Shown: positions 1-64,000 of the stretch, piece after piece | How positions within the stretch are numbered: position 1 is the first letter of the stretch | How the letters are laid out: each line of letters starts with the position of its first letter | NCBI RefSeq assembly: GCF_001610895.1 | Contig: NZ_CP011273.1 | Location: 2,356,001 to 2,420,000 of the forward strand | Direction: 5' to 3' | DNA length: 64,000 nucleotides | DNA from: Planctomyces sp. SH-PL62 | Lineage (GTDB): Bacteria; Planctomycetota; Planctomycetia; Isosphaerales; Isosphaeraceae | The notes under the pieces: model-generated | Told to the model about the DNA's origin: nothing | Databases searched by the model: none | Seen by the model: only the letters and a program-made list of their open reading frames with translations | Translations under genes and position numbers: made by a program

Positions 1-2
1 GG

Positions 3-2354
3 CCGCTCCAGGCCGAGGCCCGGCTCCGCCGCGCGCAGGCCCTGATGCGACTGGAACGGCTCGACGAGGCCGCCGACCTGCTGCGCCCGCTGGCCGCCGA
101 TCCGGCCGAACCGGCGTCGCTCGAAGCCAGCCTGGACGCGGCCCACGTCGACCTCCGTCGCGGCCGGGCCGAGGACGCGCTGAAGGTCCTGGACGCGGCC
201 ATCCCTCGCGCCGGCGAATCGCCGCTGGCGCCGGCCTTGCTCTACCGATCGGCCGAGGCCCTCCGCTCGCTGGGGCGGATCCCCGAGGCCCGCGAAGGGT
301 TCCTCAAGGCCGCCGAAGCCGCCCCGACCGCCTCCTGGGCCGACGACGCCCGGCTCGAAGCCGTGCGCCTGGCCCACCAGGCGGGCGACCACGACGCGGC
401 CCAGAAGCTCGCCGAGGACTTCGCCGCGAAGTTCCCCGACAGCAAGCTCCTCCCCGACGCCCTCCTGATCGAGGCCCGATCGGCGACCGCCGCCAAACGG
501 CCCGAGGCCGCCGTCGCCGCGCTGGAGAAACTCATCGGCGACGGCTCGAAGCCGGTCGAGGCCGCGCCCGAGATCCTCGACGCCGCGCGCTACGAGCTGG
601 CCCTGGCCTACCGCGCCGTCGGCAAGCCCGAGCGGGCCGAGGCGATCCTCGCCACGCTGGCGAAGTCCGGCGGGAAGGGGGCTTCGGCCGACGCGGCGTT
701 CCTGCTGGGCCAGGCCCACCTGGAAGCGGGCCGGTTCGCCGAGGCCGCCGCCGCCTTCGAGAACTCGCTCGAAGCCGCGCCCGACGGCCAGGTCGCCGAC
801 TACGCCCTCGCGTATGAGGCCGCCGCCTACCTCGGGCTCGACCGTCGCGACGACGCCGTCGCGGCCATCGGCCGGCTGTCGGAACGATTCCCCAGGAGCC
901 TCGCGCTCCCCCCGGCGCGGCTGCGGGTGGCCGAGGCGCTCGCCAAGGCCGGCGAGCTGCCGAAGGCCGTCGAACAGTTCCGCCCCCTGGTCGAGTCGGC
1001 CGAATCCGTCCCGGCCGACCTCAAGGAGCGGGCCGAACTCGGGCTGGCCCGCGCCCAGGCGAAGCAAGGAGACGCGGAAGCCGCGACGAAGACCTTCGAC
1101 GCGATCCTCGCGAAAACGACCGACGAGGCCCGAGCCGCCGCGCTCGGCCTCGAACGCGCCGGGGTCCTGGAGACGACGGGCAAGCCGGACGAGGCGATCG
1201 CGGCGTATGAGGCGGTCGAGGCCCGCGCGCCGAAGCTCGACGCGGCCCTGCACGCCGCGCTGGCGCGGGCTCGGCTGCTGGCGAAGGATCACCCCCAGCA
1301 GGCGGCCGATCTCCTGGGCAAGCTCCTGGAAGGAGAAGAGGCCCGCGCCCGGCTCAAGGCGATCGGCCAGCCGATCGACGCCCTGATCGCCGACCGGGGG
1401 TGGGACCTGATCGACGCGGGGAAGATCGACGAGGCCGACGAGGCGTTCGCGGAGTTGCTGCGCGACTTCCCCGACGGCCCGTACGGGGCCGACGCCCGCT
1501 TCAACCTCGCCGAATCGGCCAACGAGCGCAAGGACTTCGCCGAGGTCGTCCGGCTGCTGGCGCCGCTCCTCGAACCCGGATCGCCCGACGCCCCCAGGCT
1601 CCCCGAACGGCTCGCGCCCGACGTCCTCTACCGCCTGGGCCGCACCCGCATCGAACGCGGCGAGTGGGCCGAGGCCGCCGCGACGCTCGACCGCCTGATC
1701 GCCGAGGCCCCCGCGAGCCCCCGAATCCGCGAGGCCCGCTTCCTCCGCGCCGAGGCCGCGCTGCGGCAGGACCAGTTCGAGGCCGCCGAGAAGGCCCTCG
1801 CCGAGCTGATCGCCGCGCCGGCCTCGCCCGACGACCCGCCCGACCTGGTTCGGCTCGCCCGCGAACGTCGAGTGCAGTGCCTGCTCGGCCTGAAGCGATG
1901 GCAGGACGCGCTCGACGAGGCCGACGCCCTGAAGGGGACGATCGCCGAGCCCGCCGCGAAGGACCCGGTCGAGTTCGCCCGCGGTCGGGCCTTGCTCGGC
2001 CTCGGCCGCCTCGACGACGCCCGTGCGGCGTTCCAGGCGGTGATCGACTCGCGCAAGTCCGGCGACCTCGCGGCCCAGGCCCAGCTCATGCGCGGGGAAG
2101 CCTACTTCCACGAGGAGCAGTTCCTCCAGGCGCTCCGGGAGTTCCTCCAGGTGGACATCCTCTACAACAACGCCCCGCGCCGGCAGGCCGCCGCCCTGCT
2201 CGAAGCCGGCAAGGTCTACGAGCGGCTGGCCCGATGGAGCGAGGCCGCCGAAACTTATGAACGCCTGACGATTCGTTTCCCCGAAGACCCCTGCGCGGCC
2301 GAGGCCGGCAAGCGCCGCGAGGCCGTCCTGGCCGAGCACGGGGCGAAGCCATGA
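3..2354 (+). CDS. TPR-repeat protein, 5' end outside the window
   Basis: The reading frame is open from base 3, and the residues before the first ATG (base 45) already read like a TPR helix, so the true start probably lies upstream of the window. About 783 residues are visible. They are almost entirely degenerate tetratricopeptide repeats: Ala/Leu/Glu-rich helix pairs ending in patterns such as EAxxxFxxxL. Segments like LPDALLIEARSATAAKRPEA and GPYGADARFNLAESANERKD show the repeat well. No membrane segment or enzyme motif is seen in this part. TPR scaffolds mediate protein-protein contacts, and the partner cannot be read from the sequence. The next genes on the same strand are an ExbB-like protein and a membrane-anchored repeat protein, so a role in an envelope complex is possible, but that is inference. 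Confidence 0.85.
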   Translation, partial: PLQAEARLRRAQALMRLERLDEAADLLRPLAADPAEPASLEASLDAAHVDLRRGRAEDALKVLDAAIPRAGESPLAPALLYRSAEALRSLGRIPEAREGFLKAAEAAPTASWADDARLEAVRLAHQAGDHDAAQKLAEDFAAKFPDSKLLPDALLIEARSATAAKRPEAAVAALEKLIGDGSKPVEAAPEILDAARYELALAYRAVGKPERAEAILATLAKSGGKGASADAAFLLGQAHLEAGRFAEAAAAFENSLEAAPDGQVADYALAYEAAAYLGLDRRDDAVAAIGRLSERFPRSLALPPARLRVAEALAKAGELPKAVEQFRPLVESAESVPADLKERAELGLARAQAKQGDAEAATKTFDAILAKTTDEARAAALGLERAGVLETTGKPDEAIAAYEAVEARAPKLDAALHAALARARLLAKDHPQQAADLLGKLLEGEEARARLKAIGQPIDALIADRGWDLIDAGKIDEADEAFAELLRDFPDGPYGADARFNLAESANERKDFAEVVRLLAPLLEPGSPDAPRLPERLAPDVLYRLGRTRIERGEWAEAAATLDRLIAEAPASPRIREARFLRAEAALRQDQFEAAEKALAELIAAPASPDDPPDLVRLARERRVQCLLGLKRWQDALDEADALKGTIAEPAAKDPVEFARGRALLGLGRLDDARAAFQAVIDSRKSGDLAAQAQLMRGEAYFHEEQFLQALREFLQVDILYNNAPRRQAAALLEAGKVYERLARWSEAAETYERLTIRFPEDPCAAEAGKRREAVLAEHGAKP

Positions 2355-2445
2355 ACGAGTCGCGACCCGGAACGGAAGCCGAACGCCCGACGAGCGGAGA
2401 GCGACGCGATGACGGGGGAGGACGAGCGACACGGCCGCAATAACG

Positions 2446-2624
2446 AACGGTCTTCCCCCCTCGCGGGGGAAGACAGACCCCGAAGGGGTCAGATGAGGGG
2501 GTGACGAGCCGGGAAGCCGTCGGCATTCGCAGTCCGGCCGCACGAAACGCCGACGGTCTTCGTGCTCGTCACCCCCTCATCCGGCCCTCCGGGCCACCTT
2601 CCCCCGCGAGGGGGGAAGGACGTT
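2446..2624. repeat. Palindromic intergenic repeat, copy 1
   Basis: This is a long imperfect palindrome of about 180 bp. The left arm (from 2451, core cttcccccctcgcgggggaa) is the reverse complement of the right arm (2598-2619). The arms continue inward through an imperfect match that includes atgagggggtgacgag at 2493-2508 and its complement at 2565-2580. An inner short inverted repeat ccgtcggc/gccgacgg lies in the centre. A further C-rich/G-rich half palindrome follows at 2664-2688. Related elements lie at 13249, 35482 and 39381. Confidence 0.85.
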
Positions 2625-2716
2625 ATGGTTCGAACTCGGATTGCCGACGGTCGATGTATTGGCCTTTCCCCGCGAAGGGGAAGGGCGTTGGGAACGACCA
2701 GGGAAGGAGCCCGTTG

Positions 2717-3628
2717 ATGATCGTTGGGAGTCGGAGAGGACCGGCCGTCGCGACGGCCCTGATCGGGATCGTGCTGCTGGCGGCGCCCTCGGCCTTCGGG
2801 GCCGAGCCTCCGAAGCCGGACCTTTCGGTCGACATCCAGCGCCGGATGGCGCGGACGCTGGGCGACGTGCTGGTCTGGTATGAGCGGACGCCGGCGGGCG
2901 AGCGGATGGCCTGGGGAGGGCTCGGGGCGTGCGTGGCGCTCGGCGTCTGCGTGACGCTGGAGCGGGCGGTCCGCCTGCGGCGACGGTCGGTGATCCCGAA
3001 CGACTTCCTCGCCCGGTTCCTGGACCGGCTGCACGAGGGGAGGCTCGACGGCGGCAAGGCGCTCGATTACTGCGAGATGCACCCCAGCCCGGCCGCGCGC
3101 GTCGCCCTGGCCGCGGTGAGGCGATGGGGACGGCCGGCGGTGGACCTGGAACGCGCCGTGGGGCTCGCCCATCGCTGGGAGTCCGAACAGCTCCGGCGCA
3201 ACGTCGGCACGCTGCGGCGGATCACGGCGATGGCGCCGCTCGTCGGCCTGCTCGGCTCGCTGCTCGCCGCCGACCGCCTGATGCGCGAGAACGGCGACGC
3301 GACGCTCGCGCAGGCCCTCCCCGCCCTGGCCGACGCGCTCTCCCCGTTGATCTCCGGCGTGGCCGTGGGGGTCGTCGCGATGGTCCTGTACGACATGCTG
3401 ACGACCCGCGTCGAGCGCCTCGGCGCGGCCCTGGACCGCCTCGGGGCCGAGACGATCGACGCCGTCGCCATGACGACGGTCGTCGCCGCGCCGACCCTGG
3501 CGTCGTACCCGTCCACGCCCCACATCCGGCTGGGCGAGCCGAGCGTCGAACGTCGGCCGATCGTGTCGATCCCGGTGCGCGAGTCGGCCCCCCGACGGCT
3601 CCGCGACGAGCCGTCCCTCGGCGCCTGA
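2717..3628 (+). CDS. MotA/TolQ/ExbB-family proton-channel-like protein
   Basis: The protein has 303 residues when started at the ATG at 2717, which follows a ggaagg/ggag-like ribosome site. The frame is open further upstream, but that part runs through the palindromic repeat and should not be coding. A signal-like or first membrane helix lies at about residues 10-28, then helices at about 60-80, 174-195 and 210-230. The third contains MAPLVGLLGSLLAADRL, which resembles the conserved APLLGLLGT motif of ExbB/TolQ proteins. Members form proton channels that energise outer-membrane or envelope processes, usually with an ExbD/TolR partner. No ExbD-like gene is visible in the window. The next gene encodes a protein with an N-terminal membrane part and a long Pro-rich linker, which could be a functional partner (inference). 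Confidence 0.75.
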   Translation: MIVGSRRGPAVATALIGIVLLAAPSAFGAEPPKPDLSVDIQRRMARTLGDVLVWYERTPAGERMAWGGLGACVALGVCVTLERAVRLRRRSVIPNDFLARFLDRLHEGRLDGGKALDYCEMHPSPAARVALAAVRRWGRPAVDLERAVGLAHRWESEQLRRNVGTLRRITAMAPLVGLLGSLLAADRLMRENGDATLAQALPALADALSPLISGVAVGVVAMVLYDMLTTRVERLGAALDRLGAETIDAVAMTTVVAAPTLASYPSTPHIRLGEPSVERRPIVSIPVRESAPRRLRDEPSLGA

Positions 3629-3727
3629 GGACTTCGAACCGGGGCGTCGGGTGCGGAATCCGACGCTTTCGACTATGCTGAGACGTGGCGGAAGGACGGG
3701 CCCCATCGCGAGGCGAGGCGTGCGACG

Positions 3728-5815
3728 ATGACCGGACTGGACCTGGAATCGTTCCTGCTCCTGCTCAAGGCCGACCTCGGCGCCTGGGCTCTCGTGGCGC
3801 TGGCCTCCCTGATGCTGGCGATCCTGGTCTGGGTGAGCTGGGGCTCGCGGCAGGCGATCCGCAAATGCCTGGCGCTGTCGATCGCGGTGCACGCCGCGCT
3901 CCTGATGGGGGGCAGCAGCGTGCCGGCCGTGATGCGGGCGCTGAACCCCCAGCGGGCCGAGGACGACGGCGAGGAGCACATCCGGCGAATCCGGGTCTCC
4001 CCCGTCCCCGAGCCCGACGCCGCCGGAGCCTCGTCCGACGTCCGCCCCTTCGCCTCGCTGGAAGACGGCCCCGGCCGCGCCCGCCCCGCGCCGGTGGATC
4101 GGCTGGACGAGCCGGTCGCACTGGCGGCCCGGAGGCTCGACGCGACCAGGCCGCCGGTCGATCCCGAGTCGGCCCGGGCGCCCCTGCCGGAGCCGTCCAC
4201 GCCGCCGCCGCTGGAAATCGTCGAGACGACGCCCGCCTCGCCGGCGCTGCCGACGCCCGCCGCTCCCGAGGAGCCGCCGACGCCCCTCGCCACGCCGCTC
4301 CCCGCCGACGCCCCCCCGGAGGCGATCGCGGCGACGGACGACGCCACGCTAAACGCCCCGGAGGCCCCCGCCCCCGAGCCGCCTCCCGAGGCCGAAACCG
4401 CCGCCGCAGTCGACCGGGGGAGCCTCCTCCCGCCCGGCGAAGGTCGGCTCCGATCGGGAAGGCCTCGACCCCGGCCGGGATCGCCCCCGCGCGTCGATCC
4501 GGCGGCGGAGACGCTCGCGCCGCCCCCGCTGGCGATGGCGACGCCCCGGCCCCGCCCGGCTCCCGCGCCCCGGCCCGAGCCCTCTCCGGCCGACCTGGCG
4601 ACGCCCCGCGGGCCGATCACCGAGGTCCCGAGGATCTACCGATCGCGGCTGGACGTCGATCGCTCGGCGAGGGCGGAGCGGTCGGGCGCCAGCACGGCCA
4701 GCGAGCAGGCCGTGGAGCGCGCCCTCGACTGGCTCTCCCGGCACCAGGACGCGGACGGCCGCTGGGACGGCGGCACGGCCCGCTACGCCGACGGCGAGGT
4801 CGTCTCCGGCGACGACGACTTCACCGTCCACTGCCCCGCGGGCCAGACCTGCTTCGGCGAGTGCGCCTACTGGGAGGCCGACACCGGCCTGACCGCGCTC
4901 GCCCTGCTGACCTTCCTGGGGGCCGGCTACACCCACGAGGAGGGGAAGTACGCCACCACCGTCTCGCGGGGCCTGGGCTTCCTGCTCCGCCAGCAGAAGC
5001 CCGACGGCGACCTCCGCGGCGTCAGCAAGACCGTCGGCATGTACTGCCACGCCATGGCCACGCTCGCGCTTTGCGAGGCTTACGCCCTCTCGCTCGACGA
5101 CCGCTTGCGCTCCGGCGCCGAGCGGGCCGTCGGCTTCCTGGGCCGCTCCCGCGCCCGCGACGGCCTCTCCTGGCGGTACGCCCCCGGCGCCCCGATCGGC
5201 GACACCAGCATCCTCGGCTGGATCGTCATGGCCTTGAAGTCGGCCCGCGAAATCGGCGTCCCGATCGCCGACCAGGCGTCGCTGGAGCAGGGGGCCGTCG
5301 CCTGGCTGGAGCGGGTGGCCGACGGCGACGCCAAGGGCCTGGCCAAGTACCAGCCCTGGGAGGACGTCACCCCGACCATGACCGCCGAGGCCTGGGCCTG
5401 CCGCCAGTTCCTCGGCGTCGGCGGCCCCGGCCCCGCCAGCTCCGAGGCCGCCGCCTTCCTCCTCAAGCACGACTCCGACAAGGGGAAGACGAACGTTTAC
5501 TACTGGTACTACGCCACCCTCGCCATGTACCAGCACGGCGGCCGTCCCTGGGCCGAATGGAACAACCGCCTGCGCGACCGCCTCGTCGGCCTCCAGCGCC
5601 AGACCGGCCACCAGGCCGGGAGCTGGGACCCCGACGACAGCGTCTACGGCGCGCGCGGGGGCCGCATCTACAGCACGACCCTCGCCGCCCTCAGCCTGGA
5701 AGTCTACTACCGCTACCTCCGCCTCTACGACGAACCGAGCCTCCCCGAAGACCACGACGACGATCCGCTCGAAAACCTCCCGGCCCTCGATTCGCCCGGC
5801 GAGCCCACGCGCTGA
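3728..5815 (+). CDS. Membrane-anchored prenyltransferase/squalene-cyclase-like repeat protein
   Basis: The protein has 695 residues. Two hydrophobic segments (about residues 19-40 and 48-67) are followed by a very Pro/Ala-rich, presumably extended linker (about 90-300) and then a helical repeat domain (about 320-680). That domain carries QW-like motifs such as WLSRHQDADGRWDG and FLLRQQKPDGDLRG, the signature of the alpha/alpha-barrel found in squalene cyclases and protein prenyltransferases. Planctomycetes have many such proteins of unknown function. The DXDD-type catalytic motif of true squalene-hopene cyclases is not obvious, so a cyclase role is not supported. The gene lies 99 bases after the ExbB-like gene on the same strand, and its layout (membrane anchor, Pro-rich spanner, folded domain) recalls TonB-like transducers. 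That analogy is inference. Confidence 0.7.
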   Translation: MTGLDLESFLLLLKADLGAWALVALASLMLAILVWVSWGSRQAIRKCLALSIAVHAALLMGGSSVPAVMRALNPQRAEDDGEEHIRRIRVSPVPEPDAAGASSDVRPFASLEDGPGRARPAPVDRLDEPVALAARRLDATRPPVDPESARAPLPEPSTPPPLEIVETTPASPALPTPAAPEEPPTPLATPLPADAPPEAIAATDDATLNAPEAPAPEPPPEAETAAAVDRGSLLPPGEGRLRSGRPRPRPGSPPRVDPAAETLAPPPLAMATPRPRPAPAPRPEPSPADLATPRGPITEVPRIYRSRLDVDRSARAERSGASTASEQAVERALDWLSRHQDADGRWDGGTARYADGEVVSGDDDFTVHCPAGQTCFGECAYWEADTGLTALALLTFLGAGYTHEEGKYATTVSRGLGFLLRQQKPDGDLRGVSKTVGMYCHAMATLALCEAYALSLDDRLRSGAERAVGFLGRSRARDGLSWRYAPGAPIGDTSILGWIVMALKSAREIGVPIADQASLEQGAVAWLERVADGDAKGLAKYQPWEDVTPTMTAEAWACRQFLGVGGPGPASSEAAAFLLKHDSDKGKTNVYYWYYATLAMYQHGGRPWAEWNNRLRDRLVGLQRQTGHQAGSWDPDDSVYGARGGRIYSTTLAALSLEVYYRYLRLYDEPSLPEDHDDDPLENLPALDSPGEPTR

Positions 5816-5845
5816 GCGGGTCGTGAAGCGGCCGCCGCCGATCCC

Positions 5846-6861
5846 ATGAAGAGGTCCACCCCGATGATCCGACAGCGGGTGATTCTGAGGGCGATCGGCG
5901 TCGGCCTGGCCGTCGCGTGGGGGGGCGACGTGGGGGCCGAGGAACCCGCCCCGCGCCCGCACGCGAGCTACGTCGAGGCCATCCCCGACTCGGCCGTCCG
6001 CTTCGAGATGGTCGCGATTCCCGGCGGGACGTTCACGATCGGCAGCCCTCCGGGCGAGCCGGGCCGCGACGACGACGAGGGCCCGCGCCAGCCCGTCGCG
6101 ATCCGCCCGTTCTGGATGGGCAAGCTGGAAGTCACCTGGGACGAGTACAACGAGTTCCGCAGGGGGAAGACCGTCTCGAACCGGACGAACGCCGAGGCCC
6201 TCGCCAAAGACGCCGACGCCGTCACCCGCCCCACGCCCCTTATCCCGATGAAACCTTCGGCTACGGCCGCGACGGCCGTCCGGCGATCGCCGTGAGCCAT
6301 CACGCGGCGATGGAATATTGCTACTGGCTCTCCCGGAAGACCGGCAAGACCTACCGGTTGCCGACCGAAGCCGAATGGGAGTACGCCTGTCGCGCCGGGA
6401 CGGAGACCGCCTACTCGTTCGGCGGCGACCCGGAGAAGCTCAAGGAATACGCCTGGTATTTCGACGACGCCGAGACGCCCATGCCGGTCGGCAAGAAGAA
6501 GCCCAACCCGTGGGGCCTGCACGACATGCACGGCAACGTGGCCGAATGGTGCCTCGACCGCTACGCCGCCGACGCCTACTCCCGGCTCCCTCAGGACCGT
6601 CCGGCCGTCGGTCCCACCCTCCTGCCGAAGGAAGCCCCGTACCCGCACGTCGCCCGGGGCGGCTCCTGGGACGACCCCGCCGCCGACTGCCGCAGCGCCG
6701 CGCGACGGGGCTCCGACCCGAGCTGGAACGAGCTGGACCCGGACGGGAGCATCTGGTGGGTCTGGGACGCCCCCTTCGTGGGCTTCCGCGTCGTGCGGGC
6801 CGTCGAGGAGCAGGAGGACCTCAAGGGCGTGCGCTCCCTGGTCCGGAGACCGGCCGATTGA
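5846..6861 (+). pseudogene. SUMF1/formylglycine-generating-enzyme family protein, frameshifted
   Basis: The gene is split over two frames. The first part (from 5846) gives a signal peptide and MVAIPGGTFTIGSPPGEPG, the usual start of the domain. The second part, in another frame and ending at 6861, gives LPTEAEWEYACRAGT, GLHDMHGNVAEWCLD and RGGSWDDP, all typical of the family. The frames meet at 6236-6240, where adding one C to the run cccc restores a 338-residue protein. The family includes enzymes that convert a sulfatase cysteine to formylglycine, and many secreted planctomycete members of unknown role. No sulfatase gene is adjacent. The intact motifs on both sides argue for a sequencing or assembly error, or a very recent mutation. 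Confidence 0.8.
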
Positions 6862-6884
6862 ATGGCAAGCCCCCGAACCTCGTC

Positions 6885-8279
6885 CTACTCCTCGAGATGG
6901 GCGAACAGGTTGTTCAGGCCCCTGGCCAGGGTCGGGTGGGAGAACATGTCGTCCCGCAGCCGCTGGTAGGGGAGGCCGCCCATCATCGCCAGTTGCACCA
7001 TCGACATGATCTCCCCGCCCTCGACGGCGAGGGCCGTACAGCCCAGGATGAGGTCCGTCTCGGCGTCGACCACGGCCTTGAGGATGCCGCGAGACTCGCC
7101 GATTTCAAGGGCTCGCGCCACCTGGCTCATCGGCAGACGCGCGATTCGCACCCGACGTCCGCGCTCGCGCGCCTCCTTCTCGGTCAGCCCGACGCGGCCG
7201 AACTGGGGATCGGTGAACACGGTGAACGGCACCAGACGCCCGGCGGTCGTGCGGCCGGCGTCGTGGAGGAGGTTCTCCCGAAGGATCTGATTATCGTTGT
7301 GCGAGACGTGGGTGAAGGCCGGGCCGCCGTTCACGTCGCCGAGGGCGTAGACCCCGGGTACGTTGGTCTCCAGCCGAACGTCGACCGGGATGAAGCCCCG
7401 GTCATCCGTCCGCACTCCGGCCGCCGTCAGGTTCAAGGACTCCGTATTCGGCGTCCGACCGGTGGCGACCATCAGGTGCGAGGCCGTCAACTCGCGGCTT
7501 CGCCCATCCACTTCCACGGTCAGGCGTATCTCCTGAGCGCTCCCCGCGACCCGCGTGGCCTTCGCGTCCAGGATGACCTCGACGCCATCCTCGCGGAGGA
7601 TCTCGGCGAGCGCCTCGGCCATGTCGGGATCTTCCCTGCGGAGCAGTTGCCCGCCCTTCTGGACGAGCGTCACGCGGCTGCCGAAGCGGCGGAACATCTG
7701 GGCGAACTCGACCCCGATATACCCGCCGCCGAGGACCAGCAAGTGGTCCGGGGTGGCCTCGAGCCCGAGGATCCTGGTGGAGTCGAGCCAGGGCGCGGAG
7801 TCCAGTCCGGGGATCTCCGGGCGCGCCGGGCGGCAACCGACGTCGATGACGACCAGCTCGCCGGAAAGCTCGCGGACGCCGCCGCCGTTCAGCTCGACCC
7901 GGACGGTGCGCGGGCCGGTGAACCAGCCTTCCCCGCGGATCAATTCCACCCCCTCCGCTTCTTCGAGCTGTCGCTCGCTCCCGGCGCTGAACTCCTCGAC
8001 GATGGCACCCGTGCGGGCGCGGACCTCCTGGAGCCGCACGGCGACGGGCCCGGTGTGGACGCCGAAGTCGCGCGCCCGACGGGCCAGGTGGGCGACCCGG
8101 GCGCTGGCCGCCATCGTCTTGGTCGGCGTGCAGCCGACGTTGACGCAGGTCCCGCCGATCTTGCCCTTTTCGATCAGGGCGACCCGTCGGCCCGCCCTGG
8201 CGAGCGACCGAGAAAGAGGGTTGTTCGCCTGTCCGGCGCCGAGCAGGACCGCGTCGAATTTTTCCGGCCGATCTGCCAT
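6885..8279 (-). CDS. Mercuric-reductase-like FAD/NAD(P) disulfide oxidoreductase
   Basis: The protein has 464 residues from the ATG at 8279, which is preceded by aggag nine bases upstream. A longer frame exists but its extra residues look non-coding. An FAD-binding fold lies near the N-terminus (VLLGAGQANNPLS), followed by the redox-active pair in GGTCVNVGCTPTK. A second dinucleotide fold (LVLGGGYIGVEFAQ) lies mid-protein, and the dimerisation domain ends with SHPTLARGLNNLF. This is the class I pyridine nucleotide disulfide oxidoreductase layout. The protein lacks the N-terminal HMA domain and the C-terminal Cys-Cys pair of true mercuric reductases, so mercury reduction is unlikely. The first glycine motif reads GAGQAN rather than GxGxxG, as in many mercuric-reductase-like proteins. 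The physiological substrate is unknown. Confidence 0.85.
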   Translation of the reverse strand: MADRPEKFDAVLLGAGQANNPLSRSLARAGRRVALIEKGKIGGTCVNVGCTPTKTMAASARVAHLARRARDFGVHTGPVAVRLQEVRARTGAIVEEFSAGSERQLEEAEGVELIRGEGWFTGPRTVRVELNGGGVRELSGELVVIDVGCRPARPEIPGLDSAPWLDSTRILGLEATPDHLLVLGGGYIGVEFAQMFRRFGSRVTLVQKGGQLLRREDPDMAEALAEILREDGVEVILDAKATRVAGSAQEIRLTVEVDGRSRELTASHLMVATGRTPNTESLNLTAAGVRTDDRGFIPVDVRLETNVPGVYALGDVNGGPAFTHVSHNDNQILRENLLHDAGRTTAGRLVPFTVFTDPQFGRVGLTEKEARERGRRVRIARLPMSQVARALEIGESRGILKAVVDAETDLILGCTALAVEGGEIMSMVQLAMMGGLPYQRLRDDMFSHPTLARGLNNLFAHLEE

Positions 8280-8460
8280 CGAAAACTGCTCCTGCATGAT
8301 GCCGTGTTTTCCAGGATGGCGAGATAAGCGAGAACGATGCCGCCGGCTCGAACGGCCGTCGAGATTCTGGGAGCCTGTCGCAGCGACGCGCCGCCCGCGA
8401 AAGCTCGGGAGGCCCGTGGAGCAACCCTCGACGGGGCGATTCCGGCTCTCGGACACAGTC

Positions 8461-9681
8461 CTACTCGTGCCGGAGCGCATCGATGGGGTTGAGCAGCGAC
8501 GCCTTGACGGCGGGGACGAGGCCGAAGACGACGCCGGTGAGGGTGGAGACGCCGAAGCCCAGGGCCACGGCCCAGAGGGGGATGACGACGTCGACCATCC
8601 GGGGATGGAGGCTCGCCAGGGCGCATAGGCCGTAGCCCAGGGCGACGCCCGCCGAGCCCCCCAGGAGGCTGAGCGAGACGGCCTCGGTGAGGAATTGGAG
8701 GCAGATGTCCCGCCTGCGCGCGCCGACGGCCTTCCGCAGGCCGATCTCGCGGGTGCGCTCGGTGACGCTCACCAGCATGACGTTCATCACGCCGATGCCG
8801 CCGACCAGCAGCGACACGCCGACGATCCCGGCGAGCACGGCGGTCGCCACCAGGCTCATGCTGTTGAAGGCGTCCAGGATCTCGTCCTGGGTCATAATCT
8901 TGAAGTCGTTCGGCTGATACGCGTCCAGCCGGTGCCGGCGCCGCAGCAGGTTGATGATCTGGGCGCGGGCCTCCGGGACCGCCTCTTCCGAGACCGCCTG
9001 CGCCGTGGCCGCCATCCGCCGGAGCTGGGCGGGGTACATCTTCAGCGCCGTGGTGTAGGGGACCAGGATCAGCTCGTCCTGGCTGTTGCCGAGGAAGCTC
9101 CCCTTCTCGGACAGGACGCCGACGACCGAGAACCGACGGCCCGCGATCAGGAGCGTGCGGCCGACGGGGTCGTCGCCGAGCTCGAGCTTGCGGACCACCT
9201 CGCGGCCGAGCATGCAGACGGCCCGGCGCTCCTCGACGTCGACCACCGAGAACGGCCGCCCCGCCGCCACGTCGAAGTTGCGGATCGCCAGGTAGTCGGC
9301 CGACACCCCCTCGAGCGCCGCCCGAAGCTCGTCGCGACCGGCCTGGACCAGCACCGCGTCCGACCGCACCAGCGGCGAGAGCCGCCGCAGCGCCGGGCAG
9401 TTCTCCTGGATCGCCGCGAGGTCGCGCTCGTCCATCGCGATCCGCCCCAACCGACGCCCCGCCTCGCCCCCCGGCCGCTCGGGCCAGACCCACATCGCGT
9501 TCGTCCCCAGCCCCTGGAGGAACTCCGAGACGTACCGCGTGAAGCCCTGCACCACCCCCACCACCGTCAGCGTCGACGTCACCGCGATCACGATCCCCAG
9601 CACCGTCAGCATCGACCGCAGCCGATGCGCCCAGATCTGCTCGAACGCGTTCCCGATGTTCGCCAGCGCGATCCGCATCAA
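8461..9681 (-). CDS. MacB/FtsX-type ABC transporter permease
   Basis: The protein has 406 residues. One N-terminal membrane helix (about 20-42, MLTVLGIVIAVTSTLTVVGV) is followed by a large extracytoplasmic domain of MacB_PCD type (about 45-260), then three C-terminal helices (about 285-400) with the FtsX segment VSVTERTREIGLRKAVGARR. This is the standard topology of MacB/LolC-like permeases without a fused ATPase. The gene is the last of an operon-like run on the minus strand: membrane protein, adaptor, ATPase, Uma2-like gene, permease. With the adaptor and ATPase it should form a tripartite exporter, substrate unknown (lipid, peptide or antibiotic are typical). A Uma2-family gene separates it from its ATPase. 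Confidence 0.9.
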   Translation of the reverse strand: MMRIALANIGNAFEQIWAHRLRSMLTVLGIVIAVTSTLTVVGVVQGFTRYVSEFLQGLGTNAMWVWPERPGGEAGRRLGRIAMDERDLAAIQENCPALRRLSPLVRSDAVLVQAGRDELRAALEGVSADYLAIRNFDVAAGRPFSVVDVEERRAVCMLGREVVRKLELGDDPVGRTLLIAGRRFSVVGVLSEKGSFLGNSQDELILVPYTTALKMYPAQLRRMAATAQAVSEEAVPEARAQIINLLRRRHRLDAYQPNDFKIMTQDEILDAFNSMSLVATAVLAGIVGVSLLVGGIGVMNVMLVSVTERTREIGLRKAVGARRRDICLQFLTEAVSLSLLGGSAGVALGYGLCALASLHPRMVDVVIPLWAVALGFGVSTLTGVVFGLVPAVKASLLNPIDALRHE

Positions 9682-9688
9682 CAGCCCC

Positions 9689-10249
9689 TCACTCGAACAA
9701 GCTACCGACCGCTACCTCGAAACCCGGCAGGACCGCGTCGAACCGGAGCACGTCGTCCGGCCCCAGCGCGACCGGGGGCGTCTCCACGCCGAAGACGTGG
9801 GCGGTCCGCCGATCCGGGTCGAGGACGACGACCACCAGGACGCCCGCGTTCAGGTACTCGGCCGCCTTCTCCAGCGCGTTCCTCCAGCGATCGCTGGGCG
9901 AGAGCACCTCGCACACGATCTCGGGGGTCTCCGGCCCGTAGCCGACGTTGTCGGCCTCGACCGGGAGCCTCGCGAAGCTGTAGTAGGCCACGTCCGCGCC
10001 GCGGACCGTGTCCGGATCGCGCCGCGTCACGATCGCCGAGTCGTTGCCGAAGACGCGCCCGAGCGGATGTTCCTCCAGGAATCGCGAGAGCCGGTAAACG
10101 ATCCTGGCGCAGACGAAACCGTGGCGGCGGTTCGGGGGCGGCGACATGACGATTCGTCCTCGCACCAGCTCCTCGACGAAGCCCGAGTCGGGGCGGCGGG
10201 CGAATTGTTCGGCCGTCGTCAGGGCGGGCGTCTGTTCCACGGTCGCCAT
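9689..10249 (-). CDS. Uma2 (DUF820) family endonuclease-like protein
   Basis: The protein has 186 residues from the ATG at 10249, which has a good ggag site six bases upstream. It has the Uma2 layout: FVEELVRGRIVMSPPPN, then GADVAYYSFARLP, then PEIVCEVLSPSDRWRNALEKAAEYLNAG, matching the PD-(D/E)XK-like core with its Asp, Glu and downstream Lys. Uma2 proteins are very abundant in planctomycetes and cyanobacteria and often spread as single genes. Their biological role is poorly known, and a nuclease activity is inferred from the fold. The gene sits between an exporter ATPase and its permease, only seven bases from the permease gene, so it looks like an insertion into the operon that kept the same orientation. 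Confidence 0.85.
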   Translation of the reverse strand: MATVEQTPALTTAEQFARRPDSGFVEELVRGRIVMSPPPNRRHGFVCARIVYRLSRFLEEHPLGRVFGNDSAIVTRRDPDTVRGADVAYYSFARLPVEADNVGYGPETPEIVCEVLSPSDRWRNALEKAAEYLNAGVLVVVVLDPDRRTAHVFGVETPPVALGPDDVLRFDAVLPGFEVAVGSLFE

Positions 10250-10340
10250 GGGGGGCTCCTTTCGCTCGATCCGTCCGGTCGTCCGTCGTGATTGTCCCAG
10301 AGAGGGTGCGGGAGCGTCCATCGGGATCGCTCGGCCGCGG

Positions 10341-11036
10341 TCAAAGCTCGCGGCACTCGTCCGACTCGACGAGGCCGTCGCGGATGCGGACGATGCGGCG
10401 GCAGCGGGCGGCGACATCGGGCTCGTGGGTGACGACGACGATGGTCTGGCCTTCGCGGTGGAGGTCGGCGAAGAGGGCGAGGATCTCGTCGCCGGTCTGG
10501 GTGTCAAGGTTGCCGGTCGGCTCGTCGGCGAGGAGCAGGGCGGGGCGCTGGACGATCGCTCGGGCGATCGCGACCCGCTGGCGCTGGCCGCCGGACATCT
10601 GGTTCGGGCGGTGGCCCATCCGGTCGCCGAGGCCCACCCGCTCGAGCGCCTCGACGGCCCGCCGACGCCGCTGGGAGGGGGACGCGCCCGAGTAGATCAT
10701 CGGCAGTTCCACGTTGCTCAGGGCCGTCTGCCGCGCCAGGAGTTCGAAGGTCTGGAAGACGAACCCGATCCGACGCCCCCGCACCTGCGCCAGCTCGGCC
10801 TGGGAGAGGGCGGCGACGTCGCGGCCGTCGAGGCGGTACGAGCCGCTCGTCGGGACGTCGAGGCATCCGAGGATGTTCATCAAGGTGGATTTACCCGACC
10901 CGGACGGCCCCATGACGGCCAGCATCTCGTTCGAGCCGATCGCCAGGTCGACGCCCCGCAGCGCGTGGACCGTCTCGTCCCCCACGCGGTAGAGCTTCGC
11001 GACCCGTTCCAGGAGGATGACCGAGGCGTCTTCGAT
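10341..11036 (-). CDS. MacB/LolD-type ABC transporter ATP-binding protein
   Basis: All ATPase motifs are present: Walker A GPSGSGKST, Q-loop VFQTFELL, signature MSGGQRQRVAIARA, Walker B LLLADEPTGNLD and the H-loop VVTHEPDV. It fits the MacB/LolD/FtsE class. The start is unusual. The only ATG/GTG/TTG in frame is a GTG at 10985, but this would remove the first beta strand. The conserved N-terminal part reads on upstream as ILLERVAKLYRVGD. The best-placed codon is ATC at 11036, six bases after aaggagg and overlapping the end of the adaptor gene; a CTG nine codons in is another candidate. From ATC the protein has 231 residues, normal for the family. It should energise the permease at 8461-9681. 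Confidence 0.9.
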   Translation of the reverse strand: MEDASVILLERVAKLYRVGDETVHALRGVDLAIGSNEMLAVMGPSGSGKSTLMNILGCLDVPTSGSYRLDGRDVAALSQAELAQVRGRRIGFVFQTFELLARQTALSNVELPMIYSGASPSQRRRRAVEALERVGLGDRMGHRPNQMSGGQRQRVAIARAIVQRPALLLADEPTGNLDTQTGDEILALFADLHREGQTIVVVTHEPDVAARCRRIVRIRDGLVESDECREL

Positions 11037-11037
11037 C

Positions 11038-12360
11038 TCAGCCCTCCTTCTCCAAATCGGCCGGGGAGGCGACGGGGAGGACGGCGTCGCCGTCCTTCAT
11101 CTCGTCGAGGGCGTGGAACGGGCCGACGACGACGCGGTCGTCCTCGCGAAGCCCGGCCAGCACCTCGACCCGGCGCTCGTCGCTGAGGCCGGTCTCGATC
11201 GGCCGGGCGCGGGCGACGCCCGCTTCGAGCACGTAGACGACCTTGAGGTAGCGCTGCTCGGCGTCGCGGACCTTCTCGCCCGGCGGTCGCGCCGAACGCT
11301 CGGCCCACTCGCGGATCAGGGGCGTGTCGGGGAGTTCCTTGCGGCGGCGGTGGACGACGGCCTGGGCCGGGACCGAGAGCGCGGCGTCGCTCTGGCGGAC
11401 CTCGATCTCCACGGTCACGCTCATCCCGGGCCGGAGCGGGGGCCGGTCGGACTCGGAGCCGGTGCCGGTCGACCCCGGGACGTCCAGGTCGATCAGCGTC
11501 TCGAAGCCGACGACCTCGTCCTTCTTGACCTTCCCCTGGGGGGAGACGCGGTCGATCCGGCCGGCGAGGGGGTGGAGCTGATCGGCCTGGAGGAAGACGT
11601 GGGCGACCTGGCCTCGGCGGACGAGCGGCACGTCGGTCTCGTCGACGTCGGCCCGCACCCGCATGCGGTCGAGGTCGCAGACCTTCATCAGGACCGATCC
11701 GGGGAGGTTCGTGGTGCCGGCGATGACGATCTCGCCGACGTCGACCTCCAGGTTGGAGACGACGCCGTCGATGGGGGCGCGGATCGTCGTGCGCCGGACT
11801 TCTTCCAGGGTGGCGCGGCGCATCGCCTCGGACTCGCTCAGCTCGTTGCGGCTCATCGCCAGGGCGGCCTCGGCCTTGGCCAGCAGGGTGAACGAATCGG
11901 CCAGCTCGGTCGGGGTGGAGAAGCCGCGACCGGCCAGCTTGGAGGAGAGCTCGGCGTCGCGCCGGGCCTTCTTCAGCTCGGAGTCGGCCTGGTCGATGGC
12001 CGCCGACAGCCGGGAGATCCGGGCCGTGGTGGAGTCGAGCTTCGCCTGGGCGTCGGTCGGGTCGATCTCGACGAGGACGTCCCCCTTCTTGACGGGGTCG
12101 CCCTCCTTGAAGTTGACGGCGATCACCCGGCCGATGATCTGGCTGGCGATCTCGGCCTCGTCGACCGACTCGATCTTGCCCGAGGCGGTGATGGTCCGAA
12201 TGATCGTCGCCCGCGCGAGCGGCTCGGCCAGCACCTTCCGGGGCGGCGTGCCGACCAGGGTCCAGTCCAACTTGACGCCCCCCGGCTCGCGCGCGGCGTT
12301 CAGCGCCGCCAGCCCCACGGCCAGGACGCAGACCCCCAGGATCGACGTGAGACGCAACAT
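11038..12360 (-). CDS. HlyD/MacA-family periplasmic adaptor of an exporter
   Basis: The protein has 440 residues. An N-terminal hydrophobic anchor (about 4-21) is followed by a first half-lipoyl motif (TASGKIESVDEAEIASQIIG), a coiled-coil hairpin (about 105-185, rich in Ala/Lys/Glu/Leu), the second half-lipoyl motif (TTIRAPIDGVVSNLEVDVGE) and beta-barrel and membrane-proximal domains with RPGMSVTVEIEV. This is the membrane-fusion-protein layout. It links the inner-membrane permease to an outer channel, though no TolC-like gene is visible nearby. The stop codon lies within the presumed initiation region of the ATPase gene, so the two are translationally coupled. An upstream gene for a small membrane protein (12384-13118) is 23 bases away and may be part of the same transcript. 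Confidence 0.9.
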   Translation of the reverse strand: MLRLTSILGVCVLAVGLAALNAAREPGGVKLDWTLVGTPPRKVLAEPLARATIIRTITASGKIESVDEAEIASQIIGRVIAVNFKEGDPVKKGDVLVEIDPTDAQAKLDSTTARISRLSAAIDQADSELKKARRDAELSSKLAGRGFSTPTELADSFTLLAKAEAALAMSRNELSESEAMRRATLEEVRRTTIRAPIDGVVSNLEVDVGEIVIAGTTNLPGSVLMKVCDLDRMRVRADVDETDVPLVRRGQVAHVFLQADQLHPLAGRIDRVSPQGKVKKDEVVGFETLIDLDVPGSTGTGSESDRPPLRPGMSVTVEIEVRQSDAALSVPAQAVVHRRRKELPDTPLIREWAERSARPPGEKVRDAEQRYLKVVYVLEAGVARARPIETGLSDERRVEVLAGLREDDRVVVGPFHALDEMKDGDAVLPVASPADLEKEG

Positions 12361-12383
12361 CGCCCGCCCCCCTCATCGCGCCG

Positions 12384-13118
12384 TCAGGGCGCGGCCAACG
12401 CCAGTCGCATCGCCGATCCCACGAGCAGCCCGACGCCGACGCGCGAGGCCGCCTCGACGGCCGCCAAAAACGCGCACAGGGCCAGGGCCGTCGCCAGGCC
12501 CGCATCGCCCCGGCGGCGCCCCGCCAGGGCCGTCGCCAGCCATCCCAGGGCCGCGAAGACGTCGACCCGGCGCAACGACAGCCAGGCCGCCGCGCCGTAG
12601 GTCCCGGCGGGCAGGAACAAGGCCAGCGACGTCTCCACGTCTTCCTCGGCGCGGCGGAGCCAGGCCACCAGGCCCAGGCGGACGGCCAGGCCGAGGACCC
12701 ACCAGCCCTGGACCCGGGCGCAGTCGACCCAGGCTCGCTGGAACTTCCAGCCCCGACCCGCCAGGGCCGCGCACGCCGTGAAACCCACGGCCGCCGCCGC
12801 CGCGCGAAGCGCCAGCAGCGCCGGCTCGAACACGAAGTCGCCCAGGAGCCGGATCGTCGCCCAGAACGGCAGCGCGGCCCGCTGGAGGTCCACCGCCTTG
12901 CGTACGGCCTCGTCGCTCGGCGCGGCCGCGCCGTCGCGCTCGATCCGCGTCACGCCCCCCTCGACGGCCGTCGCCAGCGCCGCGGTGCGACCTCCAGTGG
13001 CCCACATCGCCCCGTAGAGGAGCAGCGTCAGGCCGACCCAGAGGCCCAACACGGGCGCCCCGCGCGCCTCCCGGCGCGGACTCGTCTCGAATGCATCACC
13101 GGCCGCAACGCGATCCAT
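12384..13118 (-). CDS. Hypothetical multi-pass membrane protein
   Basis: The protein has 244 residues with about five to six hydrophobic stretches: LWVGLTLLLYGAMWA near residue 27, FVFEPALLALRAAAAAVGF near 95, GWWVLGLAVRLGLVAWL near 140, then about 170-185, 190-200 and 215-240. The layout vaguely recalls Yip1-like membrane proteins, with the charged loop after the first helix on one side. No family can be named with confidence. It lies 23 bases before the exporter adaptor gene on the same strand, so it may be co-transcribed with the exporter and may help its assembly or function (inference). Confidence 0.6.
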   Translation of the reverse strand: MDRVAAGDAFETSPRREARGAPVLGLWVGLTLLLYGAMWATGGRTAALATAVEGGVTRIERDGAAAPSDEAVRKAVDLQRAALPFWATIRLLGDFVFEPALLALRAAAAAVGFTACAALAGRGWKFQRAWVDCARVQGWWVLGLAVRLGLVAWLRRAEEDVETSLALFLPAGTYGAAAWLSLRRVDVFAALGWLATALAGRRRGDAGLATALALCAFLAAVEAASRVGVGLLVGSAMRLALAAP

Positions 13119-13248
13119 CGTTCCTCCCCGCTCGATCTACCCCGCAAGCGGGCCGGAGGTTTCAAGCCGGGGCCGTCTCGACGCGCCCTCTGGTTGGGAA
13201 GACGCGGTCGAAGGTCAGACGCGGGAGGCCGTTTCGGCGTCCGCGCGA

Positions 13249-13431
13249 TGACGGTCTTCCCCCCTCGCGGGGGAAGACAGACCCCGGAGGGGTTAGATGA
13301 GGGGGAGGACGGGCCGGGGAGCCGTCGGGATTCGCAGCTCGGCCGCTTGAAACGCCGACGGTCTTCGAGCTGGTCGTCCCCCTCATCCGGCCCTGCGGGC
13401 CACCTTCCCCCGCGAGGGGGGAAGGACGTGA
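13249..13431. repeat. Palindromic intergenic repeat, copy 2
   Basis: The order and sequence are closely related to copy 1. The left arm is acggtcttcccccctcgcgg, then gggttagatgagggggagga. The centre has ccgtcggga...cgccgacgg, and the right arm at 13380-13428 is the near complement of the left. It fills most of the gap between the membrane protein gene and the glutathione peroxidase gene; nothing else is seen in that gap. Confidence 0.85.
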
Positions 13432-13482
13432 TGGATCGGAGCGGCACTTCGATGGAGCCTCTCGGCGGGAGTCGCCTTGGGC

Positions 13483-14079
13483 TCACTTCTCGGCGAGGGC
13501 TTTCTCCAGGGCCGCCTGGACCTCGGGCGATTCGGGCGTGGTCTTGGGGTCGAAGCGGGCGATCACCTCGCCCTTGCGATTGACGAGGAACTTGGCGAAA
13601 TTCCAGCCGATCGGGCCGGCGTAGCTGGGGTTGGTCGTCTCGCTGGTGAGGAAGGAGTAGAGCGGATTGATGCCCTCGCCCTTGACGACGATCTTCGAGA
13701 AGAGCGGGAAGGTCACGTTGTACTTGGTGCTGCAAAACTCCTTGATCTGCTCGTCGCTGCCGGGCTCCTGGGCGCCGAACTCGTTGGCGGGGAACGCGAG
13801 CACTTCCAGGCCCTGATCCTTATACTTCTTGTAGACTTCCTCCAGGCCCTTGTACTGCGGGGTCAGGCCGCACTGGCTGGCGGTGTTGACGATCAGGAGC
13901 ACCTTGCCCTGGTACTGGGACAGGGCCACGTCGCCGCCGTCGATGTCCTTGACGTGGAAATCGAGCACCGAGGTCGGCTTCTTGTCGTCGGCCCGCGCGG
14001 TCGGGGTGGTCGCGAAGCTCGCCAGGATCAGGCCGAGGGCGGGGAGGATCGTACAGGCGATCAGGATTCGTCCGAGCAC
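13483..14079 (-). CDS. Glutathione peroxidase family protein, secreted
   Basis: The protein has 198 residues from a GTG at 14079 preceded by a gagg site; the longer frame upstream looks non-coding. A signal or anchor helix (LIACTILPALGLILASFATT) is followed by the thioredoxin-like peroxidase fold. The catalytic cysteine sits in NTASQCGLTPQYKGLE (Cys, not selenocysteine), with the partner Gln in FPANEFGAQEPG and the Trp-Asn pair in GWNFAKFLV. Members reduce hydroperoxides using thioredoxin or glutathione; cysteine-type bacterial enzymes usually depend on thioredoxin. The N-terminal helix suggests it acts outside the cytoplasm. It is divergent from the thiamine gene at 14258. Confidence 0.9.
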   Translation of the reverse strand: MLGRILIACTILPALGLILASFATTPTARADDKKPTSVLDFHVKDIDGGDVALSQYQGKVLLIVNTASQCGLTPQYKGLEEVYKKYKDQGLEVLAFPANEFGAQEPGSDEQIKEFCSTKYNVTFPLFSKIVVKGEGINPLYSFLTSETTNPSYAGPIGWNFAKFLVNRKGEVIARFDPKTTPESPEVQAALEKALAEK

Positions 14080-14257
14080 GGGGGAGTCCTCAGTAGGGGT
14101 GGGCGGATCGGGGGGACCGGCGGCGTCGGCCTTCGCGATCGTCGCGAGGCGACGATCACCGTTCATCTTCATGCCGCCGGTCGGGTTTTTCAAGAGAAGT
14201 GGATCAACAGTTCAACCTTTCGCCCCCAAACCGGGTCGGGGAAGGATCGAGGTCGCG

Positions 14258-15856
14258 ATGGATGAGACGTTCACGCCGGGCGCCCGGCGGGCGATGGACC
14301 GGGCCGGGGCGAGGGCGCGAGCGCGAGGCGCGGACGAGGTGGGGCCGGGGGATCTGCTCGCCGCCCTGGCCGACGAGCCCGAGTCCGTCGCCTCGGAGAT
14401 GGTCGCCGCGTTCGGCCTCGACGCCCCGGGCGTCCGCGAGGTCCTGGGGCTCCCCCGGCTCGATGAGTCCGAGCACGGCGCCGACCCGCTCGACGAGTCG
14501 GCCCCGGCACCGGCGCCGCCGTGGTCCCCGGCGATCCGCGCCATCGTCGGCGAGGCGAAGGCCCGCGCGCGGGCCCAGGGCCGGTCGTCGTCGATCGGCA
14601 CCGAGCACCTGCTGGCCGGGCTGGTCGTCGAGGCCGCTTTCGCCCTGGAGCCGCTCCGCGACGCGGGGCTGGACCTTGACGGCCTTCGCGACTCGCTGAA
14701 CCGCCCCGAGGTCGACGTCGAGCCCTTGCCGCCGCTCGAAGGGCCGCCGCTCGACCTGTCGGACTCGACCCGGACGGTCGACCTGGCCCGCGTCCTGGAC
14801 GCCTCGGCCAATCGCGCCCGCGAGGGGCTCCGCGTGGTCGAGGACTACGCCCGGTTCGTGCTCGACGACCCCGGCCTGACCCGCCGACTCAAGGAGGCCC
14901 GCCACCGCCTGGCCGAAGCCCTTCGCGGCTTCGACCCCGACCTGCTCCTCGCCGCACGCGACACCCGCGAGGACGTCGGCACCCACATCATGACCCACTC
15001 CGAGCAGGTCCGCGAGAACCCCCGCGCCGTGCTCGCCGCCAACTTCAAGCGCACCGCCGAGGCGCTCCGCTCGCTGGAGGAGTACGGCAAGCTCGTCGAC
15101 GTCTGGCTCGCCGGCCGCTTCGAGGTCCTCCGGTACGACGTCTACACGCTCGAAAAGCTGGTCATGACGGCGGTCCACGCCTATCGCTCGCTGGCGGACT
15201 GCCGCCTGATGGTCCTCGTCGGCGGCCTCCCCACGCTGGGCGACCTGACCTGGATCGTCGGCGAGGCCCTGGCCGGCGGGGCGGACGTGATCCAGCTCCG
15301 CGAGAAAGGGCTCCCCGACCGCGTGCTGCTCACCCGCGCCCGCGAGGTCCGCATCCTCACCGCGCAGGCCGGGGCCCGGTTCCTCGTCAACGACCGCCCC
15401 GACCTGGCTCGGCTCGCCGGGGCCGACGGCGTCCATCTGGGCCAGGAAGACGTGACCGTCCGCGACGCCCGCCGGATCGTCGGGCCGAACCTCGTCATCG
15501 GCGTCTCGACCCACGACCGCGCGCAGCTCGACGCGGCCGTCCTCTCGGGCGCGGGGTATCTCGGCGTCGGCCCCGTCTTCCCCAGCGCCACCAAAGAGTT
15601 CGCCGAGCCCGAGCTGGCCGGGCTGGCCTACGTCCGCGCCGCGGCCGAGTCGACGAACCTCCCCTGGTTCGCCCTCGGCGGCGTCGACGAGACGAACGTC
15701 GACCGCGTCCTCGAAGCCGGCGCCTCCCGGATCGCCGTCGCCGCCGCCGTCGTCAAGGCCGACCGCCCGCGCGACGCCGCCGCCCGCCTCCGCGCGGCGC
15801 TCGACGCCGCCGACCCCGACCCCCTCCCGCACGACCCGGTTTTCCCGACTGAGTGA
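14258..15856 (+). CDS. thiE: Fusion: ClpA/B N-domain + ThiD2-like domain + thiamine-phosphate synthase
   Basis: The protein has 532 residues, starting at the ATG at 14258 after gaagg/gagg. Three parts are seen. Residues about 5-145 form a double Clp N-type repeat (FTPGARRAMDRAGARARARG, then SIGTEHLLAGLVVE). Residues about 170-305 contain DLARVLDASANRAREGLRVV and resemble the ThiD2 domain known to precede ThiE in some bacteria, with hydroxymethylpyrimidine-phosphate kinase activity. Residues about 310-520 are the ThiE TIM barrel (GGADVIQLREKG, RFLVNDRPDLA, GADGVHLGQEDV, YLGVGPVFPSATK, ALGGVDETN). The ThiE part joins the pyrimidine and thiazole phosphates to thiamine phosphate. The ThiD2-ThiE fusion is known; the Clp N part in front is unusual. 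Codon use is uniform across all three parts. Confidence 0.85.
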   Translation: MDETFTPGARRAMDRAGARARARGADEVGPGDLLAALADEPESVASEMVAAFGLDAPGVREVLGLPRLDESEHGADPLDESAPAPAPPWSPAIRAIVGEAKARARAQGRSSSIGTEHLLAGLVVEAAFALEPLRDAGLDLDGLRDSLNRPEVDVEPLPPLEGPPLDLSDSTRTVDLARVLDASANRAREGLRVVEDYARFVLDDPGLTRRLKEARHRLAEALRGFDPDLLLAARDTREDVGTHIMTHSEQVRENPRAVLAANFKRTAEALRSLEEYGKLVDVWLAGRFEVLRYDVYTLEKLVMTAVHAYRSLADCRLMVLVGGLPTLGDLTWIVGEALAGGADVIQLREKGLPDRVLLTRAREVRILTAQAGARFLVNDRPDLARLAGADGVHLGQEDVTVRDARRIVGPNLVIGVSTHDRAQLDAAVLSGAGYLGVGPVFPSATKEFAEPELAGLAYVRAAAESTNLPWFALGGVDETNVDRVLEAGASRIAVAAAVVKADRPRDAAARLRAALDAADPDPLPHDPVFPTE

Positions 15857-15980
15857 TTGCAAGGAACCAAACGCCGACCTAAACTCTTCGTACCTGTCGC
15901 GGACAACCGTGAAAACCCTTTCATGGGACTGGGCGAAGAGTCCGGGAAGCCGTGGCCACCAACGCCGGGAGATCGGATCG

Positions 15981-18900
15981 ATGACTTCGGAAGAGAACCC
16001 GGCGGAGGGCGAAGGCTCCGCGACGCCCGGGCCGAATGGCGGCGAGGCGGGACGTAAGCCCGCCGGCCGGACGAAGCAGGCCGTGGCGGCCCTGGCGGTG
16101 ATCCTCGTCGCCGGCGGGGCCATCTACTGGAACCTGTCGAACCTCCAGGAGCCGCTGTCCCCCTCGTCGCCGGCGGTCCAGACGTTCCCGGCGGTCGTGA
16201 AACCGCCCGAATCGGTCGCCGACGACGCCAACCCGGCCGAGGTCCGCAGCCGCCTGTCCCTGCTCGACGCGGAAGGAGGCGGGCGGACCGCCGTGATGAG
16301 TCGGGCCGTCGCCCCCGAGGACTTCGACTCGATCGCGGGGACGAGCCAGAAGCTCCTCGACCGCGAGCTGGTCCGCCAGGCCGTCTTGCTCGCCGCACGC
16401 GACGAGCGCGGGATCGCCACCCGCGATGAGTTGCTCGACGACGCCTCGCTCCCCACGGGCGACGCCCCCACCCTGGAGATCAGCACGCTCTTCCGCCCCG
16501 AGCGGACGCGCGTCATGATCCGGAAGGTCGTCAAGGGGGAGGTCGATCCCCTGGCGATCCTGTCCAAAAGCCTCGGCGACGGGGCGGGGATGGACGACTA
16601 CCCGCTGAGGCTGGCCGCGCAGATGGAGCGGATGGCCCGGACCGACTTCCCGAAGCTGCTCGACGAGGCGGGGGTCAAGGGGACGCCGAACCAGGTGAAA
16701 GACTCGGGGCCGGTCCCCGAGGGGGTCGAGGAGAAGCTGCGGACGCTCGGCCTGATCGAGCACGTCCAGGCCCTCCGATCCCTGCATCAGGCGATCCGGA
16801 CCGACGGGGAATCGCCCGAGCGGCTGGGCGCCCTGGCGCGAGCCTACGCGCAGCTCGCCATGCTGACGGTCCACCACTGGAGCGCCGCGTATCGGGGGTT
16901 CGAGGCCCGGGCGATGCTCTACGCCGAGCGGCTCGTCGCGCGGGCCCCGGAGTCGGCGTCGGCCCTTCGTCACCGGGCCTTCGTCCGGGGGATCGTCGGC
17001 GTGCACGGCTACGCCCTGAAGGATCTGGAAGCCGCCGCCGAGCTTGATTCCCGGACGCCGAACCCGGCCCCGGCCCCGGAATGGGCCGGAGTGCTCGACG
17101 CCTACCTGAGATACGACCTCCCCCGGCTCGACGCCGCCGAGGGGGCGTCCCGGAGCCTGGCCGCGCTCCTCAAGATGGCGGCCCTGGAGTTCCCGGTGCA
17201 CACGCGGCTGCTGGTCCGCTCGGCCGAGGCCGTGGTCCAGGCCGACCCCGATTGCGGCCGGGCCTTCGACGTGATCTGCGGCAACGGGGCGCTCGGAGAC
17301 CAGCACCAGGCCACGGTGCTCGGCCCCCAGGCGTTCGAAAGCTTCTTCCGCGCCAAGCTGAAAGGAGCGGCCGACCTCCCCGCGCCGGTCCGCGCGGCGC
17401 TCGACCGCGACGCCGACGGCCCGGCCCTGGTCGCCGCGCTGGACGACGCCGGCCGACCCCAGGTCGACGCCGACGAACCCTCGTGGGGCGTGCTCGCGCA
17501 CCTGGCCCGCGAGACCCGGTTCGTCCAGGTCCACCGGCGTCTCTACTTCATGGCGCGAACGTGGAACGTCCCCGTCGACGACTTCTGGAACGCAGCCGCC
17601 CCGCTCGTCGAGGGCCACCGCTACCGCCCGTACCTCGCGGCGCTGACGCAGGACCGAGGCGACCTGATGGCGTTCGCCGAATTCGCCGAGAAGCTCGACC
17701 GCTCGGACATCGAGCCGACCCAGGGCGAGTTCATCCGGCTCGCCCTCCAGTTCCAATCGCCCCGCGCGCGGTACGACGGCGGCGTCGCCCGCGGCCACGG
17801 CTCGCATACCGCCCGCGACTTCAGCCTCACCCTGGGCGATAAGTCGTCGGATCGCGTGGCGCGGGCGGAATCCCTCCTGCGCGTCAGCCCCCACAATCCC
17901 TACGCCAAGGCCATGCTCATCAAGCATGACTGGGAGAAGACCCAGCCGAAGCTCGAGGATTGGGCCAAGGCCGACGGGACTCCCCCGGCCGTCCTCAGGG
18001 CGCTCGGGACGAAATACCTGGAGCTCAAGCGCTTCGCGGAGGCCCGCGACAACCTGGCCCGCTACGTCGAACTCTCCCCCGATCAGTCGGCCTACGAGGA
18101 CCTGGCCGCCTGCTACGAAGGGGAGGGGGACGAGGAACGCTGGCTCGCCACGCTGGACGACTACCTGGAGAACACCGAGGACGCCGGCCTGGAGCACGCG
18201 AGGGTCCAGGTGAAGCTCGCGTACCATTTCCTGGGCAAGGGTCGGCCCGAGAAGGCGAAGGACTATTCCGACGCCGCCGCGCAGACGGGAGCCGGCTGGG
18301 CCATGATGTGCGCCGCCGAGGTCGAGGAACGGCTCGGCGACCTGGACGAGGCCGAGTCCTGGTCCCGGCGGGTCTCGGAGCGGTACGGCGATTCCTGGGG
18401 CGCCTGGTACATCTTCTGCCAGCGAACGGGGAGGGGGGACCTCGACGACGCCCGGGCCGTCGCGCGGGCCGCCGTCCGCCGCCCCGACGCGGCCACGCCC
18501 GACGTCGTCGCGTGGTTCTACTGGCTGGAGAAAGAGCCGGACCAGGCGATCCGGGTGCTGGAGTCCTGGATCGAGGTCCAGCCGGGCCCGGCCTCCATGA
18601 TGCTCCTGATCCTCTACGACCAGATCGGCGCGGAGGAGAAGCGCGACGCCGTCCTGGAGCGGATCGTCGGCGGGCTGGAAGGCATCGGCCCCAAGACGGC
18701 GGGCATCTGCCGCCTCCTCCGCGACGCCCTGGCCGATCCGAACCGGTCGCTCGACCTCGCGGCGGTCGACGCGGCGATCGAATCGATCCGGCCCGACACG
18801 CCCGACTTCATGCATGTCGTCGTCGGCAAGTTCCTGCTCATGCGGGGCCGCCCCGAAGACGCGCGGAAGTATCTCGAGGCCTGCGCCGGGGACCCCGCGG

Positions 18901-19022
18901 CCAACGGCTGGAACCGGGCCGCCGCCGCCTCCTGGCTCCGCGAGGCCTTCCCGGAGACGAAGCCCCCCGAGCCCGGGCCGAAACCGGCCCCGGCGCCCAA
19001 ACCGGACCCGACCCGGACGTGA
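15981..19022 (+). CDS. Large membrane-anchored TPR protein
   Basis: The protein has 1013 residues from the ATG at 15981 (gggag upstream); an earlier in-frame ATG at 15909 lacks a convincing ribosome site. A short polar N-terminus is followed by one membrane helix (about 33-50, AVAALAVILVAGGAIYW), then a long, probably extracytoplasmic region. TPR-like helix pairs are evident at about 280-400 and 640-900 (for example LKRFAEARDNLARYVELSPD and GRPEDARKYLEACAG). The C-terminus is Pro/Lys-rich. There are no enzyme motifs, and the middle part (about 60-280) is not recognised. It is probably a scaffold of the cell envelope. It is convergent with hpnE, with only 16 bases between their stop codons. 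Confidence 0.75.
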   Translation: MTSEENPAEGEGSATPGPNGGEAGRKPAGRTKQAVAALAVILVAGGAIYWNLSNLQEPLSPSSPAVQTFPAVVKPPESVADDANPAEVRSRLSLLDAEGGGRTAVMSRAVAPEDFDSIAGTSQKLLDRELVRQAVLLAARDERGIATRDELLDDASLPTGDAPTLEISTLFRPERTRVMIRKVVKGEVDPLAILSKSLGDGAGMDDYPLRLAAQMERMARTDFPKLLDEAGVKGTPNQVKDSGPVPEGVEEKLRTLGLIEHVQALRSLHQAIRTDGESPERLGALARAYAQLAMLTVHHWSAAYRGFEARAMLYAERLVARAPESASALRHRAFVRGIVGVHGYALKDLEAAAELDSRTPNPAPAPEWAGVLDAYLRYDLPRLDAAEGASRSLAALLKMAALEFPVHTRLLVRSAEAVVQADPDCGRAFDVICGNGALGDQHQATVLGPQAFESFFRAKLKGAADLPAPVRAALDRDADGPALVAALDDAGRPQVDADEPSWGVLAHLARETRFVQVHRRLYFMARTWNVPVDDFWNAAAPLVEGHRYRPYLAALTQDRGDLMAFAEFAEKLDRSDIEPTQGEFIRLALQFQSPRARYDGGVARGHGSHTARDFSLTLGDKSSDRVARAESLLRVSPHNPYAKAMLIKHDWEKTQPKLEDWAKADGTPPAVLRALGTKYLELKRFAEARDNLARYVELSPDQSAYEDLAACYEGEGDEERWLATLDDYLENTEDAGLEHARVQVKLAYHFLGKGRPEKAKDYSDAAAQTGAGWAMMCAAEVEERLGDLDEAESWSRRVSERYGDSWGAWYIFCQRTGRGDLDDARAVARAAVRRPDAATPDVVAWFYWLEKEPDQAIRVLESWIEVQPGPASMMLLILYDQIGAEEKRDAVLERIVGGLEGIGPKTAGICRLLRDALADPNRSLDLAAVDAAIESIRPDTPDFMHVVVGKFLLMRGRPEDARKYLEACAGDPAANGWNRAAAASWLREAFPETKPPEPGPKPAPAPKPDPTRT

Positions 19023-19038
19023 CGGGGGCGGCGATCGA

Positions 19039-20556
19039 TCAGGCCGGCCCGGGGCCGCCGGCCGGATCGTCGGCGCATTCCTCGAAGTCGGGCGTGAAGT
19101 CTTTCTCGGACGGCTCGGGGCTCCCCAGGAGGAAGCGGGCCAGGCGGTCGGGGGGGAGGTCGGGGCGGACGAGACGCTCGGGGCTGCCGAGGTCTTCGAG
19201 GACGCCCTGCGAGGCGAGGTAGCCGCTCCGCACGGCGCCTTCCATCGTGGCGGGCCAGCCGGTGTCGGTCCAGTCGCCGGCCAGGAAGAGGCCGTCGACC
19301 GGCGTGCGCTGCGGGGGCCGCAGCGCGGCGACGCCGGGCCTCGCCGCGAACGTCGCGCCGTGCTCGGTGACGACCCACCAGCGCAGGAGCTTCGCCTCGC
19401 GGGCGACGGGCCACATCTCCGCCAGGTCGGCCAGCACGGCGTCTCGGATCGCCCCCTTGTCCATCCCCACCAGGTCGTACGCCGCGCTGATGACGACCTG
19501 CAGATACTGGCCGCCGGCCTCCGAGCCCCGGCCCTGCAACGCCGAGTGGTTGAAGACCCAGTGCAGCAGACGCCCCGGCGCGACGACGTGGTCGAGCGGG
19601 CAGACGGGCCGGTCGAACCAGAGGTGGACGCCGGTGATCGGCGAGGACTCCATCCCCTTCAGCCCCTCAAGGGCCGGGACGAGCGCCCGGATCGCCGGAT
19701 CGAGCAGGCCGCCGACGCGATCGAACGGGACGGTCGCGACGACGAAATCGGCGTCGAGGGCCTCCCCGTTCCGCAAGGTCACGCCCCCCACGGCCGAGGC
19801 GTCCTCGGGGTCCGGGTCGATCGACCGCACCCCCGTCGTCAGCCGGACCTCGACGCCCCGGGCGCGGAGCCAGGCTTCCAGCGGCGCCCCGTACAACTCG
19901 CCCAACGGCGCGGCGGGGATCTCCATCTGGAAGCCGCGGCGGTTCATCAGGAAGCCGTCGACGAACACCTGCCGGGCCAGGCCCACGTCCATCAGGTCGA
20001 GCCGCTCGTTGAGCGCCGAGACCAGGACCGGCCCCCAGAACAGGTTCATGGTCCGCACGGTCTGCCGGTGCCGGATGAGCCAGTCGGCGAACGTCCCCTC
20101 GGCGCGCCGGCCGGCGTCCCGGTCGAGCGCCAGCCGGGCCAGGCCGTAGGCGACCCGGAGCTTGTCCCCCCAGCGCAGGTGTTTGGACCGCAGGAAGCTC
20201 AGTCCCAGGTGAAAGGGGGCGGGGCCGAGCCCGGCCCGGAGGGTCGACGTGCGGCCGTCGGGGGCCAGGAACGTGATCGCCGGCTCCCGGCGGAAGAGGC
20301 CGTCGATCCCCACCCGGCGGCAGAAATCGGCGAGATTCGTACAGCAGACCATGCTCACGTGCTGGCAGTTGTCGACCAGTTCCCCCGTCACCGGGTCGGT
20401 GAACGAGCCGGCCCGGCCGCCGAGCCGGGGGCGGCTCTCCAGCAGGGTGATCCGCAGCCCCCGGCCGACGAGCGTCGCCGCCGTCGCCAGCCCGGCGAGG
20501 CCGCCGCCGACGATCACGACGCGGGGCGGGGGCGGGGCGGGGGGGGTGCGCTTCAT
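19039..20556 (-). CDS. hpnE: Hydroxysqualene dehydroxylase HpnE
   Basis: The protein has 505 residues. An N-terminal FAD-binding motif VVIVGGGLAGLATAATL is followed by LLESRPRLGGRAGSF, typical of the amine oxidase/phytoene desaturase superfamily. The C-terminus has DGLFLAGDWTDTGWPATMEG, which closes the FAD site. HpnE reduces hydroxysqualene to squalene, the last step of the HpnCDE route. The assignment rests on the fold plus the tight cluster with two squalene/phytoene-synthase-type genes just upstream on the same strand (hpnC 22478, hpnD 21495, hpnE 20556). The C-terminal 35 residues are an Asp/Pro-rich extension. A carotenoid or diapophytoene desaturase function would be the main alternative. 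Confidence 0.88.
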   Translation of the reverse strand: MKRTPPAPPPPRVVIVGGGLAGLATAATLVGRGLRITLLESRPRLGGRAGSFTDPVTGELVDNCQHVSMVCCTNLADFCRRVGIDGLFRREPAITFLAPDGRTSTLRAGLGPAPFHLGLSFLRSKHLRWGDKLRVAYGLARLALDRDAGRRAEGTFADWLIRHRQTVRTMNLFWGPVLVSALNERLDLMDVGLARQVFVDGFLMNRRGFQMEIPAAPLGELYGAPLEAWLRARGVEVRLTTGVRSIDPDPEDASAVGGVTLRNGEALDADFVVATVPFDRVGGLLDPAIRALVPALEGLKGMESSPITGVHLWFDRPVCPLDHVVAPGRLLHWVFNHSALQGRGSEAGGQYLQVVISAAYDLVGMDKGAIRDAVLADLAEMWPVAREAKLLRWWVVTEHGATFAARPGVAALRPPQRTPVDGLFLAGDWTDTGWPATMEGAVRSGYLASQGVLEDLGSPERLVRPDLPPDRLARFLLGSPEPSEKDFTPDFEECADDPAGGPGPA

Positions 20557-20574
20557 GAGGTTCCTTCGGGCTCC

Positions 20575-21495
20575 TCAGGAGACCAGGTCGGACTTGCGGG
20601 GGGACGCCGCGTCTTCGCGGAGCGGGCGGCGGTATCGCGAGGGGAGGGAGCGCAGGGCGACGACGACCTTCCGCCAGGTCGGGACCGACGCCCGGCCGGA
20701 CAGCACGTCGTAGTCGCGCCGGACGATCTCGTCGAGCAGGGCCCGGTAGATGCCGATGATCGTCAGCAGGACCGGACGCCCCACCGGGGCGACCAGAGGG
20801 ACGAGCCCGGCCGCCTCGTCGTAGCAGGCGTAGGCGCGCACGGCGTATTCCTCCAGCAGCCGACGGAGCGCCGGGCCGGTCTTCGCGGCGAGCAGGTCGG
20901 AATCCTCGACGCCGAAGCGTTCGAGGTCGCGCCTCGGGAAATAGACGCGGCCGTTCTCGGCGTCCTCGCGGACGTCGCGTAGGATGTTGGTGAGCTGGAG
21001 CGCCAGGCCGCAGCGGTCGGCCAGGGCCTCGGCGCGGCCGCCGTCGGACTCGTATCCCCAGATGTGGATGCAGCAGAGGCCCACGGCCGACGCGACGTGC
21101 CGGCAGTAGTCCGCCAGCTCCTCGAACTCGTCGAACCGCCGGGGAGAGAGGTCCATCTCCACGCCGTCGATCACCTCGTGCAGCAGCGCCGGGGGGATCG
21201 CGGCGGTGCGGACGGTGTCGGCCAGCGCGAGGAGGCCGGGCCAGGACGACGGCCGGCCGTCGAGCGCCTGGTCGAGGTCGCGGCGCCACTCGATCAGCGC
21301 GAGCGGCTTGTCCACGCCGGGGCGATCGTCGTCGGCCAGGTCGTCGGTGTGCCGCATGAAGGCGTACAGCGCGCACATCGCGCGACGGCGATCGGCCGGC
21401 AGGAGCCGGAACGCGTGGTAGAAGTTGCGGGCCTCGCGACGGGCGATCTCGCCGCAGACGCGGTAGCTCTCCGCAAGCCGGGCGTCGGTCTTCAC
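20575..21495 (-). CDS. hpnD: Presqualene diphosphate synthase HpnD
   Basis: The protein has 306 residues from a GTG at 21495 that overlaps the stop of hpnC (GTGA), so translation is coupled. Both Asp-rich motifs of trans-isoprenyl head-to-head synthases are present: MRHTDDLADDD near residue 45 and LQLTNILRDVREDAENGRVY near 165. There is also ARNFYHAFRLLP at the start and DVLSGRASVPTWRK at the end. It should condense two farnesyl diphosphates to presqualene diphosphate. The order hpnC-hpnD-hpnE is the one known for the non-eukaryotic squalene route in hopanoid-producing bacteria, and in planctomycetes squalene can also feed C30 carotenoids. Confidence 0.92.
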   Translation of the reverse strand: MKTDARLAESYRVCGEIARREARNFYHAFRLLPADRRRAMCALYAFMRHTDDLADDDRPGVDKPLALIEWRRDLDQALDGRPSSWPGLLALADTVRTAAIPPALLHEVIDGVEMDLSPRRFDEFEELADYCRHVASAVGLCCIHIWGYESDGGRAEALADRCGLALQLTNILRDVREDAENGRVYFPRRDLERFGVEDSDLLAAKTGPALRRLLEEYAVRAYACYDEAAGLVPLVAPVGRPVLLTIIGIYRALLDEIVRRDYDVLSGRASVPTWRKVVVALRSLPSRYRRPLREDAASPRKSDLVS

Positions 21496-22478
21496 GGGGA
21501 AGCCTCCCCGCGCGGCGATCTCGCGACCGGCCGGGGCGCGGCTCCGGGCCGGGGAGCCTTGCGACCGCCGGACAGTCGCGCCCGGGCCAGGCCGAAGACG
21601 GCGCGGGCCATCAGCCCGAGCTTCGCCGCCTTCCCCAGCGACGGCCGGGCGGAGAGCACGTCGAAGCCGCAGGCCTCGATCCGGTCCAGGATCGCGAGCC
21701 CCCCGCGCGAGAACAGGTCCACGTCCACGGCGAACTCCCCCGGGATGCGGGAGAGCAGGGGGCGGCCCCGGTCGAACAGCTCGCGGGTCCGGGCGACCTC
21801 GAACTTCAGCAGGTCGGCGAAGGCGGGGGTGAAGCGGCGGGCCCGCAGGTCGTCCTCGCGGACGCCGAACCGCTCGCGATCCTCGCGCGGCAGGTAGATC
21901 CGGCCGATGTCCAGGTCGCGCGAGACGTCCTGCCAGAAGTTCGCGAGCTGGAGCGCCGTGCAGGTGGCGTCGGAGAGCTTCGCGTTCTCCTCGTCGAACG
22001 CGCCCGCGACGTACAGGACGAGCCGGCCCACCGGGTCGGCCGATCCGGTGCAGTAGTCGCAAAGCTGGTCGAAGGTGGCGTAGTCCGTGACGGACTGGTC
22101 CTGGACGAAGGCGTCGATCAGGGCGTGGAACGGCCCGGGCGGGATGCCGTAGCGGTCGACGGTCTCCCCCAGGGCGATCATCACGGGGTGCCGGGCCCGG
22201 CCCTCGAACATCGCGTCGAGTTCGCCGCGCCACCAGGCGAGCAGCTCCAACGAGCGGGCGGGGTCGCCGACCTCGTCGGCCAGGTCGTCGGACCAGCGGC
22301 AGAAGGCGTAGATCGACTGGAAGGCGGGCCGGTGCTCGCGCGGGGTCAGCCAGGTGACGACGCTGAAGTTTTCATAGTGAGAGGCGGTCAGCCGCGCGCA
22401 ATAGTCGAGCGCGTCCCGGCGCGAGGCGGTCTCGCGGGCGGGGGGGCCGAATCGCCGGAGGTCCGTCTCGAACGTCAT
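21492..22478 (-). CDS. hpnC: Squalene-route enzyme HpnC (hydroxysqualene synthase)
   Basis: The protein has 328 residues. The first Asp-rich motif reads FCRWSDDLADEVGDP and the second LQLANFWQDVSRDLDIGRIY, the pattern typical of HpnC (LANFWQDV) as opposed to HpnD (LTNILRDV). It also has ALDYCARLTASHYENFSVVT near the N-terminus. HpnC converts presqualene diphosphate to hydroxysqualene. It is first in the hpnC-hpnD-hpnE unit. The last 35 residues are Arg/Pro-rich and probably disordered. The region in front (22479-22693) holds no other gene and should contain the promoters for this unit and for the divergent DUF1080 gene. Confidence 0.92.
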   Translation of the reverse strand: MTFETDLRRFGPPARETASRRDALDYCARLTASHYENFSVVTWLTPREHRPAFQSIYAFCRWSDDLADEVGDPARSLELLAWWRGELDAMFEGRARHPVMIALGETVDRYGIPPGPFHALIDAFVQDQSVTDYATFDQLCDYCTGSADPVGRLVLYVAGAFDEENAKLSDATCTALQLANFWQDVSRDLDIGRIYLPREDRERFGVREDDLRARRFTPAFADLLKFEVARTRELFDRGRPLLSRIPGEFAVDVDLFSRGGLAILDRIEACGFDVLSARPSLGKAAKLGLMARAVFGLARARLSGGRKAPRPGAAPRPVARSPRGEASP

Positions 22479-22693
22479 CCCGGGTCGCTCCGCTCCGAAG
22501 GTCGCCGCACGTTTGGGGCGTGATGGAGATCGATTCTACAGGGGGCCGGCGCATCCCGCCAGTCGGGCGCCGGGCGGCCCATTGACCCCGCCCCGCCGCG
22601 CCCCGACAATCGGCGCGTCTTCGCCGGTCGAGTTGATCGACCGCACCACGCGGCCTTCCCGCCGCACCTTCTCACACCCAGGGGAGAGCGATC

Positions 22694-23317
22694 ATGCGCA
22701 AGATGACCACGATCCGGCTCGCGGGCCTGCTCGCGACGGCGTTCCTGCTCCAGGCGTCGGCCGCACCGGCCCGCGCCCAGGCGACGCCGCTGTTCGACGG
22801 CAAGAGCCTGCAAGGCTGGATCACGCCCGACGACAAGGCCCTCTTCAGCGTCGAGGACGGCGTGATCGTCGGCCGCACCGCCGGCGACCTCAAGAAGAAC
22901 GAGTTCCTGGTCACGGCGAAGTCCTACAAGGACTTCACCCTCAAGGCCAAGGTGAAGCTCCGCAACGGCAATTCGGGCATCCAGGTCCGCAGCAAGCGCG
23001 CCGACGACGGCGCCGTCTCCGGCCCGCAGGCCGACGTGGCCGACGGCTATTGGGGCCTGCTCTACGACGAGCGCGGCCGCGGCATCCTCGAACGCTACCC
23101 CGAAGCCGAGGCCGCCAAGATCGTCAAGCAGGGGGACTGGAACGACCTCGCCATCACCTTCAAGGGCAAGCGCCTGACCGTCGTCCTCAACGGCGTCACC
23201 GTCATCGACCGCGAGGACAAGGAGTTCCCCGACGACGGCGTCATCGCCCTCCAGGTCCACGTCGGCCCCGCGATGGAAGTCCGCTACAAGGACATCACCA
23301 TCGAAGAACTGAACTGA
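22694..23317 (+). CDS. Secreted DUF1080-like (3-keto-disaccharide hydrolase-type) protein
   Basis: The protein has 207 residues with a strong ggggag site before ATG 22694. A signal peptide (about 1-30, cleavage near ARAQ) is followed by ATPLFDGKSLQGWITPDD, the hallmark start of the DUF1080 jelly-roll domain. Further in are FTLKAKVKLRNGNSGIQVRS and LQVHVGPAMEVRYKDITIEEL, which give the typical beta-sandwich end. The family is greatly expanded in planctomycetes, and some members hydrolyse 3-keto-glucosides. This copy is a single domain and is probably periplasmic or secreted. The exact sugar substrate cannot be inferred. Confidence 0.88.
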   Translation: MRKMTTIRLAGLLATAFLLQASAAPARAQATPLFDGKSLQGWITPDDKALFSVEDGVIVGRTAGDLKKNEFLVTAKSYKDFTLKAKVKLRNGNSGIQVRSKRADDGAVSGPQADVADGYWGLLYDERGRGILERYPEAEAAKIVKQGDWNDLAITFKGKRLTVVLNGVTVIDREDKEFPDDGVIALQVHVGPAMEVRYKDITIEELN

Positions 23318-23435
23318 CTCCAAGCGTTCGGACCGGGACCGCCGCCGTACGCAGGTCGTCGGAGCGTTCCCGGTCCGGGCTCGGCCCCCCTCGCCGGACC
23401 CCCCGGGCCGTTTCGGACGCCGATGGAGGCTCGCC

Positions 23436-24362
23436 ATGGCTCGCTTCCTCGCCACGCCGATCGCCGTGCTTCTCAGCCTGGCTTCCCAGGCGTACGGCGA
23501 CGACATGGCCCCCATCATCGAGAAGGTCCGCGCCCATGAGGCCGCTTACGATGACTTCCGGATCAAGTTCACGAGACGATACAGCCTGAAGGCCCCGACG
23601 GTGCGCCTGGAGACGATGATCCGGGACCGCGAACACGTCGTGGACTACGTGATCAAGGGCGCGAAGTACCGATACCGGCTCGAAGGCTTCGAGGACCCCG
23701 TCAAGGGCGACCGGCTCCGGCTGGATATCACCCGGATCAGCGACGGCAAGGACACCCGATACCTGGACGGTCGCGCCATCGCGAACATCCTCCACAACAC
23801 GACCGCGATCGACTACGAGATTTACACCCCGCACCTGCTGCTCCTCCCCAATTTCGGCGTCGACGGGCCGCTCTCCCGCATCCTCGGGGGCCGGTCGGCC
23901 TCCGAGAAACGCCGGATCACGGTCGAGCCCGCGGGCGAGGAGGAGGTGAGGGGCTGGCCTTGCCAGGTCGTGAAGATCGCCCATCATCGGATCGAGGACG
24001 ACCCGGACGTCGTCAAGCTCTGGCTGTCCGTCAAGCAAAACCACCTGCCCATCAAGACCGAGGGATTCAACCCGGAGGTGAGCCGGACGTCGCCCGTCGA
24101 GACCGGCGAGGTCGAGGCCCTGAGGGAAGTCGAGCCCGGGCTCTGGTTCCCGACCGCCTCCTCGGTCGTCGTCTACGACCCCTTCGAGCTCGCCAAGGGG
24201 CGTCGGACGGCGCTGGGGATCCACCAGTTCAAGGCCGAGGCGATCACCCTCCGTCCTCAGGTGGACGACAGCCTCTTCACCGAGCTGACCATCCCCGACG
24301 GGGTACCGGTGATCGAGGCCGACGGCGACCGAATCCTTCGCCGATACGTCCAGGGCGAGTGA
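23436..24362 (+). CDS. Hypothetical secreted protein with LolA-like beta-sheet pattern
   Basis: The protein has 308 residues with a signal peptide (1-21, MARFLATPIAVLLSLASQAYG) and no further membrane segment. Alternating beta strands (for example EHVVDYVIKGAKYRYRLEG and KTEGFNPEVSRTSPVETGEV) are consistent with an outer-membrane lipoprotein sorting-like half barrel, as in many secreted planctomycete proteins. No family is claimed. The C-terminal part of the 45299-46645 protein shows a similar style. It lies 118 bases after the DUF1080 gene on the same strand and is convergent with the gene at 24476-26623. Confidence 0.6.
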   Translation: MARFLATPIAVLLSLASQAYGDDMAPIIEKVRAHEAAYDDFRIKFTRRYSLKAPTVRLETMIRDREHVVDYVIKGAKYRYRLEGFEDPVKGDRLRLDITRISDGKDTRYLDGRAIANILHNTTAIDYEIYTPHLLLLPNFGVDGPLSRILGGRSASEKRRITVEPAGEEEVRGWPCQVVKIAHHRIEDDPDVVKLWLSVKQNHLPIKTEGFNPEVSRTSPVETGEVEALREVEPGLWFPTASSVVVYDPFELAKGRRTALGIHQFKAEAITLRPQVDDSLFTELTIPDGVPVIEADGDRILRRYVQGE

Positions 24363-24475
24363 CGTCGGCCGCCGAGTCCCCGACCGATCCCGCCGCGACG
24401 CTCCCTCGGCCGACCTGAAGGCCACCTTGGGAGAAGGCTTGATCGCGACGGCCGGGCGGGGCGTCGTCTCCGGGG

Positions 24476-26623
24476 TCAGCGGCCGTCTTCGAACACCGCC
24501 CGGTAGTTGAAGCGGTCGTTGGGGGCGGCGTCGCCGTTGAGGGTGAAGTCGGACCAGTCGCCGGTCTCGGCGAGGGCGTCGGCCCACTTGAAGTCGATCG
24601 AGGTCCAGCCGGGCTTGAGGCCCAGCGACGCGATCGGGAGGGCCAGTTCCAGGCGGTCGCCGGCGGTCGCGGCTTCGATCGCTTGCGGGTCGGCCCATTC
24701 GTACTTGCCGCCCACGTTGCGTTCGAGGGTCGGCCGACCCGGGGTGCGGCCGACGACGAAATCGTAGCCGAGCCAGCCGGTTTTCGGGTCGGCGTCGACG
24801 TCGAGGAGCAGCATCGGGCCCCCCTGCTCGGGCGTCGCCCGGATCGCGGCGCGGCACTGGAGCAGGAAGGAGACGCGGTCGGCGTCGCGGCTCGTTCGGG
24901 CGGCGATCAGGTCGTTGCGGCCGGTGTGGTTGACGTAGCGGAGGGTCTGGCCCCAGCCCGGATAGTCGCGGTCGACCGGGTCGCCGATCGTGTCGCGGAA
25001 CTCGGGGGCGACGCCGTCCCAGTCGTCGAACCGGCCGTCGATCGCGATGGGACGGGACGTGACGACGGTCGCGGGCCGGGCCCCCTTGTAGCGCCGGACC
25101 TCGGAGACGAGCTGGTAGTAGAAGGCGTCGCCGTGCCCCCCCTTCATCGGCTCGATGTCGCGGCTGAACTCGCGGTCGAACTGGTCGACGAACGTGACCG
25201 GGCCGGCCCCGGCCAGCGGAAAGGTCTCGTCGAAGCGGCCGGCGATCCATTCGTTCCAGCCGGTGACGAAGACCAGGGGCGGGTCGATCTCATGCGCCCG
25301 GCTCCACTGCTCGGCGAAGTTCTTGCCGGTGAAATCGACCCCCTCCGGCCCCGGCTGGCGGCCGTTGGAGAAGCTCCTCCCGTGCGATCGCGGGTGGCTG
25401 AGCACGCCGAGCTTGCCGTCGACCGCGTTCTGGCCGACGCCCACGGAGACCTGCTCGGGCTTCCCCTCCTCATCCGGGAACGGGTGCTGGGGGTGGACTT
25501 CCAGCCAGCTCCACTGCGCCCGGGCGGTGGGGCCCTGGAAGTAGTCGGGCTGGGGGCGGCGGAACGTGAAGAACGACATCATGCGGCGGTCGGCCTCGTC
25601 GATCCGACCGACCCGAAGGTTCAATTCCCCCCGTCCGTCCTTCCAGACGCCGATGCGGCCCTTCGGTTCGGACAGCTCCAGGTGGTAGGCGCCCGCCGGC
25701 GCGGAGGCGTCGAGCGTGATCGCCTGCCAGGCGTTGTCGCGGACGTCCTCGACCCGCCGGGAGGCGACGACCTCACCCTTCGCGTCGCCGCGACGGAGCG
25801 TCAGCGTCGCCGAAGCCCCGCGCTCGCCCCAGGTCGGCGTAACGAGCGCTGCGGAGTCGAACGGGACGTCGACGGTGAAGCACGTCCCGAGCGTCTCGCC
25901 CGGCGCCAGGGGGACCGAGGTCGTGTGCTTCTCGCGCTTGAGGACGTCGTTCGTGAGCAGGTCGGGGTCGGCCAGGATGAGGGGCTTGCCTTTCCACTGG
26001 AACCAGAGGTCCGGGTGGAGGCCGGGCTCGTAGAGCTGCTCATACAGCTCGCGGACGACCTTCCGGGGCGCCCAGAACGGGGTGAGGAAGGCGATCTTCG
26101 GCACGCGGAGGCCCTGCCGCCGCATCTCGTCGAACGTCGTCCCGAGGGCCTTCCAGCTTTCGGGGTAGGTGAGCTGATTCGTGACGTCGAAGAAGACCGC
26201 GTCGACTCCGGCGTCGGCCAGCATCTGGGCGTGCTTGCGGAGGACGGCCGGGTCGTCGTTGCGGTAATAGCCGAAGATCGACTCGCCCCAGTGGTGGGGG
26301 TAGTGCTTCGGCCCCCAGAGCGGGTTGCCCGGCTCGCTCATCGCGTTCGGGGCCGCTTGGAGGATCTTCGAGATGTCGAACGGGCCCTGCTCGCCGCTGC
26401 GCCCCAACCAGAGGAAGTAGAAGATGGCCACCGTCTTGTCCGGCTTCGGCGGGCCGACTTCCGAGGCGGTCAGGGTCCGTCGGCCCAGGCCGTCGACGGC
26501 GACCCAGGTGTCGCTGAACAGGTCGCGAGGCCCTTCCTCCGCTCGGGCGATCGGGAGGAGAGGGAGCGCCAGGCAGGCGAGGGCGAGCCCGAGGAGGGCC
26601 GGGAACGCGCGGGGCGTCTTCAT
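24476..26623 (-). CDS. Secreted GH99/GH71-like glycosidase with C-terminal sugar-binding-like domain
   Basis: The protein has 715 residues with a signal peptide (1-28, cleavage near ARAEE). The N-terminal half contains VAIFYFLWLGRSGEQGPFDI, GYYRNDDPAVLRKHAQMLAD and AGVDAVFFDVTNQLTYP, a pattern of GH99/GH71-type TIM barrels that act on mannan- or alpha-glucan-like substrates. Further in is PPLVFVTGWNEWIAG, which could carry a catalytic Glu. The C-terminal about 170 residues start with PIAIDGRFDDWDGVAPEF and resemble a CBM9/DOMON-like carbohydrate-binding domain. The long central insert (about 230-330) looks like a small beta domain. Substrate and catalytic residues are not certain. Confidence 0.65.
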   Translation of the reverse strand: MKTPRAFPALLGLALACLALPLLPIARAEEGPRDLFSDTWVAVDGLGRRTLTASEVGPPKPDKTVAIFYFLWLGRSGEQGPFDISKILQAAPNAMSEPGNPLWGPKHYPHHWGESIFGYYRNDDPAVLRKHAQMLADAGVDAVFFDVTNQLTYPESWKALGTTFDEMRRQGLRVPKIAFLTPFWAPRKVVRELYEQLYEPGLHPDLWFQWKGKPLILADPDLLTNDVLKREKHTTSVPLAPGETLGTCFTVDVPFDSAALVTPTWGERGASATLTLRRGDAKGEVVASRRVEDVRDNAWQAITLDASAPAGAYHLELSEPKGRIGVWKDGRGELNLRVGRIDEADRRMMSFFTFRRPQPDYFQGPTARAQWSWLEVHPQHPFPDEEGKPEQVSVGVGQNAVDGKLGVLSHPRSHGRSFSNGRQPGPEGVDFTGKNFAEQWSRAHEIDPPLVFVTGWNEWIAGRFDETFPLAGAGPVTFVDQFDREFSRDIEPMKGGHGDAFYYQLVSEVRRYKGARPATVVTSRPIAIDGRFDDWDGVAPEFRDTIGDPVDRDYPGWGQTLRYVNHTGRNDLIAARTSRDADRVSFLLQCRAAIRATPEQGGPMLLLDVDADPKTGWLGYDFVVGRTPGRPTLERNVGGKYEWADPQAIEAATAGDRLELALPIASLGLKPGWTSIDFKWADALAETGDWSDFTLNGDAAPNDRFNYRAVFEDGR

Positions 26624-26729
26624 GGGGGCGAGTCCGTGATGGCGGGGAGGGAAGGAGCCGCGACCTGGGTCGGCGGGGCCGGCTCGCGATCGCGGCGGGG
26701 ATGGCTTCGGCGGAGGGTGTCAGGCCAGG

Positions 26730-26960
26730 TCAGGAATCCGCGGGCTCATCGGGGTGGAGGACGATCGTCCCATCCTCGAGGTGCCTGATCGTCCCCCAAT
26801 GCCGGATGTTGTGCTCGTGGCCCAGGGAGTCGGCGACGACTTCCTGGATCGTGTACCGCCCCGGCTCCAGGTCGGCGGCGACGGCTCGGAAGTACGAGAT
26901 CGTGTCCGCCCGGGCCAGCTCATGGCCGTGGGCGTCGATCAGACGAAACAGGTCGGACAT
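26730..26960 (-). CDS. Small hypothetical protein
   Basis: The protein has 76 residues from the ATG at 26960, which has a strong gggaggtgg site. It has no signal peptide or membrane helix. Acidic and His-rich parts (SLGHEHNIRHWGTIRHLEDG) are seen. It may be one of the small planctomycete cytosolic proteins of unknown function. The longer frame upstream (to 27041) is less likely. It follows a gene-poor stretch. Confidence 0.6.
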   Translation of the reverse strand: MSDLFRLIDAHGHELARADTISYFRAVAADLEPGRYTIQEVVADSLGHEHNIRHWGTIRHLEDGTIVLHPDEPADS

Positions 26961-27041
26961 GCTCCACCTCCCGGATCGCCGGCGCCGTCGGCCGGTCGAC
27001 CCTTCCCGATCAGGGTCGAATCGCGAGAAACCGCCACTCAA

Positions 27042-27622
27042 GACAAACCCATTATACGCCCCCGCCCCGCCGGTTCACGCCCCGACCCCGCCCGACCTCG
27101 ATCTCACGCCGACAGCCCCCCGCGCGACGGCCGGGAATTGGCTTCGATCGCAAACCTCGAAAAGCGAAGCCATCGGACGCAAACTGTTCCAGACCATCGA
27201 GATATATGCGAATTCCGGGAACCTGAATTGGCTTCGTTCGGCGGTTTTGATCGAGTCTCCTGAACGCCGGACGCGTCGTTTTCCGAGATCGGCCGGGTCG
27301 GGATCGACGGACGACGCGACCCGCGGGGGAATCCCCCAACTGGATCATGCGCCCGGATGGTCGAACGGATTCAAGCGTTCGAGGAATCGGTTGCAGAAAC
27401 GCGGAATCCGGCCCGCCGACCCCTCCCCGCGAGGAGCAGGGGCGGCGGTCGATTCGTCACGGTTGCTCGGCGGCGGGGGGCGGTGGTCTTCTTCCCTGCC
27501 TGGGTGCTTAGCCAACTTGGCCCCTGGTTGGTCGGCGCTGGCCCCGCCCCTCGAACGGCGTCGACCCGGAGTTCCGCTATCCACGCCCGGAGGAGGCGTA
27601 ATGCCGCTCATGGAAGGGACGC
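27042..27622. other. Gene-poor stretch with a weak repeat
   Basis: About 580 bases hold no convincing gene. A short direct repeat gaattggcttcg occurs at about 27136 and 27225. The 27125-27260 part is more AT-rich than its surroundings, and on the minus strand a 98-codon open frame (27348-27052) crosses it, but it has no ribosome site and an unlikely composition. The stretch may be a degraded gene. 27600-27622 is the downstream flank of the next gene. Confidence 0.4.
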
Positions 27623-28012
27623 TTACTCGACATCTTCGGGATGCGTCCTTCCTAGCCGATCACCTAATTCGGTGTTCGAGACCCAGAAGATATCACCCAT
27701 GCCTTCGGGAAAGTCCATGTTCTCCGGCCAGTTCTGTCGAAGTCGCTCCATCACCACCTCGGTAGTTCCGGGCCAAGGCTTGAAGGTGAATACTTCATTT
27801 TCGTTGTAACCAAGCTCGCCAACCTTAACTAGACAATTGTCGACCATGTATTTTATCACTTCCAGGCTGCGGCTTCTAAGTTGATTACCGAATGCTCCGC
27901 CCTTGTATTCAAAGACAGCCGCGCACACGTCTGCGTCCATCTGCCAGTCGGCAAGCCCGTAGTATGTTATTTCGCGAGCAATGTCTTCGAGATACGAACC
28001 GTCGTCCACCAT
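27623..28012 (-). CDS. Compositionally atypical small protein, possible immunity-type gene
   Basis: The protein has 129 residues from the ATG at 28012 (ggag site seven to eight bases upstream). The gene is visibly richer in A/T than the neighbouring genes. The protein is acidic and has no signal peptide or membrane helix. Conserved-looking segments are DIAREITYYGLADWQMDADV, SLEVIKYMVDNCLVKVGELG and ENMDFPEGMGDIFW. Size, charge and composition fit immunity proteins of polymorphic toxin systems, but no family is recognised with confidence. Just upstream (28074-28100) lies a 27-base sequence shared with 31114-31140, where it forms the end of another open frame. That suggests both were next to a similar toxin-type gene end (inference). 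Confidence 0.6.
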   Translation of the reverse strand: MVDDGSYLEDIAREITYYGLADWQMDADVCAAVFEYKGGAFGNQLRSRSLEVIKYMVDNCLVKVGELGYNENEVFTFKPWPGTTEVVMERLRQNWPENMDFPEGMGDIFWVSNTELGDRLGRTHPEDVE

Positions 28013-28419
28013 GGTTCGCTCCCAAAAGCTTGGAGTAAAACCCGTTATGAGCAGAGAAGGGCAGAGAAGCAAGCCACGCACTTGAACTGAGGGCTTCGGG
28101 GAGAACCGGGGAGCGTATCGTCGCCGGCTCCTCCGCAACAATCGATGCATGCGAATGCAGGAGCGGGGGCGGATGGCGTCGGCGCGTGACGGAGGTACCG
28201 ACGTCCCGAAGGTCAGGTCAGGATCGGATCGGGCGTCAGGGGCGGGCGGGTTGGTCGAGAGGACCGGGTAGGAACCCGAAGCGGCCGGGGCGGTCGTCGC
28301 CCGGGGGGAGCGGAACGGGCGGGGCGAGGACGGCCGAGCCGGGCGGGAGGATGAGGCCGGTTCAGGACCTGGTAGATTTCGAGCCAGTTCGCGGGGTGGA
28401 AGAGCAGGCAGACGAGGAT
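28013..28419. other. Region with shared tail sequence, no intact gene
   Basis: No intact gene is seen. On the minus strand the frame reads through an end-like peptide PKPSVQVRG at 28074-28105 and then runs into the upstream region of the 27623-28012 gene. The part 28101-28420 is low in information, with G/C-rich text. Confidence 0.4.
28074..28100 (-). repeat. 27-base shared sequence, copy 1
   Basis: Direct repeat with 31114-31140 (25 of 27 bases identical; middle acttgaactgagggctt). On the minus strand it encodes KPSVQVRG in both places. Copy 1 lies 62 bases upstream of the start of the small gene ending at 27623. Confidence 0.75.
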
Positions 28420-28545
28420 CGGCGTCGCCGCGCGATTGGCGTGGTCGAGCCGCTCGCGAAGCGAGATTTGCCGCGAGGCCTCGGGCGTCTCCGCGGCACC
28501 GGCGGCGAACGGATTCAGGTCGATCCAAGCGGTGCCGGCCAGTAA
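28420..28545 (-). pseudogene. Possible transposase remnant
   Basis: In one minus-strand frame, about 40 codons read AGTAWIDLNPFAAGAAETPE and then ASRQISLRERLDH. This resembles the AxxYVxLNPxRAGxAxTPE block of transposases of the REP-associated/Y1 type seen widely in planctomycetes. No start, no HUH motif and no catalytic tyrosine remain nearby. It is a short fragment, and the likeness could be accidental. Confidence 0.35.
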
Positions 28546-28610
28546 TGGGTTTGGTGTCTGGCCAACTGCCGGCCTCGGCGAGAACCGAGCTTGGCGAGGG
28601 CGGTGAACCC

Positions 28611-28940
28611 TCAGGGCCGGCGCGTGGGTTTCACGCGTTTCGAGGAGCCGGGCGCAGGCGCCTCGAAGCGGCCGAGCGGGCTCCATGAGATCTGGAAGTT
28701 CGACTCGCCGGCGAACGAATCGGAGGCCCCGAGGTCCACGACGTCGGTGAGCAAGACCTGGACGCAATCGCCCCCGTTGAGAAAGTGCGGCGCCTCGCCG
28801 GCCCGACGGTGCCCCTGTTCGAAGAGGATGACATCCCCGGGGGCGGGTCGACTCCCGTTCGCCACGGGGACCGTGACGCTGCAGCATCGGCCCATCTCGA
28901 CGTCCGTGATCCACCCTTCACCGGCCGGATAGCGGTTCAT
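28611..28940 (-). CDS. Small hypothetical protein
   Basis: The protein has 109 residues, starting at ATG 28940 with a ggagg site five to six bases upstream. It contains MGRCCSVTVPVANGSRPAPG and GEAPHFLNGGDCVQVLLTDV. The Cys-Cys pair and the glycine-rich part are distinct, but no family is recognised. The C-terminal end is basic (SSKRVKPTRRP). It has no signal peptide or membrane helix. It lies 111 bases downstream of the RRM protein gene on the same strand. Confidence 0.55.
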   Translation of the reverse strand: MNRYPAGEGWITDVEMGRCCSVTVPVANGSRPAPGDVILFEQGHRRAGEAPHFLNGGDCVQVLLTDVVDLGASDSFAGESNFQISWSPLGRFEAPAPGSSKRVKPTRRP

Positions 28941-29051
28941 CTGACCTCCAGGGACTCAGGGGATTCTCGCTCGCGCTCGCTGCGCGCCGGATGGACCGGG
29001 GATCGCCCTGGCGCCTGCATGCGCAGGAGCCAGGGAGAGCACCCTCGAGGA

Positions 29052-29405
29052 TCAATAACGGGAGCCGCCTCCTCCGCCGCCATAGCCGCCTCGACCACCA
29101 CCGCCGCCGTAACCACCGCCGCCGCCACCGCCGTAGCCACCGCCGCCGCTCCGGGGCTCGCGGGGCTTGGCCTCGTTGACCGTCAGGTTCCGGCCGTCGT
29201 GGTCCCGGTCGTTGAGACCCTGAATGGCCGCCTGGGCTTCGGCGTCCGAACCCATCTCCACGAAGGCGAAGCCCTTGGAGCGGTTGGTGTCCCGATCGAC
29301 GATGACCTGGGCGCTCTGCACCGTCCCGAACTGGCTGAACAACGTCTCCAGGTCGGATTCGTTGACGTTGTAGGTGAGGTTTCCGACGTACAGTTTCTTG
29401 CCCAC
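29052..29405 (-). CDS. RRM-type RNA-binding protein with Gly-rich tail
   Basis: The protein has 117 residues from the GTG at 29405, which has a ggag site eight bases upstream; a longer frame upstream is not coding-like. It is a single RRM: RNP2 is KLYVGNL at the start and RNP1 is SKGFAFVEM near residue 50, with DLETLFSQFGTVQSAQVIVD between. The C-terminal 30 residues are almost only Gly, Tyr and Arg (GGYGGGGGRGGYGG). This is the layout of cyanobacterial Rbp/cold-induced RNA-binding proteins and of eukaryotic glycine-rich RNA-binding proteins. It should bind single-stranded RNA; a cold or stress role is plausible from the family. Confidence 0.9.
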   Translation of the reverse strand: MGKKLYVGNLTYNVNESDLETLFSQFGTVQSAQVIVDRDTNRSKGFAFVEMGSDAEAQAAIQGLNDRDHDGRNLTVNEAKPREPRSGGGGYGGGGGGGYGGGGGRGGYGGGGGGSRY

Positions 29406-30116
29406 GATCAAGCTCCGGAATGAACGTACCGCGACCGCCCAAATTGCTTTCCGGGCCGCTGGGAAAGGTGGACTCGCAAGAGTTCCAACTGGCGGGCGAG
29501 GCGAGAGAGGGGGCTTCGACAGGTTCGAATCGAGCCGGAGGAGCTTCTCGGTCGTCATACCAACCGATTAACACCATAACAAAAGTACGATCCGATGAAT
29601 AGGAGGGCGCAGGAAACAGGCCGCGATGACAGGGCGGCTGCGCCATGGGCGCCGCAGGCCTCCCACGGCCGGGTGACCGAGGGCCGGATGTTGCGGCGGA
29701 CCACCCCGACGAGCTCGATGGTCTCCTCGGATTTGTTGGCCAGGCACTCAATGGGGGAAATGGAGGTGGTTCGGGTGGACTCGGAAACGCGGCAGAGGGC
29801 TCAGCCATCCCACATTTGGCGACTGGCCAACACGGCCACCTGAGAACTTCACTGGCCGCCTAAACACTCCAGGTTGGGTGCGCGGCCGACTGCCGACCGG
29901 TTGGCCGGTAATTTCCAAAATGCGCGAGGATCGCGACGTCCGGGAGCAATCGTGGCGCTCTGGCGACCCATTGGAACCGAGCGGAAGTCTCGTGCCCAGA
30001 GGACAGAGCGGCAAAAATGGCTTATAACATCTTTTTTGAGTTGATTCCGGTCCGATCGGCTTCTAGGCTGTCCGCTTCACAACCTCGCCGCCCCATCGCC
30101 TAACGCCGAGACCGCC
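29406..30116. other. Gene-poor stretch with a dispersed repeat
   Basis: About 700 bases hold no supported gene. The part 29406-29600 may hold the promoter of the RRM gene. At 29682-29725 lies a 44-base sequence repeated at 33788-33831. The part 29860-30050 has a more balanced base composition than the genes around it. Confidence 0.4.
29682..29725. repeat. 44-base dispersed repeat, copy 1
   Basis: 41 of 44 bases agree with 33788-33831 in the same orientation; the shared core is gcggcggaccaccccg. Both copies are intergenic. It could be a remnant of a mobile element or of a coding-gene end; no gene is identified. Confidence 0.75.
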
Positions 30117-30584
30117 ATGACGCCCGACGAGAAGACGGTCCAACGCTTCTACGAGGCCCTCCAGCGATTCGACGCGGCAGACGCCTCGGAATGCTACCGC
30201 GACGACGCGAAGTTTGAGGATCTGGCCTTCCAGCTCTCTGGCAAGGCGGATATCTCGGCCATGTGGCGACTGGTTTGTTCCAAGAAAGTCAAAATCGAGT
30301 TTGGGGACGTGAGGACCGAGGACGGCGAAGTCAAGGCTTGGTGGATCGCTGACTACATGTTCCGTGGCAAACGTCACGTCCGCTACAAGATCCAGCCGAC
30401 GTTCGCTTTCCGAGACGGAAAGATCCTGAGGCACGTCGACTCGGCCAGCCGGTGGGAATGGGCTAAACAGGCTCTCGGCTACCCTGAGGCCGTACTGGTC
30501 ACCGCATGCCCCCCAATCCTCCGCGCCAAAGCCCGGAAGGAACTCGACGAGTTCATCGCCAACGAGAAGAAGGCGGCTCGATAA
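30117..30584 (+). CDS. NTF2/SnoaL-like protein
   Basis: The protein has 155 residues. The pattern TVQRFYEALQRFDAADASEC near the N-terminus, then ECYRDDAKFEDLAFQLSGKA and later FRDGKILRHVDSASRWEWAK, matches the SnoaL/NTF2-like fold (cone-shaped alpha+beta barrel with an Asp/His-rich pocket). Such proteins bind or convert small hydrophobic molecules, and many have no known substrate. It has no signal peptide. Base use is less GC-rich than the housekeeping genes. It is convergent with the small gene at 30688-31044, whose left inverted repeat starts 31 bases after the stop codon. Confidence 0.75.
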   Translation: MTPDEKTVQRFYEALQRFDAADASECYRDDAKFEDLAFQLSGKADISAMWRLVCSKKVKIEFGDVRTEDGEVKAWWIADYMFRGKRHVRYKIQPTFAFRDGKILRHVDSASRWEWAKQALGYPEAVLVTACPPILRAKARKELDEFIANEKKAAR

Positions 30585-30615
30585 GCAGCCCGCGCCAGTG
30601 GTGCTCCATGGCTCC

Positions 30616-31082
30616 CGCCAAATGCGAAAGTGATGCGAGCGTCCACGCCTAGCCGTGGCAACGGTGCTGCCAGGCGGTTCAAGTTGTTTAGACCACGACA
30701 TCACCGGGCTGGATCGTGAACGACTCGTACTCCTTCGAGGTGTCGAATACCCGAAGAACCTCCCCGCTCTCGAACTGCAGCGCAACGGAGGTCGGTGGGT
30801 TCACCTGTGTCTGGCTGACCCGCCGTCCCAGCAGCCGATGAAGTTGAAAAGCCTGCGTCCTGGGGGCTGGTTCGCTGCGGTCAAGCAACGAACCATCGGC
30901 CCCCAGTATCTCCCACTCGCCCTCCACGGAGATGGCCCCCTCCGTGTGGAAGTTGAACTGGATCTGATGCAGCCCGAGGCAGACTTGTATCAACTCAGAG
31001 CCGTGAAGAAAGCGGAGGTCTAACCCATCTGGTACGCCGTACATCGTCACCTCCTCCGTTGAAGTCACTTTCGCATTTGGCG
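30616..31082. repeat. 467-base unit bounded by perfect 18-bp inverted repeats
   Basis: The sequence cgccaaatgcgaaagtga at 30616-30633 is repeated as an exact reverse complement at 31065-31082. Between them lies only one gene (30688-31044, minus strand) with its own ribosome site. A perfect 18-bp match in inverse orientation at this spacing is unlikely by chance in a 64-kb window. It may mark a small mobile cassette or MITE-like unit. No transposase is present between the repeats, and the target duplication is not evident. Confidence 0.8.
30688..31044 (-). CDS. Small atypical protein, resembling DUF6188-type proteins
   Basis: The protein has 118 residues from ATG 31044, which follows ggaggagg; an upstream start at 31068 is less good. 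It begins MYGVPDGLDLRFLHG, then ELIQVCLGLHQIQFNFHTEG and AISVEGEWEIL, and ends with SGEVLRVFDTSKEYESFTIQ. The pattern of an N-terminal Pro-Asp turn followed by beta strands and a final YESFxI motif resembles DUF6188-type small proteins, which often lie beside toxin genes. The assignment is from memory of the pattern. Perfect 18-bp inverted repeats enclose the gene. On its upstream side lies a fragment with a shared tail (31101-31318), which would fit a toxin-immunity arrangement (inference). Confidence 0.65.
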   Translation of the reverse strand: MYGVPDGLDLRFLHGSELIQVCLGLHQIQFNFHTEGAISVEGEWEILGADGSLLDRSEPAPRTQAFQLHRLLGRRVSQTQVNPPTSVALQFESGEVLRVFDTSKEYESFTIQPGDVVV

Positions 31083-31100
31083 TGAACTATTTAGATGGAT

Positions 31101-31318
31101 CTATGGAAATAATCCACGTACTTGAACTGAGGGCTTTGGGACGAATGGGATATGGCCACGCACGAAATTTAGGAAGTTGGAGTAGCCTGGGCGTCCATTG
31201 AAGTCCTTTTGAAACACATCCTTGCCCGTTTCGAGCGTACGGCCAGATAGGTCGAGGTCGCCATTCCCGCCTCGGCCGCCGCCGGCAATTGAGAACGGTC
31301 GATTCGGTCCCGTGACGA
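31101..31318 (-). pseudogene. C-terminal fragment of an unknown protein, possible toxin tail
   Basis: From about 31318 to the stop at 31101 one minus-strand frame reads LDLSGRTLETGKDVFQKDF, then NGRPGYSNFLNFVRGHIPF and VPKPSVQVRG, then stop. The peptide is coherent, Gly/Asn/Phe-rich and lacks a start codon, and its upstream side ends in the hairpin behind the 31332-31961 gene. It could be the end of a longer protein lost by rearrangement. The KPSVQVRG end also occurs at 28074-28100, in front of another small atypical gene. The domain is not recognised, and a toxin identity is inference only. Confidence 0.4.
31114..31140 (-). repeat. 27-base shared sequence, copy 2
   Basis: Matches 28074-28100 in 25 of 27 bases and in the same orientation. 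On the minus strand it codes for the end of the fragment at 31101-31318. Confidence 0.75.
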
Positions 31319-31351
31319 GCCCGGCCCCTCATCACGAGGGGGCCGGGCTCG
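31316..31351 (-). terminator. Hairpin at the end of the sigma-unit membrane protein gene
   Basis: A perfect 13-bp stem (cgagcccggcccc and its complement) with a 10-base loop overlaps the stop codon of the gene at 31332. There is no strong T tract on the minus strand. Confidence 0.55.
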
Positions 31352-31961
31352 CGTCGTTCCCGGGCCGGTCTCGGTCCCGATCCCGGCGAAGGTCGGCCAC
31401 ATTGCGGGACAGCTCGGCCAGCCGCAGCTCGTTCTCCAGCGCCGCGACCCGGGTTTCGAGCCTGGCGCGGCGGGCCCACTCGACCGCCAGCCCGGCCCCC
31501 GCTCCGGCGAGCGTCACGACGGCGACTCCCAGCATGCCGAACCCGGCGCGGCGGTCGTCCAGCGAGCGGGCCACCTCGAAGGCCGCGGCGGCCATCCCGC
31601 ACGCCGACGCCGCGGCGACGACCTGAAAGACCCGGTCGGCCCGCCACGTCACGCGGCCTCCTTGGAGAAGAACGTAGAACAGCCAGCCGCCGATCGCCAG
31701 CAACCCCGCAGCGCTCGCCGCGAGCAGCGCGGCCCATCCCGGGGGCTCGGCCGAGCCGGTCGTCCAGAGCCGCCAGCCGACCGCCAGGGCCAGCCCGACG
31801 TTCAACGGCACCCCTACCCATCCCAGGGCCCTCTGCAACGGCGTGAGCCGACGCTCCCGGAGCGCGAGCTTGCCTTCTTCATAGCGTCGCCGCAGATCGG
31901 CGTCCTCCGGCTCGACGCGGATCAAGCACTCCCCCAGCGTGGGGGCGTCGTCGATGTTCAT
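31332..31961 (-). CDS. Membrane protein paired with ECF sigma factor
   Basis: The protein has 209 residues from ATG 31961 with an aggagg site. The N-terminal about 55 residues are polar and acidic (MNIDDAPTLGECLIRVEPED) and probably cytoplasmic. Four hydrophobic helices follow at about 50-68, 76-98, 110-130 and 140-160, then a charged coiled-coil tail (RVAALENELRLAELSRNVAD). It starts 83 bases after the end of the sigma gene on the same strand, so it may be the regulator or a co-expressed partner. It lacks a recognisable zinc-type anti-sigma motif (HxxxCxxC). Confidence 0.6.
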   Translation of the reverse strand: MNIDDAPTLGECLIRVEPEDADLRRRYEEGKLALRERRLTPLQRALGWVGVPLNVGLALAVGWRLWTTGSAEPPGWAALLAASAAGLLAIGGWLFYVLLQGGRVTWRADRVFQVVAAASACGMAAAAFEVARSLDDRRAGFGMLGVAVVTLAGAGAGLAVEWARRARLETRVAALENELRLAELSRNVADLRRDRDRDRPGNDASPAPS

Positions 31962-32044
31962 GGCTTTATCCTCCTCCTCGTTGGTCGGACTCGTTCGATG
32001 GATACGTCCTTCCCTCGCGGGGAAAAGGAACCTGGCGACCGTCT

Positions 32045-32599
32045 TCAAGGCGTCCTCGACTGAGCCAGCGCCTGCCTCAGCAGCCGCCTGGCGTGGTGGA
32101 GTCGGGACTTGACCGTCCCGATCGGAGCGGAGACGACCTCGGCGATTTCGCGGAGGGGCATCTGCTCCAGGAAGTGGAGGGTCACGACCTCGCGGTGCGC
32201 CAGGCTGAGCGTCGCGAGCGCGGCGTGGACGGCCTCGGCCTCGTCGGGGTCGGGGGTCCAGGCGTCGTCGATGAGTCCGTCCGGGTCGAGATCCTCGACG
32301 CGGCCTCGCCGGGCGTTCTCGGCGCGGAGGTGGCTCGCCGCCTGGTTCCGCGCCACGCGGTAGAGCCAGGCGCGGAGGGCCTTCGGGTCCTTCAGGCGGC
32401 GGAGGTCGCGGAAAGCGGCCAGCCAGGTGCGCTGGAGGGCGTCCCACGCGTCGGCCTCCTGGGGCGTCAGACGGCGGAGATAGTACAGGAGCCGGGGCTC
32501 CCACCGTCGCATCAGTTCGTCGAACGCCGAGGCGTCTCCGAGCCGGTGCTTCAGCACCAGGATCTCATCCCGCAGGCTTTGGGAGTCGTCGGACGTCAT
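32045..32599 (-). CDS. ECF-family RNA polymerase sigma factor
   Basis: The protein has 184 residues. Region 2 is seen at about 20-90 (AFDELMRRWEPRLLYYLRRL, then DALQRTWLAAFRDLRRLKDP and ALRAWLYRVARNQAASHLRA). Region 4 follows at about 125-180 with a helix-turn-helix in LREIAEVVSAPIGTVKSRLH. A good gagg site precedes the ATG at 32599. Such factors recruit RNA polymerase to a small set of promoters in response to an extracytoplasmic signal. The downstream partner gene encodes a four-helix membrane protein. Confidence 0.92.
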   Translation of the reverse strand: MTSDDSQSLRDEILVLKHRLGDASAFDELMRRWEPRLLYYLRRLTPQEADAWDALQRTWLAAFRDLRRLKDPKALRAWLYRVARNQAASHLRAENARRGRVEDLDPDGLIDDAWTPDPDEAEAVHAALATLSLAHREVVTLHFLEQMPLREIAEVVSAPIGTVKSRLHHARRLLRQALAQSRTP

Positions 32600-32756
32600 G
32601 GAAACCTCGCCGACGGGCGCATCGACCCGTCTGGATCAAGGTCGCATCCCATCCGCGGTAGGTTCAATGCCCGGCCGTCGACCGGAAAAGAAGTCGACGA
32701 ATCCGGGAGCTGCTCCTGGGTCGGATCGGACGATCATGTGGTTTTGTCCGAGCCTC

Positions 32757-33611
32757 TCAGCCGGGGATATCCGCACGCGTCGGACCGGCGTTCAGATCGC
32801 CGCCGACCTGGATCCAGTGGCCGGAGAACAGGCCGCCGTCGGCGTGCCAGAAGTCGAACGAGCCGTCCGGCCTCACGGTGATCGATTTGAGCTTCATCCG
32901 GGATCGGAACTGTCGGGCGGTCAGTTCGGCCTCCCCCGCGTCCTCGTCCAACCAGTTCGCGTTCTTGAGGGGGAGGAGCTTCTCCACCGCGTAATCCAGG
33001 ATGCGCTCCGTCCACCGCTTCGGGTCATTCCAGAGGGTGCGAGCCGCCGCGAGCGCCCCGTCGATCGCGGCGGAATCGCCCACGTCCAGCTTGAGGACGA
33101 CGGCCGCGCCGTTCCATTTCGTAGTCGTCGTATACCAGTTGACCGTGCGATCCAGCGTGAGTTTCCCGAACTGACGATCCTCGACCACGACGGGCGTCTC
33201 GAGGTCGATCGCGGCTTGATTCAATTCGGAGTCGGAGTGATCGGGGCCGAGCACCTCCAGGAGTTCGGCTTCCGATGTCCCGATCACCGACTCCTCGACC
33301 ACTCGGGCGCGGATGCGAAGGACCGCGTAGGTGGGTATGCGATCCCGCAACGAGTAGAACTCCTCGGCCGAACAGTTGCACCGGACCTTGAGCGGTCGTT
33401 TTTTGACGGGACCGGGCGTGATCTTCCAGTACTCGAAGGTGAACCCCAGGGTCCTTGGTCCGTCCTCCAGGAAGCCGCCGTACACGCCTGCTGCGCTCAC
33501 GAGGCCGAGGACCTCCTCGACCGGTCGTTCCGACAGTTGAGCGTCGATGGCCCGCCTTCTCTCGGCGGCCGCTGCGAACATGGCATCCGCTTCATTTGCG
33601 TTGATGGTCAT
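32757..33611 (-). CDS. DUF2262 domain protein
   Basis: The protein has 284 residues. The C-terminal about 145 residues carry the DUF2262 pattern: FGKLTLDRTVNWYTTTTKWN, then ALAAARTLWNDPKRWTERIL, DYAVEKLLPLKNANWLDEDA, LTARQFRSRMKLKSITVRPD and GSFDFWHADGGLFSGHWIQV. The N-terminal half has no clear family; it contains one Cys pair in KVRCNCSAEE. DUF2262 proteins are often found near toxin or effector genes, but the function is unknown. The ATG at 33611 has a ggag site. Lying just outside the atypical stretch, it may belong to the same accessory region. Confidence 0.8.
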   Translation of the reverse strand: MTINANEADAMFAAAAERRRAIDAQLSERPVEEVLGLVSAAGVYGGFLEDGPRTLGFTFEYWKITPGPVKKRPLKVRCNCSAEEFYSLRDRIPTYAVLRIRARVVEESVIGTSEAELLEVLGPDHSDSELNQAAIDLETPVVVEDRQFGKLTLDRTVNWYTTTTKWNGAAVVLKLDVGDSAAIDGALAAARTLWNDPKRWTERILDYAVEKLLPLKNANWLDEDAGEAELTARQFRSRMKLKSITVRPDGSFDFWHADGGLFSGHWIQVGGDLNAGPTRADIPG

Positions 33612-33787
33612 CGCTCTTGCTCCGTCGGCGTCGATCTCGACTCACGACATGATCGGCATGCTGGACCGACAGTCGTCCTATGACGTGGCTGCCGAAAGCT
33701 CACTTACTTGCAGGGACACGGCTCGCTGTCCGGGATAAAGTCCTGCCTCGCAACAAGTCGCGGGCCACCGGCGTCTGGGGTGCCGAC

Positions 33788-33831
33788 GGCCGGATGATGC
33801 GGCGGACCACCCCGGCGGGCTCGATGGTCTC
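33788..33831. repeat. 44-base dispersed repeat, copy 2
   Basis: 41 of 44 bases agree with 29682-29725. It lies in the 272-base gap between the DUF2262 gene and the M28 peptidase gene. Confidence 0.75.
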
Positions 33832-33883
33832 TTGATCCGCCGCAACAAGGTTGGGCTCGGGATCTGGCGGTTCCGCCTTCGCG

Positions 33884-35428
33884 TCAGGGGTTCGCGGCGG
33901 GGGGGGCGGTGATCTTCTTCGGGGGCTCGGGGGCCTGGGCGGTCTTCCAGCCGAGGCGGAAGGCGGCGCGGGCGACTCGGGCGGCTTTTTCGAGGTCGGC
34001 CTTCTCGACGTCGTCGGACGGCTTGTGGTAATCCTCGTGGAGTCCGGCGAAGAAGAAGATGACGGGGATTCCCTTGGCGGCGAAGTTGTAGCTGTCGGTC
34101 CGGCCGTAGTAGGGGTCGGAGTCGTACAGGATTTCGAGGCCCTCGGCCTGGGCGGCGACGGCGGCGTCGGTGACCAGCGTGTTGTAGTCCGGGTGGCTGG
34201 GCGAGGGGGTCGCGCCGATCTTGGTCGGGTCGTTGCGGCTGATCATGTCGAGGTTGATGTCGGCGACGATCTTGCCCCCTTCGGGCAGGGCCTGATGGTC
34301 GGCGAACCATTTGCTGCCGAGCAGGCCCTTCTCCTCGGCCGAGACCCAGAGGAACGCCACGCTCCGCGCCGGACGGGGGGCGGCGGCGAACGCCTGGGCG
34401 ATCTCCAGCAGGCCGCTGGTGCCGGAGGCGTTGTCGTCCGAGCCGTTGTGGATCTCCCCCTTGTCGTCGACCCCCACGTGATCGTAGTGGGCGCTGAAGA
34501 CGACGAGCTCGTTCTTCTTGACCGGGTCGGAGCCGGGCAGGAAGCCGATGACGTTGCGATCCTCGCGAGGCTCACGCTTGACCGCGTGGGCGAAGCGGGC
34601 GCGGAACTCGCTCCCGAACTGCATGGGGGCGGCCTCCTCGCCGGCCCCGAGCTGGAGGGCCGAGACGAGCAGGTCGCGGATCGAGGAGGACAGGGTGATC
34701 GTCGGGATCGACGACGACGGGCGGCCGAGCGTCATCTGGGACCGATCGAAACCATAGGCCGACGGCGAGCCGAGGGGACGGGAGGCGCCCGCGACGTCGG
34801 GCGGCGGGATGACCAGGAGTCCCAACGCCCCCCTGGCAACGGCCAGCTCCCGCTTCTCTCCCGGGTCGCTGCGAGCGTTGCCAGGCGCGCCCTCATAGAT
34901 CAGGACGAAGCGGTTGCGGACGTCCAGGCCGGCGTAGTCGTCGATGCCCTGGTCGGGCAGGTGGCGGCCGTAGCCGGCGAAGACGACCTGGGCGTCGACC
35001 TCCCCTTCCGCGACGCCCTGGGGGCCGTAGATGTAGTCCACGCCCAGCTTGCAGGCGACGACGCGCTTCGAGGCGTCGGGGGCGAGGGTCAGCGTCAGCC
35101 CCGAGCCTTCCGAGAGCGGCGTGGCGACTTCGAGCGGGAACCGCTGGAGGAACGTGCGCCCGCCGCGCCCGGGATCGCCGAGCGGTTCGGCGCCGACGGC
35201 GGTCAGGTGGGACGCCAGGTACTCGGCCGTCAGCCTCGCCTCGGGCGAGGCGGCGTCGCGCCCTCGCATCAGGTCGGAGGCCAGGAACTGCAGGTGCCCG
35301 CCGATCTCTCGGCCGGTGATGGACGCCACCGCGGCCGGCGGCGGCTCGACCGCCGCGGAGTCGACGGGAGCCTGGGCGCGCGCCGCGACCGGCGCGAGCA
35401 GGGTGAGGGCGAGGAGATGAATCTTCAT
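33884..35428 (-). CDS. Secreted M28-family zinc aminopeptidase-like protein
   Basis: The protein has 514 residues with a signal peptide (1-18, cleavage near ARAQA). A protease-associated (PA) domain spans about 130-260 (VVFAGYGRHLPDQGIDDYAG). The M28 catalytic domain has the zinc ligands in FSAHYDHVG and NGSDDNASGTS, then WVSAEEKGLLGSKWF with the catalytic Glu pair, NLDMISRNDP and HEDYHKPSDDVEKADLEKA. All expected metal-binding residues are visible. It should release N-terminal residues from peptides outside the cytoplasm. The upstream gap contains a palindromic repeat (35482-35610). Confidence 0.93.
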   Translation of the reverse strand: MKIHLLALTLLAPVAARAQAPVDSAAVEPPPAAVASITGREIGGHLQFLASDLMRGRDAASPEARLTAEYLASHLTAVGAEPLGDPGRGGRTFLQRFPLEVATPLSEGSGLTLTLAPDASKRVVACKLGVDYIYGPQGVAEGEVDAQVVFAGYGRHLPDQGIDDYAGLDVRNRFVLIYEGAPGNARSDPGEKRELAVARGALGLLVIPPPDVAGASRPLGSPSAYGFDRSQMTLGRPSSSIPTITLSSSIRDLLVSALQLGAGEEAAPMQFGSEFRARFAHAVKREPREDRNVIGFLPGSDPVKKNELVVFSAHYDHVGVDDKGEIHNGSDDNASGTSGLLEIAQAFAAAPRPARSVAFLWVSAEEKGLLGSKWFADHQALPEGGKIVADINLDMISRNDPTKIGATPSPSHPDYNTLVTDAAVAAQAEGLEILYDSDPYYGRTDSYNFAAKGIPVIFFFAGLHEDYHKPSDDVEKADLEKAARVARAAFRLGWKTAQAPEPPKKITAPPAANP

Positions 35429-35481
35429 TGATAAACCTTGATTTCAAGAATAAGACTGTCGACCTTCGGCCTTCTCTTGAC

Positions 35482-35610
35482 TGACGGTCTTCCCCTCTCG
35501 CGGGGGAAGGGCTTTATGGTTCCGGATTCGGAGACCGACGGTTTTCGTGCTGGTCTTCCCCCTCATCCGGCCCTGCGGGCCACCTTCCTCCGCGAGGGGG
35601 GAAGGGTGAT
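35482..35610. repeat. Palindromic intergenic repeat, copy 3 (short form)
   Basis: Left arm gacggtcttcccctctcgcg and right arm accttcctccgcgagggggg are inverse relatives; the centre contains gagaccgacggttttcgtgc. It is shorter than copies 1 and 2 because the inner part of the left arm is missing. Confidence 0.8.
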
Positions 35611-35640
35611 ACGTGTGGGGAAGCCCCTCGGCGACCGATG

Positions 35641-36606
35641 TCACTCGCGCCCGAGCGCCTCGAGGCCGTCGCGGATCGTCGAGGGGACGAGCAGGACGCT
35701 GCCGTGCCGGAAGTCGGCCGGGAACCGGACGCGGTCGGACTCGTCGTTCCAGTGGACGAGGTCGGTCGAGGTAACGAGGCCGTAGCGGTGGTCGACGTAG
35801 CGGTCGAAGTAGAGGAACCAGCGGTCGCCGAGCTTGATCGCCGACGCGCCTTCCGCCCAGAAGTCGCCGGTGATCGGCGGCGAAGGGGGGCCGAAGGGGC
35901 CGGAGGGGGCGTCGGCGAAGGCCACGCGGAGGTTCTTGGCGGGGGGCTTGAGGGTCTCGTCCTTGATGAACATCGCGTAGCGGTCGCCGTCGCGGACGAT
36001 CGTGGCGTCGATCGAGTTGAAGCCCGGCTCGTAGAAGAGTTTCGTCGGCGTGAAGGTTTCGAAGTCCTTCGTCGCGGTCATGTAGGTGCGGTGGTTGTAG
36101 CCGTCGTCGCCCGTGGTCTCGGTTTCCGGGAACCGGCCGGGGATGGTCGAGGCCCAGAAGATCAGGAAGCGATCGTTCTTATCGTCGTAAAAGAGTTCCG
36201 GCGCCCAGACGTTGCGAGACCTGGGCTCGTCCTGCATGACCACGATCTGGCGGGCTTCGGACCAGTGGATCAGGTCCTTGGAGTGGGCGTAGCCGATGGC
36301 CGAGTGGGTCCAGCCGGTCGTCCAGACCATGTGGAAGAGGCCGTCGGGCCCCTGGACGATGTTCGGGTCGCGGACCAGACCGCCGCCGACCTTGGGCTGG
36401 AAGATCGGCCGGTCGCCGTTGAGGGCGGTCCAGGTGTAGCCGTCGCGGCTGGCGGCCAGGTGGAGGCCGTCGTCGCCGTTGCCCCGGAACGAGGTGAAGA
36501 CCAGCGCCGAGCCTTCGGGGACGGCCGGGCCGTCCGCGAGCGAGACCGAGTGGGCGGCGAGGGCCGCGACGAGGAGGAGGGAGAAGCGAGTGGCGAGGCG
36601 ATTCAT
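35641..36606 (-). CDS. Secreted GH43-like glycosidase
   Basis: The protein has 321 residues from ATG 36606 with a signal peptide (1-24, cleavage near SLADG). The five-bladed beta-propeller pattern of GH43/GH32-type enzymes is seen: ASRDGYTWTALNGDRPIFQP, then VRDPNIVQGPDGLFHMVWTT, YAHSKDLIHWSEARQIVVMQ, NVWAPELFYDDKNDRFLIFW, DATIVRDGDRYAMFIKDE and DFWAEGASAIKLGDRWFLYF. These match the Asp, Asp and Glu positions expected for GH43. Likely substrates are plant or algal polysaccharides such as arabinan or xylan, but this cannot be decided from sequence. Confidence 0.8.
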   Translation of the reverse strand: MNRLATRFSLLLVAALAAHSVSLADGPAVPEGSALVFTSFRGNGDDGLHLAASRDGYTWTALNGDRPIFQPKVGGGLVRDPNIVQGPDGLFHMVWTTGWTHSAIGYAHSKDLIHWSEARQIVVMQDEPRSRNVWAPELFYDDKNDRFLIFWASTIPGRFPETETTGDDGYNHRTYMTATKDFETFTPTKLFYEPGFNSIDATIVRDGDRYAMFIKDETLKPPAKNLRVAFADAPSGPFGPPSPPITGDFWAEGASAIKLGDRWFLYFDRYVDHRYGLVTSTDLVHWNDESDRVRFPADFRHGSVLLVPSTIRDGLEALGRE

Positions 36607-36744
36607 GGTGCGGAAGCCCTGCGCCCGCCGGCGTCGGGGCGAGCCGCGCCCGTCCGTCCGGGGAGCCGAAGACGAATTCGAAGCGCTCCACTCGATCAGG
36701 CGCGACGCCGAAAAACAAGCCCGAGGCGATCGTCGCGAACGCGA

Positions 36745-36780
36745 ACGAGGCCGACGCCCCCCGGGGGGCGTCGGCCTCGT
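36745..36780 (-). terminator. Perfect palindromic hairpin behind the thioredoxin-protease gene
   Basis: An 18-bp perfect stem of G/C-rich sequence without a spacer (arm acgaggccgacgcccccc and its complement) lies 32-67 bases beyond the stop codon at 36812. It should form a very stable hairpin. No T tract follows on the minus strand. Confidence 0.6.
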
Positions 36781-36811
36781 CATGATGCGGGAGGATGCTC
36801 GGGCGACGGCC

Positions 36812-38476
36812 TCAGCGGCCGGCGTCGGCCTGGGTCTTCACGGGGCGCCAGGCCATCGGCCGGTCGGGGTCGATCTCGACTCGCGTCTGCGGGCGGCTGG
36901 ACTGGTGGCCGGCTCCGACGTCCTCGTCGTTGATCCGGGTTTCGTCCTCGCCGTCCTCGAAGGCCGGCGGGGGGAAGTGGTCGCTGTCGACGCGGGAGTC
37001 GAGGTTCAGGTCGGTCGCCTCGGCGGTCGCGCCGTTGGGGAGCGAGGCCAGCTTGGGGGTCGGGGTCGTCGGCTGCTCCGAGGAGGGGGTGGGCGACCAG
37101 GCGAGGCGGCGGCTGCCGGTCTTGTTGCTGGCGGGCTGGACCTGGGCCGTGCGACGGTCGACCGGCGCGAGCGGTTCGAGGCCGAGGACGATGTCGGGCT
37201 CGGGGAGCGTCACGTCGCCCTGCCGGACGGGCCGGGGCCGAGCTTCGGGGTCGGGAGACTGGCCGCGAAGGGTCCCGGGACGTCGGCCTCCCCGCGCCGG
37301 GGCGCCCCGATCGGCGAGGAGCGTGTCGGGATCGCCGAGCGTCGCCGGGGCGTAGAGGGCGGCGAGCTTGTTGCGGTCGAGCATCTTGTAGATCGATTCG
37401 GGGGCCGCGTAGAGGCCGCGGTCGCCCTGGGGTTCGGCGAAGTTGCAGACGCCGGCGATGTAGCCGTCGCTGGTGTAGAGCCCGCCGCCGGAGCGGCCCT
37501 GGAGCGGGGCGTGGGTGCACTCGATCGCCAGGTGCTCGGGATTGCCCCGAAGCATCCGGGTCGGGGTCTTGGTGATCATGGTGCTCCAGGCGGTGGCGTC
37601 GCGGCCCTCGGAGCAGCCCACCGTGTACATCCCCATCCGCTCGGACGGCTGCCAGTGCGCCGGGACGATTCGCGAATAGGGGAGACGCTTGCCGGGCCGG
37701 ATGCGGATCAGGCCGACGTCGGTGGCGAAGTCATAGTCGACGGCCTGCCCGGGGATGCCCTGCTGCACGCAGGTGAGCTGCTGCTTCCCCTTCAACCGGC
37801 CGTCGAACAGGTCGATGGTGATCTTGTTGGGGAACTTGTCGGGCGAGACCTGCTTGCGAGAGTCGAGCTTGAAGATGTGGGCGCAGGTGAGGATCAGGGA
37901 CTCCTCGTTCGAGCTGTAGACGATCGTCCCGGAGCCGAACCCGATCGAGCCGTTGCCGTGGACCTTGATCCGGACGACGGTCTCCCAGGGCTTGGGGTTG
38001 ATCGACTTCCGGCTCTCGGCGCGGTCGGCGATCTCCTCCTCAGTGAGGGATTCGGCGGCCTCCTCGTCGGCCTCGGCGGCGGGGGGCTCGTCGTCGGCGT
38101 CGGCCAGGTAATCCCCGCGACGATCGCCCTGGCGGGGACGTTCGGCCCCCACCTTCTCACGGGCGTCGAGGTAGAGCTTGGCGAGCTGCGCGGCGGGCTG
38201 GGCTCCCGAGGAGCGGCCGAGCTCGCGGCCGTCGGCGTCGACGACGATGAAAGTCGGGACCGCCTGGACCTCGTACTTCTGGGCCGTCGCAGGGTCCTCG
38301 TCGATGTCGATCGACTCGACCGGATAGCCTTTATCGGCCAGCGCCTTGACGGCCGGGCGCATCTGCTTGCAGGGGCCGCACCAGTCGGCGTGAAAGTCGA
38401 GTAGGACCGGCTGGGATTCTCCCGCCGCGGCCTGGGCGACGCTGACGAGCAGGAGCAGCACAGGTGCGAATTTCAT
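36812..38476 (-). CDS. Thioredoxin domain fused to a trypsin-like serine protease
   Basis: The protein has 554 residues from ATG 38476 (aaaggag upstream). A signal peptide (1-19) is followed by a thioredoxin domain (about 20-110) with the active pair in FHADWCGPCKQMRP. After an acidic linker (about 115-160), a trypsin-like protease domain follows (about 165-370). The catalytic triad is visible: His in LTCAHIF, Asp in YDFATDVGLIRI and Ser in QGRSGGGLY. The C-terminal about 180 residues are Pro/Arg-rich and not recognised. It should act outside the cytoplasm. The thioredoxin part may reduce or isomerise disulfides of the protease's substrate (inference). Separate genes for these two domains are common, but a single chain is unusual. 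Confidence 0.85.
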   Translation of the reverse strand: MKFAPVLLLLVSVAQAAAGESQPVLLDFHADWCGPCKQMRPAVKALADKGYPVESIDIDEDPATAQKYEVQAVPTFIVVDADGRELGRSSGAQPAAQLAKLYLDAREKVGAERPRQGDRRGDYLADADDEPPAAEADEEAAESLTEEEIADRAESRKSINPKPWETVVRIKVHGNGSIGFGSGTIVYSSNEESLILTCAHIFKLDSRKQVSPDKFPNKITIDLFDGRLKGKQQLTCVQQGIPGQAVDYDFATDVGLIRIRPGKRLPYSRIVPAHWQPSERMGMYTVGCSEGRDATAWSTMITKTPTRMLRGNPEHLAIECTHAPLQGRSGGGLYTSDGYIAGVCNFAEPQGDRGLYAAPESIYKMLDRNKLAALYAPATLGDPDTLLADRGAPARGGRRPGTLRGQSPDPEARPRPVRQGDVTLPEPDIVLGLEPLAPVDRRTAQVQPASNKTGSRRLAWSPTPSSEQPTTPTPKLASLPNGATAEATDLNLDSRVDSDHFPPPAFEDGEDETRINDEDVGAGHQSSRPQTRVEIDPDRPMAWRPVKTQADAGR

Positions 38477-39380
38477 GCCGAAAGGACTCCTTTCCCTCGG
38501 GGGCGTCGGTCCGCCCGACCCGCTCGCAAGGGGGCCGGACCCGGGACCAGCTTCATGCCACGCGGCTCGACCGAGGTCGAGGTCGACGGAAGCGGCTGGG
38601 CCGGGAGTCGCGAGGAGATTCGCCGCATCGTCCGTCCGGGTCGCGTCCCCTGAACCTGGGGCGGCGACCGGCGCGCACGGGCCACGCTCGCTGTGGGGCG
38701 GCGTGGGGGCCGAAAGAAGTGGTGGTGATTCCAGGTGGTGAACGATGTGCCGGGGGCGTACCCCGGACCTTCCTTGGGCGGCGGGCCTCGCGAAGTCGGC
38801 CCCGCGGTCGACCCTCATGGCCGCCCGCGTCCCGTCGTTCGGTCGATCTCGGTCGATCAAGGCCCCGTCCGATCCAATGGAGGACGAGCCCGACGACCCA
38901 GGTCGGCCGGCTGACAGTCCCGCTGCGCCCGCGTCCTCCCTGATGTTCGACGACCCCGGGCGTCCTGCCCGGAGGATACGACGATCGGAGGGGATCGCGT
39001 TCACCGCGGTGAGCCCCTTTTACTAGAGGTGTCTCTGGAGTACCAGGTCACTTATCGGCGTTTTTCCGGGACCCCTTGAGCTTTCCCGAAATTCCCGCGC
39101 GCAAGCCCGACGCGCCCCCCGGATCGTCGGGAGGGGAAGGCCGATCGAGAAGTCGAGAAATCCGACCTGGCGGTCGTCGACCAGCCTGTCACCGCCGAGG
39201 CTTCGATCTGCGGAGGCTGTTCCGAAGAGTCGTCGAAGGAACCCCTTGGTGGGAGAAGGGATGACCTCGGCGCGGAGCGGCCGAGACTCCAGCGGCCCGC
39301 GATCGGGCCGTTGCTCCCGCCGGGCGGAAGGGAGCGAGGAGTTTATTCCTGGCCGTCACGGGTTTTGGAAGGGCCTTATG
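38477..39380. other. Gene-free stretch upstream of the thioredoxin-protease gene
   Basis: About 900 bases contain no convincing gene on either strand. A 12-bp perfect palindrome tcaccgcggtga lies at 39001-39012. The region from about 39013 to 39060 is less G/C-rich (ttttactagaggtgtctctg) and could be a promoter or regulatory part for a minus-strand transcript, but no clear -35/-10 pair is assigned. Confidence 0.4.
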
Positions 39381-39600
39381 ATGAGGGGGTGGACGAGCAC
39401 GACGGCCGTCGGTCTCCGCATCCGGAACCATAACGTCCTTCCCCCCTCGCGGGGGAAGGTGGCCCGAAGGGCCGGATGAGGGGGTGACGCGCACGTGCGC
39501 CGTCGGCGTTCAACGAGGCGTTTCCAGGCCGTCGGCGTTTGGACCGTGCGTCGGATACGGGGTCTGTCTTCTCGCGAGGGGAGGAGACCGTTTTCGTCGA
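39381..39600. repeat. Palindromic intergenic repeat, copy 4 (long form)
   Basis: The central part at 39436-39481 matches the right arm of copies 1 and 2 as its complement (taacgtccttcccccctcgc, then cgaagggccggatgaggggg). Half sites flank it: atgagggggtggacgagc at 39381-39399 and ctcgcgaggggaggagaccg at 39571-39590. The gccgtcggcgtt element occurs twice inside. It lies downstream of the kinase gene. Confidence 0.8.
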
Positions 39601-39629
39601 AGGCCCCCCATCATCCGTGAAGGTCGGGT

Positions 39630-40484
39630 TTATTCTTCCTCGTCGGCGCCCTTGAGTTCGACCTCCTCGAGGCCCATTTCCTTGATGACGGCGGAGATGG
39701 TCTCGCGGATCTCGAACATGCCGGCGGGGCGTTTGGCGGGGTTGAGGTCGAGGCAGGCGAGGATCAGGTTGTTGAGCTTCGAGAGGATGCGGGGGTTGAT
39801 CTTGTTGACGGCCGGCAGCTTCCGCTCGGCGCCCGGCTTGGGGATGTCGGGCTGGGCGTATCGGCCCGTGAACATGCGATACATCGTCGCGCCGAGGTTG
39901 TAGACGTCGGTGCGCTCGTTGACGATCCGCTCGGAGGCCTGCTCGGGGGCGATGTACTGGGGGGTCCCCTGGACGCGGTTCTTCTCCTGGCCGCGGACCC
40001 AGGCGGTGCCGAAGTCGATCAGCTTCACCTGGCCGGCCTTGGTGAGCATGATGTTCGACGGCTTGAGGTCGCCGTGGTAGACGCCACGGCGGTGCATGTG
40101 GGCCAGGGCCGAGGCCACCTGGGAGAACATCAGGATGAGCTGGGAGAGCTCCGGCGCCTCGATCTCGTCGAGGGTCTTGCCGTCGACGTACTCCAGGAGC
40201 AGCTCGACGCCGACGACCTTGAACCAGGACTTCTTGAGCTTGAGGTCGTAGACCTTGGCGATGGCCGGGTGGTTGAGCTTCTGGGCGGCCTCGTACTCGG
40301 TCTTGGCCTGGTCGATGTAGATCTCGTCCTCGGGCTCCTGCTTGCGGACGACCTTCAGGGCGTACCGCTTGCCGCCGTTCTTGTCGGCGATCTGGAGGAT
40401 CGTGCTCCCCGCCCCGGCGCCCAGGGTGTTGACCACGCGGTACTTCATCCCCGACAGCTTGGGCGTGATCGTCGCGCTTGCCAT
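39630..40484 (-). CDS. Cytosolic Ser/Thr protein kinase
   Basis: The protein has 284 residues and consists only of a kinase domain. The Gly loop is LGAGAGSTI, the lysine is in YALKVVRK, the catalytic loop is YHGDLKPSNIM (HGD rather than HRD), the magnesium motif is IDFGTAW, and the activation segment ends in GTPQYIAPEQAS. There is no membrane helix and no sensor domain, unlike the receptor-type PknB proteins common in planctomycetes. HGD means that the Arg which usually contacts the activation-loop phosphate is missing, so control by activation-loop phosphorylation is less likely. The acidic tail (GADEEE) is distinct. It is 122 bases downstream of the FKBP gene on the same strand. Confidence 0.93.
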   Translation of the reverse strand: MASATITPKLSGMKYRVVNTLGAGAGSTILQIADKNGGKRYALKVVRKQEPEDEIYIDQAKTEYEAAQKLNHPAIAKVYDLKLKKSWFKVVGVELLLEYVDGKTLDEIEAPELSQLILMFSQVASALAHMHRRGVYHGDLKPSNIMLTKAGQVKLIDFGTAWVRGQEKNRVQGTPQYIAPEQASERIVNERTDVYNLGATMYRMFTGRYAQPDIPKPGAERKLPAVNKINPRILSKLNNLILACLDLNPAKRPAGMFEIRETISAVIKEMGLEEVELKGADEEE

Positions 40485-40538
40485 ACTCTGCCTCGCAGGT
40501 GGATATTCTCGGTGTCAGGCGGGGGGACGTCGCCCGCC

Positions 40539-40562
40539 GCCCGACCGTGCCGGCGGTCGGGC
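40539..40562 (-). terminator. Hairpin after the FKBP gene
   Basis: A perfect 9-bp stem gcccgaccg/cggtcgggc with a 6-base loop lies 45-68 bases after the stop of the gene at 40607. No T tract follows. Confidence 0.5.
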
Positions 40563-40606
40563 GGGGCGGGGAGGGCCGGGCGGCCGGGTGGGAGCGGACG
40601 TCGCGG

Positions 40607-41179
40607 TCACTTGACGCCGACGAGCTCGACCTCGAACGTGAGCGTGGAGTTGGGCGGGATCTGGCGCTGCTCCTGCGCGCCGTAGCCCATGGCCGGCGGG
40701 ATGACGATCTTGCGAAGTTCGCCGACCTTCATGCCGGGGATGGCGTATTCCCAGCCCTTGATGAGCCCGCCGGTCCCCAGAGTGAAATTGGCGGGGGCGC
40801 CGCGCTTGCGGCTGGAGTCGAAGACGGTGCCGTCGTCGAGCGTGCCGACGTAGTGGACGACGGCCACCCGGCCCGACTTGACCTCCTCGCCGGTCCCTTC
40901 TTTGAGGGTCTCGTACTTCACGTCCCCCGTGAGGGTCTTGGTCTCGCCGATCGCCGTCGGCGGGGCGGGGGGGAACGGCTCGCCCTTGGGGACCGCGCCC
41001 CCGCTGAGCTTGGCCGACTCGCCGAGGGCCTCGCTGGCCTGCCCCTCGGGGACGGTGCGGATCGGCGTCGCGCCCGGAGGCATGACCGAAACGATCTGGC
41101 CCGGATCCCCGCAGCCCGGCAGCACCGACGCCAAGGCCAGCGATAAGATCCCCAGGACGCCCAGCAAGCCTCGCCTCAT
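40607..41179 (-). CDS. FKBP-type peptidyl-prolyl isomerase lipoprotein
   Basis: The protein has 190 residues. The N-terminal signal ends in a lipobox-like LPGC near residue 23, so it is probably a lipoprotein. After a Pro-rich linker, the FKBP domain (about 80-190) has VVHYVGTLDDGTVFDSS, then GGLIKGWEYAIPGMKVGELR and VIPPAMGYGAQ, IPPNSTLTFEVELV. The residues of the isomerase pocket (Tyr, Asp, Trp, Tyr) are visible. It should catalyse prolyl isomerisation of proteins outside the cytoplasm. A downstream hairpin (40539-40562) probably ends the transcript before the kinase gene. Confidence 0.92.
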   Translation of the reverse strand: MRRGLLGVLGILSLALASVLPGCGDPGQIVSVMPPGATPIRTVPEGQASEALGESAKLSGGAVPKGEPFPPAPPTAIGETKTLTGDVKYETLKEGTGEEVKSGRVAVVHYVGTLDDGTVFDSSRKRGAPANFTLGTGGLIKGWEYAIPGMKVGELRKIVIPPAMGYGAQEQRQIPPNSTLTFEVELVGVK

Positions 41180-41263
41180 CGGATCGTTCTCCCACTCAAA
41201 CCGGATACGGCTCGAATCAAGAGCCTAGCATGATCGAAAATATGGCGCGGCGCGGGACGACCG

Positions 41264-41288
41264 GGGCCGACGGTCGCGCCGTCGGCCC
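41264..41288 (-). terminator. Hairpin after surE
   Basis: A perfect 10-bp stem gggccgacgg/ccgtcggccc with a 5-base loop lies 56-80 bases after the surE stop. Confidence 0.5.
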
Positions 41289-41343
41289 GGCCGCCGGCCG
41301 AGCATGATGATTATGACACGCCCGCGAAGCCCGCGACCAGACC

Positions 41344-42099
41344 TCAGCCGTCCCCGTCGCGAGGTTCCGACGGCGTTCCGACGGCCGGGTCGGGGTCGAA
41401 GAGCCGGACCAGGCTGACGGCGATCCGGCCGCCGAAGCAGACCGCCACGTCCGAGCCCTCGCGGCGGGGACGCCGCTGGTAGTCGCCCCGGTAGAGCGCG
41501 CGGTCGGCCTCGACCTCGAAGTGGAGCGGCAAGGGCGAGGGGTCAAGCGGGCAGAAGACCACCTCGGGATCGGCCGCGTCCGGGTCCGGGTGCGGGAGGT
41601 TGACGTTCCAGAGCGTGCCGGGGTTCCAGGGCCTCGCCAGCAGGTCCTGCAAGACGGGCCGAGCCCAGCGCGCGGCGCGTTCCCAGTCGATCGTCCGGCC
41701 CCGGGCGATGTAGTGGGAGACGGCGATCCCCGGGACGCCGTGGATGACGGCCTCGCGCACGGCGGCGACGGTGCCGGAGTGGAAGACGTCCACCCCGAGG
41801 TTCCCCCCCGCGTTGATCCCGGCGAGGACCCAGGAGACGTCGGGCGCCAGGTGGTGCATGGCCAGGCGGACGCAGTCGGCGGGGGTGCCGGAGACGGCGA
41901 CGACCTCCCCTTCGTGGTACGTCGCGTGGAGGTGTTCGTGGGTCGTGACGCGATGCCCGCAGCCGGATTCGGCCGCCAGCGGGGCCACCACGCGGGCCGT
42001 CCCCAGGCCCTCGACGGCCCGCCGCAGCGCCGCCAGCCCCGGGGCGTCGTAGCCGTCGTCGTTGGTCAGCACCAGCGTCCGCGAATCCGCGCCCGTCAT
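41344..42099 (-). CDS. surE: 5'/3'-nucleotidase SurE
   Basis: The protein has 251 residues from ATG 42099 (ggagg site upstream); the longer frame upstream is not coding-like. The metal-binding start is LVLTNDDGYDAPGLAALRRA, followed by VAPLAAESGCGHRVT, then SGTPADCVRLAMHHL and LAGINAGGNLGVDVFHSGTV. These match the SurE family, whose members are metal-dependent phosphatases of nucleoside monophosphates and other small phosphates. The Asp-Asp pair and the Asn in GINAGGN are present. It is divergent from the 42376 gene. Confidence 0.93.
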   Translation of the reverse strand: MTGADSRTLVLTNDDGYDAPGLAALRRAVEGLGTARVVAPLAAESGCGHRVTTHEHLHATYHEGEVVAVSGTPADCVRLAMHHLAPDVSWVLAGINAGGNLGVDVFHSGTVAAVREAVIHGVPGIAVSHYIARGRTIDWERAARWARPVLQDLLARPWNPGTLWNVNLPHPDPDAADPEVVFCPLDPSPLPLHFEVEADRALYRGDYQRRPRREGSDVAVCFGGRIAVSLVRLFDPDPAVGTPSEPRDGDG

Positions 42100-42375
42100 C
42101 CGTCCCCCTCCGGTCCCGACCTCGACTCGCATCTCGCGTCGGCCGACGCGTCCCATCCCGTCAGGGATTGTCGAACGTCCCGGCCGCGATGTCAAACCGA
42201 CCCGGCGGCGGGGGTTGATTGGAGCGGTCCGAAAATCCCGCGAGCGCCGGGATTCACCCCGCGCCGGCTCGCGTGATAGAGTGGGATCCGGGGTCGTACG
42301 AGACCCGACGCCCCGCGCCCGATCGAGCCTCGACCCTTCCGTCCCGGACCGTTCGCCCGAGATCTTCCGAGAGCC

Positions 42376-42897
42376 ATGGACCCAAGAACCCCCCGCCCCA
42401 CCAGCAGATCGCGAGCGGGCGCGAGCGAAGCCGGCGCCGAGGGATCTCGGCCCGGTCGCGGCGACGCCTCGTCGACGTCGGAAGTGAGCCGGCCGGCGCA
42501 CCTCCCCAGCCGGTTCGACGTCCCGGTCTCGGCCATCGCGCCGCTGTTCCGGGCCCGCCTGGACCGGCTCTTCCTCTGCCGGGTCGAGTTCGACCTCGAC
42601 GTCAACAGCCGCGCCACGGCGCGGGTGCTCGGCGGCTACTACCGCTCGCGACGGCTCGTCCGGCTGTACGTCAACGACAGCGAGCAGGGCCGCCGTCCCC
42701 TGGAGGAGCTGTTCGACACCTTCCTCCACGAGGTCTCCCACCACCTCGAGTACACCGAGCCGGACACGTTCTCGGCCAGCGCCTGCGGGCGGATCCCCGG
42801 CCGGATGCACAGCCGCCTCTTCTGGAGGATCCTCGGCGAGCTGAAATACCGCTGGGCCCGGCTGCAAAGGCAGGCCGCCGACCGCGTCGGGCCCTGA
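42376..42897 (+). CDS. Small metallopeptidase-like protein with HExxH-type motif
   Basis: The protein has 173 residues. The N-terminal 45 residues are Ser/Arg/Pro-rich and probably disordered. The body contains LYVNDSEQGRRPLEELFDTF and LHEVSHHLEYTEPDTF. The HEVSHH core matches the HExxH zinc-binding motif of gluzincin/SprT-like proteins, and a further acidic residue that could bind zinc follows in EYTEPD. It has no signal peptide. The family is not recognised with certainty. Alternatives are an inactive relative or a protein with a chance motif, but its location within a helix-like stretch makes a zinc site plausible. Confidence 0.6.
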   Translation: MDPRTPRPTSRSRAGASEAGAEGSRPGRGDASSTSEVSRPAHLPSRFDVPVSAIAPLFRARLDRLFLCRVEFDLDVNSRATARVLGGYYRSRRLVRLYVNDSEQGRRPLEELFDTFLHEVSHHLEYTEPDTFSASACGRIPGRMHSRLFWRILGELKYRWARLQRQAADRVGP

Positions 42898-42939
42898 AAA
42901 CGGGGCCCCGACGCGCCGACGGCGGGGGGATGATCGGGC

Positions 42940-43473
42940 TCAGTCCGCCAGCTTCAGTTCCTTGACCTTGGCGACGACGTCGTCGGCGGCCTTGGCGGCG
43001 TTGACGTTCTTGTCGATGCCCCGGACGATCCCTTCCTTGTCGATGTAGAACGTCCAGCGTTCGGGGACGGCGCGGCCCTCGTGGACGACGCCGTAGGCCT
43101 CGGCGACCTTCTTGCCCGGGTCGCTGAGGATCGGGAAGTCGGCGTCCACCGACTCGGCGAACTTCTTGTTGAGGTCGGGCTCGTCGACGCTCGCCGTGAA
43201 ATAGGCGACCTTCAACCCCTTCAGCGACTCGCTCCCCGCGGCGAACGACTGGCACTCCTTGGTGCAGCCCGGCGTGAACGCCTTGGGGAACCAGGCGAGC
43301 ACCACGCCGCTCTTCCCCTTGTAGTCGGCCAGGGCGTGCGTCTCGCCGTCCGAGCCGGGCATCGAGAACGCCGGGGCGGGGTCGCCCACCTTCAGGTCGC
43401 CCGCCCGCGCGAGCGTCGTCGAGGCCGTCGCGAGCCCCAGAATCAGGCCCAGAAGCGCGATCCGTCGAATCAT
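42940..43473 (-). CDS. Secreted peroxiredoxin (BCP/PrxQ-like)
   Basis: The protein has 177 residues with a signal peptide (1-24, cleavage near ARAGD). The peroxidatic Cys lies in FTPGCTKECQSFAAG, with the possible resolving Cys five residues later (CTKEC), as in PrxQ/BCP. The surrounding sequence VGDPAPAFSMPGSDGETHAL is typical of the thioredoxin-like AhpC/TSA fold. It should remove hydrogen and organic peroxides outside the cytoplasm. Together with the glutathione peroxidase at 13483-14079 the window holds two exported peroxidases. Confidence 0.92.
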   Translation of the reverse strand: MIRRIALLGLILGLATASTTLARAGDLKVGDPAPAFSMPGSDGETHALADYKGKSGVVLAWFPKAFTPGCTKECQSFAAGSESLKGLKVAYFTASVDEPDLNKKFAESVDADFPILSDPGKKVAEAYGVVHEGRAVPERWTFYIDKEGIVRGIDKNVNAAKAADDVVAKVKELKLAD

Positions 43474-43692
43474 GCCGTCCTCCCGCCCCGGTCGGGGGCG
43501 ATGGTGAAATCAGGCTGGTGGAAAGGCAACGCCCCGATCATCCCACACGCCCCCGACCGCGAACAAGGCGCGGGCGGGGGCCCGCCGGGTCGTCCGCTCT
43601 TGTCAATTCCCGGCCGGACGCCGATCATGGGAAGGGAAGGGCGCCCTCGACGGGGCGGAGCCGCCCGAGGCCGACGAGGGGATCGACGTCCG

Positions 43693-44589
43693 ATGCAGTG
43701 GAATGACCGGGTCTACGGGCCCGTCCGGATCGACGACCCGGAGATCCTGGATCTGATCGAAGGGCCGACCTTCCAGCGCCTCAAGGGGATCCGCCAGGCG
43801 GGGCCGTCGGCGATCGCCTTCCCGTTCAAGAACGTCAGCCGATTCGAGCACTGCGTCGGCGTCTTCCTGCTGCTCCGGAGCCTGGGCGCCGGCCGCAAGG
43901 AGCAGGTCGCGGGGCTCGTGCACGACATCTCCCACACGGCCTTCTCGCACGCGGTCGACTTCCTCGTGACCTCGGAGGAGCAGGACCACCACGAGACCCT
44001 CAAGCCCCTCTTGCTCCGTCGCCCGGACGTCGTCGCCGCCCTCGACCGCATGGGCTTCGCCCCCGAGGACTTCTTCGACGACTCCCGCTACCCGCTCCTC
44101 GAACGCCCCTTGCCCTGGCTCTGCGCCGACCGCCTGGACTACTTCCTGCGCGACGGGGCGGCCTGCCAGGCCGTCCGCCGCGATGACGTCGCGCGGATCC
44201 TGGGGGCGGTCGCCGTGGTCGACTCGACGATCGTCTTCACCGACCCCGCCGTCGCCCGCCTGGCCGTCCGGCTGTTCGCCGTCATGAACCGCGACTGGTG
44301 GGCCAGCGGCGTCGAGGCCTACATCTACAACGAGTTCGCCGAGGCGCTCCGCGAGGCCTTCCGCCAGGGGGCGATCACCGAGGACGACCTCCTGACCGAG
44401 GACGACAAGGTCCTCGCCAAGCTCGACGCCGCCGGACTCCCCGCCGTCGACGCCATCCTCGCCCGCATCCGCCGCTTCGACCCGGCCTGCGCCGAAGGCT
44501 ACGCCCCCAGGATCTCCCCCAAGCAGCGCCGGATCGACCCGCCGGTGCAGGTCGGATCGACGTTTCGTCTCCTGTCCGAGCTGGACTGA
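43693..44589 (+). CDS. HD-domain phosphohydrolase
   Basis: The protein has 298 residues from ATG 43693 (gagggg upstream); an upstream in-frame ATG at 43627 adds only low-complexity residues. The HD metal-binding residues are visible: His in RFEHCVGVFLLLRS, the His-Asp in GLVHDISHTAFSHAVDF, and Asp in ADRLDYFLRDGAA. This order is typical of dNTPase/SAMHD1-like and related HD proteins. It probably hydrolyses a nucleotide or a related phosphate ester, though the substrate is unknown. It is in the same direction as the ECF sigma gene 179 bases downstream. Confidence 0.88.
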   Translation: MQWNDRVYGPVRIDDPEILDLIEGPTFQRLKGIRQAGPSAIAFPFKNVSRFEHCVGVFLLLRSLGAGRKEQVAGLVHDISHTAFSHAVDFLVTSEEQDHHETLKPLLLRRPDVVAALDRMGFAPEDFFDDSRYPLLERPLPWLCADRLDYFLRDGAACQAVRRDDVARILGAVAVVDSTIVFTDPAVARLAVRLFAVMNRDWWASGVEAYIYNEFAEALREAFRQGAITEDDLLTEDDKVLAKLDAAGLPAVDAILARIRRFDPACAEGYAPRISPKQRRIDPPVQVGSTFRLLSELD

Positions 44590-44768
44590 ATCTTCGGCCC
44601 GTCGAGGGCGGGGCGGGCTCGCTCGCGGAAGACCTTCCGCTCACACTCCCGCGGGTCGCGGCGCCGCGTGAAGAATTCTTGCGGGGCCGGCGCTCATTCC
44701 CCGGGGGTTCGGGGCACTATCCCGACGGCGTCGGTGAACCTCGCGGACTTTCAGGAAAGGCCTTCCCC

Positions 44769-45302
44769 TTGGACCGTCCCGACGCGGAACTCGTCGAGGC
44801 CGCCTGTCGGGGGGACCTGACGAGTTTCGGCCTTCTCTACGAGCGGCACTATCGCATGGCGGTCGGGATCGCCCGCGGCCGGCTGTCGGACCGCCACCTG
44901 GCGGAGGACGCGGCGCAGGAGGCGTTCGCGATCGCGTGCCGCACCCTGGCCACCCTGCGAGATCGGCGTCGGTTCCCGCAATGGCTGGGGACCATCTGTC
45001 GGCGGACGGCGTCACGGATCGACGCAAACCGGCCGCCTTACAAACCGTTGCCCGACGAACCCGCGCCGGCCGGAGACGGCGACCTCCCGTCGCTCCGACT
45101 CCACGTCCAGGACGCCCTGGAGCGCCTGGAAGCCACCTCTCGCGAGATCGTCACCCTCCACTACTTCAGCGGGCTGTCGTACGACGAGATCGGCCGGGCG
45201 CTCGGGCTCTCGGCCCAGAGCGTCCACGGGCGGTTGCAGCGGGCGCGGCGCAAGCTGGCCCAGATCCTCGACGCACGCGACTCAACCGGAGCCAAGACAT
45301 GA
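44769..45302 (+). CDS. ECF-family RNA polymerase sigma factor
   Basis: The protein has 177 residues from a TTG at 44769, preceded by aggaaagg; no better start is seen. Region 2 is at about 10-80 (SFGLLYERHYRMAVGIARGR, LAEDAAQEAFAIACRTLATL, RRRFPQWLGTICRRTASRID), and region 4 at about 110-165 with LEATSREIVTLHYFSGLSYD and EIGRALGLSAQSVHGRLQRA. The stop codon overlaps the start of the next gene (ATGA), which shows translational coupling. The downstream protein is probably its regulator. Confidence 0.93.
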   Translation: MDRPDAELVEAACRGDLTSFGLLYERHYRMAVGIARGRLSDRHLAEDAAQEAFAIACRTLATLRDRRRFPQWLGTICRRTASRIDANRPPYKPLPDEPAPAGDGDLPSLRLHVQDALERLEATSREIVTLHYFSGLSYDEIGRALGLSAQSVHGRLQRARRKLAQILDARDSTGAKT

Positions 45303-46645
45303 ACCCCTCGCTCCCCGAGAACGGCTGGGAGGACCGGCTTCGGGCAGGTCTGGGCGAGGCCCCCCGGCCCGACTTCGAAGCCTGGCGGGCCCGTCATTCG
45401 GACGCCCTCGACTCTCTCTCCCCCCCAAACCCGTCTCGATCCCGATTCCACCAACCCTGGAGGATCGCCATGACGCTCGGCCCGAAGTTGATCGCCGCAA
45501 CGCTGCTTATCGCCCTGGGGGCTCTCTACCTCCGCTCTGGAGGCGAGCTCGATCGACGCGCCTTCGCGGACACCATCCCCGGGGTCGACGATCCCGAGAT
45601 CCTCACCTGGACCACGACCTTCTATCCCCGCGCCACCAGCGCCGACGGCCGGACGACCTGGTTCGAGCCCGAGCGGCGGCTCCACGCCTACCGACGACCG
45701 GGGCAGTATCGCGAGACCCTGTTGGATCCGGAGGGACGGCCGCGCGTCGTCGAGATCACCGACGTCCGCGCGGGTCGCATGCTCGTCCTGGACCTGGACA
45801 AGAAGACGGCGGTCCTGAAAGCCCCCGTGACCTGGCCCGACGTCCGAGGACCTTTCGCCTGGGTCGGCGAGGCCCTCCGAGACCGCATGGTCGCCAGGAT
45901 CCTCCCCGTAAAGTCGGTCTCGCTCGTGGGCCGCAAGGAGATCGACGGGGCCCAGGCCAATCTCATCCGGCTCCTTGTCGACCGCGGCGACGACCAGGGA
46001 TACGGCCGCCGGGACCTCTACTTCGACGCCGCCTCGAAACGCCTCCTCGCCGTCTGGACCTCGAACGGCGACGTCGAGCTGGAATCCGCGAGGGCGAGCC
46101 TCCGGCCCCCTGGGGAGAAGGCCGCGTCGGTGATGGGCGAGGGGAGCCTGAACCACGAGATCGTCGTCGATGCGAAGCTCGACGCGGCGGATTTCAGCCT
46201 CGACCCGCCGGCCGGGTTCGCGTTCCAGGCGATCGCCAGGCCGACCGTCACGGAAGAGGAGATGGTCGGCTTCCTCGGGGCCGCCGCGAGGTTCAACGGC
46301 GACGTCTTCCCCGACTCGCCGTTCGCGGCCTTCGACCAGACCAAGTTCAACACGGCGAGCCTCAAACCCGCCGCCGACCGAACGGCCGCCGAGGCGGAAC
46401 TGATCCGGCTCCACGACAAGTTCCTCAGCCGGGAAGTGTTCCGATCGCCGGTCCTTCAATTCGTGGAGGACCACGCCGAGCCCGGCTCCTTCCAGTACGT
46501 CGGCGCGGGGGCCAAGCTGGGCGAGGCCGATCGGCTCGTCTGCTGGTATACGGCCAGGGGGGCGACCAAACCGCGAGCCGTGTTCGGCGACCTCTCCATC
46601 AGGGACGTCTCCCCGGCCGACCTCCCCATCGACCCCGCGAAGTGA
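45299..46645 (+). CDS. Membrane-bound partner of the ECF sigma factor (anti-sigma-like)
   Basis: The protein has 448 residues. The N-terminal about 55 residues (ENGWEDRLRAGLGEAPRPDF and so on) should be cytoplasmic. One membrane helix follows (about 60-78, LGPKLIAATLLIALGALYL), then a long extracytoplasmic part with beta-strand patterns. The start codon overlaps the sigma gene stop, as is typical of sigma/anti-sigma pairs. A zinc-binding anti-sigma motif is not seen. The extracytoplasmic domain resembles other secreted planctomycete beta-rich proteins. The role as anti-sigma factor is inferred from gene order and topology. Confidence 0.7.
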   Translation: MNPSLPENGWEDRLRAGLGEAPRPDFEAWRARHSDALDSLSPPNPSRSRFHQPWRIAMTLGPKLIAATLLIALGALYLRSGGELDRRAFADTIPGVDDPEILTWTTTFYPRATSADGRTTWFEPERRLHAYRRPGQYRETLLDPEGRPRVVEITDVRAGRMLVLDLDKKTAVLKAPVTWPDVRGPFAWVGEALRDRMVARILPVKSVSLVGRKEIDGAQANLIRLLVDRGDDQGYGRRDLYFDAASKRLLAVWTSNGDVELESARASLRPPGEKAASVMGEGSLNHEIVVDAKLDAADFSLDPPAGFAFQAIARPTVTEEEMVGFLGAAARFNGDVFPDSPFAAFDQTKFNTASLKPAADRTAAEAELIRLHDKFLSREVFRSPVLQFVEDHAEPGSFQYVGAGAKLGEADRLVCWYTARGATKPRAVFGDLSIRDVSPADLPIDPAK

Positions 46646-46658
46646 GTTCAAGGAACTG

Positions 46659-46683
46659 GCCCGTCCGGGGATGCCGGACGGGC
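46659..46683 (+). terminator. Hairpin after the sigma-partner gene
   Basis: A perfect 10-bp stem gcccgtccgg/ccggacgggc with a 5-base loop lies 13 bases after the stop. There is no T tract. Confidence 0.55.
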
Positions 46684-46758
46684 TCGTCGCCGTCGAACAG
46701 CGCCGAATCAACCCGTCGCGCAGGGCGGATCGACCTATCAGCGTCCGTCGGAGTTGCA

Positions 46759-46787
46759 TTGACGCATCGAGCGAATCTGCGTAAGGT
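46759..46787 (+). promoter_or_regulatory. Probable sigma-70-type promoter
   Basis: ttgacg (46759-46764), a 17-base spacer, and taaggt (46782-46787). It is the best-looking pair in the gap before the gene at 46873 and would give a 5' leader of about 80 bases. Confidence 0.5.
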
Positions 46788-46872
46788 CTCGACGTTTCGA
46801 GGTTCGCAGCTTGATGCGGGCTCGCGCCAGGACCGGCGCGAGCCCGAACCCACCCCGGCACGGAGTCGCCCC

Positions 46873-47547
46873 ATGTCCCGCTCAGGGAAGAACGCCCTCG
46901 TCGCCCGGCTCGCGCCGGCGCTGCTGTTCGTGCTCGCGGCCCCCGCCGACGCGGCCCCGATCCGCTACGACTTCGGCGGGGTCGTGACGCACTCGTACGG
47001 CTCGGAGGAGGTCGGCTCGCGATTCTCCGGGAGCTTCGTGTACGACCCCGATGCGCAGGCCATCAAGACGGTTCCCGAGGAGGGGGGCGGCGCTTACAAA
47101 GAGTACGCCTACGGGACGCATCACCCCGACGACCCCACTCCGGACGGCTCCGGGATCGAGGTCCGCATCGGCGACGAGCCGCTGCCGCTACGGATCGACG
47201 GCCTCACCATCGAGTCCAACTCGAAACCGTCGCCGATCGGCGAGGGGATCAACCTCAACCTCGTGTTCCGGGGCGGGCCCCGCAACGACGACCAGGGTGA
47301 GTTCTACCTCGTGTTCCGCGGCCAGAACATGCAGGGGGTCGGCTCGCTGCCTCCCCAGCTCCTGCTGGAGCAATTCTCCACGAGTGACCTGGTCGTCCTT
47401 CCCCCGTTGCAGTCCGCGCCGGACCTCGTCTATCTGGGTAAGATCGACACCCTGAGCGCGACCCCCGTCCCCGAGCCGGCGTGGACGGTCGCGGCGCTGA
47501 TGGGCGTGGCGGCCTGGGCCGCGCGACGACGCCGGAACGCCGGCTGA
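46873..47547 (+). CDS. Secreted protein with VPEP-type (PEP-CTERM-like) sorting tail, paralog 1
   Basis: The protein has 224 residues from ATG 46873. A signal peptide (about 1-27) is followed by PIRYDFGGVVTHSYGSEEVG, a beta-rich domain, and a C-terminal TPVPEPAWTVAALMGVAAW followed by AARRRR. This is the layout of PEP-CTERM proteins: VPEP motif, hydrophobic helix, Arg-rich end. Such proteins are sorted and cleaved by an exosortase and released or anchored to the outer surface. No exosortase gene is in this window. The gene at 47616 is a clear paralog with the same start and end, so the two arose by tandem duplication. Confidence 0.85.
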   Translation: MSRSGKNALVARLAPALLFVLAAPADAAPIRYDFGGVVTHSYGSEEVGSRFSGSFVYDPDAQAIKTVPEEGGGAYKEYAYGTHHPDDPTPDGSGIEVRIGDEPLPLRIDGLTIESNSKPSPIGEGINLNLVFRGGPRNDDQGEFYLVFRGQNMQGVGSLPPQLLLEQFSTSDLVVLPPLQSAPDLVYLGKIDTLSATPVPEPAWTVAALMGVAAWAARRRRNAG

Positions 47548-47615
47548 ACAGGGGCCGGTCGACGGCCGAATTTCGATCTGGAAGATCCTCCCCCGATAGC
47601 GCCAGGAGGCGCGCC

Positions 47616-48350
47616 ATGGCCCGAACCAATCGCCGCACCCTCATCCTCCGATTCGCCCCGGTACTGCTGCTGATCGCGGTCCCCGCCGCCGCCGCGCCGA
47701 TCCGCTATGACTTCGGGGGCGTGCTCACTCAAGCGGAAGCCTCGACGGGCGTCGCGCCAGGGACGCGGTTCACTGGGAGTTTCACCTACGACGACGCGGC
47801 CTTGCCCGTGCAGTCCTTCGAGTATCCCAATTCGCGCGGCGACTTCGCACAATATGTTTTCGGCGCACATCGCCTCCCGGACGGGTCGACCGACGGCTCC
47901 GGCATCGAGCTGCGAATCGACGGGGGACCGACGGTCCGCTCCGAGGGAGATCTCACGATCGACTCATGGTCCACGATGCGCCCCGAGTACCGGCCGTCGC
48001 CCGCGATCGAACTCCACATCCGGAGCGACCTTCCCGACTACTCGAAGGGGCCGGATTACGGCGTCTCCATCTTCCTCGAAGGCCAGCAGCGCGTCGTCTG
48101 GCCCGGCGATCCCGTCCCCGCCGACCTGGCTCTGAGCGACTTCCCCAAGGCCAAGGTCTACCTGCTGGGCCGACTCCCCGAGCGTCCAGACGGGTGGCTC
48201 GGTGAGCCGCCGAGCCCGGACTCCAACGTGCAACTCGCCGTGGGCGAGATCGACTTCCTCACCGCCACCCCCGTCCCCGAGCCGGCCTGGACGGTCGCGG
48301 CGCTCCTGGGCGCGGCGGCCTGGGCGGCGCGGCGGCGGGCTTCGCGCTGA
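47616..48350 (+). CDS. Secreted protein with VPEP-type sorting tail, paralog 2
   Basis: The protein has 244 residues with an aggagg site before ATG 47616. It shares PIRYDFGGVLTQAEASTGVA with paralog 1 near the N-terminus and ends with TPVPEPAWTVAALLGAAAW and AARRRASR. The middle part differs more (FGAHRLPDGSTDGSGIELR). It lies 68 bases after paralog 1 on the same strand. Tail and signal are like those of PEP-CTERM proteins. The shared start (PIRYDFGG) and GSGIE(V/L)R block indicate a common fold. It is convergent with nadB. Confidence 0.85.
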   Translation: MARTNRRTLILRFAPVLLLIAVPAAAAPIRYDFGGVLTQAEASTGVAPGTRFTGSFTYDDAALPVQSFEYPNSRGDFAQYVFGAHRLPDGSTDGSGIELRIDGGPTVRSEGDLTIDSWSTMRPEYRPSPAIELHIRSDLPDYSKGPDYGVSIFLEGQQRVVWPGDPVPADLALSDFPKAKVYLLGRLPERPDGWLGEPPSPDSNVQLAVGEIDFLTATPVPEPAWTVAALLGAAAWAARRRASR

Positions 48351-48390
48351 TCGCGGCTTTCGCTCCGGTGGGCCGGCCGAAGCGACCGGC

Positions 48391-50036
48391 TCATCGGCTC
48401 ACGCCTGCCGGCTCGTTCGGCTCGCCCGGTGCCCGCACGGGGATGTGGCGGCGCCAGGAGGGGTCGGTGACGGGGAAGTCGGAGCGGAAGTGGACGCCTC
48501 GGGATTCGGTGCGCTCGGCGGCGGCGGCGATCATGAGGCGGGCGGTGGTGAGCATGTTCTGGACGGCCCAGCCGGCGGGGTCGTCGAAGACGTGGGGGAG
48601 GACGTAGCGGCACCAGCGGTCGACCTGCTGGGCGGCCTCGGCGAGCCCGGCCGCGTCTCGGGTGATGCCCATCCGCCGCCACATCAGGGCGCAGAGCGAT
48701 TCGCGGAGGTCGGTCAGGTCGATGGCCGGTCGACGCTCGCGCGGGGTCGCCGCGGCGATCGCCGGGACTTCGAGCTGCCAGGGGCCGGTCGCGTCGAGCC
48801 GGGCGGCGACGTCCTCGGCGACGCGGGCCCCGTAGACAAGGCCTTCCAGCAGGCTGTTGGACGCCAGCCGATTCGCGCCATGGAGCCCGGTGCTGGAGAC
48901 TTCGCCGGCAGCCCAGAGGCCGTCGAGCGAGCTGCGGCCGTAGTCGTCGACGGTCACGCCGCCGATCATGTAGTGCGCGCCGGGGCAGACGGGGATCAGG
49001 TCGCGGGTGATGTCCAGGTCGAATCCCCGGCAGATGCGGTCGATGCCCGGGAACCGGCTTCGGATCGCGTCGGCGTCGAGGTGCGTGAGGTCGAGGTAGA
49101 CGTTGGGATGCCGCGTCCTGGCCATCTGGGCGGCGATCGCCTGCGAGACGGCGTCGCGCGGGGCGAGCTCGGCCCGAGGGTCGAAGTCGGACATGAAGCG
49201 ACGGCCCTCGCAGTCGCGCAGGTAGGCGCCCTCGCCGCGCAGGGCTTCGGTCAGGAGGTGCCTCGCCGACCCGGCCATGTAGAGGACCGTGGGATGGAAT
49301 TGCATGAATTCCATGTCGCGCAGCTCGGCCCCGGCGCGGTAGGCCATGGCGTGGCCGTCGGCCGTGGCGATCGACGGGTTGGTGGTCTCGCGGAAGAGCT
49401 GCCCCGCGCCGCCGGTGGCCAGCACGACGGCCCGCGCCCAGACCAGGGCGAACCCCCGGCGCTTGTCCCAAACCAGGACCCCCCGGCAGCGGCCGTCGAG
49501 GGTCAGCAGGTCGACCGTGGTGCAGTTCTGCCAGATCCGGATGTTCTCCCGGGCTCGGGCCTGCGCGATGACCGCGCGCATGATCTCGCGGCCGGTCTCG
49601 TCGCCCAGGGCGTGGACGATGCGGGCGTGGGAATGGCCCCCCTCGCGGCCGAGGGCGACCTGGCCGCCGACGGTGTCGAAGTGGGCGCCCATCTCCATCA
49701 GCTCGCGGATCCGCTCGGGGCCTCGCGCACGACCAGGTCGACCACGCTCGGATCGCAGAGATCCTTGCCGGCGGAGAGCGTGTCGGCGATGTGGTCCTCG
49801 ACGCGGTCCTCAGGGTCCATCACCCCGGCGATGCCCCCCTGGGCGTAGCTGCTGTTGCTCTCGCGGACCTCGTCCTTGGTCACGACCAGCACCCGCGCCG
49901 AGGCCGGGACCCCCAGCGCCGCGCGGAGGCCCGCGATGCCGCCGCCGACGACCACGACGTCGGCGAAGTGGTGGGGGAGTTCGCGAGGGTCGAAACCGAC
50001 GAGGTATCGCCGGGGGAGGAGCAGGGGGGTCGTCAT
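48391..50036 (-). pseudogene. nadB: L-aspartate oxidase, frameshifted
   Basis: The gene is split in two frames. The first (50036 down to about 49720) gives the FAD-binding start FADVVVVGGGIAGLRAALGV and NSSYAQGGIAGVMDPEDRVE. The second (about 49715 down to 48391) gives ARAVVLATGGAGQLFRETTN, GAELRDMEFMQFHPTVLYMA and SSTGLHGANRLASNSLLEGL. Adding one base to the gggg run at 49717-49720 joins them into ERIRELMEMGAHFD, the expected sequence, and a 548-residue protein of normal length. NadB oxidises L-aspartate to iminoaspartate in NAD synthesis. The excellent motifs in both parts suggest the gene is functional in the cell and that the break is a base-calling or assembly error. Confidence 0.88.
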
Positions 50037-50181
50037 CTCTGGAGATCGCCTGGGCGGGAAGCGGGAAGGTCCGGGAGGATTCTACCAGGAGACGGACGCA
50101 GACGGACCTCCTTACCGGCCGAGGGGGGGGCGTCGAGGCGATCGAGGTCGGACGCGACGGGTCTCGCGCGGCTCTCGCTCC

Positions 50182-50201
50182 TCGACCGGCCCCCCGGTCG
50201 A
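50182..50201 (-). terminator. Short hairpin after the octapeptide-repeat gene
   Basis: A perfect 8-bp stem tcgaccgg/ccggtcga with loop cccc ends two bases from the gene's stop codon. There is no T tract. Confidence 0.45.
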
Positions 50202-50832
50202 CTCATGGGGTTCCGTCGGCCGGCTTCGGCTGGGCGGGTCGGCCGGAGGCGGCGGCGGGGCGGCGGGAGAGGGCGTTCTTGTAGCTTTCGACCTTGCCCC
50301 GGAATTCGGCCGGGGGGGCGAAGCGGAGGCCCTCCTGGTTGGCTCGGACCTCGTCCTGGGGCATCCCCCCACGCTCCTTGATCCACTTGCTGGACGACCG
50401 GGCGCGCTCGCCGAGGCCGGGAAGGCCGGGCTCGGCGCGGGCCGATTCGCCGGATTCGCCCGGCTCGATCGGGATGTCGCGGCCGGGGCCCGCGGGCTCG
50501 GACTTGACCTTCTCGTACTGCTTGACGAACTGCTCCATCTCGGTCCGGCTCATGCCGGTCGCCGCCTCCAGGTCGGAGGTGTCGGCCTTGTTGTCGAGCA
50601 TGTCGCGGATCGTCCGGAGTACCAGTTCGGACTGGTCCTGGTCGCGCGGGGCCACCGACTCGCCCGAGGCGTCGTCCCTCTGCCGGACCTCGCCCGCCGG
50701 CTCCGCCTCCCGCTCCGCGCCCCCCGGAAGCGACCCGCCCTCCGGCGTTCCCCCACCGCCCGTGGGATTCGCAGCCCCCTGGCCGCCGCTCGGCTGGCCG
50801 GACTGCTGGCCACCCGATCCGCCCGACTTCTG

Positions 50833-51485
50833 AGCCTCGGCCTGACCCGATTTCTGCTCGCCGGTCTGGCCCGACTTCTGGTCGGCCTGACCGGACTTCT
50901 GATCGCCGGCCTGGCTGGACTGCTCCCCAGGCTGGCCCGGCTTCTGGTCTCCAGGCTGACCGGACTTCTCACCAGCCTGGCCGGACTTCTGGTCGCCGGG
51001 CTGACCGGATTTCTCACCAGCCTGGCCGGACTTCTGGTCGCCAGGCTGCCCCGACGGCTGATCGCCGGGCTGACCCGATTTGCCGCCGGCCTGGCCCGAC
51101 TTCTGGTCGCCGGGCTGACCGGATTTCTGATCGCTGGGTTGCCCAGTCTTCTGATCTCCCGGTTGACCTGACGGCTGATCGCCAGGCTGACCCGATTTGC
51201 CGCCGGCCTGGCCCGACTTCTGGTCGCCGGCCTGGCCGGACTTCTGGTCGCCGGACTGGCCCGACTGCTCTCCAGCCTGGCCGGCCTTCTGGTCGCCGGA
51301 TTGACCGGACTTCTGGTCCTGAGGCTGGCCCGACTTCTGATCGCCGGGTTGACCGGACTTCTGGTCCTGCGGCTGACCGGCCTTCTGGTCCTGCGGCTGG
51401 CCCGACTTCTGATCGCCAGGTTGACCGGACTGACCGGACTTCTGGTCCTGCGGCTGATCCGACTTCTGGTCCTGCGGCTGGCTCT
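50833..51485 (-). repeat. Divergent octapeptide (24-bp) tandem repeats, block B
   Basis: The minus-strand frame reads variations of GQPGDQKS, such as SGQAGEKSGQPGDQKPGQPG. Individual units differ in sequence and in length, so this block is older or less homogenised than block A. Confidence 0.85.
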
Positions 51486-52230
51486 GGGACTGGTCGCCCT
51501 TGGGGGGGGGCATGGACGGATCGGTCGGGGGTGAGGCGTCGTTGGGGCGTTGGCGGGGCTGCTCCTGGGGCGAGGCCGGTTCTTCGGCCGGCTTCTCTTC
51601 GGGCTGGCCCTCGGGCCTGGCACGCTTCTCGGCCGCCTTTTCGGGGTCCTTGGGTTTGGGCGAGACGTACTTGCCCGGCTCCTCCTTCTTGTCGCCGGTC
51701 TTGTCGTCCTTTTTAGGTTCGGCCTTCGCGTCGGGGGACGCCTTGGGCTGGTCCTTGGTTTGATCCTTCGTCTGGGCGTCTTTCCGCGCGGGTTGTTCGC
51801 CGGCGCGCGCCCGCTCCTGCGCCTGGGGATCGTCGGGCCTCGAATCCGTCTGCTTGGGATCCCGAGGGGCATTCGGGTCCTGCACCCGCTGGTCGGGACG
51901 AGCGTTCGGGTCGGCGGCCTGGGCCTGGCGCGCGGCCTCTTCTCGGTCCTTCTGGTCCTCGCGTCGGGCGTTCTTCTCGGCCTCGGTCGACTCGGGCTTG
52001 CGGCCGTCCGCGGTCTTTTCCGACGGCTCGCCGGTCCGGGGCTCGCGTGCGCCCTTGGTTTGGTCGTTCGTCTTCTCGTCGGTCGCGCGATCGTCCTCCG
52101 GCTTCACACCGTCGGGGCGAGGCTCCGAGGCCGGATCGCCGGGCCTCTCCTGACCCTTCTCAGGACGCCCCGCTCGTTCCTTTTGCTCGCCCGTCTCGCG
52201 ATTCGCCTCTTCGGAGGCCGCTTTCTCCAT

Positions 52231-53047
52231 GCCCGACTTCTGATCGCCAGGCTGGCCCGACTTCTGATCACCGGGCTGGCCGGACTTCTGGTCGCCAGGC
52301 TGGCCGGACTTCTGATCGCCGGGCTGACCCGACTTCTGATCGCCGGGCTGGCCGGACTTCTGATCGCCGGGCTGCCCGGACTTCTGGTCCCCGGGCTGGC
52401 CCGACTTCTGATCGCCGGGCTGACCCGACTTCTGATCGCCGGGCTGGCCGGACTTCTGATCCCCGGGCTGGCCCGACTTCTGGTCCCCGGGCTGCCCGGA
52501 CTTCTGGTCGCCAGGCTGGCCCGACTTCTGATCCCCGGGCTGCCCGGACTTCTGGTCGCCAGGCTGGCCCGACTTCTGATCCCCGGGCTGCCCGGACTTC
52601 TGATCCCCGGGCTGCCCGGACTTCTGGTCGCCAGGCTGGCCGGACTTCTGGTCTCCGGGCTGGCCCGACTTCTGATCGCCGGGATGGCCCGACTTCTGAT
52701 CGCCGGGCTGACCCGACTTCTGATCGCCAGGCTGGCCGGACTTCTGATCGCCGGGCTGCCCGGACTTCTGGTCCCCGGGCTGGCCCGACTTCTGATCGCC
52801 GGGCTGACCCGACTTCTGATCGCCGGGCTGGCCGGACTTCTGATCCCCGGGCTGGCCCGACTTCTGATCGCCGGGCTGCCCCGACTTCTGGTCCCCGGGC
52901 TGGCCGGACTTCTGGTCGCCAGGCTGGCCCGACTTCTGATCCCCGGGCTGCCCGACTTCTGATCCCCGGGCTGGCCCGACTTCTGATCGCCGGGATGGCC
53001 CGACTTCTGATCGCCGGGCTGACCGGACTTCTGCTCGCCGGGCTGGT
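52231..53047 (-). repeat. Near-perfect 24-bp tandem repeats, block A
   Basis: About 33 copies of a 24-bp unit encode GQPGDQKS. Units vary mainly at silent positions (for example gatcgccgggctg or gatccccgggctg) and in one His (GHPGDQKS). One unit near 52950 is one base short, which shifts the frame. Confidence 0.92.
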
Positions 53048-55342
53048 TTGGATTCTGGGGGCGCTCGCCGGGGTTGACTTCGCCGGTGCGGTTGTCGGCG
53101 TTGGGGGCGGGCTGGGGCTGGGCGGGCTTGGCGCCGGGGCGGCGTCGGGCTGTTGCATGCGGGGGCGTTCGCCGGGCTGTTCGTCGCCCTGGCGGGACTG
53201 GTCGCCGCCGGGCGCGCCGGGGTTGGCCGGCTGGTCCTGGGGACGGCCGGGGTCCTTGTCGAGGAGGCCCTTCTTCTGGAGGAATTCCTTGGCGCGCCGC
53301 AACTTCTCGGCGTCGGCGGGGTCGGGGTTGCGGCCGGGCTCGCCGCCGGGATTCTCGCCGGGCTGGGCGTTGGGGTCCTCGTCGGCGTCGCCGGGCTGGC
53401 GATCGGGAGGGTTCTCGCCGCGATCGGGGGCGGGACGCTCGTCGCGGGGGGTTCCGCCGTCGGGACGGCTCTCGCCCTGGGGAGCCTGGTCGGGCTGCTC
53501 GAGGGGCTGCTCGGCCTGCCGGGCGGGGTCCTGTTCCTGGGTCGGGTCGGAGGGGGGCGGGGGCTGATTCTGCTGGGCCTCGCGGGCTTCGCGCTCGCGA
53601 CGTTCGCGTTCCTCGGCCTGGCGCTGCTCGATCTCCTGCTTTTCCTGGGGGGCGACGGGGTCGCCGACTTCCAGGGTCCAGCGCGGGGTTTCGATGCGGT
53701 TGGAGGTGGGCTCGCGGTTGTCGCGGACGGCCAGCCAGTAGGTGAGGGTCGAGCCGGCGGGGACCTTGAGCTGTTCCAGGTCGAGGATCTCGGCGTCCTC
53801 GAACGCCGGGCGGGGGGGGCGGCCTTCAAGGACGTTCTTCGTGACGAGGGCTTCCTGGCCCAGCATGACGTGGAGGGTGGCGTCCTTGACGCCGTGGTCG
53901 TCGTCGCCGGTCATGACGAGGTCGACGGGCACGTTGGCCGGGACCTTCACGCCGCTGCGCTCGGGCTTGACGAACCGGGCGGCCGGGGGGCGGTCGGGGA
54001 GGGCGAGGATGTCGTGGACGACCGGGTTCGGATTGAGCTGGCCGCCGGTCGTGCGGAAGTTGATCGTGTAGGTCCCGGTCTTCTCGACCTTGAACTTGCC
54101 GGTCAGCTCGCGGGGGTCGGCCTCCGAGACGGTCATCCCGGCGGAGGCGCCGGCGGTCAGGTTCAGCGAGCCCGCGCGGGCCGGTTCGTTGGTCCGGGCG
54201 TGGACCGTGACGATGGTCCCTTCGAGCGCCTCGACGTTCCCCCCTTCAATGTCCGTGCGGGGAGGGACGCCGGTGTAGCGGGGGAACTCGTAGTCGATCA
54301 TGACCGACTCGATCATCGGCGCGGGGAGGACCTTCAGCTCGTAATGGAGCGACTCGGCGTCGTTGGCGGTGACGAAGTAGTCCAGGCTTTGCTGGAGGTT
54401 CGTCAGGGTCGCGGCCCACGGGTCGTAGTAGTTCTTGCCCGGGTCGAACTCCTTGACCGCGTAGAACTTGCCGCCGTCGGCGCTGTAGTGGAGCTTGACC
54501 TTCTCGGGGCGGACGCCCTGGACGTCGACCGAGAACTGGACGTGCGAGCCGGCGACGATCTCGGCCAGCTCGGGGTCGTCTCCCGGCTTGATGTTCACCA
54601 GCTTGGTGTTGGTGGGGCGGACGACGTCGGCGAGGAAGGCGCGCTTGGTGGAGTCGAGGATGCTCTTGGGGGTGAAGGCGGCGTAGATGCAGAAGGCGAC
54701 GATCACGCCGCAGAGCGCGTAGGCCGTCTGCATGGCCCGCCGCTGGTCGACCACGTCGTCGAGCTCGATCTGGGTCAGGTCGGCGACCGCGCGGGACTCC
54801 AGGGCGGCCATGACGTTCTTGGAGACCCGGGCCGGGTCGCGGCGGATTTCCAGATAGTTGATCAGGCTGTTCTTGATGTCGGGGTCGGCCCCCTCGATCG
54901 TCTTGGCGGCGTACATCGCGTTGATCGACATCGCCAGGGGCCGGACCACCCGCATCAGGATGAAGGCGGCGGCCGACACGGTCCCGGCCATCAGGATCAT
55001 CCGGCGCACGAAGACCGGCAGGCCGAAGGCGTGGTCGAGGACGACCTCGATCAGGAGCACCAGGGCGAGGCCCGCCGCCAGCGTCAGGCAGGCGGTGACC
55101 AGGTCGGTGTACTTGATCCGCCTTCGGGTGAGGGCGATCTGGTGCTCGATGAACTCCTTGTAGTCCAGGAGCTTGCCCTGGGTCCGCGTCTGGGCGCCGG
55201 CCGTCATGCCATGATCCCCCGGATGTGTCTACGCGTGCCGAGCCGAGCGAAAGGTCCGTGCATTATACGTCCGGCCGCCCCGAAAAGAACGAAGCGACCT
55301 CCGAATCGCTTCGTTCCGCCCGCCGGGCCGGGCTCGCGGGGG

Positions 55343-56410
55343 TCAGGCCCACTCGACCTCGCGAGCGCCGGGGACGACCTCGCCGATGATCCAGGCCGGG
55401 ACGTCGGCCTTCTGGTTGAGGTGGCGGACGATCGACTCGGCGTAGTAGTCGGCGACGACTACCACCATGCCGATCCCCATGTTGAAAACGCGGAACATCT
55501 CCTCGTCGGCCACGCCGCCGAGCTGCTGGAGCCAGGTGAAGACCGGGGGGACCGCCCACGACCCGCGCTTCAGGCGGATGTTGCAGCCGTCGGGGAGGAT
55601 CCGCGGGGGGTTGTCGATCAGGCCGCCGCCGGTGATGTGGGCGATGGCGTGGACGATCCGCTTGACCCGGTAGTGGCGGTAGACTTCCTTGAGCGGCCGG
55701 GTGTAGATCCGGGTCGGCTGGAGCAACTCGTCGGCGACGGTGCGGCCCAGGGCCTCGACGCGATCGTCGAGCTTGAGCCCGGCGTGGTCCAGGACGATCT
55801 TGCGGGCCAGGCTGTAGCCGTTGGAGTGCAGGCCCGAGGAGGCCAGGCCGATGACCTTGTCGCCGATCCGGACGTCCTGGCCGTCCAGGAGCCGCTTGCG
55901 GTCGACGACCCCGAGGCAGAAGCCGGCGAGGTCGTATTCGCCGGGCTGGTAGAACTCGGGGAGGATGGCGGTCTCGCCGCCGATCAGGGCGCATTCGGCC
56001 TCGATGCAGCCGTCGCTGATCCCCTTGACGACCTGGGTGGTCAGCTCGGGGTCGTCCTTGCTCATGGCGACGTAGTCGAGGAAGATCAGGGGTTCGGCCC
56101 CGGCGCAGAGGCAGTCGTTGACCGACATCGCCACCAGGTCGATCCCCACGGTGTCGTGCCGGCCGGTCGCCACCGCCAGCTTCAGCTTGGTCCCCACGCC
56201 GTCGGTGGAGGCGACCAGGACGGGGTCGCGATAGGTCCGCGAGAAGAGGCCGAGCTTGGCGTCGAGCCGGAAGAGCCCGGCGAAGCCGTCCTTCCACTCC
56301 ATCACGCGGGGCGTGAACGTCCGGCGCATCAGGGGGGGGAGGCGAGCCATCGTCTCGTCATAAGTGGTCAGGTCCACGCCCGCCGATCGATAATTCAGTG
56401 GCTCGCTCAT
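55343..56410 (-). CDS. purM: Phosphoribosylformylglycinamidine cyclo-ligase
   Basis: The protein has 355 residues from ATG 56410 (a longer frame upstream is not coding-like). Typical PurM motifs are present: YRSAGVDLTTYDE at the start, ASTDGVGTKLKLAV, AMSVNDCLCAGAEPLIFLDY, ALIGGETAILPEFYQPGEYD, GLASSGLHSNGYSLARKIVL, HITGGGLIDNPPRILPDGC and MFRVFNMGIGMVVV. These build the ATP and FGAM sites. The enzyme makes aminoimidazole ribonucleotide in purine synthesis. No other purine gene is adjacent. It is divergent from the cytochrome gene. Confidence 0.96.
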   Translation of the reverse strand: MSEPLNYRSAGVDLTTYDETMARLPPLMRRTFTPRVMEWKDGFAGLFRLDAKLGLFSRTYRDPVLVASTDGVGTKLKLAVATGRHDTVGIDLVAMSVNDCLCAGAEPLIFLDYVAMSKDDPELTTQVVKGISDGCIEAECALIGGETAILPEFYQPGEYDLAGFCLGVVDRKRLLDGQDVRIGDKVIGLASSGLHSNGYSLARKIVLDHAGLKLDDRVEALGRTVADELLQPTRIYTRPLKEVYRHYRVKRIVHAIAHITGGGLIDNPPRILPDGCNIRLKRGSWAVPPVFTWLQQLGGVADEEMFRVFNMGIGMVVVVADYYAESIVRHLNQKADVPAWIIGEVVPGAREVEWA

Positions 56411-56550
56411 AACCGTCCGCAGAAAGAGAATCCCGAGGGGACGTCGCCCCGAAACCGATGCGCCGACAGGAGAATCATCGCCCAGCGCGGCCGACGCCGA
56501 CAAGGCGCCTCCGCCCCGACGCCCCCCGCATGACGCGCGGGGCCCCATCC

Positions 56551-56579
56551 TTGATCGAGCCGGTCGCGCGGTATAGATT
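56551..56579 (+). promoter_or_regulatory. Possible promoter of the cytochrome c gene
   Basis: ttgatc at 56551-56556 and tatagatt at 56572-56579 (the -10 as tagatt gives a 17-base spacer, as tatagaa-like text a 15-base spacer). It is one of few AT-rich spots in the gap and lies about 110 bases before the ATG. Confidence 0.45.
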
Positions 56580-56687
56580 AAGGTTCCCCGGACCGAACGG
56601 CGAGGTTTCGGCCTACCCACCGCGCCTACCCCGTTTTTCCATCCCGACGGTCCCTCCGATTCCCCCGATCCCAGGAGAACCGAAGAT

Positions 56688-57146
56688 ATGAAGCGCAAAT
56701 GGATCGCCCTGGCCGCCAGCCTGACCTTCGGCCTCGGCCTGTGCGCGACGGCCTTCTCCGGCTCGTCCGACGAGGAGTCCGCGCTCGGCCAGATCATGGA
56801 GAAGGTGCAGAAGCAGAAGGCCGTCATCACCAAGGGCGTCCGCAACGTCGCCTCCTACAAGAAGTCGCAGTCGGACGTCGAGAAGGCCGCCAAGGAATGG
56901 GTCAAGCTCGCCAAGGAGTCCAAGCCCCACAACGAGGCCGCCAAGGCCGCCAAGGGCCAGGACGACCCCGTGAAGAAGTGGGACGAGCTGATCGACGTCT
57001 GGGTCAAGGAGTCCGAGAAGCTGGCCGAGATCGCCGCCAAGGCCGACTCCACCCAGAAGGACGCCAAGGACCAGCTCAACACCATCAACAAGAACTGCAC
57101 CGAGTGCCATCAGGTCTTCCGCATCGACGCCGACGAGAATTTCTGA
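56688..57146 (+). CDS. Secreted c-type cytochrome (c556/c'-like)
   Basis: The protein has 152 residues with an aggag site before ATG 56688. A signal peptide (1-24, cleavage near TAFSG) is followed by a helical, Lys/Asp-rich body and a single heme-binding motif CTECH near the C-terminus, as in four-helix-bundle cytochromes c556 and c'. Length and position of the motif fit that class. The second axial ligand, if present, should be a Met near the N-terminal helix (QIMEKVQK). It probably carries electrons in the periplasm, or binds a gas in the case of c'. It is divergent from purM. Confidence 0.85.
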   Translation: MKRKWIALAASLTFGLGLCATAFSGSSDEESALGQIMEKVQKQKAVITKGVRNVASYKKSQSDVEKAAKEWVKLAKESKPHNEAAKAAKGQDDPVKKWDELIDVWVKESEKLAEIAAKADSTQKDAKDQLNTINKNCTECHQVFRIDADENF

Positions 57147-57357
57147 GTCCGCAAACGCGGGACGGCCCGCGGAGGACGACGCGAGTCGGCCCTCGCGGCC
57201 GTCCCTCGGGCGGCGCGGAAGAGAAGCGCCGACGGCCTTCCCCTATTTCGGGAAATGGGCTACACCAGACGCCGTCGAGCGACCGTCCCCGAACTCGCCC
57301 CCACCGACCTCCGCAGGGGGCCGGGACGACGGCCGACCTAAAAAAAGGCCCCGCGGC

Positions 57358-58089
57358 GTGCCCCCCGACCCCCTCGAACTGACGCTGGCGACCGTCCACG
57401 AGAACCTGGCGCTCGACGAGGCGATCCTGGTCGACGCCGACGAGCGCGACGGCCCCCCCGTGCTCCGCTTCTGGGAGCAGCCGGACTTCGCCGTCGTGCT
57501 GGGGTCCTCCCGGCGGCTGGCCGACGAGCTGGACGTCGGGCGCTGCCGCGAGGACGGCGTCGCCGTCGCGCGACGGACCAGCGGCGGAGGGACCGTGGTG
57601 ATCGGCCCCGGGGCGCTCAACGTGACGGTCGTCCTGGCCATGGATTCCGCCCCCGAGCTGGTCACGGTGGACGGGACCCAGGCGTACGTACTGGGCCGGA
57701 TCGCCGAATCGCTGCGGCACGTCGCGCCGGCGGTGGAGGTGAAGGGCTCGGGCGACCTGACGATCGCCGGCCGGAAGTTCTCGGGGAGCGCCCAGAGGCG
57801 GCTCCGGAGGCGGCTCCTGGTGCATGCGACGATCCTCTACGATTTCCCGATCGCGAGGATCACGCGTTATTTGCGGACTCCGGGGCGTCAGCCCGATTAT
57901 CGGGGGGGGCGGACGCACGAGGAGTTCTTGATGAATCTCCCGGTACGGCGTAGAATTTTGACTGAATCGATCCGCTCGGCGTGGTCCCACTCCACTCTTC
58001 TCACTACGACGTCGGATGTCCCACAAGATCTGCTCGAAACTCTGCGTGTCGAGAAGTTCTCGAACCGATCTTGGATCGAGCGACTATGA
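57358..58089 (+). CDS. Lipoate-protein ligase/octanoyltransferase-like protein
   Basis: The protein has 243 residues from a GTG at 57358. It shows the biotin/lipoyl ligase fold: LALDEAILVDADERDGPPVL, FWEQPDFAVVLGSSR, then ARRTSGGGTVVIGPGALNVT (the RRxSGGGxV lipoate or octanoate site), and DLTIAGRKFSGSAQRR with the conserved Lys. The family includes LplA and octanoyl transferases such as LipM. It lies directly before sucA-sucB-lpd, whose E2 subunit needs lipoylation, which fits well. The C-terminus is shorter than in LplA of E. coli, so an octanoyltransferase function is as likely as a ligase. Confidence 0.85.
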   Translation: MPPDPLELTLATVHENLALDEAILVDADERDGPPVLRFWEQPDFAVVLGSSRRLADELDVGRCREDGVAVARRTSGGGTVVIGPGALNVTVVLAMDSAPELVTVDGTQAYVLGRIAESLRHVAPAVEVKGSGDLTIAGRKFSGSAQRRLRRRLLVHATILYDFPIARITRYLRTPGRQPDYRGGRTHEEFLMNLPVRRRILTESIRSAWSHSTLLTTTSDVPQDLLETLRVEKFSNRSWIERL

Positions 58090-58365
58090 CGCCCCGGCGA
58101 TGGAGTCGCCCGTGGTGATGCGGCGAAGACGAAGCGAGACGGCCGACCGGGCGAGCGACGAGCCCGGACCGCCTTCGCGCGCCTTCGCCGGGAGGGGTGG
58201 AACGTCGCGCGCCTACCAGAGGGAACGGTCGCATCCCCGAGACCGGACGAACGACCCGCCACGCGGGGAGGGTCGCGGCCCCGGGCTCGGAAAACCAACG
58301 CCTTCGTCAAGTCCGCGGCTCGCCCCGAGGCTTACACGCCCGGGCCGGCCAGGAGATCCATTTCG

Positions 58366-61179
58366 ATGACACCCACGTCGGTCGTGAGCCGGGCGAACCT
58401 GGACCTGGTGGAAGCCTATCAGCGCCGGTGGCGGGAGGATCCCGCCTCGGTCGACGAGTCCTGGCGGAACTTCTTCGAGGGGTACGATCTCGGCGCCTCG
58501 CTCATCAACCCCGCCGCCGCCCCGTACGGCGACGCCCCGCCCCCCGCCCAGCAGTCCGTCAAGGCCGTCACCCGGCTGGTCGACGCCTACCGCGAGATGG
58601 GCCACAACCTGGCCGACCTCGACCCCCTCAAGCTCACCCCCCGCCGGCTGACGGACGAGCAGCTCGAGCTGGCCAACTTCGGGCTCTCGGAGGCCGACCT
58701 CGACCGGGACTTCTACACCAAGTTCGGCGAGGAGGACCACGGCACCCTCCGCGAGATCCTGTCGGTCCTGCGCGACACCTACTGCCGGACGATCGGCGTC
58801 GAGTACATGCACATCCGCGACCTGGAGATCCGTCGCTGGCTCTTCGAGCGGATGGAGCCGGTGCGGAACAACCCCCGCTTCGACCTCAAGAAGAAGCGGC
58901 GGATCATCTACAAGCTCAACGAAGCCGAGCTGTTCGAGACCTTCCTCCACAAGAACTTCGTGGGCCAGAAGCGTTTCTCGCTGGAAGGGGGCGAGATGCT
59001 GATCCCGCTCCTGGACGCGATCATCGAGCGGGCCGGCGGCCTGGGGGTCCAGGAGATCGTCATGGGCATGCCCCACCGGGGGCGGCTCAACGTGCTGGCG
59101 AACATCCTGCACAAGCCCTACGGCCTGATCTTCAGCGAGTTCGAGGGGAACATGCCGGAGACGGTCGCCGGCGACGGCGACGTCAAGTACCACCTGGGGT
59201 TCTCGGCCGACCACGTCACCCAGGACCGACGGACGGTCCACCTGACGCTCACCCCCAACCCCAGCCACCTGGAGGCCGTCAACCCGGTCGTCGAGGGCCG
59301 GATGCGGGCCAAGCAGCGGCGGGCCAAGGACGCCCTGCGGAAGCTGGGGGCCCCGATCCTGATCCACGGCGACGCCGCGTTCGCCGGCCAGGGCCTGGTG
59401 GCCGAGACGCTCAACCTCTCGCAGCTGCCGGGCTACCGCACCGGCGGCACCATCCACATCGTCGTCAACAACCAGATCGGGTTCACGACCTCCCCGAGCG
59501 AGGGCCGGTCGACCCGCTACTGCACCGACGTCGCCAAGATGATCGAGGTGCCGATCTTCCACGTCAACGGCGAGGACCCCGAGGCCGTCGTCTTCGTCGG
59601 CGAGCTGGCGACGGACTTCCGCCAGCAGTTCGGCCGGGACGTCGTCATCGACATGGTCTGCTATCGCCGCCACGGCCACAACGAAGGCGACGAGCCGGGG
59701 TTCACCCAGCCCCTGATGTACGACAACATCAAGAACCGGATCAGCGTCCGCGAGATGTACACCGAGCGCCTCGTGACCTCGGGCGAGCTGACGAGCAAGG
59801 AGGCGGAGTCGGTCGCCGAGACCTTCGCCGAGAAGCTCCAGCAGGTCCTCGAAGAGGTCAAGCGCGAGGGGGTCGAGCCCCGCACCGCCATGCCCGGCTA
59901 CTCCAGCGGCCCCTGGTCGGAGCTGACGCCCCACTATTCGTTCGAGCCGGTGGAGACGGGCGTCGGGTACGACGTGCTCAAGAAGATCACGAGCGTCGCC
60001 GCCTCGCCGCCGACCGGCTTCACCCCCAACCACAAGCTCGTCCGCATCTTCAAGAACCGCGTCGCGGTCATGGAGGAGAAGGGGGGGGTCGACTGGGCGT
60101 TCGCCGAGAGCCTGGCGTTCGGGTCGCTCCTGTTGGAGGAGACCCCGGTCCGGCTCAGCGGCCAGGACAGCCGTCGCGGGACGTTCAGCCAGCGGCACGC
60201 CGTCCTGATCGACCAGCTCACCGGCCAGCCCTGGATCCCGCTCAACAACCTCGGCGGCGGCCAGGCCCAGTTCTGCGTCTACGACAGCCTGCTGTCCGAG
60301 GCCGCGGTCCTCGGCTTCGACTACGGCTACTCGCTCGACGAGCCCTCGATGCTGATCATGTGGGAGGCCCAGTTCGGCGACTTCGCCAACGGCGCCCAGG
60401 TGATCATCGACCAGTTCATCGCCTCGGCCGAGTCGAAGTGGGGGCGGGGGAGCGGCCTGGTCATGCTCCTGCCGCACGGCTACGAAGGGCAGGGGCCGGA
60501 ACACTCCAGCGCCCGCCTCGAACGGTTCCTCCAGCTCTGCGCCGAGGACAACATCCAGGTCTGCGTCCCCTCCACGCCGGCCCAGTACTTCCACATGCTC
60601 AGGCGGCAGGTCCGGCGGAATTTCCGCAAGCCCCTGATCGTCATGACCCCCAAGAGCCTGCTCCGCCGCAAGGAGGCCGTGTCGCCCGTCGACCGACTCG
60701 TCGACGATCGGTTCCACGACGTCCTGGACGACTCCGACGCCCCCAGGGGCGCCCGCCGGCTCCTGCTCTGCTCCGGCAAGGTCTATTACGACCTGGCCGC
60801 CAAGCGGGCCGAGCTGGGCAAGGAGAAGGAGGTCGCGATCGTCCGCCTGGAGCAGCCCTACCCGTTCCCGGCCCAGGAGCTGAAGCAGATCCTCGACGGC
60901 TACCCGGACGTCCGCGACTGGGTCTGGGTCCAGGAAGAGTCGCAGAACATGGGCGCCTGGACGTTCGTCGCGCCCCGGCTCGAGGAGCTGATGGGCCTCC
61001 CCTTCCAGTACGTCGGCCGCGACGCCAGCGCCAGCCCGGCGACCGGCTCGAAGCTGGTCCACGACCGCGAGCAGTCCGAACTGGTCGAGGCGGCCGTCGG
61101 CGCCGCGGTCCCGCACCTCGTCTCCGCAACCCCCGTCCGCGCCCTGGCCGCCGCCGGTTCGCGGGAAGGAGTCCGTTGA
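58366..61179 (+). CDS. sucA: 2-oxoglutarate dehydrogenase E1 component
   Basis: The protein has 937 residues, close to the 933 of E. coli SucA. It starts TSVVSRANLDLVEAYQRRWR with the usual early segment FFEGYDLG. It has MGMPHRGRLNVLANILHKPY, HGDAAFAGQGLVAETLNLSQ, HIVVNNQIGFTTSP and GRDVVIDMVCYRRHGHNEGD for the thiamine-diphosphate site, and HGYEGQGPEHSSARLERFLQ in the last part. It decarboxylates 2-oxoglutarate and transfers the succinyl group to the lipoyl arm of SucB in the TCA cycle. The sucB start lies three bases after its stop. Confidence 0.97.
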   Translation: MTPTSVVSRANLDLVEAYQRRWREDPASVDESWRNFFEGYDLGASLINPAAAPYGDAPPPAQQSVKAVTRLVDAYREMGHNLADLDPLKLTPRRLTDEQLELANFGLSEADLDRDFYTKFGEEDHGTLREILSVLRDTYCRTIGVEYMHIRDLEIRRWLFERMEPVRNNPRFDLKKKRRIIYKLNEAELFETFLHKNFVGQKRFSLEGGEMLIPLLDAIIERAGGLGVQEIVMGMPHRGRLNVLANILHKPYGLIFSEFEGNMPETVAGDGDVKYHLGFSADHVTQDRRTVHLTLTPNPSHLEAVNPVVEGRMRAKQRRAKDALRKLGAPILIHGDAAFAGQGLVAETLNLSQLPGYRTGGTIHIVVNNQIGFTTSPSEGRSTRYCTDVAKMIEVPIFHVNGEDPEAVVFVGELATDFRQQFGRDVVIDMVCYRRHGHNEGDEPGFTQPLMYDNIKNRISVREMYTERLVTSGELTSKEAESVAETFAEKLQQVLEEVKREGVEPRTAMPGYSSGPWSELTPHYSFEPVETGVGYDVLKKITSVAASPPTGFTPNHKLVRIFKNRVAVMEEKGGVDWAFAESLAFGSLLLEETPVRLSGQDSRRGTFSQRHAVLIDQLTGQPWIPLNNLGGGQAQFCVYDSLLSEAAVLGFDYGYSLDEPSMLIMWEAQFGDFANGAQVIIDQFIASAESKWGRGSGLVMLLPHGYEGQGPEHSSARLERFLQLCAEDNIQVCVPSTPAQYFHMLRRQVRRNFRKPLIVMTPKSLLRRKEAVSPVDRLVDDRFHDVLDDSDAPRGARRLLLCSGKVYYDLAAKRAELGKEKEVAIVRLEQPYPFPAQELKQILDGYPDVRDWVWVQEESQNMGAWTFVAPRLEELMGLPFQYVGRDASASPATGSKLVHDREQSELVEAAVGAAVPHLVSATPVRALAAAGSREGVR

Positions 61180-61182
61180 AAG

Positions 61183-62427
61183 ATGTCCGCCGTTCCGATC
61201 AGCGTCCCCGGGGTCGGTGAATCGATCTCCGAAGGCATCCTCGCCAAGTGGCTCGCCGCCGACGGCTCGACGGTCAAGGCCGGCGATCCGCTCTTCGAGC
61301 TGGAGACCGACAAGGCGACCAACGTCGTCCCCGCGCCGGCCTCGGGCGTCCTCAAAGCCCAGGCCGCCGAGGGGGACACCGTCGCCATCGGCGCCACCGT
61401 CGGCGTCATCGACCCGTCGGGAACCCCCACCGCCGCCGCCGCCGCCGCCGCCGCCAAGACCCCCGCTCCCGAGCGGGGGGATTCCAAGCCGACCCCGGCG
61501 CCCGCGAAGGGGGCCGCGAACGGCGTCGACCACCTCTCGCCCGCCGTCCGCCGGATCGTCGCCGAGGAAGGCGTCGACCCGTCCCAGGTCGCCGGGACCG
61601 GCAAGGGAGGGCGGATCACCAAGGGAGACGTCCTGGACCACGCGGCCTCCGGCGCGTCCGCCAAGGCCCCTGAATCGGCGCCCGCTCCGGCCGCCCCGCC
61701 GGCCCCGAAGCCTCCCGTGGCGAAGGAAGGCCGCGAGACCCGCGAGCGGATGAGCGGCCTCCGGCAGCGGATCGCCCAGCGCCTGGTCGAGGCCCAGCAC
61801 ACGGCCGCCATCCTCACGACCTTCAACGAGGTCGACCTGACCCGCGTCATGGCGACCCGGTCGAAGTACAAGGAGGCGTTCCAGAAGGCCCACGGGGTCT
61901 CCCTGGGCTTCATGTCCTTCTTCATCAAGGCGACGATCGAGGCCCTCAAGGCGTTCCCGAACGTCAATGCCCGGATCGAAGGGCATGAGATCGTCCGCCA
62001 CAACTACTACAACATCGGCGTGGCCGTGAGCACCGATCGGGGCCTCATGGTCCCCGTCGTCCGCGACGCCGACCAGCTCTCGTTCGCCGGCATCGAGCTG
62101 GCCATCGGCCACTACGCCGACAAGGCCCGCAAGGGCACGATCGGCGTCGACGACCTCCAGGGGGGGACGTTCACGATCACCAACGGCGGCGTCTTCGGCT
62201 CGCTCGTCTCGACGCCGATCCTCAACCCCCCCCAGAGCGGCATCCTCGGCATGCACGCGATCAAGAAGCGCCCCGTCGTCGTCGACGACCAGATCGTCAT
62301 CCGGCCCATGATGTACCTGGCCCTCTCGTACGACCACCGGCTGATCGACGGCCGAGAGGCCGTCAGCGCCCTGGTCCGCATCAAGGATTGCCTCGAAGAC
62401 CCCGAGCGGCTGCTCCTGGAAATCTGA
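61183..62427 (+). CDS. sucB: 2-oxoglutarate dehydrogenase E2 component (dihydrolipoyl succinyltransferase)
   Basis: The protein has 414 residues. The N-terminal lipoyl domain (1-80) has the lipoylated Lys in [17 protein letters not shown]. An Ala/Pro linker is followed by the E3-binding domain (about 110-150, [20 protein letters not shown]), a second linker and the catalytic domain (about 185-412), which ends in [20 protein letters not shown] with the active His and Asp. The composition of the E3-binding domain and the short linker are typical of SucB. The ATG follows sucA closely with ggaaggag upstream, so the two are coupled. A strong terminator follows (62445-62487). Confidence 0.97.
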
Positions 62428-62444
62428 CGACCAACCCCCATCCG

Positions 62445-62487
62445 GCCTCGGACGAGCCCCCGCGCGGGCCCGTCCGGGGCTTTTTTT
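62445..62487 (+). terminator. Rho-independent terminator after sucB
   Basis: A 15-bp stem (gcctcggacgagccc pairs with gggcccgtccggggc, with one wobble and one mismatch), a 6-base loop and a run of seven T. It is the best terminator in the window. Confidence 0.9.
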
Positions 62488-62545
62488 CGAATCCCGAACG
62501 ACTCGGCTCGACTCACCTTAACGAACGAGAAAAGAGGAACCCGCG

Positions 62546-63952
62546 GTGGCGGAACGGTACGACCTGGTCGTGATCGGGGCGGGCCCCGGCGGATATGTGG
62601 CGGCGATCCGGGCGGCCCAGCTCGGGCTCAAGGTCGCCTGCGTCGAGAAGGCCGCGGCTCTCGGCGGGACCTGCCTGCGGATCGGCTGCATCCCCAGCAA
62701 GGCGCTGCTGGACTCCAGCGAGTTCTACCACCTGGCCGAGGCCAAGTTCGCCAAGCACGGCATCACGTACGAGAAGCTCGGCATCGACCTGCCGGCGATG
62801 CTCAAGCGGAAGGATCAGGTCGTCAAGGGGCTGACCGACGGCGTCGCCTACCTCTTCCGCAAGAACAAGATCACCCCCGTCTTCGGCGCGGCCAAACTGA
62901 CCTCGCCGACGACCGTGCAAGTGGCCGGGAACGACGGCAAGGCCGTCGACCTGGAAGCCGGACACATCCTCCTGGCGACCGGCTCCGAGCCGATCAACCT
63001 GCCGTTCCTGCCGTTCGACGGCAAGACCGTCGTCAGCTCGACCGAGGCCCTGGCGTTCGACGCCGTCCCCAAGCACCTCGTCGTCGTCGGCGGCGGGGCC
63101 ATCGGCCTGGAACTGGGGTCGGTCTGGCGTCGCCTGGGCGCCAAGGTCACCGTCGTCGAGTTCCTCCCCCGCATCGTCCCGTCCTCCGACTTCGAGATCG
63201 GCGAACTGCTCCGCAAGAGCCTGGCCAAGCAGGGCCTGGAGTTCCACCTGGAGACCAAGGTCTCCGGCGCCGAGATCAAGCCCGACGGGGCCGTCGTCAA
63301 GGCGACGAACGCCAAGGGGGAGGAGCTGTCCTTCCCCTGCGACAAGATCCTGGTCTCGGTCGGCCGCCGCGCCTACACCGAGGGCCTGGGCCTGGACAGG
63401 GCCGGGGTGCAGGCCGACCCGAAGTCCGGCAAGATCCCCGTCGACCCCCATTTCCGGACCAACGTGGCGACGATCTCGGCCCTCGGCGACCTGATCGCCG
63501 GGCCCATGCTCGCCCACAAGGCCGAGGACGAAGGGGTCGCCTTCGCCGAGCTGCTCGTCGGCAAGGCGGGCCACGTCGATTACGACACCATCCCCAACGT
63601 CGTCTACACCTGGCCCGAACTCGCCAGCGTGGGACGCACCGAGGAGCAGTTGAAGGAGCAGGGGGTCGAATACCGCGTCGGCAAGTCGGCCTTCGCGGCC
63701 AACGGCCGGGCCAAGGCCATGGACGAGACCGAAGGCGTGGTGAAGCTCCTCGCCGAGGCCAAAACCGACCGCCTGCTGGGTGCGCACATCGTCGGCCCCC
63801 GGGCCAGCGACCTGATCGCCGAGCTGGTGGCGGTGATGGAGTTCGGCGGCTCGGCCGAAGATATCGCCCGCACCAGCCACGCCCACCCGACCCTCAGCGA
63901 GGTCGTCCGCGAGGCGGCCCTGGCCGTCGACAAGCGGTCGATCAGCGGCTGA
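62546..63952 (+). CDS. lpd: Dihydrolipoyl dehydrogenase (E3)
   Basis: The protein has 468 residues from a GTG at 62546, with an agagga site upstream. FAD-binding motif VVIGAGPGGYVAAIRAAQLG is followed by the redox pair in GGTCLRIGCIPSKALLDSS. The NAD domain has VVVGGGAIGLELGSVWRRLG, and the dimerisation domain ends in TSHAHPTLSEVVREAALAVD with the catalytic His-Glu pair. The enzyme reoxidises the dihydrolipoyl group of SucB and passes electrons to NAD. It comes after the terminator of sucB, so it is probably also transcribed from its own promoter. Confidence 0.97.
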   Translation: MAERYDLVVIGAGPGGYVAAIRAAQLGLKVACVEKAAALGGTCLRIGCIPSKALLDSSEFYHLAEAKFAKHGITYEKLGIDLPAMLKRKDQVVKGLTDGVAYLFRKNKITPVFGAAKLTSPTTVQVAGNDGKAVDLEAGHILLATGSEPINLPFLPFDGKTVVSSTEALAFDAVPKHLVVVGGGAIGLELGSVWRRLGAKVTVVEFLPRIVPSSDFEIGELLRKSLAKQGLEFHLETKVSGAEIKPDGAVVKATNAKGEELSFPCDKILVSVGRRAYTEGLGLDRAGVQADPKSGKIPVDPHFRTNVATISALGDLIAGPMLAHKAEDEGVAFAELLVGKAGHVDYDTIPNVVYTWPELASVGRTEEQLKEQGVEYRVGKSAFAANGRAKAMDETEGVVKLLAEAKTDRLLGAHIVGPRASDLIAELVAVMEFGGSAEDIARTSHAHPTLSEVVREAALAVDKRSISG

Positions 63953-64000
63953 TCCGCGAAATCCGAACCCCCGGCGCGGTCGATCCGACTCCGCCGCTTG

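Follow-up and report, generated by a model that had tools for sequence, protein, structure and literature searches.

A predicted planctomycete membrane protein with a long, repeat-rich linker between conserved ends

Introduction

In the window (the 64,000 nucleotides of Planctomyces sp. SH-PL62 analysed here; assembly GCF_001610895.1, contig NZ_CP011273.1, positions 2,356,001 to 2,420,000), a minus-strand gene couples a predicted membrane protein to long blocks of octapeptide repeats. What could such a tail do for the cell, and is it the repeat itself or the presence of a tail that is maintained? We addressed these questions by comparing the gene with its relatives across the order and by analysing how the repeat units differ from one another.

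Results

Two 24-bp tandem arrays were detected on the minus strand, at 52231-53046 (34 copies, 88% matches) and at 50792-51431 (27.5 copies, 70% matches), which bears out the original prediction of two blocks of which the second is divergent. Block 1 (52234-53024) contains 33 octapeptide units, as against the "about 33" predicted, with the first unit at 53024 and the last ending at 52234; 31 of them read GQPGDQKS and 2 read GHPGDQKS. Block 2 (50809-51480, minus strand) consists of divergent GQxGDQKS-like units, as judged from tandem-array detection and a reading of the positions. Between both arrays lies a K/E/P-rich motif (51568-51675, minus strand), and motifs of a similar kind were found by pattern in the relatives G001, G004, and G014 and by eye in G031 and G033. 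A short helix-like motif marks the start of the linker (53261-53308, minus strand); its look-alikes in relatives were recognised by eye only, without a statistic. A degenerate DNA pattern of the octapeptide unit had 38 matches in the genome, every one within this gene, while the same pattern read backwards had 0.

The units had been described as near-identical, which holds for the peptide and fails for the DNA: the 33 units of block 1 comprise 17 haplotypes with a mean pairwise identity of 0.896, and none of the 32 adjacent pairs has identical DNA. Near-identity had also been taken as a sign of recent expansion, a view that finds no support here, since the units vary at the DNA level and nearly all of this variation is synonymous. 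It therefore seems that the peptide of the unit is held while its DNA drifts. One exact copied 5-unit block within block 1 is the only visible trace of newer array growth.

The whole gene occupies 50203-55207 on the minus strand and, with two apparent one-base gaps closed, is about 1,670 codons long, based on three-frame reading and on the open frames of relatives. As deposited, no single open frame in the three-frame reading spans the membrane part, the array, and the C-terminus. Translation from the ATG at 55207 gives 979 aa, departs from the correct reading near 53135, misreads the array, and stops at 52268 inside it, while the GQPGDQKS frame forms a separate ORF without the membrane part. 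Two one-base shifts are needed to link both ORFs, and at each of them a base appears to be missing. The first, near 53135 (53130-53140), adjoins a C run and takes frame 0 into frame 2; the second, near 52953 (52948-52958), falls where unit 4 begins and takes frame 2 into frame 1. The breaks are likely one-base assembly errors, because the only nadB of the genome, next door, is split likewise and because a single frame runs uninterrupted through the gene in 21 of the 23 relatives whose two ends were located. Repeats lying out of frame had been named in advance as counting against the prediction; they are out of frame with the membrane part in the present assembly, but the breaks have the appearance of sequencing errors. 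The relatives G001 and G014 each have a break in the same direction as in the window gene, and an FGE-sulfatase-like gene at 5864-6849 is split as well. Such a gene is easily overlooked: at 5 of 34 loci the linker is cut by the end of the contig, and in 5/5 of these the C-terminal domain lies on a different contig.

The next gene downstream is nadB, for L-aspartate oxidase (48391-50036, minus strand; broken near 49717). At 24 of 29 loci it lies within 1 kb downstream in the same orientation, a linkage that is uninformative on an envelope role. Upstream lies purM (55343-56422, minus strand), as it also does in 5/5 congeners and in G028, G031, and G033. The neighbouring genes named at the loci are nadB, purM, lipoate ligase, and 2-oxoglutarate dehydrogenase genes.

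The N-terminal conserved part (53618-55207, minus strand) was delimited by alignment, a Pfam scan of family members, and hydropathy, and consists of three predicted transmembrane helices followed by a region distantly related to DUF4175. The helices cover residues 39-57 (55037-55093; hydropathy 2.57), 70-88 (54944-55000; 2.03), and 161-179 (54671-54727; 1.92), all on the minus strand. Hydropathy and the Lys/Arg counts of the loops predict that the sequence after helix 3 lies outside the cytoplasm. Three helices are predicted in 22 of 24 members and two in G025 and G035, and about 350 conserved residues separate the helices from the linker. The N-terminal part found a match in 59/59 genomes searched (its own genome and paralogues included), and congeners are 72-88% identical in it; a contig scan of genomes with a single protein query gave 2 loci.

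The label "DUF4175-like" was partly borne out. At E≤0.1, 15 of 24 aligned members match DUF4175 (PF13779; best 3.9e-12), and the orthologues of G007 and G039 exceed its cut-off (13 genomes searched), whereas the window protein has no match at E≤1 and its N-terminal part none at E≤0.1. The matches of members span only a portion of the model, roughly positions 172-380, and leave out the linker and the C-terminal domain. The same genome encodes a DUF4175-like paralogue (L073:7771-11316, beside DUF58 and BatA genes) that scores 26.7 when the whole protein is scanned and 31.9 when the genome is searched, the cut-off being 27.3; its N-terminal region is related (24% identity), but its tail, by reading, is charged helical sequence without a comparable linker. 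The structure model of the N-terminal part was poor (pLDDT 42). A protocadherin match of this part (E 0.44) was not used, and Pfam matches to Cornifin, Gp5_trimer_C, and PT were discarded as low-complexity.

At the other end of the protein, alignment, order-wide matches, and a structure model define a conserved helical domain (50260-50670, minus strand). Of 45 genomes of the order, 41 have one match each, with 26/26 among the good ones; the domain was not found in G038, G047, and G053. The model contains three helices, with pLDDT 81-84 across residues 41-80 of the piece that was modelled, and this low-confidence model had no match in the PDB at E≤0.001. A "CAP repeat" chain match (E 0.0017, with no stretch passing alone) and an IHF match (E 0.67) were not used.

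Relatives share a common architecture of three membrane helices, DUF4175-related conserved region, linker, and conserved C-terminal helical domain. Where both ends share one frame, which is so in 21 relatives, the linker measures 320-1468 residues; this more than fourfold variation is loose for a ruler. Its composition is mixed-charge and Q/G-rich, with no Cys in 20 of the 21 and with 0-4 each of Trp, Phe, and Tyr. Composition suggests that the linker is probably disordered, and together with hydropathy it supports the prediction of a membrane protein that carries a hydrophilic tail, hundreds of residues long and probably unstructured. The sequence is another matter: congeners' linkers share at most 1% of the 6-mers of the window linker, one congener lacks a clear array, and G004, G028, G033, and G035 have no 8-mer in more than 3 copies. 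The linker is kept but the octapeptide is not, the repeat differing between most species. Absence of the repeats from relatives had been named in advance as counting against the prediction, and the outcome is divided, since relatives keep the linker and mostly not this repeat.

To compare units within arrays we counted synonymous and nonsynonymous alleles. Of 35 genes, 15 supplied an array, while 20 lacked a repeated peptide with 4 or more neighbours in tandem and were left out; the G001 array was cut by hand ahead of its frame break. There were 130 synonymous against 32 nonsynonymous alleles, where 26% synonymous was expected. Under a model permitting any polar change 32% was expected and 82% observed, with 28 polar-to-polar changes against 85 expected at equal total. 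The excess includes, unseparated, any selection for recombination-calming synonymous change. For 14 of the 15 arrays p was below 0.05 (G030, p = 0.067), values that are indicative only, as copied blocks make alleles dependent and units were chosen by peptide likeness. The same DNA in the other frames gave synonymous fractions of 0.15, 0.22, 0.32, 0.59, and 0.16 (7, 7, 10, 14, and 8 arrays passing, respectively), against 0.80 in frame; the 0.59, from an antisense frame with 0.27 expected, is unexplained. In the window array, mismatches between neighbouring units fall 0, 0, and 87 times on the three codon positions, and pN/pS of the unit codons is 0.01. Blocks 1 and 2 together have 12 synonymous and 7 nonsynonymous alleles, and block 1 alone 7 and 1. 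Six of 29 relatives fall outside the pattern of low pN/pS, namely G001 (1.37; 0.59 and 1.0 with its frames taken apart), G058 (0.68), G017 (0.55), G047 (0.44), G033 (0.39), and G004 (undefined, with 0 synonymous and 4 nonsynonymous changes), and several of the low values rest on few changes. Units within arrays thus seem to be constrained, the opposite of the relaxed purifying and positive selection among within-protein repeats that is described in excerpts of PMC5120217.

Discussion

Architecture, conservation, unit turnover, synonymous excess, and nadB linkage were computed; topology, disorder, tethering, docking, and sequencing error as the source of the frame breaks are inferred. The reading that we put forward, and hold to be about evenly balanced between right and wrong, is that of a planctomycete inner-membrane protein whose disordered periplasmic tail tethers a C-terminal docking domain. 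Three transmembrane helices would anchor it in the cytoplasmic membrane and place the conserved domain just outside. The linker, some 1,000 residues long, polar, and poor in aromatics, would act as a flexible tether for the small conserved helical domain at the C-terminus and keep it at a distance, there perhaps to dock on another part of the envelope, be it the cell wall, the outer membrane, or a partner protein. Selection would maintain a long, flexible linker free of hydrophobic residues; tandem duplication would often supply the length, so that each lineage would build its linker from its own repeat, and unit sequences, once built, may be held by selection. The spacer or periplasm-spanning role originally proposed is thereby the best reading, in inferred form.

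Known systems offer partial likenesses. In the FtsZ C-terminal linker, which is disordered, of low sequence similarity, and set between conserved parts, it is not the sequence that matters but flexibility, net charge, and length, according to excerpts of PMC9939409. Here, too, linker and polar composition are kept and sequence is not, although length itself varies, and the linker is several to many times longer than the FtsZ tail (68-104 residues) and predicted outside the cytoplasm. The periplasmic force transducers TolA and TonB (PMC12204202, in part) likewise join a membrane anchor, a variable extended periplasmic middle, and a C-terminal domain, a likeness in way of working only. They have one membrane helix and then a disordered linker, whereas this family has three predicted helices, about 350 conserved residues, and then the linker; the 80 N-terminal residues of each of 24 members contain no SHLS motif, and no TonB or TolA C-terminal family is among the Pfam matches of 21 C-terminal domains. 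AdvA of Acinetobacter baumannii, a DUF4175 protein with predicted membrane helices, is required for cell division according to excerpts of PMC7481262, its link to our family being the shared domain label, without sequence comparison. Planctomycete "giant genes" above 5 kb (PMC5352709) share the gene length of about 5 kb and are a size class, not a family. Among the papers listed for planctomycete or Paludisphaera repeats, disorder, and tethers, no title or abstract opening contains a description of this protein; the main text of PMC8567305 lacks "disordered", "low complexity", and "aspartate oxidase", and that of PMC6821194 lacks "planctomycet".

Other explanations must be weighed. The two frame breaks could mark a true pseudogene in this strain, which we judge very improbable given that nadB and the FGE-sulfatase-like gene are split too, that G001 and G014 each have a break in the same direction, and that pN/pS of the unit codons is still 0.01, although very recent loss would leave such a value. 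The occurrence of breaks in or near repeats in three genomes, in one direction, could also point to programmed frameshifting or phase variation that toggles the tail on and off. This is extremely unlikely: 21 of the 23 relatives need no shift, break positions differ between genomes, the copy number of a 24-bp unit cannot alter the frame, and nadB carries a break of its own.

The remaining alternatives concern the linker itself. It may be inert filler, a low-complexity stretch tolerated between two ends that matter and lengthened through slippage and the duplication of blocks; selection would then remove only changes that are hydrophobic or break the frame. Units that differ between most relatives, the four relatives without an 8-mer above 3 copies, and the copied 5-unit block would all suit this; however, all 21 relatives with both ends in frame have a linker of at least 320 residues and polar-to-polar changes are rare too inside arrays, and we find it unlikely. 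Alternatively, units may bind each other or polysaccharide and create a gel-like layer outside the membrane. Units would then have to match one another, hence the within-array constraint, while being free to change between lineages, in line with units mostly private to one lineage and with the mixed-charge, Q/G-rich composition. Some relatives, though, have no homogeneous array, and aromatic residues as possible stickers are very few, which leaves such a layer improbable. Quite improbable, finally, is a tail that serves as a lineage-specific recognition polymer, its units obliged to keep one peptide within a genome because they bind each other or a co-evolving envelope partner, and the whole peptide exchanged between species; if true, this would be a conserved machine with a fast-changing code.

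On the tether reading, the protein is a direct candidate for linking envelope layers, being found once in nearly every genome of the order, with a conserved tip on a tail of about 1,000 residues that is predicted to lie outside the cytoplasm. The family also offers a natural case in which the polar composition of a linker persists and its sequence is replaced, yet the units within one genome seem constrained.

Repeat arrays and reading frame of the gene

The gene under study (50203-55207, minus strand) carries two 24-bp arrays in its linker, one at 52231-53046 with 34 copies and 88% matches (block 1) and a second at 50792-51431 with 27.5 copies and 70% matches. On the minus strand from 53024 to 52234, block 1 encodes 33 units, 31 GQPGDQKS and 2 GHPGDQKS, in agreement with the approximately 33 near-identical octapeptides of the original prediction. 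A degenerate pattern of the unit had 38 matches genome-wide, every one within this gene, and the backwards version of the pattern, used as a control, had 0 genome matches. At the DNA level the 33 units fall into 17 haplotypes, neighbouring units are never identical, and one 5-unit block is repeated 16 units away. Block 1 is thus no fresh, perfect expansion, and the recent expansion proposed from its near-perfect appearance was not borne out.

The membrane part and the array predicted to form one protein are both present, but two one-base breaks interrupt the frame in the assembly. The ATG frame from 55207 encodes the membrane part, and family sequence is lost from it near 53135; the array begins in a second frame and continues from unit 4 (52953) in a third, which runs through to the stop at 50203. 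Both changes correspond to one missing base next to a C or G run, and sequencing error is the likely cause. Among 34 relatives, both ends of the gene lie in a single open frame in 21, the C-terminal domain is in a different frame from the N-terminal part in 2 (G001 and G014), the gene runs into a contig end in 5, and the C-terminal domain was not found by the seed profile in 6. A later profile of this domain matched inside the same gene in G037, G049 and G050; in G038, G047 and G053 the seed profile gave no match. In five draft loci (L033, L047, L059, L060 and L061, of genomes G003, G023, G006, G010 and G036), the contig ends within the linker and the domain is on a separate contig.

The next gene downstream, nadB (48391-50036), the sole L-aspartate oxidase gene of the genome, is likewise broken across two frames of the assembly, with the change near 49717. 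The other match to the nadB profile (209 bits) was rejected as a second copy, being a succinate dehydrogenase flavoprotein. In a frame survey of the window against G005 (29 genes, 35.6 kb), nadB and the repeat-tail gene were the 2 genes in more than one frame. Against G001 (30 genes, 38.4 kb) the count was 3, again including nadB, together with an FGE-sulfatase-like gene (5864-6849, labelled FGE-type) in two frames and a match at 20578-23377. The stretch 46642-48350 holds two similar genes, side by side, ending in a PEP-CTERM-like tail (VPEPAWTVAAL...); the profile match was weak for the first gene and none was obtained for the second. Elsewhere, a minus-strand ORF at 29052-29558 may encode a small RNA-binding-like protein with a Gly/Tyr-rich tail, and the CCG run at 61430-61455 would be an alanine stretch in a putative 2-oxoglutarate dehydrogenase E2 gene, both families being assigned by reading.

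Conserved ends joined by a variable linker

The N-terminal 559 residues had a match in 59 of 59 genomes, own genome counted. The best match was strong in most of them, but G015 (E 2.6e-13) and G029 (E 1.1e-15) are examples of genomes in which only a paralogue seems to have matched. The C-terminal domain (~130 residues) gave one match per genome in 41 of the 45 genomes of the order (26/26 of the good ones), and across the phylum it was found in 20 of 246 sampled genomes, 16 of these being the genome under study or others of its class. The linker between these ends, measured from residue 541, spans 320-1468 residues. Cys is absent from 20 of 21 linkers, and Trp, Phe and Tyr occur 0-4 times each per linker. 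The G007 linker (locus L045) has 4 Cys and contains the Cys-rich stretch CPNCNGAGCATCNGTG, which may resemble a zinc-binding DnaJ-type motif.

By hydropathy, 22 of 24 members have three membrane helices, whereas G025 and G035 have two; Lys/Arg counts predict the tail to lie outside the cytoplasm. The structure model of the N-terminal part was poor (pLDDT 42, built from 3 sequences). That of the C-terminal domain (mean pLDDT 55, 2 sequences) has three helices at residues 41-80 (pLDDT 81-84) and an additional helix at residues 146-160; compared with the PDB, it had no match at E<=0.001. The description "DUF4175-like" holds in part, as the DUF4175 profile matches 15 of 24 members at E<=0.1, but the window protein itself fails it. 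In L073:1931-11316, a paralogue next to DUF58 and BatA-like genes has a DUF4175-like region but lacks such a linker.

Of the 29 loci in which the gene runs to a stop codon, 24 have nadB downstream on the same strand, with its match beginning 406-963 bases beyond the gene end; nadB is on the opposite strand in G041 and was not found in the available stretch of G004, G037, G050 and G058. The next gene upstream, purM, likewise lies upstream in 5 of 5 congeners and in G028, G031 and G033. This linkage aids orthologue identification and leaves the role unexplained.

Turnover between species and constraint within arrays

Each of 19 other linkers contained 0-1% of the 6-mers of the window linker, and the reverse comparison reached a maximum of 0.03 (G003). 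In their N-terminal parts, the five congeners show 72-88% identity to the window protein. Hence what is kept is the linker and, for the most part, not its repeat. Sharing was 0.63-0.66 between G013 and G030, whose N-terminal parts are 94% identical, 0.33-0.41 between G021 and G034, up to 0.22 for some pairs among the Q/G-rich linkers of G003, G005, G013, G025, G030, G035 and G004, and 0.07 between G031 and G014. In G004, G028, G033 and G035 the commonest linker 8-mer occurs <=3 times.

Neighbouring units of block 1 show 0, 0 and 87 mismatches at codon positions 1, 2 and 3. Tandem DNA was sufficient in 29 of the 34 relatives, and pN/pS was <0.3 in 23 of these 29, the exceptions being G001, G004, G017, G033, G047 and G058. 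The initial value for G001 came partly from a wrong frame; frame by frame it was 0.59 and 1.0, with few changes, so G001 remains an exception. Distinct alleles one step apart in 15 arrays comprised 130 synonymous and 32 nonsynonymous changes, against an expected 26% synonymous; a model permitting any polar change expects 32%, compared with 82% observed. Together, these results indicate that units are constrained within arrays although the repeat is mostly not kept between species.

Tested for membership in TolA/TonB, the protein failed on the features tested. As a comparison of how such proteins work, likeness of the family protein to TolA/TonB (PMC12204202) and of its linker to the FtsZ linker (PMC9939409) was judged fair. 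The reading that fits best is a membrane-anchored tether outside the cytoplasm that carries a conserved tip.
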